A DNA stretch of 64,000 nt from assembly GCF_001708935.1 (NCBI RefSeq), contig NZ_MASI01000001.1, forward strand, positions 806,001 to 870,000. Direction: 5' to 3'. A program made the translations under genes and the position numbers. Source of the stretch: Methyloligella halotolerans (GTDB taxonomy: Bacteria; Pseudomonadota; Alphaproteobacteria; Rhizobiales; Methyloligellaceae). Every line of letters begins with the position of its first letter. Within the stretch, counting starts at the first letter, position 1. Below are positions 1 to 64,000 of the stretch, piece after piece. Below the pieces are notes generated by a model. The model was not told the DNA's origin and ran no database searches. It saw only the letters and a list, made by a program, of their open reading frames with translations.

Positions 1-2
1 TG

Positions 3-1043
3 GGAGGAACGCTCGGGACCAAATCCCCCATACATCCCAACGATCACGTCAATCTCGGCCAATCTTCCAACGATACCTTTCCCACGGCGATGCATATCGC
101 TGCCGCGGAAGAGATCGCCTACCGGCTGGATCCCGCACTGGCCTATCTGTTCGAGGCGTTGAAGGCGAAGGCCGAAGACTTCAAGGACATCATCAAGATC
201 GGCCGCACCCATATGCAGGATGCAACACCGCTTACCCTAGGTCAGGAATTCGGCGGCTATGGGGCGCAAATCGACCAGGGAATCCACATCATGAAGCAGT
301 CCCTGTACGGGCTCTACGAGCTCGCCCAGGGAGGAACCGCGGTCGGCACCGGGCTCAATTCCCATCCCGATTTCGCGGACAAGTTCGCGGAGAAGATCGC
401 CGAGTTCACCCATCTGCCCTTCATCACGGCGCCCAACAAGTTCGCCGCGCTGGCCGGCAACGATGCCTACGTGGCGGCCCATGGCGCGCTGAACACCGTC
501 GCGACGGCCATGTTCAAGGTGGCCAACGATATCCGCCTTCTGGGCTCGGGGCCCCGCTCCGGCCTGGGCGAGCTGATGCTGCCGGAGAACGAGCCAGGCT
601 CATCCATCATGCCGGGCAAGGTGAACCCGACCCAGTGCGAGGCGGTCACCATGGTGGCGGCCAAGGTGATGGGCAACCAGACCACCATGACCATCGCCGG
701 CAGCCAAGGGCATTTCGAGCTGAACGTGTTCAAGCCGGTGATGGCCTACACCATGCTGCAGTCCATCCGACTGCTGGGCGACGTGGCAGTCAGCTTCGTG
801 GACAATTGCGTGAAGGGTATCCGTCCAAACGAGGAGCGGATCGCCGAGCATATGGGCCGGTCGCTGATGCTGGTGACGGCGCTGGCGCCCCATATCGGCT
901 ACGACAAGGCGAGCGAGATCGCCAAGGCGGCCCACAAGAACGGCACGACCCTAAAGGAGGAGGCGGTGCGTCTCGGCTATGTCCAAGAGGACGAGTTCGA
1001 CAGGCTCGTTCTACCCGAGGAGATGATCGGGCCGAAGGCCTGA
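3..1043 (+). CDS. fumC: class II fumarate hydratase (fumarase C), 5' end cut by the window
   Basis: Class II fumarase interconverts fumarate and malate in the TCA cycle, as a cytoplasmic homotetramer. The reading frame is open from base 3, so the true start lies outside; 346 residues remain of a family length near 460. Visible family blocks are HPNDHVN followed by QSSND (nt 30-75), [11 protein letters not shown] with the active-site histidine region (nt 200-235), and the fumarase/aspartase signature [11 protein letters not shown] (nt 595-630) with its catalytic serine loop. The C-terminal domain is complete and the gene stops at TGA 1041-1043. An RHH protein gene follows 45 bp downstream on the same strand. 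Aspartase or argininosuccinate lyase are less likely because the blocks match FumC closely. Confidence 0.95.
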
Positions 1044-1088
1044 CCGGTTCAGGCGTCTTCCCTGCCCCCTTCGTCTGGGCTTTCCAAC

Positions 1089-1298
1089 ATGTCTTCCACC
1101 AAACGCTCCATCACCATCGCGGGCCACAGGACATCGGTCTCCGTCGAGGACGAGTTCTGGGAGGCTTTGTCGGAGATCGCCGACGAGGACGATAGCTCCA
1201 TCGCGAGGCTGGTGGAGACGATCGATCAGAGCCGAGGAGAGAAAAGCCTGTCGGCTGCCATCCGCGCCTTTGTGCTGCGAAAGGCGCGTAGCGGCTAG
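1089..1298 (+). CDS. ribbon-helix-helix domain protein (RHH_4-type), 69 aa
   Basis: A 69-residue protein opening with a short beta strand (SITIAGHRTSVSVE) followed by two helices (EFWEALSEIADEDDSS and SLSAAIRAFVLRKA), the layout of alphaproteobacterial ribbon-helix-helix proteins usually annotated as 'RHH domain-containing'. Such proteins are thought to bind DNA as dimers; no target is evident here. The ATG at 1089 follows fumC by 45 bp, so it may be cotranscribed with fumC. Its 3' end overlaps the AsmA gene on the opposite strand by 4 bp. The fold assignment is fairly secure; the role is unknown. Confidence 0.75.
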   Translation: MSSTKRSITIAGHRTSVSVEDEFWEALSEIADEDDSSIARLVETIDQSRGEKSLSAAIRAFVLRKARSG

Positions 1299-4200
1299 CG
1301 GCCGTAGCCGAAAAGCGGAATGCCGCGCTTCCAGTCGTCGTTGGCCGGCGCAGGCCGGTTCGACCGGCGGGTGGCCGGCGGAGGCGGACGACGCTCCGGC
1401 GCCACGATGGCCTCGGTCGTCTCGTCGGAGGCTTCGGTGAGCGGCGTCTCACCTTCGGATGAAGTCGAGGATTCGTTCAGCTCCAAGAGATCCTCGATGC
1501 TCGATGGGGTCCGCCGGGATTTCGCGCTGTCTTCCTCCCTGCTCCCCGCCTCGCCGCCGTCATCCGGCGCGGTCGCCGTATTGTCCGAAGGGGCGGTCTC
1601 GCCAGCGGGCGGGGTCTCCTGGGCCGTCGACGGCTCCTGTCTACTTTCAGGCTGTTGGGCCGTTTCGGCGTCCCGATCGTTCGGCGCGGGCTCCTGTGCC
1701 GTCTCGGGCTCAGGCTCCTGGACGGTGTTGGCCTGCTGCGGCGTGGCGGCTTCAGCTGCCGGGGCGGCGTCGTCTTCCGCCTTCTCGGGGGCGGGAGTCT
1801 CGACAGACGATTGCGGCTTCGGCGCCCGGGTGGGCGCGCTGTCCGGCGGTCCCTGGCCCGTCACGTCCAGATTCTCCAGCCGCTCCACATCCTCTTCCAT
1901 ACGGCGAACGGTGAAATGCGCGACCAGCGCGTCCGTATCGATCCGGGGCGCGATGGTGTCGATCTGCTCGAGCGGTGCGGCCAGCACCAGGGTGAGCGGC
2001 GGAGCATCCTCCACGGGCGGCTGCCGCAAGGTCATGTTCCATTCGCTGTCGAGGCGAAGGCTCGCCAGCGCGATCAGCCCGCTGATCTCGGTAATCGCCT
2101 GATCGTTGGCAAGGCGTCCCTTCTTGAGCCGCAGGGTCCCGTTCTGCACCGTGAAGTCGAGGACGGTGGCGTCGAAATGGTAGACGCCCTGGTTGATCTC
2201 CTTCTGCAGCCGGTCGGCAAGGCCGACGATCTCCTTCTCGTTCACCCGGTTCTGGTCGGTCTTCACCGCCTGGGACAGCATCTTGGCGTAAGCGGCGGTG
2301 TTGAGGCCACGGATCTCGCCCGGCCGCAAGGCGAGGCGTCCCTTGCCACTCAATCCCGCAATCAACCCCGGCGGGCTCAGGCCATCGCCGGTGACATGAA
2401 TGTTGAAGCCGTATTGGCTCTTGGCCTGAATCCGGCCCAGCAGCGCATTGGATGTCTGAGACATCTTGGCCGCAGCAAGCTCGGCATGGACGTCGAGATG
2501 AGCGCCCTCGCCGCGCGGCGCGAGCTGACCGGCCGCCGTGAACAGCCCGTCGAAAAGCTTGCCCTTGAGCACCTTGATGTCGAGCTTTCCGGCGTTCGAC
2601 TGTGCCTTGAACTGGGCCTCCTTCAGGGGGAAAGCGCTGCCCAGATACATGGTCTTCGCCTTCACGTGGAGCTGGGTCTTGGCCCATCCGAGAGGTCCGA
2701 GCGCGAAGCCCCGGGCCGGCCAGATCGCGGCCCTTCCCTCAGTCAGCGTGCCGAGCAGTTCCTCCGTCGACGCCGTGCGCTCCCAGGCGACCAGGGGGCC
2801 GAGCAAGGCCGGCAGAGATACCGTGTCGGCTGTGGCATCGAGATAGACCTCCGTCTCGGGCTTCTTGTCGGTGAGGATATGGGCGCCGAGCTCGACGCTC
2901 TCGCTGCCGATCTGTCCGTTGAGCGGATAGAGGTGGATCTCGCCGGGCTTCTTGGTGAGCTTGCCGCGGAGATCGACGGGAAGATCGCGGGCGCTCGGCG
3001 GGACTGAGACGCCGGCAAGCGCCAGCACCATGGCAGCGTCGTCGGTGCGGGCGCTGAGCTGGCCCTGCAAAGTCAGTGTCTCGTCGCCATATGCGCCCTC
3101 GCCTGCAAAGCTCGCCTCGAGGGGACCCGTCAGCTTCACGCTGAGGTCCAGCTGATCCTCGGGGACGCCTTTCACGGCGAGAACAAGGGTATTCCTGGCT
3201 TCCGCATTGTCGCCAAGACGGCTCTTGAGCTCTTCGGCGCTCAGATCGGGTGCGGCGAGCGAGATCAAGGTTTCCGAGGTCACGCCATCGACCTCGCCCT
3301 CAAGATCGATCGCCGCCTTCCCGAGCTCGGTCAGATCGCCATGGGCTTCGCCTTGCAGATCGACTTTGGCGCCTTTCACCGTGCCCGTGGCCTGAACACG
3401 GCCGATGGACTGCTCCCCTTCGCGGTCGGCCTCGAGAACCAGGCGAAGGTCCACCGGCGCGAGGCCGGCGAAGGTGCGGTCGCCCAAACCCAGCGTGTCG
3501 GCGAGGGCTTGCAGGCTTTCCGGCTTATCGCCCTTCACCGAAAGCGCGATGCGGCCTCGGGGATCGTCGCTGAGAGAGGTCAGCGCCCCCTCGCCCGTCA
3601 CCATCAGCGCGCCGGGGCTTTCGAACTCAAGGCTCCTGATATCGAGGCGGTCGCCGGCATAGTCGAGCCGCGCATTGAGCGCGCCTCCGGGCAGATCCGG
3701 CAGAAGAAGCTCGTGCACGTCCAGGGCCAGGTGGACGCTGGCATCGGTCAGGCCGCCGAGGGCCGGAAACGGCCCGGTTTCGGCTTTCGCTGGCTTTTCG
3801 CCGCCGGTCGTCTCACCCTCGGCCTGCTCTATCCCGGGCTTCGCTGTGTCCGACTTTTTCGACCAGAGGCGGCCGATCCCTCCTTCGCCCATCACCTCGC
3901 GCAGGTCGAGACGCTCGCTCTCCAGGGCGAGATGCAGCATGGGGTCGTCCCCGGCCTCGTAGCGGAGCGCGCCCCCAAAGGCCGTGCCGCTGACGGCGCC
4001 TTCGATACCGCTCAAATCCACGGTGTCCGGCGAAAGCTCAGCGTCCGCCTTCAGCGAAAAATCGCCGGCCGATGTCTGGCCCGCCAGCCCCCGATCGCCT
4101 GCCGCCCAGCGCGTGAGCGTGGCCAGACGCTTGCCCTCCAGGTTGAGCTTGCCGGAGAAGACGGGCCGGGAGTCGCGGGTTGCGATAGTACCGGACGCCG

Positions 4201-5461
4201 CGATCTTCGTTTCGCCAGGCAGTGTGGCGTCGAGCCCCTCGATGGTCACACGGCCGTCTTGAGATGCCAGCTTCAGATCGACTTCGGTGACGAGATCGCC
4301 GCCCAGGCTCGCCTGGTCGACGCGGATATCGAATTGGGCGGTATCGAAGCGCGCCGTCTGCTGGAGGGCGAGGTCGGCCAGACGTGCGAGCCGGGAGGCC
4401 GGATCGGTCTCCCCGCCGCTCTTCGGGTCGGCCAGCAGCGCATCCACATCCACCCAACGCGCCGTCACCTCCCCTTCGGCCCGATCCGTCTCGCCGAAAT
4501 CGACGGCCAGCTTGCCCTTCAGCATTTGAGACCGGCCGCGGCTATGGACGGTGACCTCGAAGGGCGAGAGCGCCACACGCTCGGGACGCGCTTCCAGGTC
4601 TCCTTTCAGCTCCACGAGGGAGGCGGCGGCGGGCGGCGGCGGGGGCGCGGGCTGCTCCCCGTCCTGACGCTCGGCGACGGGGACGGCATCCGGGCCCGGG
4701 GATGCGCGGTATGGCAGAAGCCGCGCGGTCATCTTCCCGTCGAAATATGGGGTGGCGCGCAAGCCGCCGATCTGGCCGTCGAGCAGCAGAGTGGTGCCGG
4801 AATTGGTCTCGGTGATGCGCGCCTTCAGACGGGATTCGCCCTCGCTGTCCGCCGCGCCGGTGGAGAAGTGAATCTCCTGTGGTTCGCCGTCGTAACGATA
4901 GGTGGCGCTGACCTTATAGGGACCCGATAGGCTGGCGGCGGTCGCCTCCCCGTCGATGTCCTCGATGGAGGCGATGTCCTCGCCTTGCTTGTAGACCTCG
5001 ATCCGGCCGCCGCTGACGGTCACGGAATCGAAGGCTACCTGCTTCGGTGCGAAGGGAAGCGTCGACTCGCGCAGGCCGATGTCGGTCCAGGCGCCGCTGC
5101 CGTCCTCGTTGACACTGAGCCGGATGACCGGATCGACGATTGCGACCTGCTGGGTCTCGATGGTGCCCCGCAGCAACGCACCGATATTGAGGGATACCTG
5201 TAGCGTTTCTGCTTCGATGAAGGGCAGCGTCGTGCCACCTTCCGCCGCGGCTACGGTCACCTGATCGAAGCGTAGCTCCGGCACCGGCAGCAGTCGAAGC
5301 TCGACCGGGCCGCGCACGGCGACGTCCCGGCCCATGACCTTGCTCGCCTGCGCCTCGAACACGTCGCGGTAATCGTTGAAGTCGACGAAATACGGAACGG
5401 CGAATAGCGCGCTCAAGGCGACGATCAGAAATACCGTCAATGAGAGCAGAAAAGAATTCAC
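1295..5461 (-). CDS. AsmA family protein, 1388 aa
   Basis: A very long envelope protein of the AsmA family, whose members are thought to move phospholipids between inner and outer membrane or to assist outer-membrane biogenesis. Residues about 4-23 form one membrane anchor, directly followed by the AsmA N-terminal block (YFVDFNDYRDVFEAQASKVMGRDVAVRGPVELRLLPVPE shows its key positions at about 25-62, split here only for orientation). Long repeating beta-rich stretches fill the middle, and an AsmA C-terminal domain lies at about 1000-1190 (GLNTAAYAKML, RLKKGRLANDQAITEISG). The last 190 residues are a low-complexity tail rich in P, E, A, T and S. It stands alone on its strand, with a 4-bp tail-to-tail overlap with the RHH gene. 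Confidence 0.85.
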   Translation of the reverse strand: MNSFLLSLTVFLIVALSALFAVPYFVDFNDYRDVFEAQASKVMGRDVAVRGPVELRLLPVPELRFDQVTVAAAEGGTTLPFIEAETLQVSLNIGALLRGTIETQQVAIVDPVIRLSVNEDGSGAWTDIGLRESTLPFAPKQVAFDSVTVSGGRIEVYKQGEDIASIEDIDGEATAASLSGPYKVSATYRYDGEPQEIHFSTGAADSEGESRLKARITETNSGTTLLLDGQIGGLRATPYFDGKMTARLLPYRASPGPDAVPVAERQDGEQPAPPPPPAAASLVELKGDLEARPERVALSPFEVTVHSRGRSQMLKGKLAVDFGETDRAEGEVTARWVDVDALLADPKSGGETDPASRLARLADLALQQTARFDTAQFDIRVDQASLGGDLVTEVDLKLASQDGRVTIEGLDATLPGETKIAASGTIATRDSRPVFSGKLNLEGKRLATLTRWAAGDRGLAGQTSAGDFSLKADAELSPDTVDLSGIEGAVSGTAFGGALRYEAGDDPMLHLALESERLDLREVMGEGGIGRLWSKKSDTAKPGIEQAEGETTGGEKPAKAETGPFPALGGLTDASVHLALDVHELLLPDLPGGALNARLDYAGDRLDIRSLEFESPGALMVTGEGALTSLSDDPRGRIALSVKGDKPESLQALADTLGLGDRTFAGLAPVDLRLVLEADREGEQSIGRVQATGTVKGAKVDLQGEAHGDLTELGKAAIDLEGEVDGVTSETLISLAAPDLSAEELKSRLGDNAEARNTLVLAVKGVPEDQLDLSVKLTGPLEASFAGEGAYGDETLTLQGQLSARTDDAAMVLALAGVSVPPSARDLPVDLRGKLTKKPGEIHLYPLNGQIGSESVELGAHILTDKKPETEVYLDATADTVSLPALLGPLVAWERTASTEELLGTLTEGRAAIWPARGFALGPLGWAKTQLHVKAKTMYLGSAFPLKEAQFKAQSNAGKLDIKVLKGKLFDGLFTAAGQLAPRGEGAHLDVHAELAAAKMSQTSNALLGRIQAKSQYGFNIHVTGDGLSPPGLIAGLSGKGRLALRPGEIRGLNTAAYAKMLSQAVKTDQNRVNEKEIVGLADRLQKEINQGVYHFDATVLDFTVQNGTLRLKKGRLANDQAITEISGLIALASLRLDSEWNMTLRQPPVEDAPPLTLVLAAPLEQIDTIAPRIDTDALVAHFTVRRMEEDVERLENLDVTGQGPPDSAPTRAPKPQSSVETPAPEKAEDDAAPAAEAATPQQANTVQEPEPETAQEPAPNDRDAETAQQPESRQEPSTAQETPPAGETAPSDNTATAPDDGGEAGSREEDSAKSRRTPSSIEDLLELNESSTSSEGETPLTEASDETTEAIVAPERRPPPPATRRSNRPAPANDDWKRGIPLFGYGR

Positions 5462-5697
5462 GGAAGTTCGACCTTAGGGGCGTTCACGCCGTCTCGTTTT
5501 CAACTCGGTGTCGGACCTGTCCATCCAGCAGACTTCGCCGCTGAATACCATCAACGTGGGCTGATGGCGAAATTGAGTGTGATTCTTACAGTCTACCCCA
5601 TAGAAGACGGCGCGCCTGCGCATATTCCACGGGAGATCGGCTGATTTTTGGCCGAACGGCTCGCTTCGCCGGCCGAACGCGGAGGTGTTCGCGCCGA

Positions 5698-6378
5698 TCA
5701 GCTGCCTACGGCGTCCACCACGGCGGCGTAGTGGAAGCTTGCGGCGCACAGGACGAAGACGTGCCAGATCGCATTCTGATACGGAAATCGCGACAGGTGA
5801 AAGATCACGCCGACGGTGTAAAGCAGCCCGCCGACGGCGATTAGAACCGCAACGCGGGTCGAGACGGCGTCGGTCAGCGGCGCCCAGGCCGCGACGACCG
5901 CCCAGCCCTGCACCAGATACAGCACCGTCGAAACGCCCTGCAGATAGCGGGGCGCGGCGAGCTTGATGACGACGCCGACCAGCGCGATGGTCCAGACCAC
6001 GGCCAGGAGCGTGTGGCCCGTGGAGGCATCCATCTTCATCAGGGCGAAGGGCGTGTATGTGCCGGCGATCATGAGGAAGATCGCGGCATGATCGAGCCGG
6101 TGGAAGACGGCCTTCACCTTCGGCCGCACGATCATGTTGTAACAGGCCGAGCAGGTGAAGCAGGCGACCAGCGCCAGCCCGTAGATGGTCAGGCTCACGA
6201 CCCAAAGTGCCGTGTTCGACTGCACCCCGATGACGAGCAGCGTGAGCAGCCCGATCACGCTTGCGGCGACGCCGATGACGTGCACGCAGCCATCGGCGAT
6301 CCGCTCACGCAGGGTGTAGGCCGGCGCTACCTCTCGATCTCTCTCGATCATGGTCCGTATGTGAGAACGGATATCCAT
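5698..6378 (-). CDS. hemolysin III / TrhA family membrane protein
   Basis: A 226-residue polytopic membrane protein of the hemolysin III (YqfA/TrhA, PAQR-related) family. After a short cytoplasmic start it shows about seven membrane helices, with family-typical pieces: RIADGCVHVIGV near the start, TCSACYNM in the third helix region, DHAAIFLMIAGTYTP, and HVFVLCAASFHYAAV near the end. The listed start is the ATG at 6378 (MDIRSHIRTM). An in-frame extension to 6522 exists but would overlap the neighbouring secreted-protein gene and lacks family similarity. Despite the name, there is no sequence reason to think it lyses cells; E. coli TrhA has been linked to membrane homeostasis. Confidence 0.85.
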   Translation of the reverse strand: MDIRSHIRTMIERDREVAPAYTLRERIADGCVHVIGVAASVIGLLTLLVIGVQSNTALWVVSLTIYGLALVACFTCSACYNMIVRPKVKAVFHRLDHAAIFLMIAGTYTPFALMKMDASTGHTLLAVVWTIALVGVVIKLAAPRYLQGVSTVLYLVQGWAVVAAWAPLTDAVSTRVAVLIAVGGLLYTVGVIFHLSRFPYQNAIWHVFVLCAASFHYAAVVDAVGS

Positions 6379-6472
6379 GAAGCGGAGGTTACGGAGGGTT
6401 GTGGCGAGCGTGAGGCACAAGCCCGCGCCGGATTGTCCCGTCTTTTCGGCTTCTAAAGGCTCGGGCTCAACC

Positions 6473-6853
6473 TCAGTTGCCGCAGGCGACCGCGCCGGAG
6501 GTGCAGACATAGGGCACGACAACGCCCGGCCAGCACTGGGTGTAGGTCTTGCGGGTCACGATGTCGGGCTTGATCAGGATGTCTTTCGGCACCTCGGGAC
6601 GGACCGCCTTCCAGAACGGATCCGGCTCGACCTTCCTGGCGCGCATGGTGACATAGCGCCAGCCCCGCCTGCGCTTGACGGCCTCGGCGGACTCGGCGGC
6701 GTTGGCTTGCGACGCCTGGGCTGCGGCCCTGGGTGATTCGGCGCTGTTGGTGGCCTTGATCAGCTCGCAGCCAGCCGAGGCCGGCGTTGCTCCCGCCATT
6801 CCGAGAATGGCAAATCCGCAAAGAAAAATGCTCGATTTCAATAGGCCGCGCAT
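6473..6853 (-). CDS. small secreted protein of unknown function
   Basis: A 126-residue protein with an N-terminal signal peptide (MRGLLKSSIFLCGF, hydrophobic core, then ATPASAG as a likely cleavage region near residue 28), so it is probably periplasmic. The mature part is rich in A, S and E early on, then basic (AVKRRRGWRY), and ends with two cysteines close together (PYVCTSGAVACGN). I chose the ATG at 6853 because AGAGGG lies just upstream; an in-frame ATG at 6874 has no good ribosome site. It runs divergently from the helicase gene. I do not recognise the family. Confidence 0.6.
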   Translation of the reverse strand: MRGLLKSSIFLCGFAILGMAGATPASAGCELIKATNSAESPRAAAQASQANAAESAEAVKRRRGWRYVTMRARKVEPDPFWKAVRPEVPKDILIKPDIVTRKTYTQCWPGVVVPYVCTSGAVACGN

Positions 6854-7103
6854 ATCCCTCTTTCTCCCAATCATCTCAATCGCGAATACGAATGTTCGGC
6901 AAGGGCGGGCGGATCTCGGCCCGCGGGCCAAACTTACGGAATCGCCGGGCCAAGGCCAGTGCATCCGGGCCACAATCACCAATAAGTTGGGCGCCAGCCT
7001 GCGACGAAATGGCATTCCGGACCTGACTGACGTGCGCCGCGAGGAGGTCGTTCTCGGGGGCGGTCCTTTTTTGCCCGCGTCCGCATGCTATATCTCGGAA
7101 CAA

Positions 7104-9437
7104 ATGGCGAAGAATCACTCATCGGCCGCCGAAGCGGCATACCCGGAGGACGACAGGCCTCTCTCCCAGCGCGCCATGGGGCGCCCGGCTGCGGCCTCCT
7201 ATCTCGAAGGGCTGAACCCGGAACAGCGGGATGCGGTGGAGACCCTGGACGGTCCTCTGCTGGTGCTGGCCGGCGCGGGCACTGGCAAGACGCGCGTGCT
7301 GACCACCCGCATCAGCCACATCCTCAATCTCGGCAAGGCGCGGCCCGGCGAGATCCTCGCGGTGACCTTCACCAACAAGGCCGCCCGGGAGATGAAGGGC
7401 CGCATCGGCAGCATGATCGGCGGTGCGGTCGAGGGCATGCCCTGGCTCGGCACGTTCCACGCAATCGGCGTGAAGATCCTGCGGCGTCACGCCGAGGCGG
7501 TGGACCTCAAGCCTTCCTTCACGGTGCTCGATGTCGACGACCAGATCCGGCTCCTGAAGCAGCTGCTCGCAGCGGAGAATATCGACGAGAAGCGCTGGCC
7601 CGCGCGAATGCTGGCCGGGCTGATCGACAGCTGGAAGAACCGGGGCATCACGCCGAAACGCGTGCCCGAGGGCGAGAGCTTCGCCTTCGGCAACGGCAAG
7701 GGACAAGCGCTCTACGCCGCCTATCAGAAGCGGCTGAAGGAGCTGAACGTCGTCGATTTCGGCGACCTCCTGATGGAGAATCTCCGCCTGTTCCAGGAGC
7801 AGCCGGACGTGCTGGCCCAGTATCAGCAGCGCTTCCGCTACATGCTCGTGGACGAGTATCAGGATACCAATGTCGCCCAGTATCTCTGGCTGCGGCTGCT
7901 GGCCCAGGAGAATCCGAATATCTGCTGCGTCGGCGACGACGACCAGTCGATCTATGGCTGGCGTGGCGCGGAGGTCGACAACATCCTGCGCTTCGAACAG
8001 GACTTCCCGGGCGCCAAGGTGATCCGCCTTGAGCGCAACTACCGCTCAACGGGGCATATCCTGGGGGCCGCCTCCGGGCTGATCGCCCATAACGAAGGAC
8101 GCCTCGGCAAGACGCTCCATACGGAAGACCAGTCCGGCGACAAGGTCGCCCTGCAAGGCTGCTGGGACGACGAGGAGGAAGCCCGGGTCATCGGCGAGGA
8201 TATCGAACAGCTGCAGCGCAAGGGCCACGCGCTGAACGAGATCGCGATCCTCGTGCGGGCGAGCTTTCAGATGCGCGCCTTCGAAGAGCGCTTCCTCAAT
8301 CTCGGCCTGCCCTATCGGGTCATCGGCGGCCCGCGCTTCTACGAGCGCCAGGAGATCCGGGACGCCATCGCCTATCTGGCGGTGACGCTAAACCCGTCAA
8401 ACGACATCAAGTTCGAGCGCATCGTGAACGTGCCGCGCCGGGGCCTGGGCGATTCCAGCGTCAAGGCGGTGCATCAGCTTGCCCGGGCGCGCGGCGTGCC
8501 GCTGACCCAGGCGGCGCGGATGATCGTGGAAACCGAGGAGCTGACGGCGCGGGCGCGCAAATCCCTCGCCGGGCTTATCGGGTCCTTCGACCGCTGGCGC
8601 GGCATGATCGACAGCATGAAGCATACAGATCTCGCCGAGCTGATCCTGGACGAGTCCGGCTACACGGCCATGTGGCAGAACGAGAAGAGCCCGCAGGCTC
8701 ATACGCGCCTCGACAACCTGAAAGAGCTGATCCGCTTCATGGACGAGTTCGATACGCTCGCCGGCTTCATGGAGCACGTGACCCTGGTGATGGACCGGGA
8801 AGCGGAGGAGACCGAGGACCGGGTCAACCTGATGACCTTGCACAGCGCCAAGGGACTCGAATTCGACTCCGTGTTCCTGCCGGGCTGGGAGGAAGGGCTC
8901 TGCCCCCACCAGAGGAGCCTCGACGAATCCGGCCGCTCCGGCCTGGAGGAAGAGCGGCGGCTCGGCCATGTGGGGCTGACCCGGGCGCGGGTGCGCGCGA
9001 AGATCACCTTCGCCCAGAACCGCCGAACCCACGGCACGTGGCAGTCGGCCATTCCATCGCGCTTCATCGACGAACTGCCGGTCGATCATGTCGACGTGGT
9101 GGAAGACACCGGCTATGGCGGCTACGGCGCGAGCCGCTTCGATACGGTGGAGACAGTGTTCGCCAGCGGATTCTACGAGACGCCGGGCTGGCAGCGGGCG
9201 CAGCGGAACCGGCCCGACACGGGCTCGCCCCAGCGGCGCCGCGAACCGCTCACGATCGAAGGCACGCTGGTTGCCGCGAGCACGGCGGAGGGCAGCGGGT
9301 TCAGCACGGGGACTCGCGTGTTCCACCAGAAATTCGGTTATGGGCGGATCGCCGTTGTCGACGGCAACAAGCTTACGGTGGACTTCGAGAAGGCCGGACG
9401 GAAGAAGGTGGTCGACAGCTTCGTGGAACGCAGCTGA
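7104..9437 (+). CDS. uvrD: ATP-dependent DNA helicase, UvrD/PcrA/Rep family
   Basis: A 777-residue superfamily 1A 3'-5' helicase for nucleotide excision and mismatch repair and for clearing stalled forks. Motifs in order: Q motif LNPEQRDAV (about 37-45), Walker A GAGTGKT (57-63), TFTNKAA (motif Ia), DEYQDTN (motif II), GDDDQSIYGWRGA (motif III), LERNYRS (motif IV), LMTLHSAKGLEF (motif V) and EEERRLGHVGLTRAR (motif VI). The C-terminal 45 residues (GTRVFHQKFGYGRI) are the Tudor-like tail of PcrA/UvrD. The open frame reaches back to 6675, but the ATG at 7104 gives the usual length and the earlier codons do not resemble the family. UvrD and PcrA cannot be told apart from the sequence alone. Confidence 0.93.
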   Translation: MAKNHSSAAEAAYPEDDRPLSQRAMGRPAAASYLEGLNPEQRDAVETLDGPLLVLAGAGTGKTRVLTTRISHILNLGKARPGEILAVTFTNKAAREMKGRIGSMIGGAVEGMPWLGTFHAIGVKILRRHAEAVDLKPSFTVLDVDDQIRLLKQLLAAENIDEKRWPARMLAGLIDSWKNRGITPKRVPEGESFAFGNGKGQALYAAYQKRLKELNVVDFGDLLMENLRLFQEQPDVLAQYQQRFRYMLVDEYQDTNVAQYLWLRLLAQENPNICCVGDDDQSIYGWRGAEVDNILRFEQDFPGAKVIRLERNYRSTGHILGAASGLIAHNEGRLGKTLHTEDQSGDKVALQGCWDDEEEARVIGEDIEQLQRKGHALNEIAILVRASFQMRAFEERFLNLGLPYRVIGGPRFYERQEIRDAIAYLAVTLNPSNDIKFERIVNVPRRGLGDSSVKAVHQLARARGVPLTQAARMIVETEELTARARKSLAGLIGSFDRWRGMIDSMKHTDLAELILDESGYTAMWQNEKSPQAHTRLDNLKELIRFMDEFDTLAGFMEHVTLVMDREAEETEDRVNLMTLHSAKGLEFDSVFLPGWEEGLCPHQRSLDESGRSGLEEERRLGHVGLTRARVRAKITFAQNRRTHGTWQSAIPSRFIDELPVDHVDVVEDTGYGGYGASRFDTVETVFASGFYETPGWQRAQRNRPDTGSPQRRREPLTIEGTLVAASTAEGSGFSTGTRVFHQKFGYGRIAVVDGNKLTVDFEKAGRKKVVDSFVERS

Positions 9438-9580
9438 GCCCCCGCGGCGGCGCCCAGCCGAGCGTCTTTCCTCCCATCTGCCCCGTGACGTTCACCGGGG
9501 ATTGTGCATCGCGTCGCGATTGATCGGGACATATTTGCAATCTTCGCTAGAATACTGGTTCCAACTGACAGGAGGCCGTG

Positions 9581-10552
9581 ATGCGCAGCCTGATCCTCGG
9601 AGTCATTCTCGCGTTGCTGGCAGCCATGCCGGTCCTGACGGCGCCATCGCCGGCCGATGCTCTTTCCGGCGCGACGGCCGACAGCACCGACCGCTTCCCC
9701 TACGTCGTCGAGATCAAGCATGACGGCAAGCTGGCATGCTCCGGGACGGTGCTTTATCCGCGCATCGTCATCACCGCCGCCCACTGCATGCAGAAGAAGG
9801 TCTATTGGCGCGGCGGGCTCGTCTACGTCGACGAGTATGCGCAGCCGGAGACTTTGACCGTCGCCGTCACCGCGCGCGGCGAGGAGCGCGAATACGGCGT
9901 CTCCGACGTGACCGTCTCGCCGGATTGGCGACGGGTGATCCAGAATTCGAATGCGGGCGACCGGTTCCTGCACGACGTCGCGATCATCGTGACCAAGGAG
10001 CCCGTTGCGGTGAGCGCGCCGCCGGGCCTCTTTCAGCTCACGCGCGAGGCAGCCATCGCCAACGCGCCCCATTACCACGCGGACGACCGTCCTCCGCCGA
10101 CGGCGCCCGCTTCCGACCGCCATGCCATCGGGCCCTTGGACGGCCACGGGGTGATCGTCGCCTTCGGCGCCGACCGTTGCGATGTGATGCACGGCTGCGA
10201 GAATGCCGGGATCCGCCGCTATCAGCCGGTACTCATCAAGCAGAGCACCGAATGCTTCCGAAACCGGTACACGCGGCCGAAGCACCCTTCCCTTTCGCCG
10301 ACGGCCGATCCCGATACGCCAAAAGCCGTATGGTGCATGGAATCCCTGGTGTTTCCCGGTGACAGCGGCGGGGCCCTGTTCGTGGAGGATGCGGACGGAG
10401 CCCTCTCCTTCATGGGCGTGATCTCGGCCCAGCAGGGCTTGCCGCCGGCGCTTGCCGCCGTGCAGCGGAACAAGCGGAGCGTCGCGAGCGCGCTCTACCC
10501 GAGCCTCGGCTTCATCACCGATACGGCACGCAAGCTCGGCTACGTGCCGTAG
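9581..10552 (+). CDS. secreted trypsin-like serine protease (S1 family)
   Basis: A 323-residue exported protein. Residues 1-28 form a signal peptide (MRSLILGVILALLAAMPVL, cleavage near PADA-L). The mature part carries the chymotrypsin-fold triad: histidine 68 in VITAAHC, an aspartate in FLHDVAIIV, and the serine in FPGDSGGALF. It is longer than plain trypsins, with an insert around NAPHYHADDRPPP. The start is the ATG at 9581 behind GGAGG; a GTG three bases earlier is in frame but poorly spaced. It probably acts in the periplasm or outside the cell; the substrate is unknown. It stands alone between uvrD and the DUF1508 gene. Confidence 0.85.
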   Translation: MRSLILGVILALLAAMPVLTAPSPADALSGATADSTDRFPYVVEIKHDGKLACSGTVLYPRIVITAAHCMQKKVYWRGGLVYVDEYAQPETLTVAVTARGEEREYGVSDVTVSPDWRRVIQNSNAGDRFLHDVAIIVTKEPVAVSAPPGLFQLTREAAIANAPHYHADDRPPPTAPASDRHAIGPLDGHGVIVAFGADRCDVMHGCENAGIRRYQPVLIKQSTECFRNRYTRPKHPSLSPTADPDTPKAVWCMESLVFPGDSGGALFVEDADGALSFMGVISAQQGLPPALAAVQRNKRSVASALYPSLGFITDTARKLGYVP

Positions 10553-10680
10553 GGCTTTTCGCTTCGCCCAAGTTGCAGCCGCGCCTCTCTCGGCTAAGAT
10601 CGATTGCGACGGCGCGTCATATATGGGTCGCGCTTCGTCGATAGCTTTCACACATTTCAGAGCTGCTACGGGGTTTCAGC

Positions 10681-10860
10681 ATGGCTTATAAATTCGAGGT
10701 CTATACGGACAAGAAGGGCGAGACGCGTTTCCGATTCAAGGCGTCCAACGGCGAAGTGATGTTCGGTTCCGAAGGCTACAAGGCAAAGGCTTCGGCTTTG
10801 AAGGCGATCGAATCCATCCAGAAGAATGCGCCCGGCGCGGATGTCGACGACCAAACCTAA
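10681..10860 (+). CDS. YegP-like DUF1508 protein, 59 aa
   Basis: A short gene of 59 codons, ATG 10681 to TAA 10858-10860. The product begins YKFEVYTDKKGETRFRFKA and continues NGEVMFGSEGYKAKASALKAIESIQKNA. This is one copy of the DUF1508/YegP repeat: a small beta-beta-alpha-like unit with the pattern Y-F---GE-RFR--A-NG----S-GY-----A---I-S. E. coli YegP has two such repeats; this protein has one. The function of the family is not known. Its 3' end overlaps the start of the DUF3754 gene, which suggests coupled translation. Confidence 0.85.
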   Translation: MAYKFEVYTDKKGETRFRFKASNGEVMFGSEGYKAKASALKAIESIQKNAPGADVDDQT

Positions 10861-12222
10861 CGGACGCTCACAGGATGCGGCGGCGGAGGGCGGATCCCCC
10901 GCCGCCGATCCGCCCGGCGGGATCGAGCTGCCGGGCCATTTCATTCCGCTCACCCGGAAATATCTGCGCGCCAGCCTGCTGCAACAGCTCGCCGAAGACG
11001 GCGCGGACATCCCCCAATTCACCAACGCTCTGCACTGCCTCGCCTCCTGGCGCCACAGCCAGTACCGGGCGCGGCTGCTGCATCTTCTCGACGACTACCT
11101 GCCCTTCCTGCCCGATGGCGACACGACTTGCCTCGCCGATATCACGGACGCGGAGAAGGCAGCTGCCCATCGCCGCTTCATCGACGGGGTGCAGACGCTT
11201 CTGGAGAGCGCCAACTACAGACGGCTGCGGGAGGAGGATATCCAGGCCCTGCTCGACGCCAAGACGCCGTACGGGCTGCATCTCAACGTGGACCTCACGG
11301 CGTTCGACGACGTCTTGATCTATTACCGCGGCACGGACAAGCGCATCCGTGAGGCGCGCAATCCCTGGCTGCTCTATCTCCGCAAGGAGCGGTTCGACGA
11401 GCCGCTGTTCCAGCGTCTCTTCCTGCTGCTCAAGCTGAAGCCGATGGAGCGCCGGATCGAGGAGGTGATGGCGGAAGACGGGATCGACCGGGCGCGGGCC
11501 GAAAAGAAGGTCCGTAGGATCCGCGGCGCCTTGCCTGTAGGCGTCACCAGCAGCCACATCTATCTCAAGCTGTTCAAGCGCATCCCGAAGATCGATGTCG
11601 AGATGCTGTTCCCCAACACGAAGATCGCCTTCCGCCCGTTCGACAAGCTGAAGCTGCTGGTGACTGCGGGAGGAGGAACGGTCGCGGGTGTCGCCGGCAC
11701 GGCCAGCAAGCTGCTGGTCGCCACGAACCCGATCACCCTGGCGATCGCCCTTGCGGGGCTCTCAGGCGTGGTGTTCCGGCAGGTGATGGGCTTCTTCAAC
11801 ACGCGCAACCGCTACATGATGGTGCTGGCCCAGAACCTCTATTTCTGCACCCTCGCCAACAATCGCGGCGCGCTAACCCTGATCGCCGACCGGGCGGAGG
11901 AGGAAGACACCAAGGAGGACATGCTGCTCTATGTCTTCCTGGCGCGACGGGACGAGGTTTCGCGGGCAGACCTCGACGAGGTGGCGAGCGAGATCCAGAC
12001 GTTTCTGCAGGAGCGCTGCGGCGTGTCGGTGACCTTCGATCTGGCGGACGCCTGCGGCGCTTGAAGGAAGACGGGCTCGTCGCCGAAGACGCTAATGGCG
12101 CCCTGACTGTGCTCGCGCCGGACGGCGCGCGCGCTCATCTCGACACCAAATGGGACGGGCTGATGGACCCGGCCTGCATGGAGCGGATGCCGGCGGTGAA
12201 GGCGAGCTTCGAAGCGCTTTGA
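10841..12222 (+). CDS. DUF3754 (TMEM143-like) membrane protein, frameshifted near its 3' end
   Basis: A DUF3754/TMEM143-type protein of unknown function. Recognisable pieces are GHFIPLTRKYLRASLLQ near the start, TKIAFRPFDKLKLLVTAGGG before a hydrophobic hairpin (about 285-330), NTRNRYMMVLAQNLYFCTLANNRGAL, and FLQERCGVSVTFDLADA. In the plain frame it stops at 12064 right after VTFDLADACGA. The next frame, however, continues without stop to TGA 12220-12222 and encodes the family-type winged-helix-like end (LRRLKEDGLV, then LTVLAPDGARAHLDTKWDGL). One base missing at about 12052/12053 explains this. Start ATG 10841 overlaps the DUF1508 gene by 20 bp; another in-frame ATG lies at 10826. Confidence 0.75.
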
Positions 12223-12237
12223 AGCCGGACCGCAGGC

Positions 12238-13605
12238 TTAGGCTTCCGGCTCCGGCATCTCTTCCGCCGGCACGGCCTGGGGCCGCAGGATCGCGTAGAG
12301 CGCGACTATGGCGATCAGCAGCGCGCCAGCCACGATCGGGGCCCTGAGGTCTCCGGTGGTGACGCGGACGCCCACCAGCACGAAGCACGTCACCAGCCCC
12401 AAGGCCGGGACGATCGCCGGCACCTCGAAGCGGCCTTTCGGCTCTCCCTTCCGCCGCTGAAGCACGAGAAGCGCCGCGTTTACGACAGCGAAGATGGTGA
12501 GAAGCAGCAGCACGGTCGCAGCGGCGAGATCGGAGATGGTGCCGACGAGAGCGAGCGGCACCACGACGATGAACAGGGCCAGGATGGCGATATGGGGCGT
12601 ACGCCGCACCAGATGCACCTTGCTCAGAACCTCCGGAAGCAGTCCCTGACGCGCCATGCCGAAAACGAGCCGTGATGCGGTGACGTAGTTCACGAGCGCG
12701 GTGTTGGCGACGGCGAACAGCGTGATCGCCGTGAACAGAACCGGCGGCAGGAGCGGCGCTGCGCGATGAACCACCTCGGTGATCGGTCCCGGCGCGTCGG
12801 CGAGCTCCGGCCACGGCACGACGGAGACGGCGGTGATGGCGACGGCGACGTAGATCACGGCGGCAGCCGTCATGGCCAGGATGATGCCCAGGGGCACGTT
12901 GCGGCCGGGATCCTTCACCTCCTCGGCGACATTGAGGGTGTCCTCGTATCCGATGAAGGCGAAGAAGGTGAGGATCGCGCCCTGCAGAACCAGAAGCCAT
13001 TGGGTATCGGCGCCGGGCACTTGCGGGACCTCCAGATAGTCCACGCTGCCCCAATAGGAGACGCCCACGGCGATGACGATCAGGAGCCCGCCGGCCTCCA
13101 CCAGGGTGCAGACGACGTTGACCCACATGGACTCCTTGATACCCCGGAAGACGATTCCCGTGAGAAGCAGCAGAAAACCGATGGCGAGCACGCTCAGGGG
13201 CAGGCTCTCCCATCCCAGCAACGTGGCGAGATTTGCAGCGAAGACGCGGGATTGGGTCGCGACTGAGGTGAGGCCCGAGCAGACCAGCGCAAGCCCGACG
13301 GTGAAGCTCAGGAGCGGCCAGGAGAAGGCGCGATGGGTGATATAGGCCGCGCCGCCGGCCCGCGGATAGCGGGAGCCGAGAGAGGCGTAGGAGAGGCCTG
13401 TGAGCAGCGCGGCGACGAAGGCCACGAGAAAGGCGAGCCAGACGGCATTGCCCACCTGGCCGGCGGCCTTGCCGATGAGGCCATAGATGCCCGCCCCCAG
13501 CATGCTGCCGAGACCGTAGAGCGCCATCTGCCACGGGCCGATAGACCGCTCCAGCTGCGGCTGGCCGCCGGGCACAGATGAGCCCTTATCCTGAGACACA
13601 GTCAT
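12238..13605 (-). CDS. APC superfamily amino acid permease
   Basis: A 455-residue inner-membrane transporter with about 12 hydrophobic helices. The N-terminal APC signature is clear: IGPWQMALYGLGSMLGAGIYGLIGKAAG, where the GAGIY helix break forms the substrate and cation site. Further family pieces are YPRAGGAAYI (about 80) and FFAFIGYEDTLNVAEEVKDP (about 200). The C-terminus is short and acidic (PAEEMPEPEA). It resembles general amino acid/polyamine APC carriers; the substrate cannot be inferred. It is flanked by genes on the other strand, so it is probably a single-gene unit, divergent from prmA. Confidence 0.88.
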   Translation of the reverse strand: MTVSQDKGSSVPGGQPQLERSIGPWQMALYGLGSMLGAGIYGLIGKAAGQVGNAVWLAFLVAFVAALLTGLSYASLGSRYPRAGGAAYITHRAFSWPLLSFTVGLALVCSGLTSVATQSRVFAANLATLLGWESLPLSVLAIGFLLLLTGIVFRGIKESMWVNVVCTLVEAGGLLIVIAVGVSYWGSVDYLEVPQVPGADTQWLLVLQGAILTFFAFIGYEDTLNVAEEVKDPGRNVPLGIILAMTAAAVIYVAVAITAVSVVPWPELADAPGPITEVVHRAAPLLPPVLFTAITLFAVANTALVNYVTASRLVFGMARQGLLPEVLSKVHLVRRTPHIAILALFIVVVPLALVGTISDLAAATVLLLLTIFAVVNAALLVLQRRKGEPKGRFEVPAIVPALGLVTCFVLVGVRVTTGDLRAPIVAGALLIAIVALYAILRPQAVPAEEMPEPEA

Positions 13606-13696
13606 TGCGCAGCCCGCCCCCTTAGGCTAACCGCGGGGGTTCGGATCTGGCGCCCCCAGAAAGTCCTTGGCCAGTCCCCCGCGAGAATTCGGTGAG

Positions 13697-14599
13697 ATGA
13701 CCTACGCTAACCCCTCAGACCCTATCCGTCGATCCGTCACCATCGCCGTGCCGCTGGACGCGGCGGCGCGCATCGCCGCAGCGCTGGAAGAGACATGGCC
13801 GGCGCCCGACGCGGTGGGGCACTTCGAGACCAGCCCGACCAGCGCGGAAGTCTTCGCCCATTACACCGAGACTCCGGATATCGGGCTGATCGAAACCATG
13901 GTGCAGGCGGCTGCGGACGGGGCGGAGATCGGATCGCTCCAGGTCGAGACAATCGCCGACGAGGATTGGGTGACGCTCTCCCAGGGCAAGCGGGGCAAGG
14001 TGGAGGCCGGGCGGTTCACGGTTCATGGCAGCCACGAGGCCGTTCCCGCGACGCGCGGCGCGATCGAGATCGATGCCTCCATCGCCTTCGGAACCGCCCA
14101 TCACGCGAGCACGAAGGGGTGTCTTCTGGCGCTGGACGACATTCTCAAGCGCTATCGCCCGGAGCGCGTGCTGGATATCGGCACGGGAAGCGGCGTGCTC
14201 GCCATCGCGGCCGCGAAGTTCTGCCATGCCGAGACGATCGCAACGGATAACGACGCTGCAGCCCTCAACGTCGCCGAAGAAAACGCGGCTCTGAACCGCA
14301 CGCCGGAGATCCGGTTCCGCGCCTGCCACGGCTTCGAGGATCCCGCGCTGGTCGGTTTCGAGGCTGATCTCGTCTTCGGCAATCTGCTGAAGTCGATCCT
14401 GCTCGATCTCGTCGCCGGCTTCGCCCGCCACACCGCGCCGGGCGGCTTGGCGGTTCTGTCGGGCATTACGGCGGACCAGGCCGCGAGCGTGGAGGCCTCC
14501 TACCGGAATTTCGGCTTCGTCCTTAAGCGGCGTATCCTGCTCGACGGATGGGCCATTCTGGTGCTGCAAAGGCGGCCCTCGATGCCGGTCTTCGATTGA
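13697..14599 (+). CDS. prmA: ribosomal protein L11 methyltransferase
   Basis: PrmA trimethylates ribosomal protein L11 using S-adenosylmethionine. This 300-residue protein has the expected N-terminal substrate-binding half and a Rossmann C-terminal half. There SAM motif I reads VLDIGTGSGVLAIAA (about 158-172) and is preceded by the family block FGTAHHASTKGCLLALDD, the PrmA counterpart of FGTGxHxTT. The catalytic-loop region reads VFGNLLKSILLDL. The start is taken as ATG 13697 (MTYANPSDP), preceded by GGTGAG; the TTG at 13667 in the same frame is less likely. The aminopeptidase gene follows 31 bp downstream. Confidence 0.88.
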   Translation: MTYANPSDPIRRSVTIAVPLDAAARIAAALEETWPAPDAVGHFETSPTSAEVFAHYTETPDIGLIETMVQAAADGAEIGSLQVETIADEDWVTLSQGKRGKVEAGRFTVHGSHEAVPATRGAIEIDASIAFGTAHHASTKGCLLALDDILKRYRPERVLDIGTGSGVLAIAAAKFCHAETIATDNDAAALNVAEENAALNRTPEIRFRACHGFEDPALVGFEADLVFGNLLKSILLDLVAGFARHTAPGGLAVLSGITADQAASVEASYRNFGFVLKRRILLDGWAILVLQRRPSMPVFD

Positions 14600-14630
14600 T
14601 CGGCCGGCGCGGGCGGCCTACATAGCCGTC

Positions 14631-16447
14631 ATGTTTCAAGACTTCGAAGATCTTGCCCCGAAGGGCGACACCGAAGCGCGGGTGAAGGCGCTTCGCGACG
14701 CAATGGCGGCGGAGGGCGTTCGGGCCTTCCTGGTTCCTCATAGCGACGAGCATCAGAACGAGTTTCTGCCGGCCCATGCCGAGCGCCTTCACTGGCTCAC
14801 GGGTTTCTCCGGTTCGGCGGGCACCGCATCGTGGCAGCGGACAAGGCCGTTCTGTTCGTCGACGGGCGCTACACCCTCCAGGCACGGACCCAGGTCGACA
14901 CCGGCCTATTCGAGATCCTGCAGGTGCCCGGACATCGTCCGTCCCGCTGGATCGCCGAGCATCTCGCCGAAGGCGATGCCGTCGGCTACGACGTCAATCT
15001 CCACACGGTGAGCGAAATCGCGCGTCTCTCCAAGGCGCTGGAGGAGTCCGGGATCGCGTTGAAGCCCCTGGGGGCCAATCCGATCGATGGGCTGTGGGCC
15101 GATCGCCCTGCCCCGCCGGACGGCCCGGCCTATCCTCACGGGCTCGCCTTCGCCGGAAGATCGGCGGAGGAGAAGATCGCCGACGTCCAGGAAACCCTGA
15201 AATCCGCAAAGGCCGACGCGCTTCTGGTGACCATGCTGGATTCGGTAGCTTGGCTGTTCAATATCCGCGGGTCGGACATCAAGCACCTGCCGGTGGTGAT
15301 CGCGAGCGCCATTGTGCCCGTCGAAGGACGGCCGACGCTGTTCATCGATCCCAAGAAGCTCGGCGACAATGTCCGCGGCGCGCTTGCCGACACGGTGGAG
15401 TTCCTGCCGCCATCCGAGCTGGACAGCCGGCTCGAGGCCTTGGGCAATCGCAAGGTGACCGTGACCCTCGATCCTTCGACGACGCCCGCGCGGTTCGAGA
15501 ACGCCTTGAAGGAGGCGGGCGCAGAGATTCTTCACCGGACCGATCCCTGCATCGCCGCCAAGGCAGTGAAGACGGCAGCCGAGATCGCCGGCGCACGGGC
15601 CGCCCATCTGCGGGACGGGGCGGCGGTGGTCCGCTTTCTCGCCTGGCTCGACGAGGCCGCGCAAGACGGCGGGATCGACGAGGTGCAGGCGGCCGGAAAA
15701 CTCGAATCGTTTCGGGCGGATACGGGCGAGCTGAAAGAAATCAGTTTCGACAGCATCTCCGCCGCCGGCCCGAACGGCGCCGTGGTGCATTACCGGCCCA
15801 TGGCCGCGACGGCGCGCAAGCTGGAGCCGGAGAGCCTTTATCTGATCGATTCGGGCGCGCAGTACGAAGACGGCACCACGGACATCACCCGTACCGTCGC
15901 CATCGGCCAGCCGACGCCGGAGATGCGCCGCCATTACACCCTTGTCCTGAAGGGCCATATCGCCGTCTCCAAGGCGCGGTTCCCGGAAAAGACGCGCGGA
16001 CAGGATCTCGACCCCCTGGCGCGGCTGCCGCTCTGGCAGGCCGGTCTCGACTACGATCACGGGACGGGTCACGGCGTCGGCAGCTTCCTCTCCGTGCATG
16101 AGGGGCCGCAGCGCCTGTCGCGCACGGGCACGGTGGAGCTGAAACCCGGCGTGATCCTGTCGAACGAGCCGGGCTACTACCGCGAGGGCGAATACGGCAT
16201 CCGCATCGAGAACCTCATCCTGGTGACGGAACCGCAGGCGATCGAAGGCGGCGAGCGGGAGATGATGGGTTTCGAGACGCTCACGCTCGCGCCGTACGAT
16301 TTCCGGCTGATCGAGCCGATGCTGCTGACCTCAGAGGAGCTCGCCTGGCTCAACGCCTATCATGCGCGGGTGCGCGAGACGCTGGAGCCGCTGCTCGACG
16401 AGGCGGAGATCAGCTGGCTCGCGAAGGCCACGGCGGCGCTGCAATAG
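14631..16447 (+). CDS. pepP: Xaa-Pro aminopeptidase (M24B), interrupted by a frameshift
   Basis: A cytoplasmic M24B metallopeptidase that removes an N-terminal residue preceding proline. Length across the shift is about 605 codons, typical of the long aminopeptidase P form. The N-terminal creatinase-like domain begins in one frame (HAERLHWLTGFSGSAGTA) and continues in the next (VAADKAVLFVDGRYTLQAR). A base is missing at 14826-14828, where ACC-GC-ATC-GTG should read ACC-GC(C)-ATC-GTG. The pita-bread domain keeps its dinuclear metal ligands: LIDSGAQYEDGTTDITRT (two Asp), YDHGTGHGVG (His), NEPGYY (Glu) and GIRIENL (Glu). The stop overlaps the SemiSWEET start by 1 bp. The symbol is by family only. 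Confidence 0.85.
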
Positions 16448-16707
16448 TGTTCGACTTCTGGGCCAATGTGGTGTCGGCGATCGCCGCGACCCTGACGACC
16501 CTCGCCTTCGTCCCCCAAGCGTTTCACATCCTCCGCCACAAGGAGACGCGAGCGATCTCGCTTTGGATGTATGTGACCTTCGCCACAGGTGTCGCGGCGT
16601 GGCTCACCTTCGGCATCATGATCTGGAACTGGCCGATGATGATCGCCAACACGATCACCCTATCGCTCGCGCTGGCGATCCTGGCGATGAAGATCCGTTA
16701 CGGGTGA
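16447..16707 (+). CDS. SemiSWEET / PQ-loop transporter
   Basis: An 86-residue membrane protein with three helices, the half-size SWEET fold that works as a dimer to move sugars or related small molecules. The PQ motif is plain: LTTLAFVPQAFHILRHKETRAISL at about 16-39, followed by WMYVTFATGVAAWLTFGI and ANTITLSLALAILAMK. It starts with GTG at 16447, whose first base is the last base of the aminopeptidase stop codon, so translation is probably coupled. The substrate is unknown; the spacing suggests cotranscription with the peptidase. Confidence 0.85.
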   Translation: MFDFWANVVSAIAATLTTLAFVPQAFHILRHKETRAISLWMYVTFATGVAAWLTFGIMIWNWPMMIANTITLSLALAILAMKIRYG

Positions 16708-16732
16708 GGGATGATGCCCGGATCGAGTTAGC

Positions 16733-20613
<3,881 letters not shown>

Positions 20614-20622
20614 GGCTGGGCG

Positions 20623-21524
20623 TCAGGCCGGGTTGCCCGAGCCCCGGAAGGTCTCCGTGATCCAAGAGCCGGCATGCTCCTGGGGGGCGCGTCCGGACTT
20701 CTGCAACAACGAATAGGCACGCTGGTACCATTTGCTGTTCGGGAAGTTGTGGCCGAGAACGGCGGCGGCGGTTTCCGCCTCGTTGACGATGCCGAGGGCC
20801 ATATAGGCTTCGGTCAGGCGCATCAGCGCCTCTTCAACCTGCTCGGTCCGCTGATATTCGGTCACCACGTCGCGGAAGCGGTTGATGGCGGCCAGGTAGT
20901 CGTGATCGCGCAGATAATAGCGGCCAATGGTCATCGAGTTCGCGGCCAACAGATTCCGGAGAATGCGAACGCGGTTCTGAGCCTCAGCCGCGTAGCGCGA
21001 GCTCGGATAACGCTGGACCAGGGTCTCATAGGCATTGAGGGATTCGCGCGCGTTGGTCTGGTCGCGCTTCGGATCCAGCACCTGGTCGTAATACGACATG
21101 GCAATGATGTTCTGGGCCAACGGCGCCTCATCCGTACCCGGATGCAGGGTCAGATAGCGCTTACCCGCCGAGATCGCCTCGGGATATTTGCCGTTCTTGT
21201 AATAGGCGTAGGCCGACATGACGATGGCCTTGCGGGCCTCCGTCGAATAGGGGTGGTTGACGTCGACGTCTTCGTATTTCTGGGCGGCGTCCTTGTAGTC
21301 CTGCTCGTTCAACAGGGTCTCCGCCTCGCCATAGATCACGTTCGGCGGCCGGGAATCGCCGATGGGCTCTTCCTTCTTCTTCTTGAACGGATTCAGGCCA
21401 CCACCGCAGCCCGCTAGCATGATGGAGGCAGCAATCAGCGCCACGCCCGCGCCAAGTGGGCTCACGCCCGGGCTGAGAGCAGGTCACGTCGCAAAGCCGA
21501 AATCCCCCCGACCAAAAACTGCAT
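20623..21524 (-). CDS. bamD: outer membrane assembly lipoprotein BamD; N-terminus possibly split by a frameshift
   Basis: BamD (ComL) is the TPR-repeat lipoprotein of the BAM complex that inserts beta-barrel proteins into the outer membrane. The lipobox is IMLAGC, followed by TPR helices (YGEAETLLNEQDYKDAAQKYEDV, YPSSRYAAEAQNRV). In the continuous frame the start would be GTG 21465 (MSPLGAGVALIAAS), a signal peptide with no positive charge. An ATG at 21524 with AGGAG upstream opens a frame reading MQFLVGGISALRRDLLSARA that runs into TGA exactly at that GTG. One extra base in CCCGGGCG would fuse it to the lipoprotein and supply the missing arginines. If there is no error, the gene is 20623-21465 coupled to a leader peptide. 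Confidence 0.88.
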
Positions 21525-21767
21525 CGAATCTCCTGCGAATCTTGGCGCGCTCTCTTTTACGAATGGTGAACCATATTCGCGAAGGAGCGCCAATAGACGC
21601 GGAGGCGCCCACCCAAACGGTCCATTATGGTGTTTTTTAGCCCGCGGCCAGGATGTGCGCACCCTTGAGGCGCTTCTTTATCAGATTCCGCGGCAGATGA
21701 CGCAAGCAATCTCGATGGCGCGTCGGGGCCACCGAGATGCTTGGCGTCTGGCTACTGACGGTTCGAT

Positions 21768-22711
21768 TTATTCAGCGGCGAAGTTCGCGGCCGCAAGCTG
21801 CGGGCTGAGCTCGGCGTGGCGGACCTCGTGATGCCGCGGGGCATCCACCATGGTCCAAGCGTCCGGATCGGCCAAGAGGGCCTCAAGCACCAGGCTGTTC
21901 AGGCGATGGCCGCCGCGGATCGAGCGGTAGGCACCGAGGATCGGCGCGCCGACGAGGGCCAGATCGCCAACGGCATCCAAAGCCTTGTGACGAACGAACT
22001 CGTTCTCGTAGCGCAGGCCTTCGCGATTGATGATGCGATCGTCGCCGATGGCGACCGTGTTCTCCAGGGACGCGCCGAGCGCCATGCCCGAAGCCCAGAG
22101 GCGCTCCACGTCCTTCATAAAGCCGAAGGTGCGGGCGCGGGCCAGCTCACGGCGGAAGGCGCCGGGGTTCAGGTCAAGCTCGAGGCGCTGATGGCCGATG
22201 AAGCAGTTCTCGAAATCGATCTCGATATCGAGGCGGAAACCGTTATGGGGCACCAACTCGCCGGAGGCGCGCCATCCTGGACACGTATCGGCTTCAGAAC
22301 CTTGAGGAAACGGCGCGGAGCATCGAGCTCCTTGAGGCCGACTTCGTCGATCGCCTCGACGAAGCGGGCGGCGCTGCCGTCCATGATCGGAACTTCGCCG
22401 TTATCGATCTCGACGATCACATTGTCGACACCCATGCCGCGCAGGGCGGCCATAAGATGCTCGACCGTCGCCACAGAGGCGCCATTGCCGTCGCCGAGAA
22501 TGGTGCAGAGCGTGACACCGGTGATCATGCGCTGATGAGCGATGATCTCGCTGCCCTCGGCGTCTCCATCGGAGATGAGGAAGCGGATGCCGGTATCGCT
22601 GTCGGCGGGAATAAGGAGAAGAGAGACCGGTGCGCCACTGTGAACGCCGATGCCGGTCAACGATACTTCGCTGGCTAGCGTGGTTTGCTTTGCCCCAATG
22701 AACCCCTTCAT
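21768..22711 (-). CDS. lpxC: UDP-3-O-acyl-N-acetylglucosamine deacetylase, frameshifted
   Basis: LpxC is the zinc enzyme of the committed step of lipid A synthesis and is essential in most Gram-negative bacteria. The N-terminal half reads ASEVSLTGIGVHSG and VEHLMAAL (zinc histidine), up to LKPIRVQDGA, then leaves frame. The C-terminal half continues in another frame with ELVPHNGFRLDIEIDFE, and carries the remaining zinc ligands in FVRHKALDAVGDLAL and the catalytic histidine in RGGHRLNSL. One base appears to be missing between about 22257 and 22272 in GCGCGCCTCCGGCG. The ATG at 22711 follows CGGGGG; a GTG at 22723 is in frame. It lies between ftsZ and bamD with its own putative promoter. Confidence 0.9.
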
Positions 22712-22818
22712 GGTCCCCCGCACGTGTTACCTATGTTCCCAGGTCCGGAGCTGTCCCCTGCTCCGTGATCGGTGCCCTTGCTTTTCGCTTTTCGGGTCAG
22801 TCGATCTTTCTAGTGGAA

Positions 22819-22847
22819 ACCATACGGGTCGCTTGTAAGCCCTACAA
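22819..22847 (-). promoter_or_regulatory. putative lpxC promoter
   Basis: On the minus strand TTGTAG (22842-22847) and TATGGT (22819-22824) are separated by 17 bp, a reasonable fit to a housekeeping-sigma promoter. The start site would fall near 22812, giving a leader of about 100 nt. The leader holds a short hairpin, CGGAGC/GCTCCG, at 22746-22765. This is an eye-read prediction. Confidence 0.45.
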
Positions 22848-22860
22848 ATCACGCTTTCTT

Positions 22861-22899
22861 TCAATGTGTTACCAGGCCGGTAACCATGTAACACATTGA
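22861..22899. repeat. 12-bp-arm inverted repeat between ftsZ and lpxC
   Basis: TCAATGTGTTAC (22861-22872) and GTAACACATTGA (22888-22899) are perfect reverse complements separated by 15 bp. A second, competing pair GTTACC/GGTAAC (22869-22874 and 22879-22884) shares part of the left arm. On the minus strand no T-run follows, so it is a poor intrinsic terminator for ftsZ. It sits 13 bp upstream of the putative lpxC -35 box, centred near -68, where activators often bind. The 8-mer GTGTTACC recurs at 22724-22731, just before the lpxC ribosome site. Confidence 0.7.
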
Positions 22900-22964
22900 T
22901 CGATAAGCCTTTTTCTCCCCCTTCTCACATTCCTTCGTTACAATTTGCGCAGATCCTGCGCCGA

Positions 22965-24725
22965 TCAGTTTGCCTGACGGCGCAGGAAGGCGGGAATCTC
23001 GAGCTCATCATCGGAATCATCCGATTCGGGCTCGGGGCGATTCTCCGCTGCCGGGCGTGACTGCGGGCGCGGAGCGGGCTCCTCGCGCTTGGGCATGGGC
23101 GCCACCGGGGCTGCACCCTGGGGACGCTCGCCTTGAGCACGATCGCCCTGCGGACGCTCGCCTTGTGGACGCTGCCCTTGATGAGCCTCAGGCTGGGAGG
23201 CACGAGGGCGAGGCTCGTTGGCGCCGAAATCCGGCTCACGCTTCTCGCCCGTGTCCTCATCTTCGCTGCCGGCAAGACCGCGACCGACGCCGGCCAGACG
23301 CTCCAGGAAGCCGACTTTGCGCTTATGGGCATCGAGCCCCTGCTGGGGCTGCTCGCCGGAGCGGGCCTTCAGCTCCTTCTGGGCCACGATGGGAAACTCT
23401 TCCACATTGGGCATGCGGCGGAGATTCCGCGGACCGGACGCAGGCGGTGCGGGCTTGAACTGCGGCTGAGGCGCGGCCTGCTTCTGCTGAGCGGGATCCT
23501 TCTGCGGTGCGACCGGAGCCGGACGGCGCTCGATGGTGACGTTGCCTGGGGCCTGCCAGACCGGAGGCTCGGAAGCGTCGTCGCGCTTGGCCTGAGGCTG
23601 GCCCGCATGCATGTCCTGCTCGGGTTTGAACGGATTCGGGTTATTGCCGAGTCCGGCCAGACGCTGGGTGAGCGTGGGCTTGTCCTCGAGGGTCTCGCTG
23701 AGGATCTCCTCCATCTCCACGGGGCCGAGACCGGTCGCAACGACGGAGACGCGGATGCGGCCGTCGAGCTGGTCGTCGAAGGTGGCGCCCACGATGATGT
23801 TGGCTTCCTCGTCGGCCTCTGCGCGGATCCGGCTCGCCGCCTCGTCGACCTCGAAGAGGGTGAGGTCGTTGCCGCCGGTGATGGAAACCAGCAGGCCGCT
23901 GGCGCCGCGCATGGAGATATCGTCGAGCAGCGGGTTGGAGATCGCCTGCTCGGCGGCATCGACCGCCCGGCGCTCGCCATCGCTTTCGCCGGTGCCCATC
24001 ATCGCCTTGCCCATGCCGGCCATGATGGTCCGCACATCGGCGAAGTCGAGATTGATGAGGCCTTCCTTCACCATCAGATCGGTGATGCACGACACGCCGG
24101 AGCGCAGCACATCGTCGGCCATGGCGAAGGCGTCGGCGAAGGTGGTCTTCTCGTTGGCGATGCGGAACAGGTTCTGGTTCGGGATCACGAGCAACGTATC
24201 GACGTACTGCTCAAGCTCCTTGATGCCCTGCTCTGCGGAGCGCAGACGGCGCACGCCTTCGAACTGGAACGGCTTGGTGACGACGCCGACGGTCAGGATG
24301 CCCTCTTCGCGGGATGCGCGGGCGATGACCGGGGCCGCACCCGTGCCGGTGCCGCCGCCCATGCCGGCGGTGATGAACACCATATGGGAGCCCGCAAGGT
24401 GGGCCTTGATGTCGGCCATGGCCTCTTCGGCGGCCGCGGAGCCGATCTCCGGCTTCGAGCCTGCGCCCAAGCCTTCGGTGACGTTGGCGCCCATCTGGAT
24501 GCGGCGCTCGGCGGCCGAGCTGGTCAGGGCCTGGGCGTCCGTGTTGGCGACGACAAACTCGACGCCCTGCACACCCTTGGCGATCATGTTGTTCACGGCG
24601 TTGCCGCCGGCCCCACCGATACCGAACACGGTGATGCGCGGCTTGAGCTCCGTCGTATCTGGGACTCTGAGATTGATAGTCATGTCGCGGTTCCGATCCT
24701 CTTCGGTGTGAGGTGTGTCTGTCAT
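22965..24725 (-). CDS. ftsZ: cell division protein FtsZ
   Basis: FtsZ is the tubulin-like GTPase that forms the division ring. This 586-residue protein has the nucleotide-binding start [17 protein letters not shown], the tubulin signature [10 protein letters not shown] and the T7-loop region ([13 protein letters not shown]). It has a very long, proline- and glutamine-rich disordered linker (about 330-570), then the conserved C-terminal peptide [13 protein letters not shown] that docks FtsA. The linker contains imperfect RPQGE-type repeats. The start is ATG 24725 behind AGGAGC; a second in-frame ATG (MTINLRVP) lies 14 codons in. It follows ftsA by 61 bp in the order typical of Alphaproteobacteria. 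Confidence 0.97.
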
Positions 24726-24786
24726 GTCTGGCTCCTTCCGAAGCGACTTAAGCCCTTTCGCGTAAGAGCCGTTTGGTGTGACATCG

Positions 24787-26079
24787 TCAAAAGTTGTCCC
24801 GGATCCATTCGCTTACCCAGGCGAAATACCCTGTACCCGTTCCGAGAAAACGTTGCTCTGCCCGGCTCGCCAGCCGGTCATCATCCCGCGCCCACTGAAA
24901 CAGCAATCCAGTCGCCGCAGAGAAATCGGGGCCGCTACCGGTCTCCGGCGCGCCGGTCAGCTTGCGCGGACGGCCAAGGCGCACGGGACGGCCAAACATG
25001 TTCGAGGCGAGCTCGCTCAACCCGGTGAGCTGGCTGCCCCCACCGGTTAGAACGATGTGCTGGGCGGCCTCGGAAGCATGTCCGTTGGACGCCAGGCGCC
25101 GCCGCATCTGATCCAGAATCTCCTCGATGCGCGGCCGGATCATGACCGACAATTCGCCCTTGGTGATCTGGTTGAGATTGCGGTTCTGGACGTCGCCGAC
25201 GGACGGATAGGTGATGATCTCGCATTCGTCGGATTCGGTGGCGAAGACGCTGCCATGGAGAGTCTTGAGGCGCTCGGCATGCTCGATCGGCGTCGACAGC
25301 GAGCGGGCGATATCCGTGGTCATGCCGTAGCCGCCCATGGCGATGGCATCGACATGGACGAGGTGGTCGTCGGCGAAGACCGACAGGGTCGTGGTGCCGG
25401 CGCCGAGGTCGAGGCAGGCGACGCCGAGCTTCGCTTCGTCATGGGTGATCACGGAGAGCGCGCTGGCGTAGGGAGCGGCGACAAGAGCGGCGATGTTGAG
25501 GTGGCAGCGTTCCACACAGAGCATGAGGTTGCGCATGGCCACGTCGTCTGCGGTGACGGTGTGGATATCGATCTTGAGGCGCTCGCCGCACATGCCGACC
25601 GGATCGTGGATGCCGGCGTTGTCGTCGAGCCCGTAGCTGGTCGGCAGGCCGTGCAGAACGGTGCGGCCATCGCGGCCGGCGTACTGCCGGGCACCGGCCA
25701 GAATGCGCATGATGTCGTCTTCGCGAACCACGCCGTTGGGCAGCGCGACGGAAGCGGAGAAGCTGTCGCTCTTCAGGCGGCCGCAGGTCACGGCGATGTG
25801 GACGTCCTCGACGGTGACGCCGGCCATGCGCTCAGCCTCGTCGACGGCGGAGCGGATGCAGTGCTCGGCGCTGTCGAGATGGACGATCAGGCCGCCCTTC
25901 AAACCTTCGGCGCGATGATGCCCGTAGCCCAGCAGCTCGAACTGCATGGGCTCGTTGGTCTCCAGCCAATCGGGGGCGGGCTTCGCCTTGGCGATCAGAC
26001 ACGCGATCTTGCTCGTGCCCAAATCGAGCACGGTCACGATGCGCGGTCGCCTTCCCCTATTTATGATTGGATGCCGCAT
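24787..26079 (-). CDS. ftsA: cell division protein FtsA
   Basis: FtsA is an actin-like ATPase that tethers FtsZ to the membrane. The 430-residue protein shows the actin-family phosphate-1 motif in [16 protein letters not shown] (about 15-30), the phosphate-2 motif in [17 protein letters not shown] (about 225-241) and the adenosine motif in [14 protein letters not shown] (about 355-368). The C-terminal tail ([12 protein letters not shown]) is a typical amphipathic membrane-targeting helix. The start is ATG 26079. It lies between ftsQ (70 bp upstream) and ftsZ. Confidence 0.96.
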
Positions 26080-26149
26080 CCAAGTCTTACCTGATCCAAA
26101 ATGGCCCGATCGCGATCAGGCCGTTCCCATTGCTTCAATCGATGTCGCG

Positions 26150-27160
26150 TTACGTGCTTCCCTTCGGCGGCGCTGCGATCGTGCTCGCCGTCGGCAGTTC
26201 GGAGCCCTGGCCGGGTGGCCCGCCGGCCGGACTCCGAGGTGTTTCGTGGAGGCGGACCGTCACCCGGTCCGCCAAGCGGAGATCGACGCTGGCGATGTCG
26301 CGGTTCAGGATGCCGCGCCGGTCGTCCAGGTCGGTGAGGGCCGTGAGCGCCTGGCCGATATTGTCGTCCGGCAGCATCACATCGAGCCCCGAGAGGAGCT
26401 TAAGATTCCAGCGGCGATCGCCAACGCGAATGGCCGCGAGCATCTGGTCTTCGAGGTTGGAGAACATGGCGAGGGTCGCCAGCAGCTCCGAGGCGTTCTT
26501 GGCCGCCCCCTCGCCCACCACGATGGGAAGGCTCGGATAGGCGTCGGGGATCGCCGGGGCCAGCACGGCGCCGTCGGCATCCACCACGTAGGTCTTGCCC
26601 TTGTTCTGCCAGATGGCGAAGGGCGTGCGCTCCTCGATCACGACCTTCAGGGTCGAGGGCAGCAGCCGCATGACCTGGGCATGCTTCACCCACGGCACCT
26701 GCTCCAGCCGCTCCTTGGCGGCGGCGGTGTCGAAGCCGAGGAGGATGGTGTTGGAGTTCGCCCCGAGGGCGCCGGCGATCTCGGCATCGGAAGCATGCTG
26801 CTGGCCTTCGAGCACGATGCGCTGTGCGCCCAGCCCTGCCGCGACGGCCATGGCGCCGACACCGTTCTCGGCCTGCTCATAGAGCTTCTGGACCTGGCCG
26901 CCGGACCACAGGCCGTAGGTCGCGCTGAGCCCGACGAAGACGAGAGCGAAGAGACGCCACGGGCGCTGCCTGCGGCTCGACGCCAGCTCGATGCGGCGCA
27001 GCCGGCGCGACGCGACCCGGCGCACCTCGCGTGAATTCGGAACCTTGATGGTGGTGAGGCTACGGCCGCGCGGAGGCACGATCGCCCGCTGAAATAGCGG
27101 GTCGGCCTTGGTCTCGCCTTGCTGTCTCGGCCGCAGGGGCCAGAAGTTCAGCGATTGCAC
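26150..27160 (-). CDS. ftsQ: cell division protein FtsQ
   Basis: FtsQ is a bitopic divisome protein that links early and late division proteins through FtsB/FtsL. This 336-residue protein has a basic cytoplasmic part of about 70 residues (many R, for example VRRVASRRLRRIELASSRR), one membrane helix (LFALVFVGLSATYGL, about 68-85) and a periplasmic POTRA domain beginning RIVLEGQQHASDAEI, with the block WVKHAQVMRLLPSTLKVVIEERTPFAIWQ. It ends in a P- and G-rich tail. Its start overlaps the end of ddl by 13 bp, so the two are likely coupled. Confidence 0.95.
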   Translation of the reverse strand: MQSLNFWPLRPRQQGETKADPLFQRAIVPPRGRSLTTIKVPNSREVRRVASRRLRRIELASSRRQRPWRLFALVFVGLSATYGLWSGGQVQKLYEQAENGVGAMAVAAGLGAQRIVLEGQQHASDAEIAGALGANSNTILLGFDTAAAKERLEQVPWVKHAQVMRLLPSTLKVVIEERTPFAIWQNKGKTYVVDADGAVLAPAIPDAYPSLPIVVGEGAAKNASELLATLAMFSNLEDQMLAAIRVGDRRWNLKLLSGLDVMLPDDNIGQALTALTDLDDRRGILNRDIASVDLRLADRVTVRLHETPRSPAGGPPGQGSELPTASTIAAPPKGST

Positions 27161-28095
27161 GACGCGTCCTCCACGATCCAGCGGACCAGCTCGCCAAAGG
27201 AGCGTCCGCTATACGCCGCCAACTCGGGCACGAGCGACGTGGATGTCATTCCCGGCTGGGTGTTAACTTCTAGGCAGATAAGGCCCCCGGAGCCCCCCGC
27301 TGTATCGTCGTAGCGGAAGTCCGAGCGGCTAACCCCTCGGCAGCCCAGTGCCCGATGAGCCGCTACCGACAGCTTCCGTACCAACTGGTAAACATTTGGT
27401 AAAAGTTTAGCGGGCAGGACGTGATCGGAGCCTCCCGCGGCGTATTTCGCCTCGTAGTCGTAGAAGGCGGATTTCTGCGCCGGACAAATCTCGATGACGT
27501 CCAGGGGCTCGTCGCCCATCACGGCGCAGGTGAGCTCCCGGCCGGGGATGAAACGTTCGATCATCACCTCGTCCCCATGGCCCCAATCGGCGCTGTAAAG
27601 CTCCTGGGGCGGATGCTCCTGATCCTCCCGCACGATATAGACGCCGACGCTGGACCCTTCGGCCACAGGCTTGATGACATAGGGGGGCTTCATGGCGTGG
27701 CGCTCAGCCGCCTCCAGACGGGGCAGGACCAGGCTTTCGGCGACGGGCACGCCGCCGGCCTTCAGGGACGCCTTGGCGCGCTCCTTATGCATGGCAAGGG
27801 CCGAGGCGAGCACGCCGGAATGGGTGTAGGGAATCTGCAAGGTCTCGAGGATGCCTTGCACGCAGCCGTCTTCGCCGAAACGGCCGTGCAGCGCGTTGAA
27901 GCAGACATCAGGGGCGGTTTCGACGATGCGGCTTGCGACATCGCGCCCTGCATCGATCTTGGTGACGCGATAGCCCTCTTCCTCAAGGGCGTGAGCGCAG
28001 GCTTCGCCGGAACGCAAGGAAATCTCCCGCTCCGCGGACATGCCACCCATCAAAACTGCAACATGGGTTGCGTTATGGGCCCCGCCTTCGCTCAA
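27148..28095 (-). CDS. ddl: D-alanine--D-alanine ligase
   Basis: Ddl joins two D-alanines for the peptidoglycan precursor. The 315-residue ATP-grasp protein shows HVAVLMGGMSAEREISLRSG at its start, GRFGEDGCVQGILE and IPYTHSGVLASALAM in the N-terminal domain, PYVIKPVAEGSSVGVY in the ATP-grasp core, and GCRGVSRSDFRYD with LEVNTQPGMT at the metal site. The frame has no ATG upstream of the conserved block and an in-frame TAA lies a little further up. The TTG at 28095 is therefore the best start and gives the usual length. It lies 135 bp after murB, the largest gap among neighbouring mur genes here, with a possible internal promoter. Confidence 0.95.
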   Translation of the reverse strand: MSEGGAHNATHVAVLMGGMSAEREISLRSGEACAHALEEEGYRVTKIDAGRDVASRIVETAPDVCFNALHGRFGEDGCVQGILETLQIPYTHSGVLASALAMHKERAKASLKAGGVPVAESLVLPRLEAAERHAMKPPYVIKPVAEGSSVGVYIVREDQEHPPQELYSADWGHGDEVMIERFIPGRELTCAVMGDEPLDVIEICPAQKSAFYDYEAKYAAGGSDHVLPAKLLPNVYQLVRKLSVAAHRALGCRGVSRSDFRYDDTAGGSGGLICLEVNTQPGMTSTSLVPELAAYSGRSFGELVRWIVEDASCNR

Positions 28096-28162
28096 TTGTG
28101 GATATCCCCCATCGCCAATTGCTTATCGATGCCGAATCAATAAGCGAATCACCTCCCCCTCC

Positions 28163-28191
28163 GGTCTACGCCAGAGGCGGGAATCTGACAA
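28163..28191 (-). promoter_or_regulatory. possible internal promoter for ddl-ftsQ-ftsA-ftsZ
   Basis: In the 135-bp murB-ddl gap the minus strand has TTGTCA (28186-28191), a 17-bp spacer and TAGACC (28163-28168). A purine-rich stretch GGAGGGGGAGGTGA (28149-28162) follows; it resembles a strong ribosome site, yet only very short frames start behind it. Eye-read prediction. Confidence 0.4.
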
Positions 28192-28230
28192 CGGATTCGG
28201 TGACTTAAGAGGCAGAAACGGGCGAAATTT

Positions 28231-29160
28231 TTATCCGCGAGTCCCGAGGCGCTTGATCTCCCAATCAAGATCGACCCCGCTCGACTCCTTCACCCGGGCG
28301 CGGACCGTCTCCCCCAGGGTTTCCAGATCGTCGGCGGTGGCGCCGCCTTCGTTGATCAGGAAGTTGCAATGGAGCTCGGAGACCTTGGCGTTGCCCACTT
28401 CCAGACCACGGCAGCCGGCAGCATCGATGAGCTGCCAGGATTTGTGGCCGGCAGGGTTCTTGAAGGTGCTTCCGCCGGTGCGGCTCTTGATGGGCTGCAC
28501 CTCCTCCCGGTAGTTGGCGATCTCGTTCATCTCGGCCAGGATTTCGGCCTGATCGCCGGGGCGGCCCTGGAACAGGCCTTCGGAGAAGATGAGATCCTCC
28601 GGCGCACCGCAATGGCGGTAGGTGTAGTCAAGCTCGGCGACGGACAGAACGTGGATTTCGCCGTTCCTGTCGACGGCCCTGGCTTCGACCAGCACGTCCT
28701 TGGTCTCGGTGCCATGGGCGCCAGCGTTCATGCGAAGCGCGCCGCCTACGGAGCCCGGGATGCCCCGGTAGAAGGAGAGGCCCGCGATACTGGCGTCCGC
28801 CGCGGCGCGGGCGAGCTTCACGTCCGGCACCGCCGTGCCGGCACGCAGGCGGTCGGCGCCCTGCAGCTCGATCTGGCCAAAGCCCTTGCCCAGGCGGATG
28901 ACGATACCCCGGATGCCGCCGTCGCGGACCAGGAGGTTCGAGCCGAGCCCCACCATGGTGACGGGCACGTCCGCCGGCAGGCGCTTCAGGAAGTAGGCGA
29001 GGTCGGCCTCGTCGGCCGGCGTGAAGAGCACCTCCGCCGGTCCCCCGACGCGGAACCAGGTCAGCTCTGCAAGGCTCGCTTCCGGTATCAAACGGCCGCG
29101 CAGCTCGGGCATGGACTGGGCGATCTCGGCGGCGAGACCGCCGGTAACTGTCTCACTCAC
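28231..29160 (-). CDS. murB: UDP-N-acetylmuramate dehydrogenase
   Basis: MurB is a FAD enzyme that reduces UDP-GlcNAc-enolpyruvate to UDP-MurNAc. The 309-residue protein (type I-like) has the FAD-binding [56 protein letters not shown], and the catalytic serine region [10 protein letters not shown] with [10 protein letters not shown]. The best start is GTG 29160, preceded by GGAGG and overlapping the murC stop by 4 bp (GTGA). A longer frame to 29220 would run deep into murC and adds only low-complexity residues. Confidence 0.95.
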
Positions 29161-30599
29161 GGCTTTCCTCCGGCCCCGCCCTCTCGCTCGGCAAGCCGCC
29201 GGGGCAGGTTCGCCATCCATTCGGAGATGGTGCCGGCGCCGAGCCCCACGACCATGTCCCCCGGCTCGACCTCATTGGCGATGGTGGCGGCCAAGCTCTC
29301 TTCGTCATCCACGGGGATGACATGGGCATGGCCATGCCGGCGCAGGCTCGCCACGAACTCGTCGCGGTCGATGCCCGGGATGGGCGCTTCGCCTGCGGAA
29401 TAGACCGGTGTCACGATCGCCGTATGAGCATCATCCAGGCAGGCGGAGAACTCGTTGAACAGGTTCTGGAGGCGTGTGTAGCGGTGGGGCTGCATGATGC
29501 CGATGACGCGGCCGGCATCGGCGGAGCGGGCGGCCCGCAGCACGGCGGCGATCTCCACCGGGTGGTGAGCGTAGTCGTCGTAGAAATGGACGCCGTTCCA
29601 CTCGCCGACCAGAGAGAAGCGGCGCTTCACGCCGGAGAAGGCGCCCAGGCTGTCGCGGATCTGGGCTTCGCTGAGGCCGGTCTCGATGCCGACACCGATC
29701 GCGGCCAGGGCGTTCAGGGCGTTGTAATGGCCCAGCGCCGGCAGGGTCACGTCGGGATAGCGGTTCGGCCCGCCGCGCACCTCGCGCCCCAGCTCCACGT
29801 CGAAGACCATGGAACGACCTTCCGTGCGCAGATTGGTCATGCGGATATCGGAATCGCGCGAGACGCCGTAGGTCAGCACGCGGCGCCCGTTGGCCGCGCC
29901 GCCGAGGCGGGCGAGCATGGCGCGGACCACGGGATGGTCGATGCCCGCCACGACGAGACCGTAGAACGGGATGGCATCGATGAATTGCTCGAAGGCGCCG
30001 TGGAGACGGTCCGTGGTCTCCCAATAATCCATATGCTCCGGATCGATATTGGTGACGACGCCGATCTGGGTCGGCAGCTTGACGAAGGTGCCGTCGGATT
30101 CGTCGGCCTCGACGACCATCCACTCGCCCTCGCCGATCCGCGCATTGGTGCCCCAGTCGTTGATGATACCGCCGGCTATCACGGTGGGGTCGAGACCGCC
30201 GTCGTTCAGGAGATCGGCGATCATCGCGGTGGTGGTTGTCTTGCCGTGGCTGCCGGTGACGGAGACGGTGGCGCGGTCGCGCATCAGCTCGGCCAGCATC
30301 TCGGCACGGCGGATGATCGGGATGCCCTGCTCCCGCGCCGCCTCGAATTCCGGGTTTCCCGGCTTCACGGCGCTGGAGATCACGAGATAGCCGATGCCCT
30401 TCACGTTCTCCGGATCGTGGCCGATCAGACAACGGATGTTCTTCTGCCGCAGCCGCTCCAGATTGCCGCTGTCCTTCAGATCGCTGCCCTGGACGCGATA
30501 GCCGCGGGTGTGCATCACCTCGGCGATGGCGCTCATGCCGATGCCGCCGATGCCGACAATGTGGAAGAGGCCGGTCTTCTCCGGAGGAGGCAGGCGCAT
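29157..30599 (-). CDS. murC: UDP-N-acetylmuramate--L-alanine ligase
   Basis: MurC adds L-alanine to UDP-MurNAc, the first of the Mur ligase steps. The 480-residue protein begins with the Rossmann stretch [22 protein letters not shown]. It then shows the Mur ATP-binding loop [18 protein letters not shown] (about 115-132), [10 protein letters not shown], and the C-terminal domain with [11 protein letters not shown] and MQPHRYTRL. The stop overlaps the murB start (GTGA). The start at 30599 lies 51 bp after murG. Confidence 0.97.
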
Positions 30600-30650
30600 G
30601 GCGTTAGACGTGTCCCTTCGTTCGGATGAAGCGCATCAGCACTCGACGGC

Positions 30651-31799
30651 TCAAGCGCTCGCGTGGCTTTCGGCGGCGGCGAGCGCCTCGGCGAAATCGG
30701 CAAGCCGGGCGACCGCATCCACCGTCGCCGCTTCATGGGCCTTTGCGGCGGCCGCCGCGAGGCGGTCCGGATCGTCGAACAGGCTCTTCAGCTCCGCCGC
30801 CAGACGCTCCGGCGTCAGCTCGCTTTGAGGCAAACACCAGCCACCGCCTTTTTCGGCGAGCCGAGTAGCATTCTCAAGCTGATCGTTGTCAAGAGCATGG
30901 GGCAGCGGCACGAAGATCGCGGGCCGGCCGATGGCCATCATCTCGTTCACGGTTGAGGCGCCCGACCGGGAGCAGATCAGATGGGCGTTGGCGATACGCT
31001 CGGGCAGATCCCGGAAGAACGGTGCGAGATGGGCGGCGATGCCGGCCTCCTCGTAGGCCGCTCGCGTGGCATCGAGATCCTCCTCCCGGGTCTGCTGCAC
31101 GATGGTGAGCCGATCGCGCATGGCGTCGGGCAGAAGCGGCAGCGCGGCCGGAAAGACCTCCGAGAAGAAATGGGCGCCCTGGCTTCCGCCGAAGATGAGC
31201 AGGAGCAGCCTGCCGTCCGCGGTCGGCGGGTCGTAGGGCTGATCGCGATAGGCGAGGACGGCGCTGCGGACCGGTGTTCCCGTCACGGTGGACTTGGCGA
31301 CAGCGTCCTCGCTCATCTTCTTGGTGGGCGAGACGGTGAGCGCCACCCTGCTCGTGATCTTGGAGAGCAGCCGGTTGGCGCGCCCCATGACGGCGTTCTG
31401 CTCGTGCACCGCTGTCGGGATGCCGAGGGTCCGCGCGGCGATGACCGGCGGCAATGTCGGATAGCCGCCGAAGCCGATGACGGCGCGGGGCTTCACCCGC
31501 CGGAGCATGGCGAGGCCGCCGACATAGCCCATGCCGAGGGTGGCGAAAGTCTTGGCGAGGCTGAAGGGATTGCGGCCTCTCACGGTCGCCGACGGCAGCT
31601 GATGGATGGCGCGGGCGGGAAAATCGATCGCGTATTTCTCGGTGCGCAGATCGGTGGCGAGCTCGACAGGGTAGCCGCGGGTTTTCAGTTCCTCGGCCAA
31701 GGCGGCGGCGGGGAAGAGATGACCGCCGGTGCCGCCGGCCGCCAGGAGGAACGGCCGGTCGTCATGAAGCTTGTCTTCCGTGTCGGGCGCGCCGGTCAC
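30651..31799 (-). CDS. murG: UDP-GlcNAc: undecaprenyl-PP-MurNAc-pentapeptide GlcNAc transferase
   Basis: MurG makes lipid II at the inner face of the cytoplasmic membrane. The 382-residue GT28 protein shows the glycine-rich loops FLLAAGGTGGHLFPAAALAEEL (about 17-38) and GGYPTLPPVIAA, the LLIFGGSQGAHFF loop opening the C-terminal domain, and the donor-binding block HLICSRSGASTVNEM with the downstream PLPHALDNDQLENA. Its start overlaps the ftsW stop by 4 bp. Confidence 0.96.
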   Translation of the reverse strand: MTGAPDTEDKLHDDRPFLLAAGGTGGHLFPAAALAEELKTRGYPVELATDLRTEKYAIDFPARAIHQLPSATVRGRNPFSLAKTFATLGMGYVGGLAMLRRVKPRAVIGFGGYPTLPPVIAARTLGIPTAVHEQNAVMGRANRLLSKITSRVALTVSPTKKMSEDAVAKSTVTGTPVRSAVLAYRDQPYDPPTADGRLLLLIFGGSQGAHFFSEVFPAALPLLPDAMRDRLTIVQQTREEDLDATRAAYEEAGIAAHLAPFFRDLPERIANAHLICSRSGASTVNEMMAIGRPAIFVPLPHALDNDQLENATRLAEKGGGWCLPQSELTPERLAAELKSLFDDPDRLAAAAAKAHEAATVDAVARLADFAEALAAAESHASA

Positions 31800-32971
31800 G
31801 CCGCCTGCTCCCGCACATCGTTCTCTTGCTGCTCGTGGCTCCGGTCCCGGGCGGGGCGCTGGGCGGCCTTCGGGCGCTTGCGGGTGAGGCCCAGAATGAA
31901 GCCCGCCGTGAGACCCATGGAAAGCATCGAGGTGCCGCCATGGGAGATAAACGGCAGGGTCATGCCTTTGGCCGGCAGGAGGCCCACATTCACCGACAGG
32001 TTGATGAGGGTCTGGAAGCCGAACAACATCACGAGGCCGGCGATGGCGAGGCGAATGAAGCCGTCAGGCTCGTTGGCCGCCTTGGCGAAGCCGCGCATCA
32101 CGATGAAGGCGAACATGGCCACAAGCACCATGCAGGCGACGATGCCGTATTCCTCCGCCGCAACGGCGAAGATGAAGTCGGTATGGGCATCGGGCAGCAC
32201 GGTCTTGATGGTGCCCTCCCCCGGTCCGCGGCCGAACCAGCCGCCCTGCAGGAAGGATTCGATGGCGCGGTCGGTCTGATAGGTGTCGCCCGATTGCGGA
32301 TCGAGAAAGCGGTCGATGCGCGATGCCACGTGAGGCACCAGGAAATAGCTCGCCGTGAGGCCGGCGATGGCGACGATGCCGAGGGCGGCGATCCAGACGA
32401 GATCCATGCCGGCCATGAAGAACAGGCCGCCCCACACGAGCGTGACGAGGAGCGTCTGGCCGAAGTCGGGCTGCAGCACGAGGAGCGTGGCGAGCAGTAT
32501 GTAGAAGAACACCGCCAGCTCGATGCCGGGCACGTCGCGGCGGGTCTGGTGCTCGTGGAACAGCCACGCGACGAGTACAACGAAAGCGGGCTTCACGAAC
32601 TCCGTCGGCTGGATGGACAGGGATCCGATCTGCAGCCAACGCTGGGCGCCCTTGACCTCCGAGCCGACCCAGAGGGTGAGCAGCATCATGACGATGCCGA
32701 TCAGGAAGATCACGAGGCTGGTGCGCCGGATCATTTTGGGCGACAGGGTCGAGGCCGCGAACATGACGATGATCGTGGGTGGAATCATCATCGCGTGGCG
32801 GCGCACGAAGTAGAACGGCTCCAGATCGTACCGCGCCGCCATGGGCGGGCTGGCCGCGAAGGAGAGCAGAAGCCCCGCCGCCATCAACAGCAGCATGCCG
32901 AAGAACATCAGGCGGTCGACAGTGAACCACCAGTCGCTCAGCACGCTGCGGTCGGCACGGGCGAGCCTCAT
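31796..32971 (-). CDS. ftsW: septal peptidoglycan polymerase FtsW
   Basis: FtsW is the SEDS-family glycosyltransferase that polymerises septal peptidoglycan with FtsI. The 391-residue protein has about ten membrane helices. Family landmarks are GAQRWLQIGSLSIQPTEFVKPAFV, LLVLQPDFGQTLLVTLVWGGLFFMAG (with the catalytic aspartate of SEDS enzymes), QTDRAIESFLQGGWFGRGPGEG, HTDFIFAVAAEEYG and TLPFISHGGTSML. The start is ATG 32971 (MRLARADRS), which overlaps the murD stop by 4 bp. The frame remains open upstream to 33526, but that part is out-of-frame murD. Confidence 0.96.
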   Translation of the reverse strand: MRLARADRSVLSDWWFTVDRLMFFGMLLLMAAGLLLSFAASPPMAARYDLEPFYFVRRHAMMIPPTIIVMFAASTLSPKMIRRTSLVIFLIGIVMMLLTLWVGSEVKGAQRWLQIGSLSIQPTEFVKPAFVVLVAWLFHEHQTRRDVPGIELAVFFYILLATLLVLQPDFGQTLLVTLVWGGLFFMAGMDLVWIAALGIVAIAGLTASYFLVPHVASRIDRFLDPQSGDTYQTDRAIESFLQGGWFGRGPGEGTIKTVLPDAHTDFIFAVAAEEYGIVACMVLVAMFAFIVMRGFAKAANEPDGFIRLAIAGLVMLFGFQTLINLSVNVGLLPAKGMTLPFISHGGTSMLSMGLTAGFILGLTRKRPKAAQRPARDRSHEQQENDVREQAA

Positions 32972-34389
32972 TCGGGGGCGTCTCCATCGGAATCGGCGGG
33001 GATGACGTCGTCGATCGCGAGAACGGCGTCGATAAAGGCCTCGCCGCGCTTCTCGAAATTGTCGAACTGATCGTAGGACGCGCAGGCCGGCGACAGGAGA
33101 ACCACCGATTCGTGCGGATTTGCGGCGGCGATGGCATCTTCCGTCGCCTGCTTCAGGGCTTCTTCGAGGGTGCCCGAAATCGTGTGCTCCAGATCGTCGC
33201 CGAGCGCCTTGTCGAAGTCCTCGGCAGCCTCGCCGATGAGATAGGCCTTGTTGATCTTCTCGTAGTAGCGATCCAGCCCCTTCAATCCGCCTTCCTTGGC
33301 CCGTCCGCCGACGATCCAATAGATATTGTCGAGGGCGGCTAGCGCCTTGCCGGCCGCATCGGCGTTGGTCGCCTTGGAATCGTTGATGAAGAGGAGCCGG
33401 CCCAGCTTGCCCACGAGCTGCATGCGGTGGGACAGGCCCGGGAAGGTGCGCAAGCCCAGCTCGACCTCCTGCAAGGTGAGCCCCTGGCTGCGCACGAGCG
33501 CGTAGGCCGCGGCAGCGTTCTGCCAATTATGGACGCCGCGGAGCGCTGATATACCTTCGATGCTGACCTCGTCGCCCCGCTTGTCGTTGCCGATCTCGAA
33601 GAGCTCCGCGTCTTCCGCATAGACGCCCTCGGGGACCTCGTGCTCGGCGCTGATCTGCTTCACGGCGTAGGGCCCGGTCAGGCTCTCGGCAATCTTGCGG
33701 GTCTCCGGATCGTCGACGCCGATCACGGCGGTGTCGCCCTCCCCCATCTTCTCGAAGACCCGCGCCTTGATGGCAGCGTAGTTCTCGAGGCTACCGTGAC
33801 GGTCGAGATGGTCGGGGGTGATATTGAGGAGCGCCGCTGCGTTGGGGTGCAGCGAGGGTGTCAGATCGATCTGGAACGACGATAGCTCCAGCACGTAGAT
33901 CGCATCGTCGGCGAAGGGCTCGAGATCGAGCACCGCCCGGCCGATATTCCCGCCTTCCTGCACGTTGCGGCCCGACTCCCGCAGGAGATGGGCGGTGAGC
34001 GCGGTGGTGGTCGATTTGCCGTTGGTGCCGGTGACGACGATGACCTTGGCATTGCTGCCCTCCGCCTCGCGCTGGCGAAAGAAAAGCTCCGTATCGCCGA
34101 TGATCTCGACCCCGGATTCTTGGGCCTTCTTCACAATCCAATGGGGCGTGGGATGGGTCAGCGGGATGCCCGGCGATAGGATGAGGGCTGCGAACCGCGA
34201 CCAGTCGGCGGTCGAGAGATCGCCGGTCTGGACATTCTGCTCGTCCGCCTTCCAGCGCTTCTCCGGATGATCGTCCCAGGCGAAGACATGGGCTCCGCCC
34301 GTGCTCAGGGCCTTGGCGGCGGCAATGCCGCTCACGCCGAGACCGAAGACCGCGACGTCGCGGCCCGTGAAGATATCGATGGGAATCAT
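32968..34389 (-). CDS. murD: UDP-N-acetylmuramoyl-L-alanine--D-glutamate ligase
   Basis: MurD adds D-glutamate. The 473-residue Mur ligase shows VAVFGLGVSGIAAAKAL near the N-terminus, the ATP loop VIVVTGTNGKSTTTALTAHLL (about 117-137), NITPDHLDRHGS, LPGL-type positions in FPGLSHRMQLV, FINDSKATNADAAGKAL and LLSPACASYDQFDNFEKRGEAF. It starts 9 bp after mraY and overlaps ftsW by 4 bp. Confidence 0.97.
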   Translation of the reverse strand: MIPIDIFTGRDVAVFGLGVSGIAAAKALSTGGAHVFAWDDHPEKRWKADEQNVQTGDLSTADWSRFAALILSPGIPLTHPTPHWIVKKAQESGVEIIGDTELFFRQREAEGSNAKVIVVTGTNGKSTTTALTAHLLRESGRNVQEGGNIGRAVLDLEPFADDAIYVLELSSFQIDLTPSLHPNAAALLNITPDHLDRHGSLENYAAIKARVFEKMGEGDTAVIGVDDPETRKIAESLTGPYAVKQISAEHEVPEGVYAEDAELFEIGNDKRGDEVSIEGISALRGVHNWQNAAAAYALVRSQGLTLQEVELGLRTFPGLSHRMQLVGKLGRLLFINDSKATNADAAGKALAALDNIYWIVGGRAKEGGLKGLDRYYEKINKAYLIGEAAEDFDKALGDDLEHTISGTLEEALKQATEDAIAAANPHESVVLLSPACASYDQFDNFEKRGEAFIDAVLAIDDVIPADSDGDAPE

Positions 34390-34398
34390 TGTTCGACC

Positions 34399-35484
34399 CT
34401 AACGCAATTTGAGCGTCGCGAGACCGGCCATGGCGAGCACGACGGCGATAATCCAGAACCGGATCACGATGGTGGATTCCTTCCACCCCTTCTGCTCGAA
34501 ATGGTGATGGAGGGGGGCCATGCGAAAGACCCGATGGCCGGTCAATTTGTACGACGTGACCTGAACGATCACCGAAACCGCCTCCAGAACGAATAGCCCG
34601 CCGACCACCGCCAGCACGATCTCGTGCTTGATAGCGACCGCCACCGTGCCGATGGCGCCGCCAAGCGCCAGGGAGCCCGTATCGCCCATGAAGATCTGGG
34701 CGGGCGGCGCGTTGAACCATAGGAATCCGAGGCCGGCGCCTACTAGGGCGCCGCACACCACGGCGAGCTCGCCGCTGCCCTGGACGAAGTGGATTTGCAG
34801 ATAGTCGGCGAAGACGGCGTTGCCGACGAGGTAGGCGATGAAGCCGAAGGTCGCGGATGCGATCATCACCGGCACGATGGCGAGCCCGTCGAGGCCGTCG
34901 GTCAGGTTCACGGCATTGCCCGCGCCGACGATGATGAAGGCGCCGAAGGGTACGTAGAACCAGCCGAGATCGATGGTGACGTCCTTCAGGAAGGGGATGG
35001 CCACCTCGTTGGTGAGCGAAGGCGCGGCCAGATAGGAGATGGCGCCGGCGGCGAGAAGCGCCGCGATCCCCTCAATCACCAGCTTGATGCGGCCGCGGAA
35101 GCCCGCGGTCGTCTGGCGGGTGACCTTCAGGTAGTCGTCGTAAAGGCCGACGCCGCCATAGACGAGGGTCAGCAGAAGGACGACCCAGACATAGGAATTG
35201 GCAAGGTCGCACCACAGCAGAATGGAGGCGGTCGCGCCGAACAGGATCATCAGGCCGCCCATGGTCGGCGTGCCCTGCTTCTCCAACAGATGAGTGGCCG
35301 GACCTTCGGAGCGGATCGGTTGCCCCTTGCCCTGGCGGATTCGCAAGGACCGGATGATCGCCGGCCCGAACAGGAAGACGAGCAGAAGCGATGTCAGCAT
35401 CGCAGCGCCCGTGCGGAAGGTGATGTAACGAAAGACGTTGAAGATGCTCAGCTCGTCTGAGAGCGCGAACAACCAGGTCAGCAT
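34399..35484 (-). CDS. mraY: phospho-N-acetylmuramoyl-pentapeptide transferase
   Basis: MraY makes lipid I by moving phospho-MurNAc-pentapeptide onto undecaprenyl phosphate. The 361-residue protein has about ten membrane helices. Its active-site blocks are [17 protein letters not shown], the aspartate-rich [48 protein letters not shown], and the C-terminal [16 protein letters not shown]. Start ATG 35484; it follows murF by 22 bp. Confidence 0.97.
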
Positions 35485-35506
35485 CTTCTATCCCCCCATC
35501 GGCGCG

Positions 35507-36925
35507 TCAGTTGAGTGCGCCGTCCTCCAAATGCCGCTTCAGCTCGGTGACGAGCGGCGCAAGCCTCGCTCCGTAGGAGCCCTTCACCATCACGATGTCG
35601 CCCGGCCGAATCGCATCCAACACGCGCGGCACAAGCTCTCCCGGTTCGCTGGCATAGCCGCCTTTCTTCCCCTCGGGCAAGACGTCGTAAAGCGCAGAGA
35701 TGAGCTCACCGCTGGCAAAGACGATATCGATGCCCGCCTCGTCTATAAACTTTGCCAAGTCCCTGTGAAATGCCTCGGCGCTTTCTCCCAGCTCCAGCAT
35801 GTCGCCGAGCACGGCAATCCGGCGGCCGTAGGCCTCCCGGGGGACGAGGCCGAGGGTTTCGAGCGCGGCGCGCATGGAGGCTGGATTGGCGTTGTAGGCG
35901 TCGTCCACCACGGCCACCTTGCCCTTTGCGCCTTCGAACACCTGCCATTCGCCCCGTCCCGCCTGAGCGCGCCACTGGAGGAGCGCGGCGGCCCCCGCCT
36001 CGATATCGGCGCCAGCGGCTTCCGCCGCGGCCAGCACGGCGAGCGAGTTCTGGACGAGATGGCGCCCGGGGGCGCCGAGCCGGTAGGAATGGGTCTTTCC
36101 CCGAAGGTCGGCTTCGACGGCGGAGCCTTCCGGCGTCAGGGAAACATGAAGTAGGCGGAAATCGGAATTTTCCGCCTCGCCGAAGCTGACGATCGTCGCA
36201 TTCCTGGCTTTGGCCGCCGTCGCAAGACGGTCGAAGAACTCGTTGTCCTTATTGAGAATCGCGGCGCCGCCGAGCTCTAGCCCTTCGAAGATCTCGGCCT
36301 TGGCGTCGGCGATTTCGGCGAGGGAATTGAAATGGCCGATATGGACCGGTGCGACGGTCGTGACGATGGCGATATGAGGCCGGATCATCCGGCTTAGCGG
36401 GGTCAGCTCGCCCGCATGGTTCATGCCCGCCTCGAACACGCCGAACGCGGCGTCCTTGGGCATGTTGGCCAGGGTGAGCGGGACGCCCCAATGATTGTTG
36501 TAGGACTTGGCGGAGGCGTGGACTTTGCCGCTCGGGGCGAGCGCCAGGCGCAGCGCCTCCTTGGTGCCCGTCTTCCCGGCGCTGCCGGTAACGGCGATGA
36601 TCCTGGTGCGGGTCGTGCGGTCGCGGGCTGCGCGTCCCAGGTCCTGCAGAGCTTCGAAGGCATCGGCCACCCGGATCAGCCGTGGATCGCTGCTCTCGTA
36701 GTCCCGATCGACAATGGCACAGGCCGCGCCCGCCTCGAAGGCGGCAGGCACGAATTCGTGTCCGTCGAGGGCAATGCCCCGGATCGCGACGAAGCATTCG
36801 CCCGGCTGCAGCGTGCGGGTGTCGATGGAAACCCCGGCGACGGGTGCTTCGCCATCCTGCGATGCCTCACCCCGAATCGCTTTCGCGATCTCGCCGACGG
36901 TCCAGAGCGGCTCAGCCACGCGCAT
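35507..36925 (-). CDS. murF: UDP-N-acetylmuramoyl-tripeptide--D-alanyl-D-alanine ligase
   Basis: MurF adds the D-Ala-D-Ala dipeptide made by Ddl. The 472-residue protein shows VSIDTRTLQPGECFVAIRG near its start, the ATP loop IIAVTGSAGKTGTKEAL (about 107-123), YNNHWGVPLTLANMP, EAGMNHAGEL, VDDAYNANPASM and VLGDMLELG, ending with VMVKGSYGARL. The listed start is ATG 36925 (MRVAEPLW), overlapping the 3' end of murE by 14 bp. The frame is open to 37105 but the extra residues belong to a murE shadow. Confidence 0.96.
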   Translation of the reverse strand: MRVAEPLWTVGEIAKAIRGEASQDGEAPVAGVSIDTRTLQPGECFVAIRGIALDGHEFVPAAFEAGAACAIVDRDYESSDPRLIRVADAFEALQDLGRAARDRTTRTRIIAVTGSAGKTGTKEALRLALAPSGKVHASAKSYNNHWGVPLTLANMPKDAAFGVFEAGMNHAGELTPLSRMIRPHIAIVTTVAPVHIGHFNSLAEIADAKAEIFEGLELGGAAILNKDNEFFDRLATAAKARNATIVSFGEAENSDFRLLHVSLTPEGSAVEADLRGKTHSYRLGAPGRHLVQNSLAVLAAAEAAGADIEAGAAALLQWRAQAGRGEWQVFEGAKGKVAVVDDAYNANPASMRAALETLGLVPREAYGRRIAVLGDMLELGESAEAFHRDLAKFIDEAGIDIVFASGELISALYDVLPEGKKGGYASEPGELVPRVLDAIRPGDIVMVKGSYGARLAPLVTELKRHLEDGALN

Positions 36926-38381
36926 TCCCTTCCGAGGCGGAAAGCGCTGCAGCGACCGCCTCGTGATCCGAGTACGGGATGATCTGGTTGCCGACGATCT
37001 GACCTGTCTCGTGGCCCTTCCCAGCGACGAGGAGGACGTCCCCCTCCTCCAGATGGGAAATCGCCTCGCCGATGGCCTCGGTCCGGTCGGCGATCTCGAT
37101 GGCACCCGGCGCGTGAGACAGGATCGCCCGGCGGATATCGGCCGCTTCCTCGCTGCGGGGGTTGTCGTCGGTCACGTAGACCTGGTCAGCAAGCTTTGTG
37201 GCCACGGCGCCCATCTGCGGCCGCTTGCCCCTGTCCCGGTCACCGCCGCAGCCGAACACGACCAGCAGCCGGTGGCGCACATAGGGGCGTAGCGCCTCGA
37301 TAGCCTTGGCCAGGGCGTCGGGCGTATGCGCGTAATCGATAAAGATGGGAGCCCCCGCTCCCGTGGTGCCGCCGAGATCGAGGCGGCCTTTCGCGCCTTC
37401 CAGCTCGGACAGCATGGGCAGCACGTCGTCGAGGGGGGCACCGGTGGTCGCCATGACCAGCCCCGCCGCGACCAGGGCGTTGGAGGCCTGGAAGTCCCCG
37501 ACGAGGGGCAAGCGAACCTCGCGGGTCTCGCCTTCGTAGAGCACCTTCAAGGTTTGGGAAAAGCCGTCGGGCACGGCCTCCAGGAGGCGCAGGGTCTTCC
37601 CGCGTTTGCCGACGGAGATCAGATTCAGGCCGCGGGCGATGCATTCGGCGGCGACACGCTCGGCCGCCTCGGAACCGATATCCACCACCGCCGTATCACC
37701 CGGCGCGAGCAAATCCCGGAAAAGACGCAGCTTCTGAGCCAGGTAGTCCTCGAAATTGTGATGATAGTCGAGGTGATCGCGCGTGATGTTGGTGAAGCCG
37801 CCCGCCTTCAGCTTCAAGCCGTCCAGGCGATGCTGCTGGAGGCCATGGCTCGAAGCTTCGATGGCGAGATGGGTCACGCCCTCTCCGGCGAGCTCGCCCA
37901 GGATCCTGTGAAGCTCGATGGGGTCGGGTGTGGTGTGGTTGAGGATGGTCGTGCCCTTCGGGGCGATGACGCCAATGGTGCCGACGCTGGCCGCGTTGAG
38001 ACCGCGGCGCGTCCAGAGCTGGCGCACGAAGGAGGCCACGGACGTCTTGCCGTTGGTACCGGTGACGGCGACTGCGGTCTCCGGCTGGGCGCCGAAGAAG
38101 CGGGAAGCTGCGAGGGCCAGAGTATGGCGCGGCTCCTCCACCTCGATGACGGGAACGCCGACATCGTCGGCTCCGGCGCCTCGCGGCGCAAGAATAGCGG
38201 CCGCACCTCTCGCCGCCGCTTCGCCGATGAACTTGCTGCCGTCGGTCTTCACGCCTGGCAGCGCCGCGAAGAGGAAGCCGGACTGGACGCTTCGGCTGTC
38301 TGCGGAAAGACCGAGGATCGAGATGCCGGCCACGTCTTCGGCCAAGGCCGCATCAGAGCCAATCAACTCGCCAAGCTTCAT
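36912..38381 (-). CDS. murE: UDP-N-acetylmuramoyl-L-alanyl-D-glutamate--2,6-diaminopimelate ligase
   Basis: MurE adds the third stem-peptide residue. The 489-residue protein has LSADSRSVQSGFLFAALPG, the ATP loop VAVTGTNGKTSVASFVRQL (about 107-125), NITRDHLDYHHNFEDY, FIDYAHTPDALAKAI and VTDDNPRSEE. The DNPR sequence is the known specificity mark for meso-diaminopimelate rather than lysine. The start is ATG 38381; the TTG just before it (38384) is also in frame but unlikely. The gap to ftsI is about 100 bp. Confidence 0.97.
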   Translation of the reverse strand: MKLGELIGSDAALAEDVAGISILGLSADSRSVQSGFLFAALPGVKTDGSKFIGEAAARGAAAILAPRGAGADDVGVPVIEVEEPRHTLALAASRFFGAQPETAVAVTGTNGKTSVASFVRQLWTRRGLNAASVGTIGVIAPKGTTILNHTTPDPIELHRILGELAGEGVTHLAIEASSHGLQQHRLDGLKLKAGGFTNITRDHLDYHHNFEDYLAQKLRLFRDLLAPGDTAVVDIGSEAAERVAAECIARGLNLISVGKRGKTLRLLEAVPDGFSQTLKVLYEGETREVRLPLVGDFQASNALVAAGLVMATTGAPLDDVLPMLSELEGAKGRLDLGGTTGAGAPIFIDYAHTPDALAKAIEALRPYVRHRLLVVFGCGGDRDRGKRPQMGAVATKLADQVYVTDDNPRSEEAADIRRAILSHAPGAIEIADRTEAIGEAISHLEEGDVLLVAGKGHETGQIVGNQIIPYSDHEAVAAALSASEGNARG

Positions 38382-38483
38382 CAATGAATATGCCCCATGC
38401 GCTTGCCCGGCTCTTAAGCTCGGAGCCCGGTCGGGCCGCCGGATGGCGGCGTCGGAAGCCTCGCGCCGCCCCCGTTCTTCGCT

Positions 38484-40259
38484 CTAATAGGAGGCCACCA
38501 CGGAATCGTCAAACCCGTGCCTGGGCAAAGAGGCCGCGGCCTTTTCCAGGTCGAGATTCGGCTGCACGCCGAGGATCGGCGCGATCCGGGCGATGACACT
38601 GCCCACGGTCGGTGCGGCGTTGGCGCCGGCCGTGTGCAAGAACTTGCTCTCTTTGACCTTCTGCGGTTCGTCCAGCATCACCAGCACGATATATTCCGGA
38701 GCGTCGGCCGGAAATGTGGCGACAAATGAGTTGAGCAAGGCCGATCGGGCATACTTTCCGTTGACGACCTTCTCCGCCGTGCCCGTCTTGCCGCCGACCC
38801 GATAGCCCTCGGCATTGGCCTGCTTGCCGGTGCCCTCCATGGCATTCAACCGCATGAGGCGGACCATCTGATCGCTCGTGCTCGTCTTCAGCACGCGGGT
38901 GCCGCTCGCCATGCCCTCCGCCCGGCTGCGCGGCAGGAAGGTCGGCTGAACCTTGACGCCGCCATTCACGATCGGGATCGCCGCGGCGGCGAACTGCAGC
39001 GGCGTCACCGACAGACCGTGACCGAACGCGATCGTCATGGTGTTGATCTTCTTCCAGTCCTTCGGGAACAGAGGCGCCGCGGTGGCGCCGATCTCGGTCA
39101 TGGTGGAATTCAGAAGCCCCAGCCTGCGCAGGAAGTCCTGGTGGCGATCGACGCCGACATCCATGGCGATCTTCGCCGCGCCGATGTTGGAGGAATGGGT
39201 GAACACCTCCTCCACGGTGATGGGCCTGTGCAGGCCGTGGAAGTCGCCGATCGAAAAGCGGCCGATTTTGATGGCGTGGGTTGCGTCGTAGACGGAGTGG
39301 ACGGAGCAGATTCCTGCATCCAAACCTGCCGCCACGGTGACCAGCTTGAAGATGGAGCCGAGCTCGTAGACGCCTGCCGTCACCCGGTCGTGGCGATCCT
39401 TGTCGAGTGCCTGCTCCCGGTGATTGGGATCGTAGTCCGGCAGCGAAGCCAGACCGACCACTTCTCCGGAGTGGACATCCAGAACAACGCCCGCGGCGGC
39501 CTTCGCCTTATAAGTCGAGATGGCGTTCTGCAGCTCTTCGTGAAGCACGTGCTGCACACCGAGATCGAGAGACAGGGTGACCGTCTCCTCGCCCGCCGGC
39601 GTTTCGGCGTTCATGAAGGAGAGCTGCGGATTCTGGTCGACGAAGCGTTCCATGCCGGCCAGGCCGTTATTGTCGATATCGACGAAGCCGACCACGTGGG
39701 AGGCGGTGGCGCCGACGGGATAGACGCGGCGGTACTCCTCGACGAATCCGAGGCCGGGAACGCCGAGGGCGTGGATTTCCGCCTGTTGGCTGGGGGTCAG
39801 CTCGCGGCGGATATTGACGAAACGGCCGCCCTTGTTGATGCGCTTACGGATATCGGCGGCATCGATGTCGGGCAGGACCGTGGAGACCTTCTCCACCAGC
39901 TCGTCGGAATCGATCACCCGAAGGGGGTCGGCGAAGAGCGTCGCTCCCTTGATGTCGGTCGCGAGCAGGCGTCCTTTGCGGTCCAGAAGGTCCGGGCGGT
40001 GAACGGTGGTGGTGGTGTCGTAGAAGCCGGGATCGGGCGCGACCTGGAAATTCATGCCCATGGAGACCAGACGCCCGCCAACGAGCATGAAGCCGATCAC
40101 GAAGCCGAGGCAGATGAGCTGGAATCGGCGTCGGCTCCGCGCGATATAGGCCCGCTCGGCGCGCGCGGTGGCGGCGTTCGGCTTGTCGGCCGCACTCGCC
40201 TCCTTCGCCGCATTCGAATCCTGCGCCGCTTGAGCCTGATGGGCCTCCTCGGTCGTCAT
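38484..40259 (-). CDS. ftsI: septal transpeptidase FtsI (PBP3)
   Basis: FtsI is the class B penicillin-binding protein that crosslinks septal peptidoglycan. The 591-residue protein has an Ala- and Gln-rich cytoplasmic start of about 45 residues, one membrane helix (LICLGFVIGFMLVGG, about 48-65), the PBP dimerisation domain, and the transpeptidase domain. There the SxxK motif is ELGSIFKLV, SxN is THSSNIGAAK and KTG is VGGKTGTAEK. Start ATG 40259 lies 19 bp after ftsL. Confidence 0.96.
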   Translation of the reverse strand: MTTEEAHQAQAAQDSNAAKEASAADKPNAATARAERAYIARSRRRFQLICLGFVIGFMLVGGRLVSMGMNFQVAPDPGFYDTTTTVHRPDLLDRKGRLLATDIKGATLFADPLRVIDSDELVEKVSTVLPDIDAADIRKRINKGGRFVNIRRELTPSQQAEIHALGVPGLGFVEEYRRVYPVGATASHVVGFVDIDNNGLAGMERFVDQNPQLSFMNAETPAGEETVTLSLDLGVQHVLHEELQNAISTYKAKAAAGVVLDVHSGEVVGLASLPDYDPNHREQALDKDRHDRVTAGVYELGSIFKLVTVAAGLDAGICSVHSVYDATHAIKIGRFSIGDFHGLHRPITVEEVFTHSSNIGAAKIAMDVGVDRHQDFLRRLGLLNSTMTEIGATAAPLFPKDWKKINTMTIAFGHGLSVTPLQFAAAAIPIVNGGVKVQPTFLPRSRAEGMASGTRVLKTSTSDQMVRLMRLNAMEGTGKQANAEGYRVGGKTGTAEKVVNGKYARSALLNSFVATFPADAPEYIVLVMLDEPQKVKESKFLHTAGANAAPTVGSVIARIAPILGVQPNLDLEKAAASLPRHGFDDSVVASY

Positions 40260-40278
40260 GTCCAGCGCTCTCTCCCTG

Positions 40279-40665
40279 TTATTCGTCGGTGTTCTGCAGC
40301 AGCTTCACGTAAGCCGGCACGTCTCCCGACGCGTCCTCCGGAGAGGCAGCTTCGTCGTCGGGCGAGGAGACCGTCAGCTTGCGGTCGAACTCGCCCTGGG
40401 AAACCGTATCCAGGGTGAGGAGCTGACGCGGGTCGGCCGCGTGCAGGTTGAGGAATTTCTTGGCCAGTCGCTCGATGCGTGCGGGCCGGTTTAGCAAGCT
40501 CCATTCGGCGCGCAGAACGGCAATGGAATCCCGCTCGTCGTCGATCTTCTTGTGAAGGACGGCGATGTCCTGGTCGAGCCCCCTCGCCTCGTACTTCACC
40601 TCGTAGATCACGTAGGCCAAGGCGACGAGGCCGAGCAGCAGACAGATATTGACGAAACGCAGCAT
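40279..40665 (-). CDS. ftsL: cell division protein FtsL
   Basis: A 128-residue bitopic protein in the place always held by ftsL, between rsmH and ftsI. Residues about 4-22 form the membrane helix (LRFVNICLLLGLVALAYVIY). A heptad-like coiled coil follows (ARGLDQDIAVLHKKIDDERDSIAVLRAEWSLLN shows the pattern at 30-62), with the family block NRPARIERLAKKFL. The C-terminal 40 residues are acidic and probably disordered. I prefer ATG 40665 over the in-frame TTG at 40677. FtsL binds FtsB and FtsQ in the periplasm to activate FtsWI. Confidence 0.9.
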   Translation of the reverse strand: MLRFVNICLLLGLVALAYVIYEVKYEARGLDQDIAVLHKKIDDERDSIAVLRAEWSLLNRPARIERLAKKFLNLHAADPRQLLTLDTVSQGEFDRKLTVSSPDDEAASPEDASGDVPAYVKLLQNTDE

Positions 40666-40721
40666 CGGGCGAACCAACCGAACAATTCGAGACGAATTTT
40701 ACCGACCCTAACCCCAAGCCC

Positions 40722-41747
40722 TTAAGCAGGTGTTGCGAGGGCCGGCAAACCAAGTGCGGCAAGATCGACCGGTTGGGCCGGTGCCTGGGTGCGGATCCCG
40801 GCTCTGAGCCGTGCAGAGCGGGACCTGGGATTGTCGCGGATTTCCTGCTTCGAGGGCCCGAGCGGCTTTCTGCCGAGGAGATCGAAACTCGGCGCCGGTC
40901 CCGTCTCGCCGGTATCGGGGAGATGGCGCGAACCTTTCGGCTCCGGCTTGCTTCTCGTAGCGAAGAATCGCTTGGCGATCCTGTCCTCCAGGGAATGGAA
41001 GGTAACGACGACCAGCCTGCCGCCCGGCGCAAGCAGCCGCTCGGCGGCAGCGAGGCCTTCGGCCAGCTCCGCCAGCTCGCTGTTCAGATAGAGGCGCAGG
41101 GCCTGAAACGTCCGGGTGGCCGGGTGCTTCGCCTCATCGCGCTTCCGGCCCAGAACCTTCTCGACAATGTCGGCGAGCTGACCGGTGCGGGTGATCGCGG
41201 CTTCGGCGCGCGCCGCGACGATGGCCTTTGCGATGGCCCGGGAACGGCGCTCTTCTCCAAGCTGGAACAGGATGTCGGCGAGGGTCTTTTCGGATTGCTC
41301 GTTGACGATATCGGCCGCCGTCGGACCCGATGCCCCCATGCGCATATCGAGGGGACCGTCCTGCATGAAGGAGAAGCCGCGCTCGGCTTCGTCGAGCTGC
41401 ATGGAGGATACGCCCAGATCCAGCACGACGCCGTTTACGGCCTTGATATCAAGGGCCTCGGCGATCGCCTCCATCTCGGCGAAGCGGCCGAGGGTAAGCT
41501 TCAGCCGGCCAGGAAACTCTTCCGCGAGCTCCTCTCCGCCGACAACGGCGCGAGGATCGCGATCGATGGCGACGACGCTGCAGTCGGAAGAGTCCAGTAT
41601 CGCGCGGGTATAGCCGCCGGCGCCGAAGGTGCCGTCGATGATCGTTTCACCGCTGGTGGGATTGAGGGTCTCGACCACTTCCGAAAGCATCACGGGAATG
41701 TGGCGAGCCAGTCCGCCAGCGGCTCTATCGCCGCGGCTCGCCATCAT
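40722..41747 (-). CDS. rsmH: 16S rRNA m4C1402 methyltransferase (MraW)
   Basis: RsmH methylates N4 of C1402 in 16S rRNA. The 341-residue protein shows [15 protein letters not shown], the SAM motif [48 protein letters not shown] with [24 protein letters not shown], and [21 protein letters not shown]. The best start is ATG 41747 ([12 protein letters not shown]), overlapping the mraZ stop by 4 bp. The longer frame to 41861 reads through mraZ out of frame. Confidence 0.95.
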
Positions 41748-42223
41748 TCCCGTGTACTCGCAGGTCCGCCGTCTTTGTGCCCCGCGCCGAGTAAATTCCG
41801 CAGATCGCGCGCTTGCCGCTGCGACTCCGCCATGTACTCCTTGAACTGGGCCGGCTCCCACATCTGAAATTTGGGACCCATGCCTACGAAGGTAACCGCG
41901 TCCTCGATACCGGCATGCACGCGCAGGCGCTCCGGTATGATGGTGCGACCGTCCCCATCGACAGAGAGTTTGTCACTCGTTCCGTAGAGTGCGGTCGCCA
42001 GGTAATCGTGCTCGTCCGAATACGGCGCGAGCTCGCCGATGAGCTTGTCGATCTGATCGACCAGTCGCTGACCTCCGCCATCGAGCGCGGGCCGGTCGAG
42101 CGACGGGTAGCAGTAAATCCCGTCGAACCCTTCTTGAGCGAGGATGGTGCGGAAGGAGGCAGGAACGGAAACACGCCCCTTGCTGTCGATCCGATTGGTG
42201 AAGGACGAAACAAAACTGTCCAT
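41744..42223 (-). CDS. mraZ: transcriptional regulator MraZ
   Basis: MraZ is a ring-forming DNA-binding protein related to AbrB-fold regulators. It represses its own operon, the division and cell-wall cluster, by binding TGGG-type repeats. The 159-residue protein has two MraZ repeats: [19 protein letters not shown] (about 10-28) and [24 protein letters not shown] (about 83-106), each holding the DxxGR element. The C-terminus is a short charged extension. It is first in the cluster, and the array of ATGGG repeats upstream fits autoregulation. Confidence 0.95.
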
Positions 42224-42386
42224 CTCCCCCTCTTGGTCCTCAGCGACGCGGTGACTTCGGGACTTGGAACTGAGCCGAGGTGGGCTACCCGTTTCTGAAG
42301 GCTATGAGAGCTGGGAGGAGCAGCGCGTTCCTCGTGGCCTAAGGATGCTGCCGGCCCCTCCCAACCTCATTACCGAACGGGCAATG

Positions 42387-42431
42387 ATGGGATAGCATGG
42401 GATTTCATGGGCGTCAATGGTAAACGATGGG
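42387..42431. promoter_or_regulatory. MraZ operator candidate: five ATGG(G/T) repeats, 10-bp period
   Basis: On the plus strand ATGGG begins at 42387, 42397, 42407 and 42427, and ATGGT at 42417: five direct repeats spaced exactly 10 bp, one helical turn. MraZ is known to bind short TGGG-type direct repeats upstream of its own gene, and the array overlaps the best promoter there. The repeats read TGGG on the strand opposite mraZ. Confidence 0.7.
42389..42417 (-). promoter_or_regulatory. putative promoter of the mraZ division and cell-wall operon
   Basis: The minus strand reads TTGACG (42412-42417), a 17-bp spacer and TATCCC (42389-42394). The start site would be near 42382, leaving a leader of about 160 nt before mraZ. 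The promoter is overlaid by the 10-bp-period ATGGG array, as expected for a repressed promoter. Confidence 0.5.
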
Positions 42432-42679
42432 TAAATTGCGGATTCTTGCGGGTTCAACGCGGGCGATCTGGCCGCATTCCAATTGGCGGTGCAGCCCCGG
42501 TTTGGTCCAAATGATTTGGCGGGATGAGGCGAACAGGGGTATTGAGGGTCGCTGCCGCTCCCCGAGGATCGGCAATCGAGACTCAATGGCTTCGCAGGGT
42601 GGCTTGCGGACGCAAGCGAACGGGATCGTCACCGACGATTGGACTTTGGCAGGTGAGCACGGCCAAGACGTTTCCAGGC
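42432..42679. other. intergenic stretch between the MraZ operator and the hydrolase gene
   Basis: No reading frame here looks like a gene. The in-frame upstream extension of the hydrolase (to 42524) lacks any family similarity and has no ribosome site. The plus-strand promoter for the hydrolase is presumably here, but no box pair is convincing. Confidence 0.5.
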
Positions 42680-43672
42680 ATGTTTCGAAAGCTCGTTGCC
42701 GCGACCGCGACCATCGCGGTGTGGGCGGCGGCCGCGTGCAGCATGACGGGATGCGGCACGGTGTACGGCATGGCTGAAGCATCGCCCCAGGCCGGCGGAT
42801 ATGCGCGGCTCGGTCCGCCGGATGCGCCGGTGCGGCTATTCTACAGCGATACCGGAAAGGGCTCGCCGCTTCTGCTCATCCACGGCTTCGGCTCGAGCAC
42901 CTATACCTGGAAGAACATCCTTCCCGAACTCTCCCGCGACCATCGGGTCATCGCTGTCGACATGAAGGGGTTCGGCCAGTCGGACAAGCCCTATGACGAG
43001 CACTATTCGGCCATGGATCAGGCTGAGCTGCTGGCGGAGCTGATCGAGCGGGAGAACCTGCACGACATCACGCTGGTCGGCCATTCCTTCGGCGGCGGTG
43101 TGGCGCTGGCGTTGGCACTTCAGGCCGACGGCCGACTCAAGGGCCGCATCTCCAAGCTGGTGCTGATCGATACGGTCGCCTACCCGCAAAAGGTGCCGGT
43201 GTTCTTCAAGCTGCTCGCGGTGCCCGGTCTTTCCCATCTCAGCGTGCGCATGGTGCCGGCCAGCCTGCAGGCCTCGGTGGCATTGAAGCTCGCCTATTAC
43301 GATGAGACCAAGATCACCGAGGAGACGGTGGAGGCGTATTCCGCTCCGCTGAAGACGGCCGCGGGCAAGCACGCGATCATTCACAGCGCCCGCCAGATCG
43401 TGCCGCCGGACCTCGATGAGATCTCCGCACGCTACGCGACGATCCAACTGCCGACGCTGATCATGTGGTGCGACCACGACAAGATCGTGCCCATGGATAT
43501 CGGGCTGAAGCTGCGGCGGAACATTCCCAATTCGGACTTCCAGCTCGTGAAGGCCTGCGGCCACATCCCCCAGGAAGAGCAGCCGGAACAGACGCTCCAG
43601 ATCCTCGACAACTTCCTGAACGGCAGAAATCAAGCGGCGCTCGGCCAAGCCTCCACCACCGTGCACCGCTAG
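42680..43672 (+). CDS. alpha/beta hydrolase, exported
   Basis: A 330-residue alpha/beta-hydrolase-fold protein with a signal sequence (MFRKLVAATATIAVWAAAA). Cysteines at 20 and 25 (ACSMTGCG) could form a lipoprotein attachment site, though neither is an ideal lipobox. The triad is visible: nucleophile Ser136 in LVGHSFGGG, an acid in MWCDHDKIVP and the histidine in ACGHIPQEEQPE. The oxyanion region is LLIHGFGSSTYTW. The start is ATG 42680 with CAGG just upstream. The reaction cannot be named; esterase, haloalkane dehalogenase-like and epoxide hydrolase-like relatives share this pattern. Its end overlaps oxyR (opposite strand) by 4 bp. Confidence 0.82.
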   Translation: MFRKLVAATATIAVWAAAACSMTGCGTVYGMAEASPQAGGYARLGPPDAPVRLFYSDTGKGSPLLLIHGFGSSTYTWKNILPELSRDHRVIAVDMKGFGQSDKPYDEHYSAMDQAELLAELIERENLHDITLVGHSFGGGVALALALQADGRLKGRISKLVLIDTVAYPQKVPVFFKLLAVPGLSHLSVRMVPASLQASVALKLAYYDETKITEETVEAYSAPLKTAAGKHAIIHSARQIVPPDLDEISARYATIQLPTLIMWCDHDKIVPMDIGLKLRRNIPNSDFQLVKACGHIPQEEQPEQTLQILDNFLNGRNQAALGQASTTVHR

Positions 43673-44592
43673 CCGGCGGCGCGCCGCCTGTCGGGTACCG
43701 TGCCGTAGTCCCGCCACGTCTCCTTCAGCAGCAAGCCGAGCTTACGCATCTGCGGCTTCCGGGGCGAGGTCGCCCGCCAGGTGAGGCCGATGGTACGCGA
43801 GGGCTCCGGCGTCTTGAAGCGGAGCAGCCTGAGCCCGCTTTGCGGCCTGACCTCCGCCTGGACGGCGATCTCCGGCACGAGGGTCGTGCCGTAGCCGCTG
43901 GCGACCATCTGCAGCAAGGTGGCCAGGCTGGTGGCGCCGAAACGGCGCATGGCCGCCGGCTGGGCGGCGCTGCACAGGGCCAACGCCTGATCGCGCAGGC
44001 AATGCCCCTCCTCCAGGAGGAGAAGCTGCTCGGACTGAAGATCCTCCAGGCGCAGCGACCGGCGTGGCTCGGTCTCGTCTCCCGTCACGAAGAGGAATCG
44101 GTCTTCGAAGAGCGGCATGGATTCGAGGGACGTATCGGGTATCGGCAGAGCGAGAATGGCGGCATCGAGATCGCCGGCCAGCAAACCTTCTATCAGAGTC
44201 TCGGTGCGGGTCTCGTGCAGGCGAAGCTCAAGCTTCGGATATTGCCTTTGCAGCCGTGGCAGCACCGTCGGCAGGAAATACGGCCCCACGGTCGGAATGA
44301 CCCCAAGGGTGAGGCTGGTGCCGAAATCGCTGCGCCGCTCGGCGGCGTAATCGGTGAGATCGCGCACCTGGAGAAGAATCGCCTCGGCCCGCCGGGCGAT
44401 TTCCCGCCCTTCCCCGGTCAGCCGGATCTCGCGATGGGTGCGCTCCACCAGCGCAACGCCAAGCTCCTTCTCCAGCTCCTTGATCTGCATGCTCAAGGCC
44501 GGCTGAGACACTGCACAGGCGACGGCCGCGCGGCCGAAATGGCCGTGCTGGGACAGCGCGCGCAGGTAGCGCAATTGGCGGAGCGTCAGCAT
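43669..44592 (-). CDS. oxyR: hydrogen peroxide sensor OxyR (LysR family)
   Basis: OxyR is a LysR-type regulator switched by peroxide. The 307-residue protein has the N-terminal winged helix (LRQLRYLRALSQHGHFGRAAVACAVSQPALSMQIKEL shows the block at 4-40, FxRAA-x-SQPALS core). Its regulatory domain contains EEGHCLRDQALALC, with Cys198 and Cys207 matching the redox pair Cys199/Cys208 of E. coli OxyR. It is divergent from katG, its classic target, across 117 bp. A 15-bp palindrome lies directly before its start codon, consistent with autoregulation. Confidence 0.95.
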   Translation of the reverse strand: MLTLRQLRYLRALSQHGHFGRAAVACAVSQPALSMQIKELEKELGVALVERTHREIRLTGEGREIARRAEAILLQVRDLTDYAAERRSDFGTSLTLGVIPTVGPYFLPTVLPRLQRQYPKLELRLHETRTETLIEGLLAGDLDAAILALPIPDTSLESMPLFEDRFLFVTGDETEPRRSLRLEDLQSEQLLLLEEGHCLRDQALALCSAAQPAAMRRFGATSLATLLQMVASGYGTTLVPEIAVQAEVRPQSGLRLLRFKTPEPSRTIGLTWRATSPRKPQMRKLGLLLKETWRDYGTVPDRRRAAG

Positions 44593-44593
44593 T

Positions 44594-44608
44594 ATAAGCT
44601 CAGCTTAT
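44594..44608. promoter_or_regulatory. palindrome in the oxyR-katG intergenic region, OxyR site candidate
   Basis: ATAAGCT-C-AGCTTAT is a perfect 15-bp palindrome whose edge is 1 bp from the oxyR start codon and about 100 bp from katG. Its ATA...TAT ends resemble half of the OxyR/LysR consensus. A second palindrome of the tetrameric site was not obvious. TTGAAC at 44631 may be a katG -35 box but lacks a good partner. Confidence 0.5.
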
Positions 44609-44634
44609 CATACTCTACTCGAAATCCAATTTGA

Positions 44635-46950
<2,316 letters not shown>

Positions 46951-46968
46951 AAATCATAAAGAAGCGCG

Positions 46969-47029
46969 CTCTAGAGGCGCCGCAAGCGGAGTCGCGGCTC
47001 ACGCTGTTCGGCGATAAAAACCTCTAGAG
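46969..47029. repeat. inverted repeat CTCTAGAGG/CCTCTAGAG after katG
   Basis: CTCTAGAGG (46969-46977) and CCTCTAGAG (47021-47029) form 9-bp arms around a 43-nt GC-rich loop in the katG 3' region, just before the terminator. It could protect the 3' end or be chance, since each arm contains the self-complementary TCTAGA. Confidence 0.45.
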
Positions 47030-47033
47030 AATT

Positions 47034-47070
47034 GGCCGGTGCGGGACTTACCTCCCCACCGGCCTTTTTT
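47034..47070 (+). terminator. rho-independent terminator of katG
   Basis: GGCCGGTG (47034-47041) pairs with CACCGGCC (47057-47064), extended by GGG/CCC inside, and is followed by TTTTTT (47065-47070). Confidence 0.85.
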
Positions 47071-47110
47071 ATGCGCCGTCGCGCAACCCGCTCGCCTGTG
47101 AGAAACTGGC

Positions 47111-47142
47111 GGCCGGCGGAGGGGATCGCCCTCACGCCGGCC
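47111..47142 (-). terminator. hairpin at the 3' end of rnpB
   Basis: GGCCGGCG (47111-47118) and CGCCGGCC (47135-47142) form perfect 8-bp arms a few bases beyond the predicted rnpB 3' end. The T-tract on the minus strand is weak, so this is a likely but imperfect terminator. Confidence 0.5.
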
Positions 47143-47148
47143 TTATCA

Positions 47149-47556
<408 letters not shown>

Positions 47557-47560
47557 GCTC

Positions 47561-47590
47561 TAATAAGGGCTTGAGGCCGGTTGCCGTCAA
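47561..47590 (-). promoter_or_regulatory. rnpB promoter
   Basis: The minus strand has TTGACG (47585-47590) and TTATTA (47561-47566) with an 18-bp spacer. The predicted start near 47554 coincides with the P1 5' end of the RNA. Confidence 0.7.
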
Positions 47591-47736
47591 GTTAAGGAAG
47601 GCCGCGCCGGCCAGCGCCGCTCACGGGCTCCTCACGCATTGTTTGGATGTTGTGAGAAGCGCTCCGCGCGCGATGCCATTATTGTCGCTCCAGCTCGACC
47701 CTCCGAGCAGCACCCCGGTACGCTGAGGAGCACACA

Positions 47737-48000
47737 ATGCAGGCTTACGTCACCACCGCAGTCGCATATGCGCTGCTCCTCGGCACCACCGTTCTGGCGA
47801 CCGCCGATATGCTGAAATATGACGGGATGTGCGCCATGGGCCTGGCCTCGGGCAAGACAATCCAGACCAACTGCAACATCAGCGAAGAGATCGCCGGAAT
47901 GCACTACTGCTTCGGCAGCGAAGAGGCGAAGGCCAAGTTCATGGAAACCCCGGAGCCCAACATCGCCAAGGCCGAGAAGTTCTACCAGAGCCTCGAATAG
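47737..48000 (+). CDS. small exported YHS-like protein, 87 aa
   Basis: An 87-residue protein with a hydrophobic N-terminus (MQAYVTTAVAYALLLGTTVL) that may be a signal peptide or anchor. The rest follows the YHS pattern: a first cysteine in DGMCAMGLASGK, then IAGMHYCFGSEEAKAKFMETPE, matching the usual G-x-x-Y-x-F-C-S---F---P layout. YHS domains are short metal-binding modules found near copper and heme handling proteins. The ATG follows GAGGAG. The metal and role are not shown by the sequence; the assignment is by pattern only. Confidence 0.65.
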   Translation: MQAYVTTAVAYALLLGTTVLATADMLKYDGMCAMGLASGKTIQTNCNISEEIAGMHYCFGSEEAKAKFMETPEPNIAKAEKFYQSLE

Positions 48001-48061
48001 CGGTCTCCGCGACACAGATTTCAACCGAGCAAAGTGCGGCTTCCCCCAAGGCCGCCTTTCG

Positions 48062-48106
48062 GGCAAGGGCTCGCCCCCCTAGCCTCCGTCCAGGCGGGCC
48101 CTTGCC
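48062..48106. repeat. inverted repeat downstream of the YHS-like gene
   Basis: GGCAAGGGC (48062-48070) and GCCCTTGCC (48098-48106) form 9-bp arms between two converging genes. There is no T-tract on the plus strand. It may be a factor-assisted or bidirectional transcription end. Confidence 0.4.
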
Positions 48107-48143
48107 ACCCCTTCGCGCTTTCAGAGTGCCCGCGCGCCGGCGA

Positions 48144-48914
48144 CTATTTCCCCGGGGCGGTGTCGAGGAGGTGGCGCAGGGTCTCCAGAGTCGAGTTGTC
48201 GGCCCGACCGTCGATGCGCGCGGGACGGAAGTGGCGCTGGAACGCCGTCACGACATTCTCGAGCCCCCGCCCGTACGTGCTGGTGATCTCCACCCCATAG
48301 CCATAGGCGCCGAGCGCTTCCTGCAGCTCCTGGACGCGGGCGCCCTCGTCGCCCGTCTCCATGCCGCGATCGTCGCCGATGGCCGCGGGCTCGACCCAGT
48401 GGCCGATGCCGGCGGCGTGGAGCCGGCCCCAGTCGAAGGTCTCGCCGGGATCCTGCTTTCGCGTGGGGGCGATATCAGAGTGGGCGAGTACCCGCGTGGC
48501 GGGGATCGCATGGCGGGTCAGGATCTCGCGGCAGAGGGCTTCGACAGCCTGCATCTGGATGTCCGGATAAGCCGGCAGCTCTCCGGACTCTCCTTTGGCC
48601 GGGTGACCCGTATTGTGGATCTCGATGCCGATGGAGCAGGAGTTCAGATCGGTCTCGCCGGCCCAGAGGCTTTGGCCGGCGTGCCATGCGCGCAGTTCCT
48701 CCGGCACCATCTGGGTGATCCGGCCGTTCTCATCGATGAGATAATGGGCTGAAACCTTGGACTCTTCGGTCGTCAGCCAGTCCAGGGCCTCCTGGGCCGT
48801 CGGCATGCCCGTGTAATGGAGAAGGAGCATGTCGGGCGTGCGGCCGTCGCGGCGTGGCTCGACATTGGGCGATGGGCGCCACGCGGCAAGCGCGCTGTCG
48901 GGTGCACCGGTCAT
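48144..48914 (-). CDS. N-acetylmuramoyl-L-alanine amidase, AmpD type with peptidoglycan-binding domain
   Basis: An amidase_2 family zinc enzyme that cleaves the MurNAc-L-Ala bond, probably for cell-wall recycling. In this 256-residue protein the first zinc histidine is in MLLLHYTGM (about 33), followed by VSAHYLIDENGRITQMVPE, RAWHAG, NSCSIGIEIHNTG (catalytic Glu) and the final ligands in VLAHSDIAPTRKQDPG (His and Asp). The C-terminal 65 residues (GARVQELQEALGAYGYGVE ... FQRHFRPARIDGRAD) form a peptidoglycan-binding domain. There is no signal peptide, which fits a cytoplasmic AmpD role. It lies next to the TerB-DnaJ gene on the same strand. Confidence 0.88.
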   Translation of the reverse strand: MTGAPDSALAAWRPSPNVEPRRDGRTPDMLLLHYTGMPTAQEALDWLTTEESKVSAHYLIDENGRITQMVPEELRAWHAGQSLWAGETDLNSCSIGIEIHNTGHPAKGESGELPAYPDIQMQAVEALCREILTRHAIPATRVLAHSDIAPTRKQDPGETFDWGRLHAAGIGHWVEPAAIGDDRGMETGDEGARVQELQEALGAYGYGVEITSTYGRGLENVVTAFQRHFRPARIDGRADNSTLETLRHLLDTAPGK

Positions 48915-48974
48915 GAGCGCCCTGCTCTTCCAGAAACTGGCAGAAGGAAAGCCAAGCTAGATGCGCCGCTACTC

Positions 48975-49691
48975 TTAGATGCGCCGTTCTTTGGCGATGG
49001 CATCGTAGGATTCGTTGATCGCCGCGAGCTTCTCGGTGGCGATATTGATGAACTCCGGCGGCACACCGCGGGCCAGCAGCTTGTCGGGATGGTTGTCGGA
49101 GACGAGCTTCCGGTAGTGGGCCTTCAGGGCATCGTTGCCGATGCTCGGATCGACGCCGAGGACCTCGTAAGGATTGCGCCGCTCGGCCACGACATGGCGG
49201 GCCCTGATGTAATCGAAATGGCTTTCGGAGAAGCCGAAGCGCTTGGCGACCTGGCGGAGGAAGTTCTCCTCCCGCGGATGGACGGCGCTGTCGGCCTTGG
49301 CGATGTGGAACAGACCTTCCAGCACATCTTCCAAAAGCTTCTGGTTGCCCTTGAACATGGCAGCCAGCTGCTCGGCGTAGGCCTCGTAGCCGGACACGTC
49401 CTGCTTGGCCAAGTTGAAGACGCGGGCGACGTTCTTCATCTCGCCCTCGGGCACCTTGAAGACTTCCTTGAACGCCGTCACCTCATCCATGGTGACGACG
49501 CCGTCAGCCTTGGCCATCTTGGCGCCGAGCGCGATGACGCCGACCGTGAAGGCGACCTGATTTTCAGCCGGGGTTTCCTCTTCTTCGCGATCGATCGCGA
49601 AGTGGCCCGCGACGCCGCCCAGAAGCGCGCCGATCGGACCGCCGATGGCCAGCCCCGCCGCGGCGCCGGCCAATTTCCCCCAAATAGACAT
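48975..49691 (-). CDS. TerB-like and DnaJ domain co-chaperone (DjlA-like)
   Basis: A 238-residue protein with a glycine- and alanine-rich hydrophobic start (LAGAAAGLAIGGPIGALLGGVAGH, about 7-30) that may insert in the membrane, as in DjlA. A TerB-like helical domain follows (about 48-150, with AKMAKADGVVTMDEV and IAKADSAVHPREE). A C-terminal J domain (NPYEVLGVDPSIGNDALKAHYRKLV) has the HPD triplet in SDNHPDKL. It should stimulate DnaK ATPase at the membrane. The gene is 60 bp upstream of the amidase and could be cotranscribed with it. Confidence 0.87.
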   Translation of the reverse strand: MSIWGKLAGAAAGLAIGGPIGALLGGVAGHFAIDREEEETPAENQVAFTVGVIALGAKMAKADGVVTMDEVTAFKEVFKVPEGEMKNVARVFNLAKQDVSGYEAYAEQLAAMFKGNQKLLEDVLEGLFHIAKADSAVHPREENFLRQVAKRFGFSESHFDYIRARHVVAERRNPYEVLGVDPSIGNDALKAHYRKLVSDNHPDKLLARGVPPEFINIATEKLAAINESYDAIAKERRI

Positions 49692-49800
49692 GGGTCTCCC
49701 CCAAGATCACATTCGCTCAAGCACAACTTTGCTGAAGCATAAGGCTTTTTGCCTGCCACCGCATCGACGTTTTTGCCCCACGGGGCAGGCCTCTAGGGCA

Positions 49801-50196
49801 CTACTCTTGAGAGGCGCCAGACGTTCCCCGGCTGGGATTGCCGAAGATGGAGAGGGTCGGCTGATCGACGTCCAGACCGGCTCTCAGACGACGCTCGACA
49901 TGGATCGAGCGGAAAAGACACCAGACGAAAAGCCAAAGGGTGATGGCGCCGATGAGGCCCCCGGTGACCCAGAGGTAGGTCTCGCCGAAATTGAACAGGC
50001 CGCCTGCCGCAACGGCGAAGGCCTCGAAGACCAGTCCGAAGGAGATGGCGAGGCAAATGGCGGCGCTCAGCGCGGTGACGAAGATCGCCAGCGGGTTGTC
50101 GCTGCCGCGCTTGGCAATCGGATGCTCGGGGGTATCGGCTCTGGTGCTCATGTCGGATGCTTTCGGCGCGCCGTTCGCGAAGAACGTGCCATTCAT
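49801..50196 (-). CDS. hypothetical membrane protein with two helices
   Basis: A 131-residue protein with hydrophobic stretches at about 36-70 (AIFVTALSAAICLAISFGLVFEAFAVAAGG) and 75-95 (YLWVTGGLIGAITLWLFVW). The N-terminus is polar and the C-terminus basic and then polar. An alternative start at ATG 50151 (MSTRADTPEHP) is equally possible because neither has a clear ribosome site. It is divergent from the carbonic anhydrase gene. I do not recognise the family. Confidence 0.55.
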   Translation of the reverse strand: MNGTFFANGAPKASDMSTRADTPEHPIAKRGSDNPLAIFVTALSAAICLAISFGLVFEAFAVAAGGLFNFGETYLWVTGGLIGAITLWLFVWCLFRSIHVERRLRAGLDVDQPTLSIFGNPSRGTSGASQE

Positions 50197-50318
50197 GAAG
50201 AATATATCCGCCTGGGTCTTAGCGAGGGCGGCCCAAGCTTACAAGCCCTCTCGCGATTCCCGCACCATTTGGGTTAGAAGCGGGCTTGATTTTGAAGCTG
50301 CACGGCAGAGGAGCATTC

Positions 50319-50849
50319 ATGGCGATCTACGAGCTCGACGGCATCAGCCCCGAATTCCCCGAAGACGGTCTTTACTGGGTGGCCGAGACGGCGACCGCGG
50401 TCGGCAAGATCCGAATGAAGTCGGACACCAGCATCTGGTGGGGCTCGGTGCTGCGCGGCGACAACGAGTGGATCGAGATCGGGGAGCGCTCGCAGATCCA
50501 GGACAATTCGACGGTGCATACGGATCCCGGCTTCCCGGTCACCATCGGCAAGGACTGCGTGATCGGACATAACGTCGTGCTGCATGGCTGCACCATCGGC
50601 GACAACAGCCTGATCGGGATGGGCGCCATCGTCCTGAACGGCGCGAAGATCGGTAGGAACTGTCTGGTCGGCGCGGGCGCGCTGGTGACCGAAGGGAAGG
50701 AGTTTCCCGATAATTCGGTGATCCTCGGCGCCCCGGCCAAGCAAGTGCGCGAGGCAGACGACAAGACTCGCGAGATGATTGCGCGGGGCGCCGACGTTTA
50801 TGTGCGCCGCTGGAAGCAGTATGCGAAGGGCTGCAAGCGGATCGACTGA
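50319..50849 (+). CDS. gamma carbonic anhydrase family protein
   Basis: A 176-residue left-handed beta-helix protein of the gamma carbonic anhydrase (PaaY/CaiE/YrdA) group, which acts as a trimer. The three metal histidines are His67 (STVHTD), His84 (IGHNV) and His89 (LHGC), with RGD at 47-49 and QDNS before them, all as in active relatives. Hexapeptide repeats run through the middle, and a helical C-terminus packs outside. The ATG at 50319 follows AGAGGAG. It may hydrate CO2 or be a structural relative; many YrdA-type members lack measured activity. Confidence 0.88.
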   Translation: MAIYELDGISPEFPEDGLYWVAETATAVGKIRMKSDTSIWWGSVLRGDNEWIEIGERSQIQDNSTVHTDPGFPVTIGKDCVIGHNVVLHGCTIGDNSLIGMGAIVLNGAKIGRNCLVGAGALVTEGKEFPDNSVILGAPAKQVREADDKTREMIARGADVYVRRWKQYAKGCKRID

Positions 50850-50855
50850 GGGGCG

Positions 50856-50881
50856 AAAAGAGGCCGGTCACGGCCGGCCTC
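50856..50881 (-). terminator. terminator between converging genes
   Basis: GAGGCCGG/CCGGCCTC (50860-50881) with a 6-nt loop. On the minus strand the stem is followed by TTTT, so it serves the membrane-protein gene best, but the hairpin may also work for the carbonic anhydrase gene. Confidence 0.7.
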
Positions 50882-50892
50882 CCCTCGTTGAA

Positions 50893-51270
50893 CTACTCCA
50901 CCCGCGTCTCGCGCTCGCTCGTCTCCGGCATCGCGAACTTGCGATAAACGACGAGGCTCCGAGCGCTCATCACCTGGACCAGCACGATGACGACAAGAAG
51001 CACGCCCGTCTTCTGGGCCAGCATGGTGACCCCGTCCCGCACAGTCTCGGGCTCGCCGCCAAGCGGGAGGGTCACCAGGACAAAGCCGGCGCAGAGGGCG
51101 TAGAACCGGAGCACGAGCTGGTTCGCGACGGAGTCCGCAAGTCCCGGCCGGTCGACGGTGTATTCGGCGAGCAGATCCCACCAGCTCCGATAGAGATGGC
51201 GGCCGGCAACCAGAATCAGAACCAGGCTGATCGAAAGGTATAAGCCGTCGGCTAGGGCCAGCATCTCCAT
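50893..51270 (-). CDS. hypothetical membrane protein, 125 aa
   Basis: A 125-residue protein with three likely membrane helices: about 5-24 (ALADGLYLSISLVLILVAG), 52-73 (LVLRFYALCAGFVLVTLPLG) and 84-103 (TGVLLVVIVLVQVMSA). A basic stretch (GRHLYRSWW) follows the first and the tail is polar. The start ATG 51270 follows AGGAGA and is served by one of the best promoters in the window. It has no recognisable family. Confidence 0.6.
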   Translation of the reverse strand: MEMLALADGLYLSISLVLILVAGRHLYRSWWDLLAEYTVDRPGLADSVANQLVLRFYALCAGFVLVTLPLGGEPETVRDGVTMLAQKTGVLLVVIVLVQVMSARSLVVYRKFAMPETSERETRVE

Positions 51271-51299
51271 TCTCCTGTCATTAGAAGGATACCTTGCTT

Positions 51300-51328
51300 T
51301 AGTTATGCTCAGAACGACTATAAGTCAA
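51300..51328 (-). promoter_or_regulatory. strong putative promoter of the 125-aa membrane protein gene
   Basis: The minus strand has TTGACT (51323-51328), a 17-bp spacer and TAACTA (51300-51305). The start near 51293 leaves a leader of about 22 nt before the AGGAGA site. Confidence 0.6.
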
Positions 51329-51442
51329 TTGAGCAGCTGCTGACAGAGTGTCGCAGGGGATGCCGGGCGCAAGACCCGGATCGTTGCGCAAAATTCCGCT
51401 TTGCGGCTTTGCATCGCGGCGGGAGCTGTTTAACTCAGGCCG

Positions 51443-55110
<3,668 letters not shown>

Positions 55111-55228
55111 AATAGGAGCGTCAATTGCCCGAGGCGCCGGAACGGGCGCTTCGAAGGCTGCCGGCGTCCACTAAGACCAACCCTATGCGGAAGCGTCAGA
55201 GCGTATTGCCCCAGCCAAGAGATCGAGA

Positions 55229-55612
55229 TCAAGGCGTCTGGACGGCTTCGACCTCCATGACGATCGGCGCGTGATGATGCACGGTCATCGCTCCGAAGGG
55301 GGTGCCGAGCACGAGCACCTCCTTGCCCACGGCGCCCTGAAGCTTGGCATGGGTCTCGTCGTCCGCGCCGAAGATATGGACGGTCATGGCCGTATCGATC
55401 TGATCGTTCTCGTCGTCGCCCGTCAGACATTCGGGTGCTTCGAGGTTCAGGATCAAGGCCGACTCGGGCCGGCCGGCGGCATCTTCGAATTCACCGGCGG
55501 AGATGACGCCGATCAGCGTTTCATCGCCCCCCGCCTTCAGGCATCTGTCGGCGAAAGCCGGGCTGGCGACAAGGCAGACTGCGGCGACGGCAAGTGCAAA
55601 TGTCAAACGCAT
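55229..55612 (-). CDS. small secreted protein of unknown function
   Basis: A 127-residue exported protein. The signal peptide is MRLTFALAVAAVCLVASPAFA, with cleavage before DRCL. The mature domain has two cysteines (RCLKAGG and APECLTG) that may pair, an acidic middle (TGDDENDQID), and a beta-rich end with VTHHHAP-type residues (MTVHHHAPIVMEVEAV) that could bind metal. It resembles small DUF4431-like periplasmic proteins, but I am not sure. The ATG at 55612 follows GGGAGGGG; a longer frame to 55642 is less likely. Confidence 0.6.
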   Translation of the reverse strand: MRLTFALAVAAVCLVASPAFADRCLKAGGDETLIGVISAGEFEDAAGRPESALILNLEAPECLTGDDENDQIDTAMTVHIFGADDETHAKLQGAVGKEVLVLGTPFGAMTVHHHAPIVMEVEAVQTP

Positions 55613-55653
55613 GGAACCCCTCCCTGAGAACGCGTTGGCCACAAGCTTAGCCG

Positions 55654-55689
55654 AAAAAACAAAAGGCGCGATGCCTGAGCATCACGCCT
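55654..55689 (-). terminator. rho-independent terminator of the DUF2852 gene
   Basis: AGGCG-GATGC and GCATC-CGCCT form an interrupted stem (about 55664-55689). Read on the minus strand it is followed by TTTTGTTTTTT. Confidence 0.8.
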
Positions 55690-55751
55690 TTCGCAGAGTT
55701 GCCTCTCATATCTGTCTTCAAGCGGCCAGGCTGAGCCTCGCCGCTCGGCCG

Positions 55752-56162
55752 CTACACGGCGGTGCCGGGCTCCTGGCCGCCGCGATTGCGCTCGGACATG
55801 AACTGGTCGAACTCCGCCTTGTCGCGGGCCTCGCGCAGGCGGGTGAGGAACTGACGGAACTCTTCCGCCTCATCTTCCAGCTTCTTGAGCGTCTCTTCGC
55901 GGTATTCGTCGAACGCGGCATTGCCGGTCGGACGGAAATGGTTCGCGTGCCGTGCCCAGCGCTTCGCGCCGCAGCCCCAGGTCTTCATCTCGCGCCGCAT
56001 GTCATTGCGCCACGCATCGCCACCGAAATTTCCCATTCTTCCGCTCCAAATCAGAAATGCCAGAACGCCGAGGCCGACTGGCCAAAACAGGATGAAGCTG
56101 ACCACCATCAAGGTGATCCACCCCGCCCGGCCATAGCCGTCCAAAGTCTCAATAACGTGCAT
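55752..56162 (-). CDS. DUF2852 protein
   Basis: A 136-residue protein of the alphaproteobacterial DUF2852 family. One membrane helix near the start (WITLMVVSFILFWPVGLGVLAFLIW, about 15-38) is followed by a basic segment (RNDMRREMKTWGCGAKRWAR). The family-typical block is GNAAFDEYREETLKKLEDEAEEF, with a charged coiled coil to residue 125 (REARDKAEFDQFM). It sits in the inner membrane with the coil probably in the cytoplasm. Function unknown. A 17-bp palindrome lies 19 bp before its start codon. Confidence 0.85.
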   Translation of the reverse strand: MHVIETLDGYGRAGWITLMVVSFILFWPVGLGVLAFLIWSGRMGNFGGDAWRNDMRREMKTWGCGAKRWARHANHFRPTGNAAFDEYREETLKKLEDEAEEFRQFLTRLREARDKAEFDQFMSERNRGGQEPGTAV

Positions 56163-56180
56163 TGGTGACCCTTCTCTGAG

Positions 56181-56197
56181 TGTGAATGTTATTCACA
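56181..56197. promoter_or_regulatory. 17-bp palindromic operator candidate before the DUF2852 gene
   Basis: TGTGAAT-GTT-ATTCACA is perfectly palindromic with 7-bp arms. It is AT-rich in a GC-rich genome and lies where it would cover the 5' leader or start site of the DUF2852 gene. It resembles a CRP box (TGTGA-N6-TCACA) but has a 7-bp spacer, so the protein that binds is open. Confidence 0.6.
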
Positions 56198-56292
56198 TTT
56201 ACATTAGATGGTACGGCCGTGGGATGAGTCAAGACCGCTCGGTGCGGTGAGGCGACGATTTCGGACGGCGCCCGCGCATCGTTGCAAAGAGA

Positions 56293-56321
56293 TTGTAAAC
56301 CTCGTTCCTCTTACATAGGGA
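56293..56321 (+). promoter_or_regulatory. possible promoter of the lysozyme gene
   Basis: TTGTAA (56293-56298), a 17-bp spacer and TAGGGA (56316-56321) lie about 40 bp before the GTG start. Weak -10 match. Confidence 0.35.
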
Positions 56322-56358
56322 TCACGGGGAATTTCCAAAGGTTCAGAGCGTTAAAATC

Positions 56359-57132
56359 GTGACGATTTTCGCCTCCAAAGCGCGCGCGGCCGCAATTCTC
56401 GGGACCGTGCTTCTGCTGAGCGCGGCTCTTGCGGCGCCGGCGATCGCGCGTCTGGGCGACAACGATCCGCACCGGGCCGTCTCCCGCGCCCATCAAATGC
56501 CCGTGCAGGGCATCGATGTCTCCCAGTGGCAGGGCGATATCGACTGGAACCAGGTGCGCCAGGCCGGCATCGACTTCGCCTACATCAAGGCGACCGAGGG
56601 CGGGGATCATCTCGATCCGAAATTCCTGCAGAACTGGTATGCCGCCAAACGCGCCGGCATCCCTCGGGGCGCCTACCATTTCGTGTATTGGTGCCGGCCC
56701 GCCCATGAGCAGGCCCTGTGGTTCATGCTCAACGTTCCGAACGATCCGGACGCCCTACCCCCGGTTCTGGATGTGGAGTGGAACGGCCATTCGAAGAGCT
56801 GCCCCCATAAGATCTCCAAGCAGAAGGCGTTGGAGAAAATCCGCATTATCCTGCGGGCCATGGAGATCCATACGGGGATGCGTCCGGTGATCTACACGGA
56901 TCCGGGCTTCTACCCCGACGTGCTGCACGGCGAGCTCGATATCTATCCCTTCTGGGTGCGCTCGACGGCGGCCGAGCCCCACACGATCTATCCGGGACGG
57001 AAATGGTCGTTCTGGCAATTCACCACGACAGGCAGCGTGCCGGGCATCCGCGGCAACGTGGACCGCAATGCGTTCAACGGCAACAAGGCTGCCTGGGGCC
57101 GGGTTCTCCAGTCGATCCAGGCGGCGAAGTAG
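56359..57132 (+). CDS. exported GH25 lysozyme
   Basis: A 257-residue glycoside hydrolase family 25 (Cellosyl type) muramidase. Residues 1-30 form a signal peptide (AAILGTVLLLSAALAAPAIA). The mature domain opens GIDVSQWQGDIDW, where Asp53 is the conserved first-strand acid. FAYIKATEGGDHLDPKF follows, then PPVLDVEWNG with the catalytic acid Glu140, and VIYTDPGFY, WSFWQFTTTG and GNVDRNAF at the end. All key acids are kept. It starts with GTG 56359. Acting in the periplasm, it would cut the glycan strand of peptidoglycan during remodelling. Confidence 0.9.
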   Translation: MTIFASKARAAAILGTVLLLSAALAAPAIARLGDNDPHRAVSRAHQMPVQGIDVSQWQGDIDWNQVRQAGIDFAYIKATEGGDHLDPKFLQNWYAAKRAGIPRGAYHFVYWCRPAHEQALWFMLNVPNDPDALPPVLDVEWNGHSKSCPHKISKQKALEKIRIILRAMEIHTGMRPVIYTDPGFYPDVLHGELDIYPFWVRSTAAEPHTIYPGRKWSFWQFTTTGSVPGIRGNVDRNAFNGNKAAWGRVLQSIQAAK

Positions 57133-57159
57133 AGCTCGCCGTTCTAGCGAGCCGTAGCG

Positions 57160-57825
57160 CTACGCCGGGCCCGCGCCTCCCGCAGGCCCCTCTCCCAAAA
57201 CGCCGAGTCCTTTCAGATAGATAAGCATGCCGCTTTCGAGCACTTCTTCGGGGCTCACCGGCACCTTCCGACGCTCGCCGCGGCTTTCGGACAGGAGCGT
57301 CGCGACGCCGTGGGCGAGCGCCCAGATGTGGAGCGAGACGAGACGGCTCGGCGGACGCTCCGCCGCCGGCAGGGCCTTGCAAAGCTCGGCAGTGGCCTTC
57401 TGCAGAACGTTGAAGGCGTGATCCGCGGCGGGCATGTCCTGCAGTTCCTTGCCGTTCTCACCGACAGTCTGGAACATCACCGCATAGGCGGCGGGCTCAT
57501 TGCGCGCGAAATTCAGATAGGCGCGGCCGAGATTCTCGATCGCCTGCAACGGGGTGGGCCTGCCGTTGTCCCAGGCCGTCTCGAGCTGGGCGGCAAACCG
57601 CTCAAAGCCCGTGCGCGCTACCTCCGACAAAAGCGCGTCACGATCGCGGAAATGGCGGTACGGCGCGGCGGGGCTGACGCCGGCAAGGCGTGCGGCCTCC
57701 GCCAGGCTGAAGCCGAGCGGTCCGTGCTGCTCAATGAGCTTGCCAGCCGCATCGAGCAGGACCTGCCTCAGATTGCCGTGATGATAGCCGCGTCCGCGGC
57801 GCCATTCGTTGTCGGACGATCCCAT
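57160..57825 (-). CDS. TetR family transcriptional regulator
   Basis: A 221-residue regulator. The N-terminal TetR helix-turn-helix reads HHGNLRQVLLDAAGKLIEQHGPLGFSLAEAARLAGVSPAAPYRHFRDRDALL (about 15-66). The C-terminal ligand domain contains LGRAYLNFARNEPAAYAVMFQ, the WHG-type TetR C-terminal domain pattern, and a later LHIWALAHGVATLL. The ligand is unknown. It is divergent from the chaA gene, so chaA is a possible target, but no clear palindrome was found in the 165-bp gap. Confidence 0.85.
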   Translation of the reverse strand: MGSSDNEWRRGRGYHHGNLRQVLLDAAGKLIEQHGPLGFSLAEAARLAGVSPAAPYRHFRDRDALLSEVARTGFERFAAQLETAWDNGRPTPLQAIENLGRAYLNFARNEPAAYAVMFQTVGENGKELQDMPAADHAFNVLQKATAELCKALPAAERPPSRLVSLHIWALAHGVATLLSESRGERRKVPVSPEEVLESGMLIYLKGLGVLGEGPAGGAGPA

Positions 57826-57924
57826 GTGAACGGCTTTTACTTGAACCGGTTTGCCTTCGCCAGCGGCTTGAGAAGGCGCGTCGCGGCGCGCCGAAATCGT
57901 GCTTCAAGCCCGGACGCCCCGGTT

Positions 57925-57954
57925 GTTCATCTTTTGGAATAGCCGCTATGCAAG
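57925..57954 (+). promoter_or_regulatory. possible promoter of chaA
   Basis: TTGTTC (57925-57930), an 18-bp spacer and TATGCA (57949-57954) lie 36 bp before the chaA start. Confidence 0.35.
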
Positions 57955-57990
57955 AGATCGGAGGGCTCAGGACGCGAATCGGGGAAGCGC

Positions 57991-59160
57991 ATGGTTGAAC
58001 GGGAGACCGCACGAAAAGATCGTTCGAAGCTGGGCGGATTAGCGGAATCGATGAGCGATGGCGGGCCGGCCGCGGTCGGTATCGGCACGGTCGTGGCGAT
58101 GGTGCTGTTCGGAGACGCCCTCCTGGGCGACCTGTCCAACTACTTCGTGACCTCCATAACATTCCTGTGGCTGTTCGTGGTCATGGTCTGGTGCGCCTTC
58201 GGCGTGCTGCGACATGCCGAGGCCGTCGCGGTGATCCTGGGTGAGCCTTACGGCACCCTGGTGCTGACTGTCGCGGTCACAGTCATCGAGGTCACTCTGC
58301 TGGTCACAATCATGCTGCATGGGGAGAGCAATCCGACGCTCGCCCGGGACACCATGTTCGCGACGCTGATGCTTGTGCTGAACGGCATGATCGGCGGCGC
58401 GCTGTTGATCGGCGGCCTGCGCTACCACACCCAGGAATACAATCTGGAGGGCGCGCGCGCCTTCCTCGTGGTGCTCGCGCCGCTGGCGGTGTTCTCGCTG
58501 ATCGTTCCGAACTACACGGAGACCGTCCCCGATCCGAGCAGGTATCCGGGCAAGGCGATCATCTTCGCCCTCATCGCCGCCGCCTTCTACTCGATCTTCC
58601 TGGCGATCCAGACGACACGCCATCAGAGCTTCTTCGCCCAGCCGGTGCAGCCCGACCTGGATGCCGATGGCGACGCGCTGGAGCCGGTCATCCACGAGAC
58701 GGAGTCGCATGGCCTGCTGTTTCACATCCCGATGCTGCTGGTGACACTGCTTCCCATCGTCATCCTCGCCGAGTATCTCGCCGTGATCATCGATCTGGGG
58801 ATCGAGAAGAAGGGCCTGCCGGAGGCCCTGGGGGGCATCGTGGTGGCCCTGATCGTGCTGACCCCGGAAGGTCTGACGGCCATGCGCGCCGCCGCCGCCA
58901 ACAAGCTGCAGCGCTCGGTCAATGTCTGCCTGGGCTCGGCGCTCGCCACGCTCGGCCTCACCATCCCCGCGGTTCTGGCTGTCGGGATCGTCGCTCATAC
59001 CGACATCACTCTGGGCCTTACGGGACTGGAGACGGTGCTCCTAGTGCTTACCCTCGGCCTCGCGGCATTGACCTTTGGCGGCGTGCGAACGACGGTTTTG
59101 CAAGGGCTGGTGCATCTCTTGATGTTCGCTTGCTATCTTGTGCTGGTGTTCAGCCCCTGA
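57991..59160 (+). CDS. chaA: calcium/proton (sodium/proton) antiporter ChaA
   Basis: A 389-residue inner-membrane antiporter of the CaCA superfamily with about 11 helices in two inverted halves. Each half carries its alpha repeat. The first is GEPYGTLVLTVAVTVIEVTLLVTIML (about 84-110), with the acidic residue in TVIEV. The second is GGIVVALIVLTPEGLTAMRAA (about 284-304), with PEG. A charged loop between them (DLDADGDALEPVIHETES) is the acidic segment typical of ChaA. It should export Ca2+ or Na+/K+ for protons. The RimB-type gene begins 52 bp downstream on the same strand. Confidence 0.88.
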   Translation: MVERETARKDRSKLGGLAESMSDGGPAAVGIGTVVAMVLFGDALLGDLSNYFVTSITFLWLFVVMVWCAFGVLRHAEAVAVILGEPYGTLVLTVAVTVIEVTLLVTIMLHGESNPTLARDTMFATLMLVLNGMIGGALLIGGLRYHTQEYNLEGARAFLVVLAPLAVFSLIVPNYTETVPDPSRYPGKAIIFALIAAAFYSIFLAIQTTRHQSFFAQPVQPDLDADGDALEPVIHETESHGLLFHIPMLLVTLLPIVILAEYLAVIIDLGIEKKGLPEALGGIVVALIVLTPEGLTAMRAAAANKLQRSVNVCLGSALATLGLTIPAVLAVGIVAHTDITLGLTGLETVLLVLTLGLAALTFGGVRTTVLQGLVHLLMFACYLVLVFSP

Positions 59161-59212
59161 TGCCAGGCAATAAGACGTCTCTGTACGGGAAGCTCCGCGA
59201 GGTCAGCCGCTC

Positions 59213-59758
59213 TTGACGAAATCAGTTCAGCGACCGCTGTCGTCCGCGCCGCTCACACGGCGCCGACGGAAGCCGGGCGCCGCCAAAACTACGCTGCATA
59301 TCGGCTGGCGGGAGTGGGTCGGGCTGCCCGAGCTGGGCGTCGCAGCGGTGAAGGCCAAGATCGACACGGGCGCCCGCACCAGCGCGATCCATGCCTGGAA
59401 GCTGGAGCCTTTCGAGCGGGACGGCCAGACCTGGCTGCGCTTCGAGCTGCATCCCGCGCAGCGGACGAAAAGCGGTGCGCTATGCTGCGAGGCCCCCGTC
59501 ATCGATCGCCGTCAGGTGCGGAGCTCGGGTGGCCACGTCACGAACCGCTATGTCATCAGGACGACACTTGCGCTTGGAACGGGAAGCTGGCCGATCGAGT
59601 TGACCCTCACAAATCGGGATCAGATGGGTTTTCGAATGCTGCTCGGCCGAACGGCGCTGAAGCGCGGCGTGCTGATCGATCCGGCGCGTTCTTTCCTGGC
59701 CAGCGCCGACCGGGTGCCGGCGCGCCGGAGACCCCGGTCGAGACCCTCCTCCGGCTAG
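59213..59758 (+). CDS. RimB-type retropepsin-like aspartic protease
   Basis: A 181-residue protein of the family long called 'ATP-dependent zinc protease' and now linked to RimB, a retropepsin-like protease working with RimK. The landmarks are [32 protein letters not shown], with the catalytic aspartate in DTGA, then the flap region and [12 protein letters not shown] near the end. Basic N- and C-terminal tails flank the domain. The start is TTG 59213, because an in-frame TAA at 59171 excludes anything longer and no ATG lies before the domain. A rimK-like ligase gene follows 40 bp downstream, supporting a shared job. Confidence 0.83.
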
Positions 59759-59798
59759 CGCCGACCCATCCATTCTTTCTTTCGCAGGGGCCCATCGC

Positions 59799-60703
59799 AT
59801 GAAAATCGCTCTCATGGCGCGAAACGCCAACCTCTACAGCCATCAGCGGATCGTGGAGGCTGCGGAGGCGCGCGGTCACGAGATCGAGGTCATCAACACG
59901 CTGCGGGTGTCGATCAATATCAGCTCGGGCCGGCCCATGCTGTATCACCGGCTGCAGCATCCGCTGGAAGAGTTCGACGCGGTCATTCCGCGTATCGGTG
60001 CCTCGGTGACGGCATACGGTCTCGCGGTGCTGCGGCAGTTCGAGGTGATGGGCATCTATCCCATGAACGAATCCGTCGCGATCGGCCGCTCGCGGGACAA
60101 GCTGCGCTGCATGCAGCTGCTTGCCCGAAGGGGCATCGGCCTGCCGAGCACGGCCTACACCAACGATCCGAAACAGGCCGAAGACGTCATCAAGCTGGTC
60201 GGCGGTCCCCCGGTGGTGATCAAGCTGATCGAGGGCACCCAAGGCATCGGCGTGGTGCTCGGCGAGACGATGCAATCGGCGAAGTCGGTGATCGAGGCGT
60301 TCCAGGGTGCCAAGGTCAATATCCTGGTCCAGGAATACGTGAAGGCCGGAGGCATGGATATCCGCGCCTGGTGATCGGCGACAAGGTGGTGGCCGCCATG
60401 AAGCGTCAGGGCCCGCCCGGCGAGTTCCGCTCCAATCTGCATCGGGGCGGACAGGCCTCCGCCGTGAAGATCACGCCGCAAGAACGGGCGACCGCCGTGA
60501 AGGCGGCGAAGACCCTGGGGCTGAACGTTTGCGGCGTGGACATGCTGCGTTCGGAGCAAGGTCCGGTGGTCATGGAGCTCAACTCCTCCCCTGGCATCGA
60601 GGGGCTGGAGCGCGCCAGCGGCAAGGATGTGGCCTCGCTGATGATCGAGTTCCTGGAGCGGAACGCGAAGCCTCACAAGACGCGGACAAAGGGCAAAGGC
60701 TAG
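59799..60703 (+). CDS. rimK: RimK family alpha-L-glutamate ligase, frameshifted
   Basis: An ATP-grasp ligase of the RimK family; E. coli RimK adds glutamates to the C-terminus of ribosomal protein S6. Across the shift the gene encodes about 301 residues, the family length. The first part has [40 protein letters not shown] and [20 protein letters not shown], then hits TGA at 60372-60374 after MDIRAW. The next frame resumes [26 protein letters not shown] and the metal-binding end [15 protein letters not shown]. One C is missing in GCGCCTGG at 60366-60369. It follows the RimB-type gene by 40 bp. Confidence 0.88.
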
Positions 60704-60923
60704 CGCCTGCCGTCGCAGCCCGGGGGTCGGTGTTCGCCTTCGGCGGACCCGAACCGTTTTCCACAGGCTTTCCCGCGCCAAAAAATGGCTATTCTCAAGG
60801 TCTCTCGAAAGTCCCAAAATAAATTCAAGGGAGCGTGAAACCAGAGGGCTTGCTCTGCGTTTATCCGCTCACCAAGCCTTGCGCCGGAGACCGTCTTATT
60901 GTGCGGCGCAGCAAATAAGGAGC

Positions 60924-60953
60924 TTGGCGAATACGTCTACCTCTACGTAAACT
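60924..60953 (+). promoter_or_regulatory. putative promoter and operator of the 27-aa peptide gene
   Basis: TTGGCG (60924-60929), an 18-bp spacer and TAAACT (60948-60953). The spacer holds the inverted repeat TACGT-N8-ACGTA (60932-60949), a natural place for a repressor. A hairpin CGTCT-cataa-AGACG (60961-60975) would lie at the very 5' end of the transcript. Confidence 0.5.
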
Positions 60954-60998
60954 GGTGGTTCGTCTCATAAAGACGTCCAACGGAAAAGGAGGCTTCCG

Positions 60999-61082
60999 AT
61001 GGAACTGACACAAGCCCTTTCGGCGATAACGGCCTTGACCTCGTTCGGCTTTCTCGCCGCCGTTATCATCGGTATCGTATAG
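60999..61082 (+). CDS. 27-residue hydrophobic peptide, putative small membrane protein
   Basis: ATG 60999 to TAG 61080-61082 encodes 27 residues beginning MELTQALSAITALTSFG and ending with an uncharged hydrophobic stretch that closes AVIIGIV. One acidic residue lies at position 2 and there are no basic residues. Residues 7-27 could span the membrane once. An AAAAGGAGG ribosome site sits 7-8 bases before the ATG, the strongest in the window. A promoter-like pair lies upstream and an intrinsic terminator 60 bp downstream, so it forms a one-gene unit. I do not recognise it; KdpF-, CydX- and YnhF-like peptides have the same size but different sequences. Confidence 0.6.
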   Translation: MELTQALSAITALTSFGFLAAVIIGIV

Positions 61083-61144
61083 CGTTTGGGGACGCTCAGG
61101 CCGGGGCGCCGAACCAAGGCCCCCGATGCCGGATCCGTAGGTCT

Positions 61145-61173
61145 CTCGCAAGTTTGCGAGGGGCCCTTTTTTT
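61145..61173 (+). terminator. rho-independent terminator after the 27-aa peptide gene
   Basis: CTCGCAA-GT-TTGCGAG (61145-61160), with outer GG/CC pairing, is followed by TTTTTTT at 61167-61173. Confidence 0.85.
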
Positions 61174-61365
61174 GCCCGACGCCTGCCGGCTTACACATCG
61201 CCTCACTGAGCTCGCCTTTTCACCCCGTCTTGCCGACACCCGTATCCGGGTGAGACCATCCCGAGCCGGACTCGATAAGGGTCCGCTGGCGCAGCGCTTA
61301 CGCCTGTGCGAACAAGGCGGCCCTCAATTGAACCGAGAGCGTGGCTTGTGAATCGGGAGCGCGGC

Positions 61366-61977
61366 GTGGCGCAGTGTTTGATGCTCGATGTCGATGGGGT
61401 GGCCGTCACCGGGCACCCTGAAGACGGACGATCTTGGGCAGCGGATATCGAGCAGGACCTCGGGATCGATCCGCATCGCCTACAGGACGTTTTCTTCGCT
61501 CCGTGTTGGGGCGATATCGTGCTGGGGCGGAAGAATCTCATGGATGCGCTTCGGGCGTGCCTGCCGACCCTTTCCGCCTCCGTCACCCCGGAAGAATTTC
61601 TCGAATACTGGTTCTCGCGAGATGCGCGGCTGAACGAAGCTGTGATTGGTGCATGCGATGTTCTCCGCCGCCGTGGCTGGCGCATCTTCTTCGCCACCAA
61701 CCAGGAGCATCTCCGCGCGCGCTATCTCATGGAGCGCTTGGGACTTGGACGGCATGTCGACGGAATGATCTATTCGGCGCGCATCGGCGCGAAGAAGCCC
61801 GAGGGCGCCTTCTTCAAGGCCGCGGCCAGGATCAGCGGTGCCGCGCCAGAGAAGCTGATACTCGTGGACGACTCGGAGTCCAATGTCGCTGCCGCCCGTC
61901 AGGCGGGCTGGGCTGCCCATCATTGGACGGACGGCGACGACCTGTTGATGCTTCTGCAGGACCGGAAGACCGGCTGA
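61366..61977 (+). CDS. HAD-superfamily hydrolase
   Basis: A 203-residue haloacid dehalogenase-like phosphohydrolase. The catalytic motif I is LMLDVDGVAV (Asp8 nucleophile, Asp10 acid/base), motif II is FFATNQEH, motif III is the lysine in IGAKKPEGAFF, and motif IV is LILVDDSESNVAAA. A helical cap lies between motifs I and II. The best start is GTG 61366, preceded by GGGAG at good spacing; GTG 61348 and 61306 are in frame upstream. The substrate cannot be told; pattern and size resemble sugar-phosphate and nucleotide phosphatases of the HAD-IA group. It converges on metH with a 3-bp gap. Confidence 0.83.
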   Translation: MAQCLMLDVDGVAVTGHPEDGRSWAADIEQDLGIDPHRLQDVFFAPCWGDIVLGRKNLMDALRACLPTLSASVTPEEFLEYWFSRDARLNEAVIGACDVLRRRGWRIFFATNQEHLRARYLMERLGLGRHVDGMIYSARIGAKKPEGAFFKAAARISGAAPEKLILVDDSESNVAAARQAGWAAHHWTDGDDLLMLLQDRKTG

Positions 61978-61980
61978 GGC

Positions 61981-64000
<2,020 letters not shown>

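Follow-up and report, generated by a model that had tools for sequence, protein, structure and literature searches.

A conserved 27-codon frame in Methyloligella halotolerans specifies a tiny, probably single-helix membrane protein of the Hyphomicrobiales

The locus studied here occupies some 250 nucleotides near the end of a 64,000-nucleotide stretch of Methyloligella halotolerans DNA (hereafter the window), and the question it raises is whether it holds a gene for a very small protein, or a small RNA in which a short reading frame occurs by accident. A reading of the sequence alone had proposed that a self-contained gene, which would code for a tiny single-helix membrane protein, had been overlooked here, and had pointed to promoter-like boxes, a Shine-Dalgarno site, a 27-codon frame and an intrinsic terminator. 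All of these are present at the positions assigned to them (Table 1). Transcription would be expected to start near position 60960, giving a transcript of ∼210 nt. A simple consensus scan returned no promoter at 60924–60953; in the window's family, 17 of 25 genomes have boxes of the same type, whose spacing from the start codon is nearly constant. A terminator of like make lies at the same place in a genome of the same genus (G001), and a Shine-Dalgarno-like site is found at all 151 of the 151 related loci.

Table 1. Features of the small gene and its signals, in window coordinates.
Feature	Position	Strand	Details
Sigma70-like promoter	60924–60953	+	TTGGCG 60924–60929, 18-nt spacer, TAAACT 60948–60953; read from sequence
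Short 5' hairpin	60961–60975	+	CGTCT-CATAA-AGACG; sequence not conserved
Mini-hairpin	60981–60998	+	CGGAA-AAGGAGGC-TTCCG; Shine-Dalgarno site in loop, ATG immediately 3'
Shine-Dalgarno site	60984–60992	+	AAAAGGAGG; 6 nt ahead of ATG
27-codon gene plus stop, predicted single-pass membrane protein	60999–61082	+	Product MELTQALSAITALTSFGFLAAVIIGIV; ATG at 60999, TAG ending at 61082; conserved frame, selection, distribution
Intrinsic terminator	61140–61172	+	11-bp stem (61140–61165), then T7

Cases of this kind, in which a protein gene has to be told from a small RNA, can be settled by whether it is the frame, rather than the RNA, that is conserved. A search of 60 relatives recovered frames of 27 codons, with a start codon and a Shine-Dalgarno site, from almost all genomes of the family and from some others, and within the family the length of the frame is exactly constant. 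Across 25 family members, pN/pS is 0.44 in frame and rises to 1.08 and 1.91 when the frame is shifted. Many pairs are close to saturation in pS, and the ratio can be taken only as a guide, but the frames differ clearly. In the same 25 members, mismatch at codon positions 1, 2 and 3 is 0.33, 0.18 and 0.51 respectively, and identity reaches 0.67 in the coding part, compared to 0.27–0.33 outside it. The frame at 60999–61082 is under purifying selection as a protein, and it is close to certain that it is a gene and that this gene encodes a protein.

The sequence-only reading had named, as the outcome that would speak for a small RNA, hairpins kept in relatives where the frame is lost; the opposite was observed, with the frame conserved and the flanks, the promoter-spacer repeat and the first hairpin not. 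That first hairpin (CGTCT/AGACG) does exist, but is short and weak, and the fold of the RNA as a whole (226 nt) surpasses that of shuffled copies by a modest margin only (z −1.5). Better supported is the CGGAA/TTCCG hairpin that encloses the Shine-Dalgarno site, which the sequence-only reading had not mentioned: in the window's family, 22 of 25 genomes retain it, with a loop of 6–10 nt, and it was not seen in other families. In the window's family, it would adjust translation of the frame. The conserved TTCCGATGGAA (60981–61005) also allows an alternative pairing, TTCC/GGAA, whose loop would take in part of the start codon; this is a possible translational switch in the window's family. As for the inverted repeat in the promoter spacer (TACGT-N8-ACGTA), it is indeed present, but shuffling these 30 nt gives a 5-bp repeat of such a kind in ∼10% of copies, and this one is not kept in relatives. 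It is probably a chance occurrence; its interpretation as an operator was dropped, and the argument for a stress response that had been built on it falls with it.

The product was compared across 112 distinct peptides of 25–28 residues. Positions 2–8 are polar and often basic, with R or K found in 89 of the 112 peptides, and no charged residue occurs after position 9. Two phenylalanines, F16 and F18, are almost invariant, and positions 15, 17, 20, 21 and 25 are occupied mostly by small residues. The Rhizobium/Sinorhizobium branch departs from this pattern, with a peptide two residues shorter in which the small residue G25 is lost. The best 19-residue hydropathy of the window's peptide is 2.3, and the best 17-residue value is at least 2.2 in all 112. 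Protein-level selection and one hydrophobic stretch of sufficient length to span a membrane, the general marks of a small single-pass membrane protein, are thus both found here. From the positive-inside rule, the N-terminus should be cytoplasmic, and the arrangement of small residues and phenylalanines suggests a face that packs against another helix.

The curated libraries (Pfam, NCBIfam, PHROGs, Rfam and PDB chains) gave no match to the peptide above cut-off, and a PDB sequence search with the peptide and a literature search with peptide strings found nothing. Profile matches to MgtS, Psb35, Cadherin, PglL and SNARE are weak, below cut-off wherever one is shown, and reflect composition only. 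The peptide is of a known kind, that of the small membrane proteins, but its family was not found in any library searched.

With profiles built stepwise, matches were obtained in 232 of 397 Hyphomicrobiales genomes (E ≤ 0.01), almost always one per genome, which bears out the conservation that the sequence-only reading had proposed to look for in this order. In the family comprising the Rhizobium, Mesorhizobium and Brucella types, the peptide is found in 101 of 121 genomes (E ≤ 0.1), and named records that carry it include Roseibium, Stappia, Pseudovibrio, Afifella, Brucella/Ochrobactrum, Mesorhizobium, Nitratireductor and Bradyrhizobium. A like search outside the order returned 7 partial, chance-like matches in 381 genomes, which gives the chance level. 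The peptide is not universal: several small genomes lack it, as do some genera that keep metF, and in 15 metF-holding genomes without a profile match no convincing diverged frame was found beside metF. Since it is absent from some metF-keeping genera, it is not essential everywhere.

The surroundings of the gene are shared across genera. It faces, often convergently, the 3' end of a locus made up of an ArsR-methyltransferase gene, metF and metH: all three lie opposite to it in some Roseibium and Stappia, metF in the Rhizobium, Brucella, Mesorhizobium and Afifella types, and metH in the window's family and others. The other flank carries genes that I take, from my own reading of the sequences, to be extensin-like, LysA-like, DUF2336 or YhdH-like, and only the extensin side of the neighbourhood is found in Bradyrhizobium. 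A functional tie to metF or metH was considered and rejected, since the peptide is retained in Bradyrhizobium and others where the stretch examined has no metH or metF; the synteny, though strong, is best read as ancestral gene order, rather than as a sign of function. The peptide gene is an independent, vertically inherited, single-copy gene of the Hyphomicrobiales.

Some features of the window itself may be recorded at this point. A RimK-like ATP-grasp gene upstream is split into two frames (59799–60374 and 60371–60703) and is a single frame in G001, so that the split (59799–60703) is either a frameshift in this genome or a sequencing error. The peptide gene and metH are separated by a HAD-like hydrolase gene (61306–61977); as metH is directly next in G001, the hydrolase gene is either an insertion or lineage-specific. 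The sole Rfam match in the window is a class A RNase P RNA on the minus strand (47147–47554).

In Sinorhizobium meliloti Ak57, the ortholog is a 25-codon frame (MGLTHSLNVLMISAAFAFVAVMLFV) flanked by a DMT-transporter gene and metF, with a gap of 541 bp between these two genes, and the S. meliloti and R. leguminosarum records checked list no gene for the peptide. The 3.7 Mb Ak57 record concerned (CP090106.1) is titled plasmid pSymB; with metF and the genes that usually flank it, it looks like a mistitled chromosome. The small RNA candidate sm4, whose signal was found under salt stress, has been assigned to a gap of 541 bp that comes after SMc01844 (Valverde et al., 2008, PMC2573895), and the orientations of the genes around that gap are those of the Ak57 gap. 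The same RNA, renamed SmelC549, is 259 nt long with a 5' end confirmed by RACE (Schlueter et al., 2010, PMC2873474), and its coordinates on the 1021 chromosome are 2371597–2371855 (+). For this RNA, a 2020 review (PMC7143759) lists RpoD and RpoH1/2 promoter motifs and expression in nodules, and reports of the RNA family come essentially from the Sinorhizobium/Ensifer group (PMC3927594). A 259-nt transcript that ended with the Ak57 terminator would begin ∼23 nt upstream of the ATG, immediately 3' of a CCTATG box. On the strength of the gap length, the orientation, the neighbouring locus tag and the transcript length, the sm4/SmelC549 locus appears to hold the peptide ortholog, and the known facts on this RNA (SmelC549, sm4 or SMc06721), namely its gap, gene orientations, transcript length and start, are consistent with the 25-codon frame. 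The RNA is catalogued as a trans-encoded non-coding sRNA, whereas I read it here as the mRNA of a protein found across the order. The salt-stress transcript and the RpoD and RpoH1/2 motifs at this apparent orthologous locus provide independent, though indirect, support for a link to stress.

A second report may concern the same protein. Hadjeras et al. (2023, PMC10117765) describe SEP6 of S. meliloti as a translated protein of less than 30 amino acids with a predicted transmembrane helix, recovered in the membrane-pellet fraction and conserved in Hyphomicrobiales, and assign it no function or family. These properties match those of the peptide in length, helix and conservation, as compared by description only, and SEP6 may be the same protein, which I regard as a lead. 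A member of this peptide family may have been seen already in S. meliloti, once as an sRNA and once as a small protein, with the two left unconnected.

The S. meliloti locus is also where the strongest of the rival explanations finds its evidence, namely that the unit is a trans-acting small regulatory RNA with an incidental frame, or an RNA with two functions that acts mainly by base pairing. The cataloguing of that locus as a trans-encoded sRNA, its defined 5' end and predicted stable structure, and the long 3' part of the transcript beyond the frame are all in keeping with this. However, it is the frame that is conserved and not the RNA (pN/pS of 0.44 in frame, flank identity of 0.27–0.33), and the fold score of the window's unit is modest (z −1.5), which makes this explanation unlikely.

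That the peptide is the hydrophobic toxin in a type I toxin-antitoxin system, with an antisense or trans RNA to control it, is very unlikely. The short hydrophobic peptide, the structured 5' end and the convergent transcription of the neighbours would fit such a system, but type I hydrophobic toxins are usually multi-copy and patchy in distribution, while this gene is syntenic, present once per genome and vertically inherited across the order. The plasmid collection did not contain the peptide, except on replicons that bear the metF locus, and no PHROGs match was obtained.

Small single-helix subunits offer another point of comparison. CydH (YnhF) and CydX are small subunits of cytochrome bd oxidase, and in E. 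coli CydH is encoded away from cydAB. The peptide resembles both in being a single helix of ∼30 residues, and E. coli CydH, with 29 residues, is of similar shape; the peptide could on these grounds be an accessory subunit of this oxidase, encoded away from the oxidase genes. In a set of 34 genomes, 19 of the 20 that have the peptide also have cydA, against 5 of the 14 that lack it, but this association is not upheld in 397 genomes, where exceptions are many in both directions: several members of the window's family (G004, G006, G007, G009, G013 and G015) have the peptide without cydA, and most genomes of four other families (f6, f23, f42 and f49) have cydA without the peptide. Neither the NCBIfam CydH model nor E. 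coli CydH itself matches the peptide. With no sequence relation, and a distribution that does not follow cydA, membership of CydH/CydX was rejected; cytochrome bd oxidase is largely refuted as an obligate partner, and the explanation as a whole is highly improbable. KdpF and MgtS, which are tiny single-helix partners of ion transporters, were also rejected. For KdpF, kdpA is absent from the window's genome and present in only 7 of 20 peptide-bearing genomes tested, and the MgtS model matched 5 of 37 members, all of them with scores far short of its cut-off (best E 0.0056).

Finally, a leader peptide or attenuator for a downstream gene, for which speak the short ORF ahead of a terminator and, in the window, the HAD-like gene next on the same strand, is barely credible, as in most loci examined the next recognised downstream gene (metF or metH) is convergent, so that the peptide cannot be a leader for it, and the residues are conserved as a membrane helix rather than as a run of one regulatory codon.

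The conserved frame probably encodes a single-pass inner-membrane accessory or regulatory protein, with its own vertically inherited gene. Its 25–28 residue product, found in Hyphomicrobiales, would consist of a hydrophobic helix preceded by a short, often basic N-terminus. Through a conserved face made up of F16, F18 and the small residues at positions 15, 17, 20 and 21, this helix would pack on a larger membrane protein, and may in this way tune the activity or stability of a membrane complex, as known small membrane proteins do. By analogy with the behaviour of such proteins, it may serve a larger inner-membrane complex, either as an accessory subunit or as a regulator. More tentatively, and with somewhat less than even confidence, I propose that the peptide is a subunit or regulator of a core membrane complex across the Hyphomicrobiales, including rhizobia, Brucella, Bradyrhizobium and others, and that the S. 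meliloti locus, treated so far as a non-coding stress sRNA, may act both as an mRNA and as a regulatory RNA.

This is a gene short enough for annotation software to skip, and the family libraries searched contain no model for its product, which is retained in much of an order that counts nitrogen-fixing symbionts and Brucella among its members. If this interpretation is correct, a catalogued sRNA would be reclassified as an mRNA, a profile would be ready for use in annotation, and the peptide would offer a small, testable handle on a membrane complex of these bacteria.
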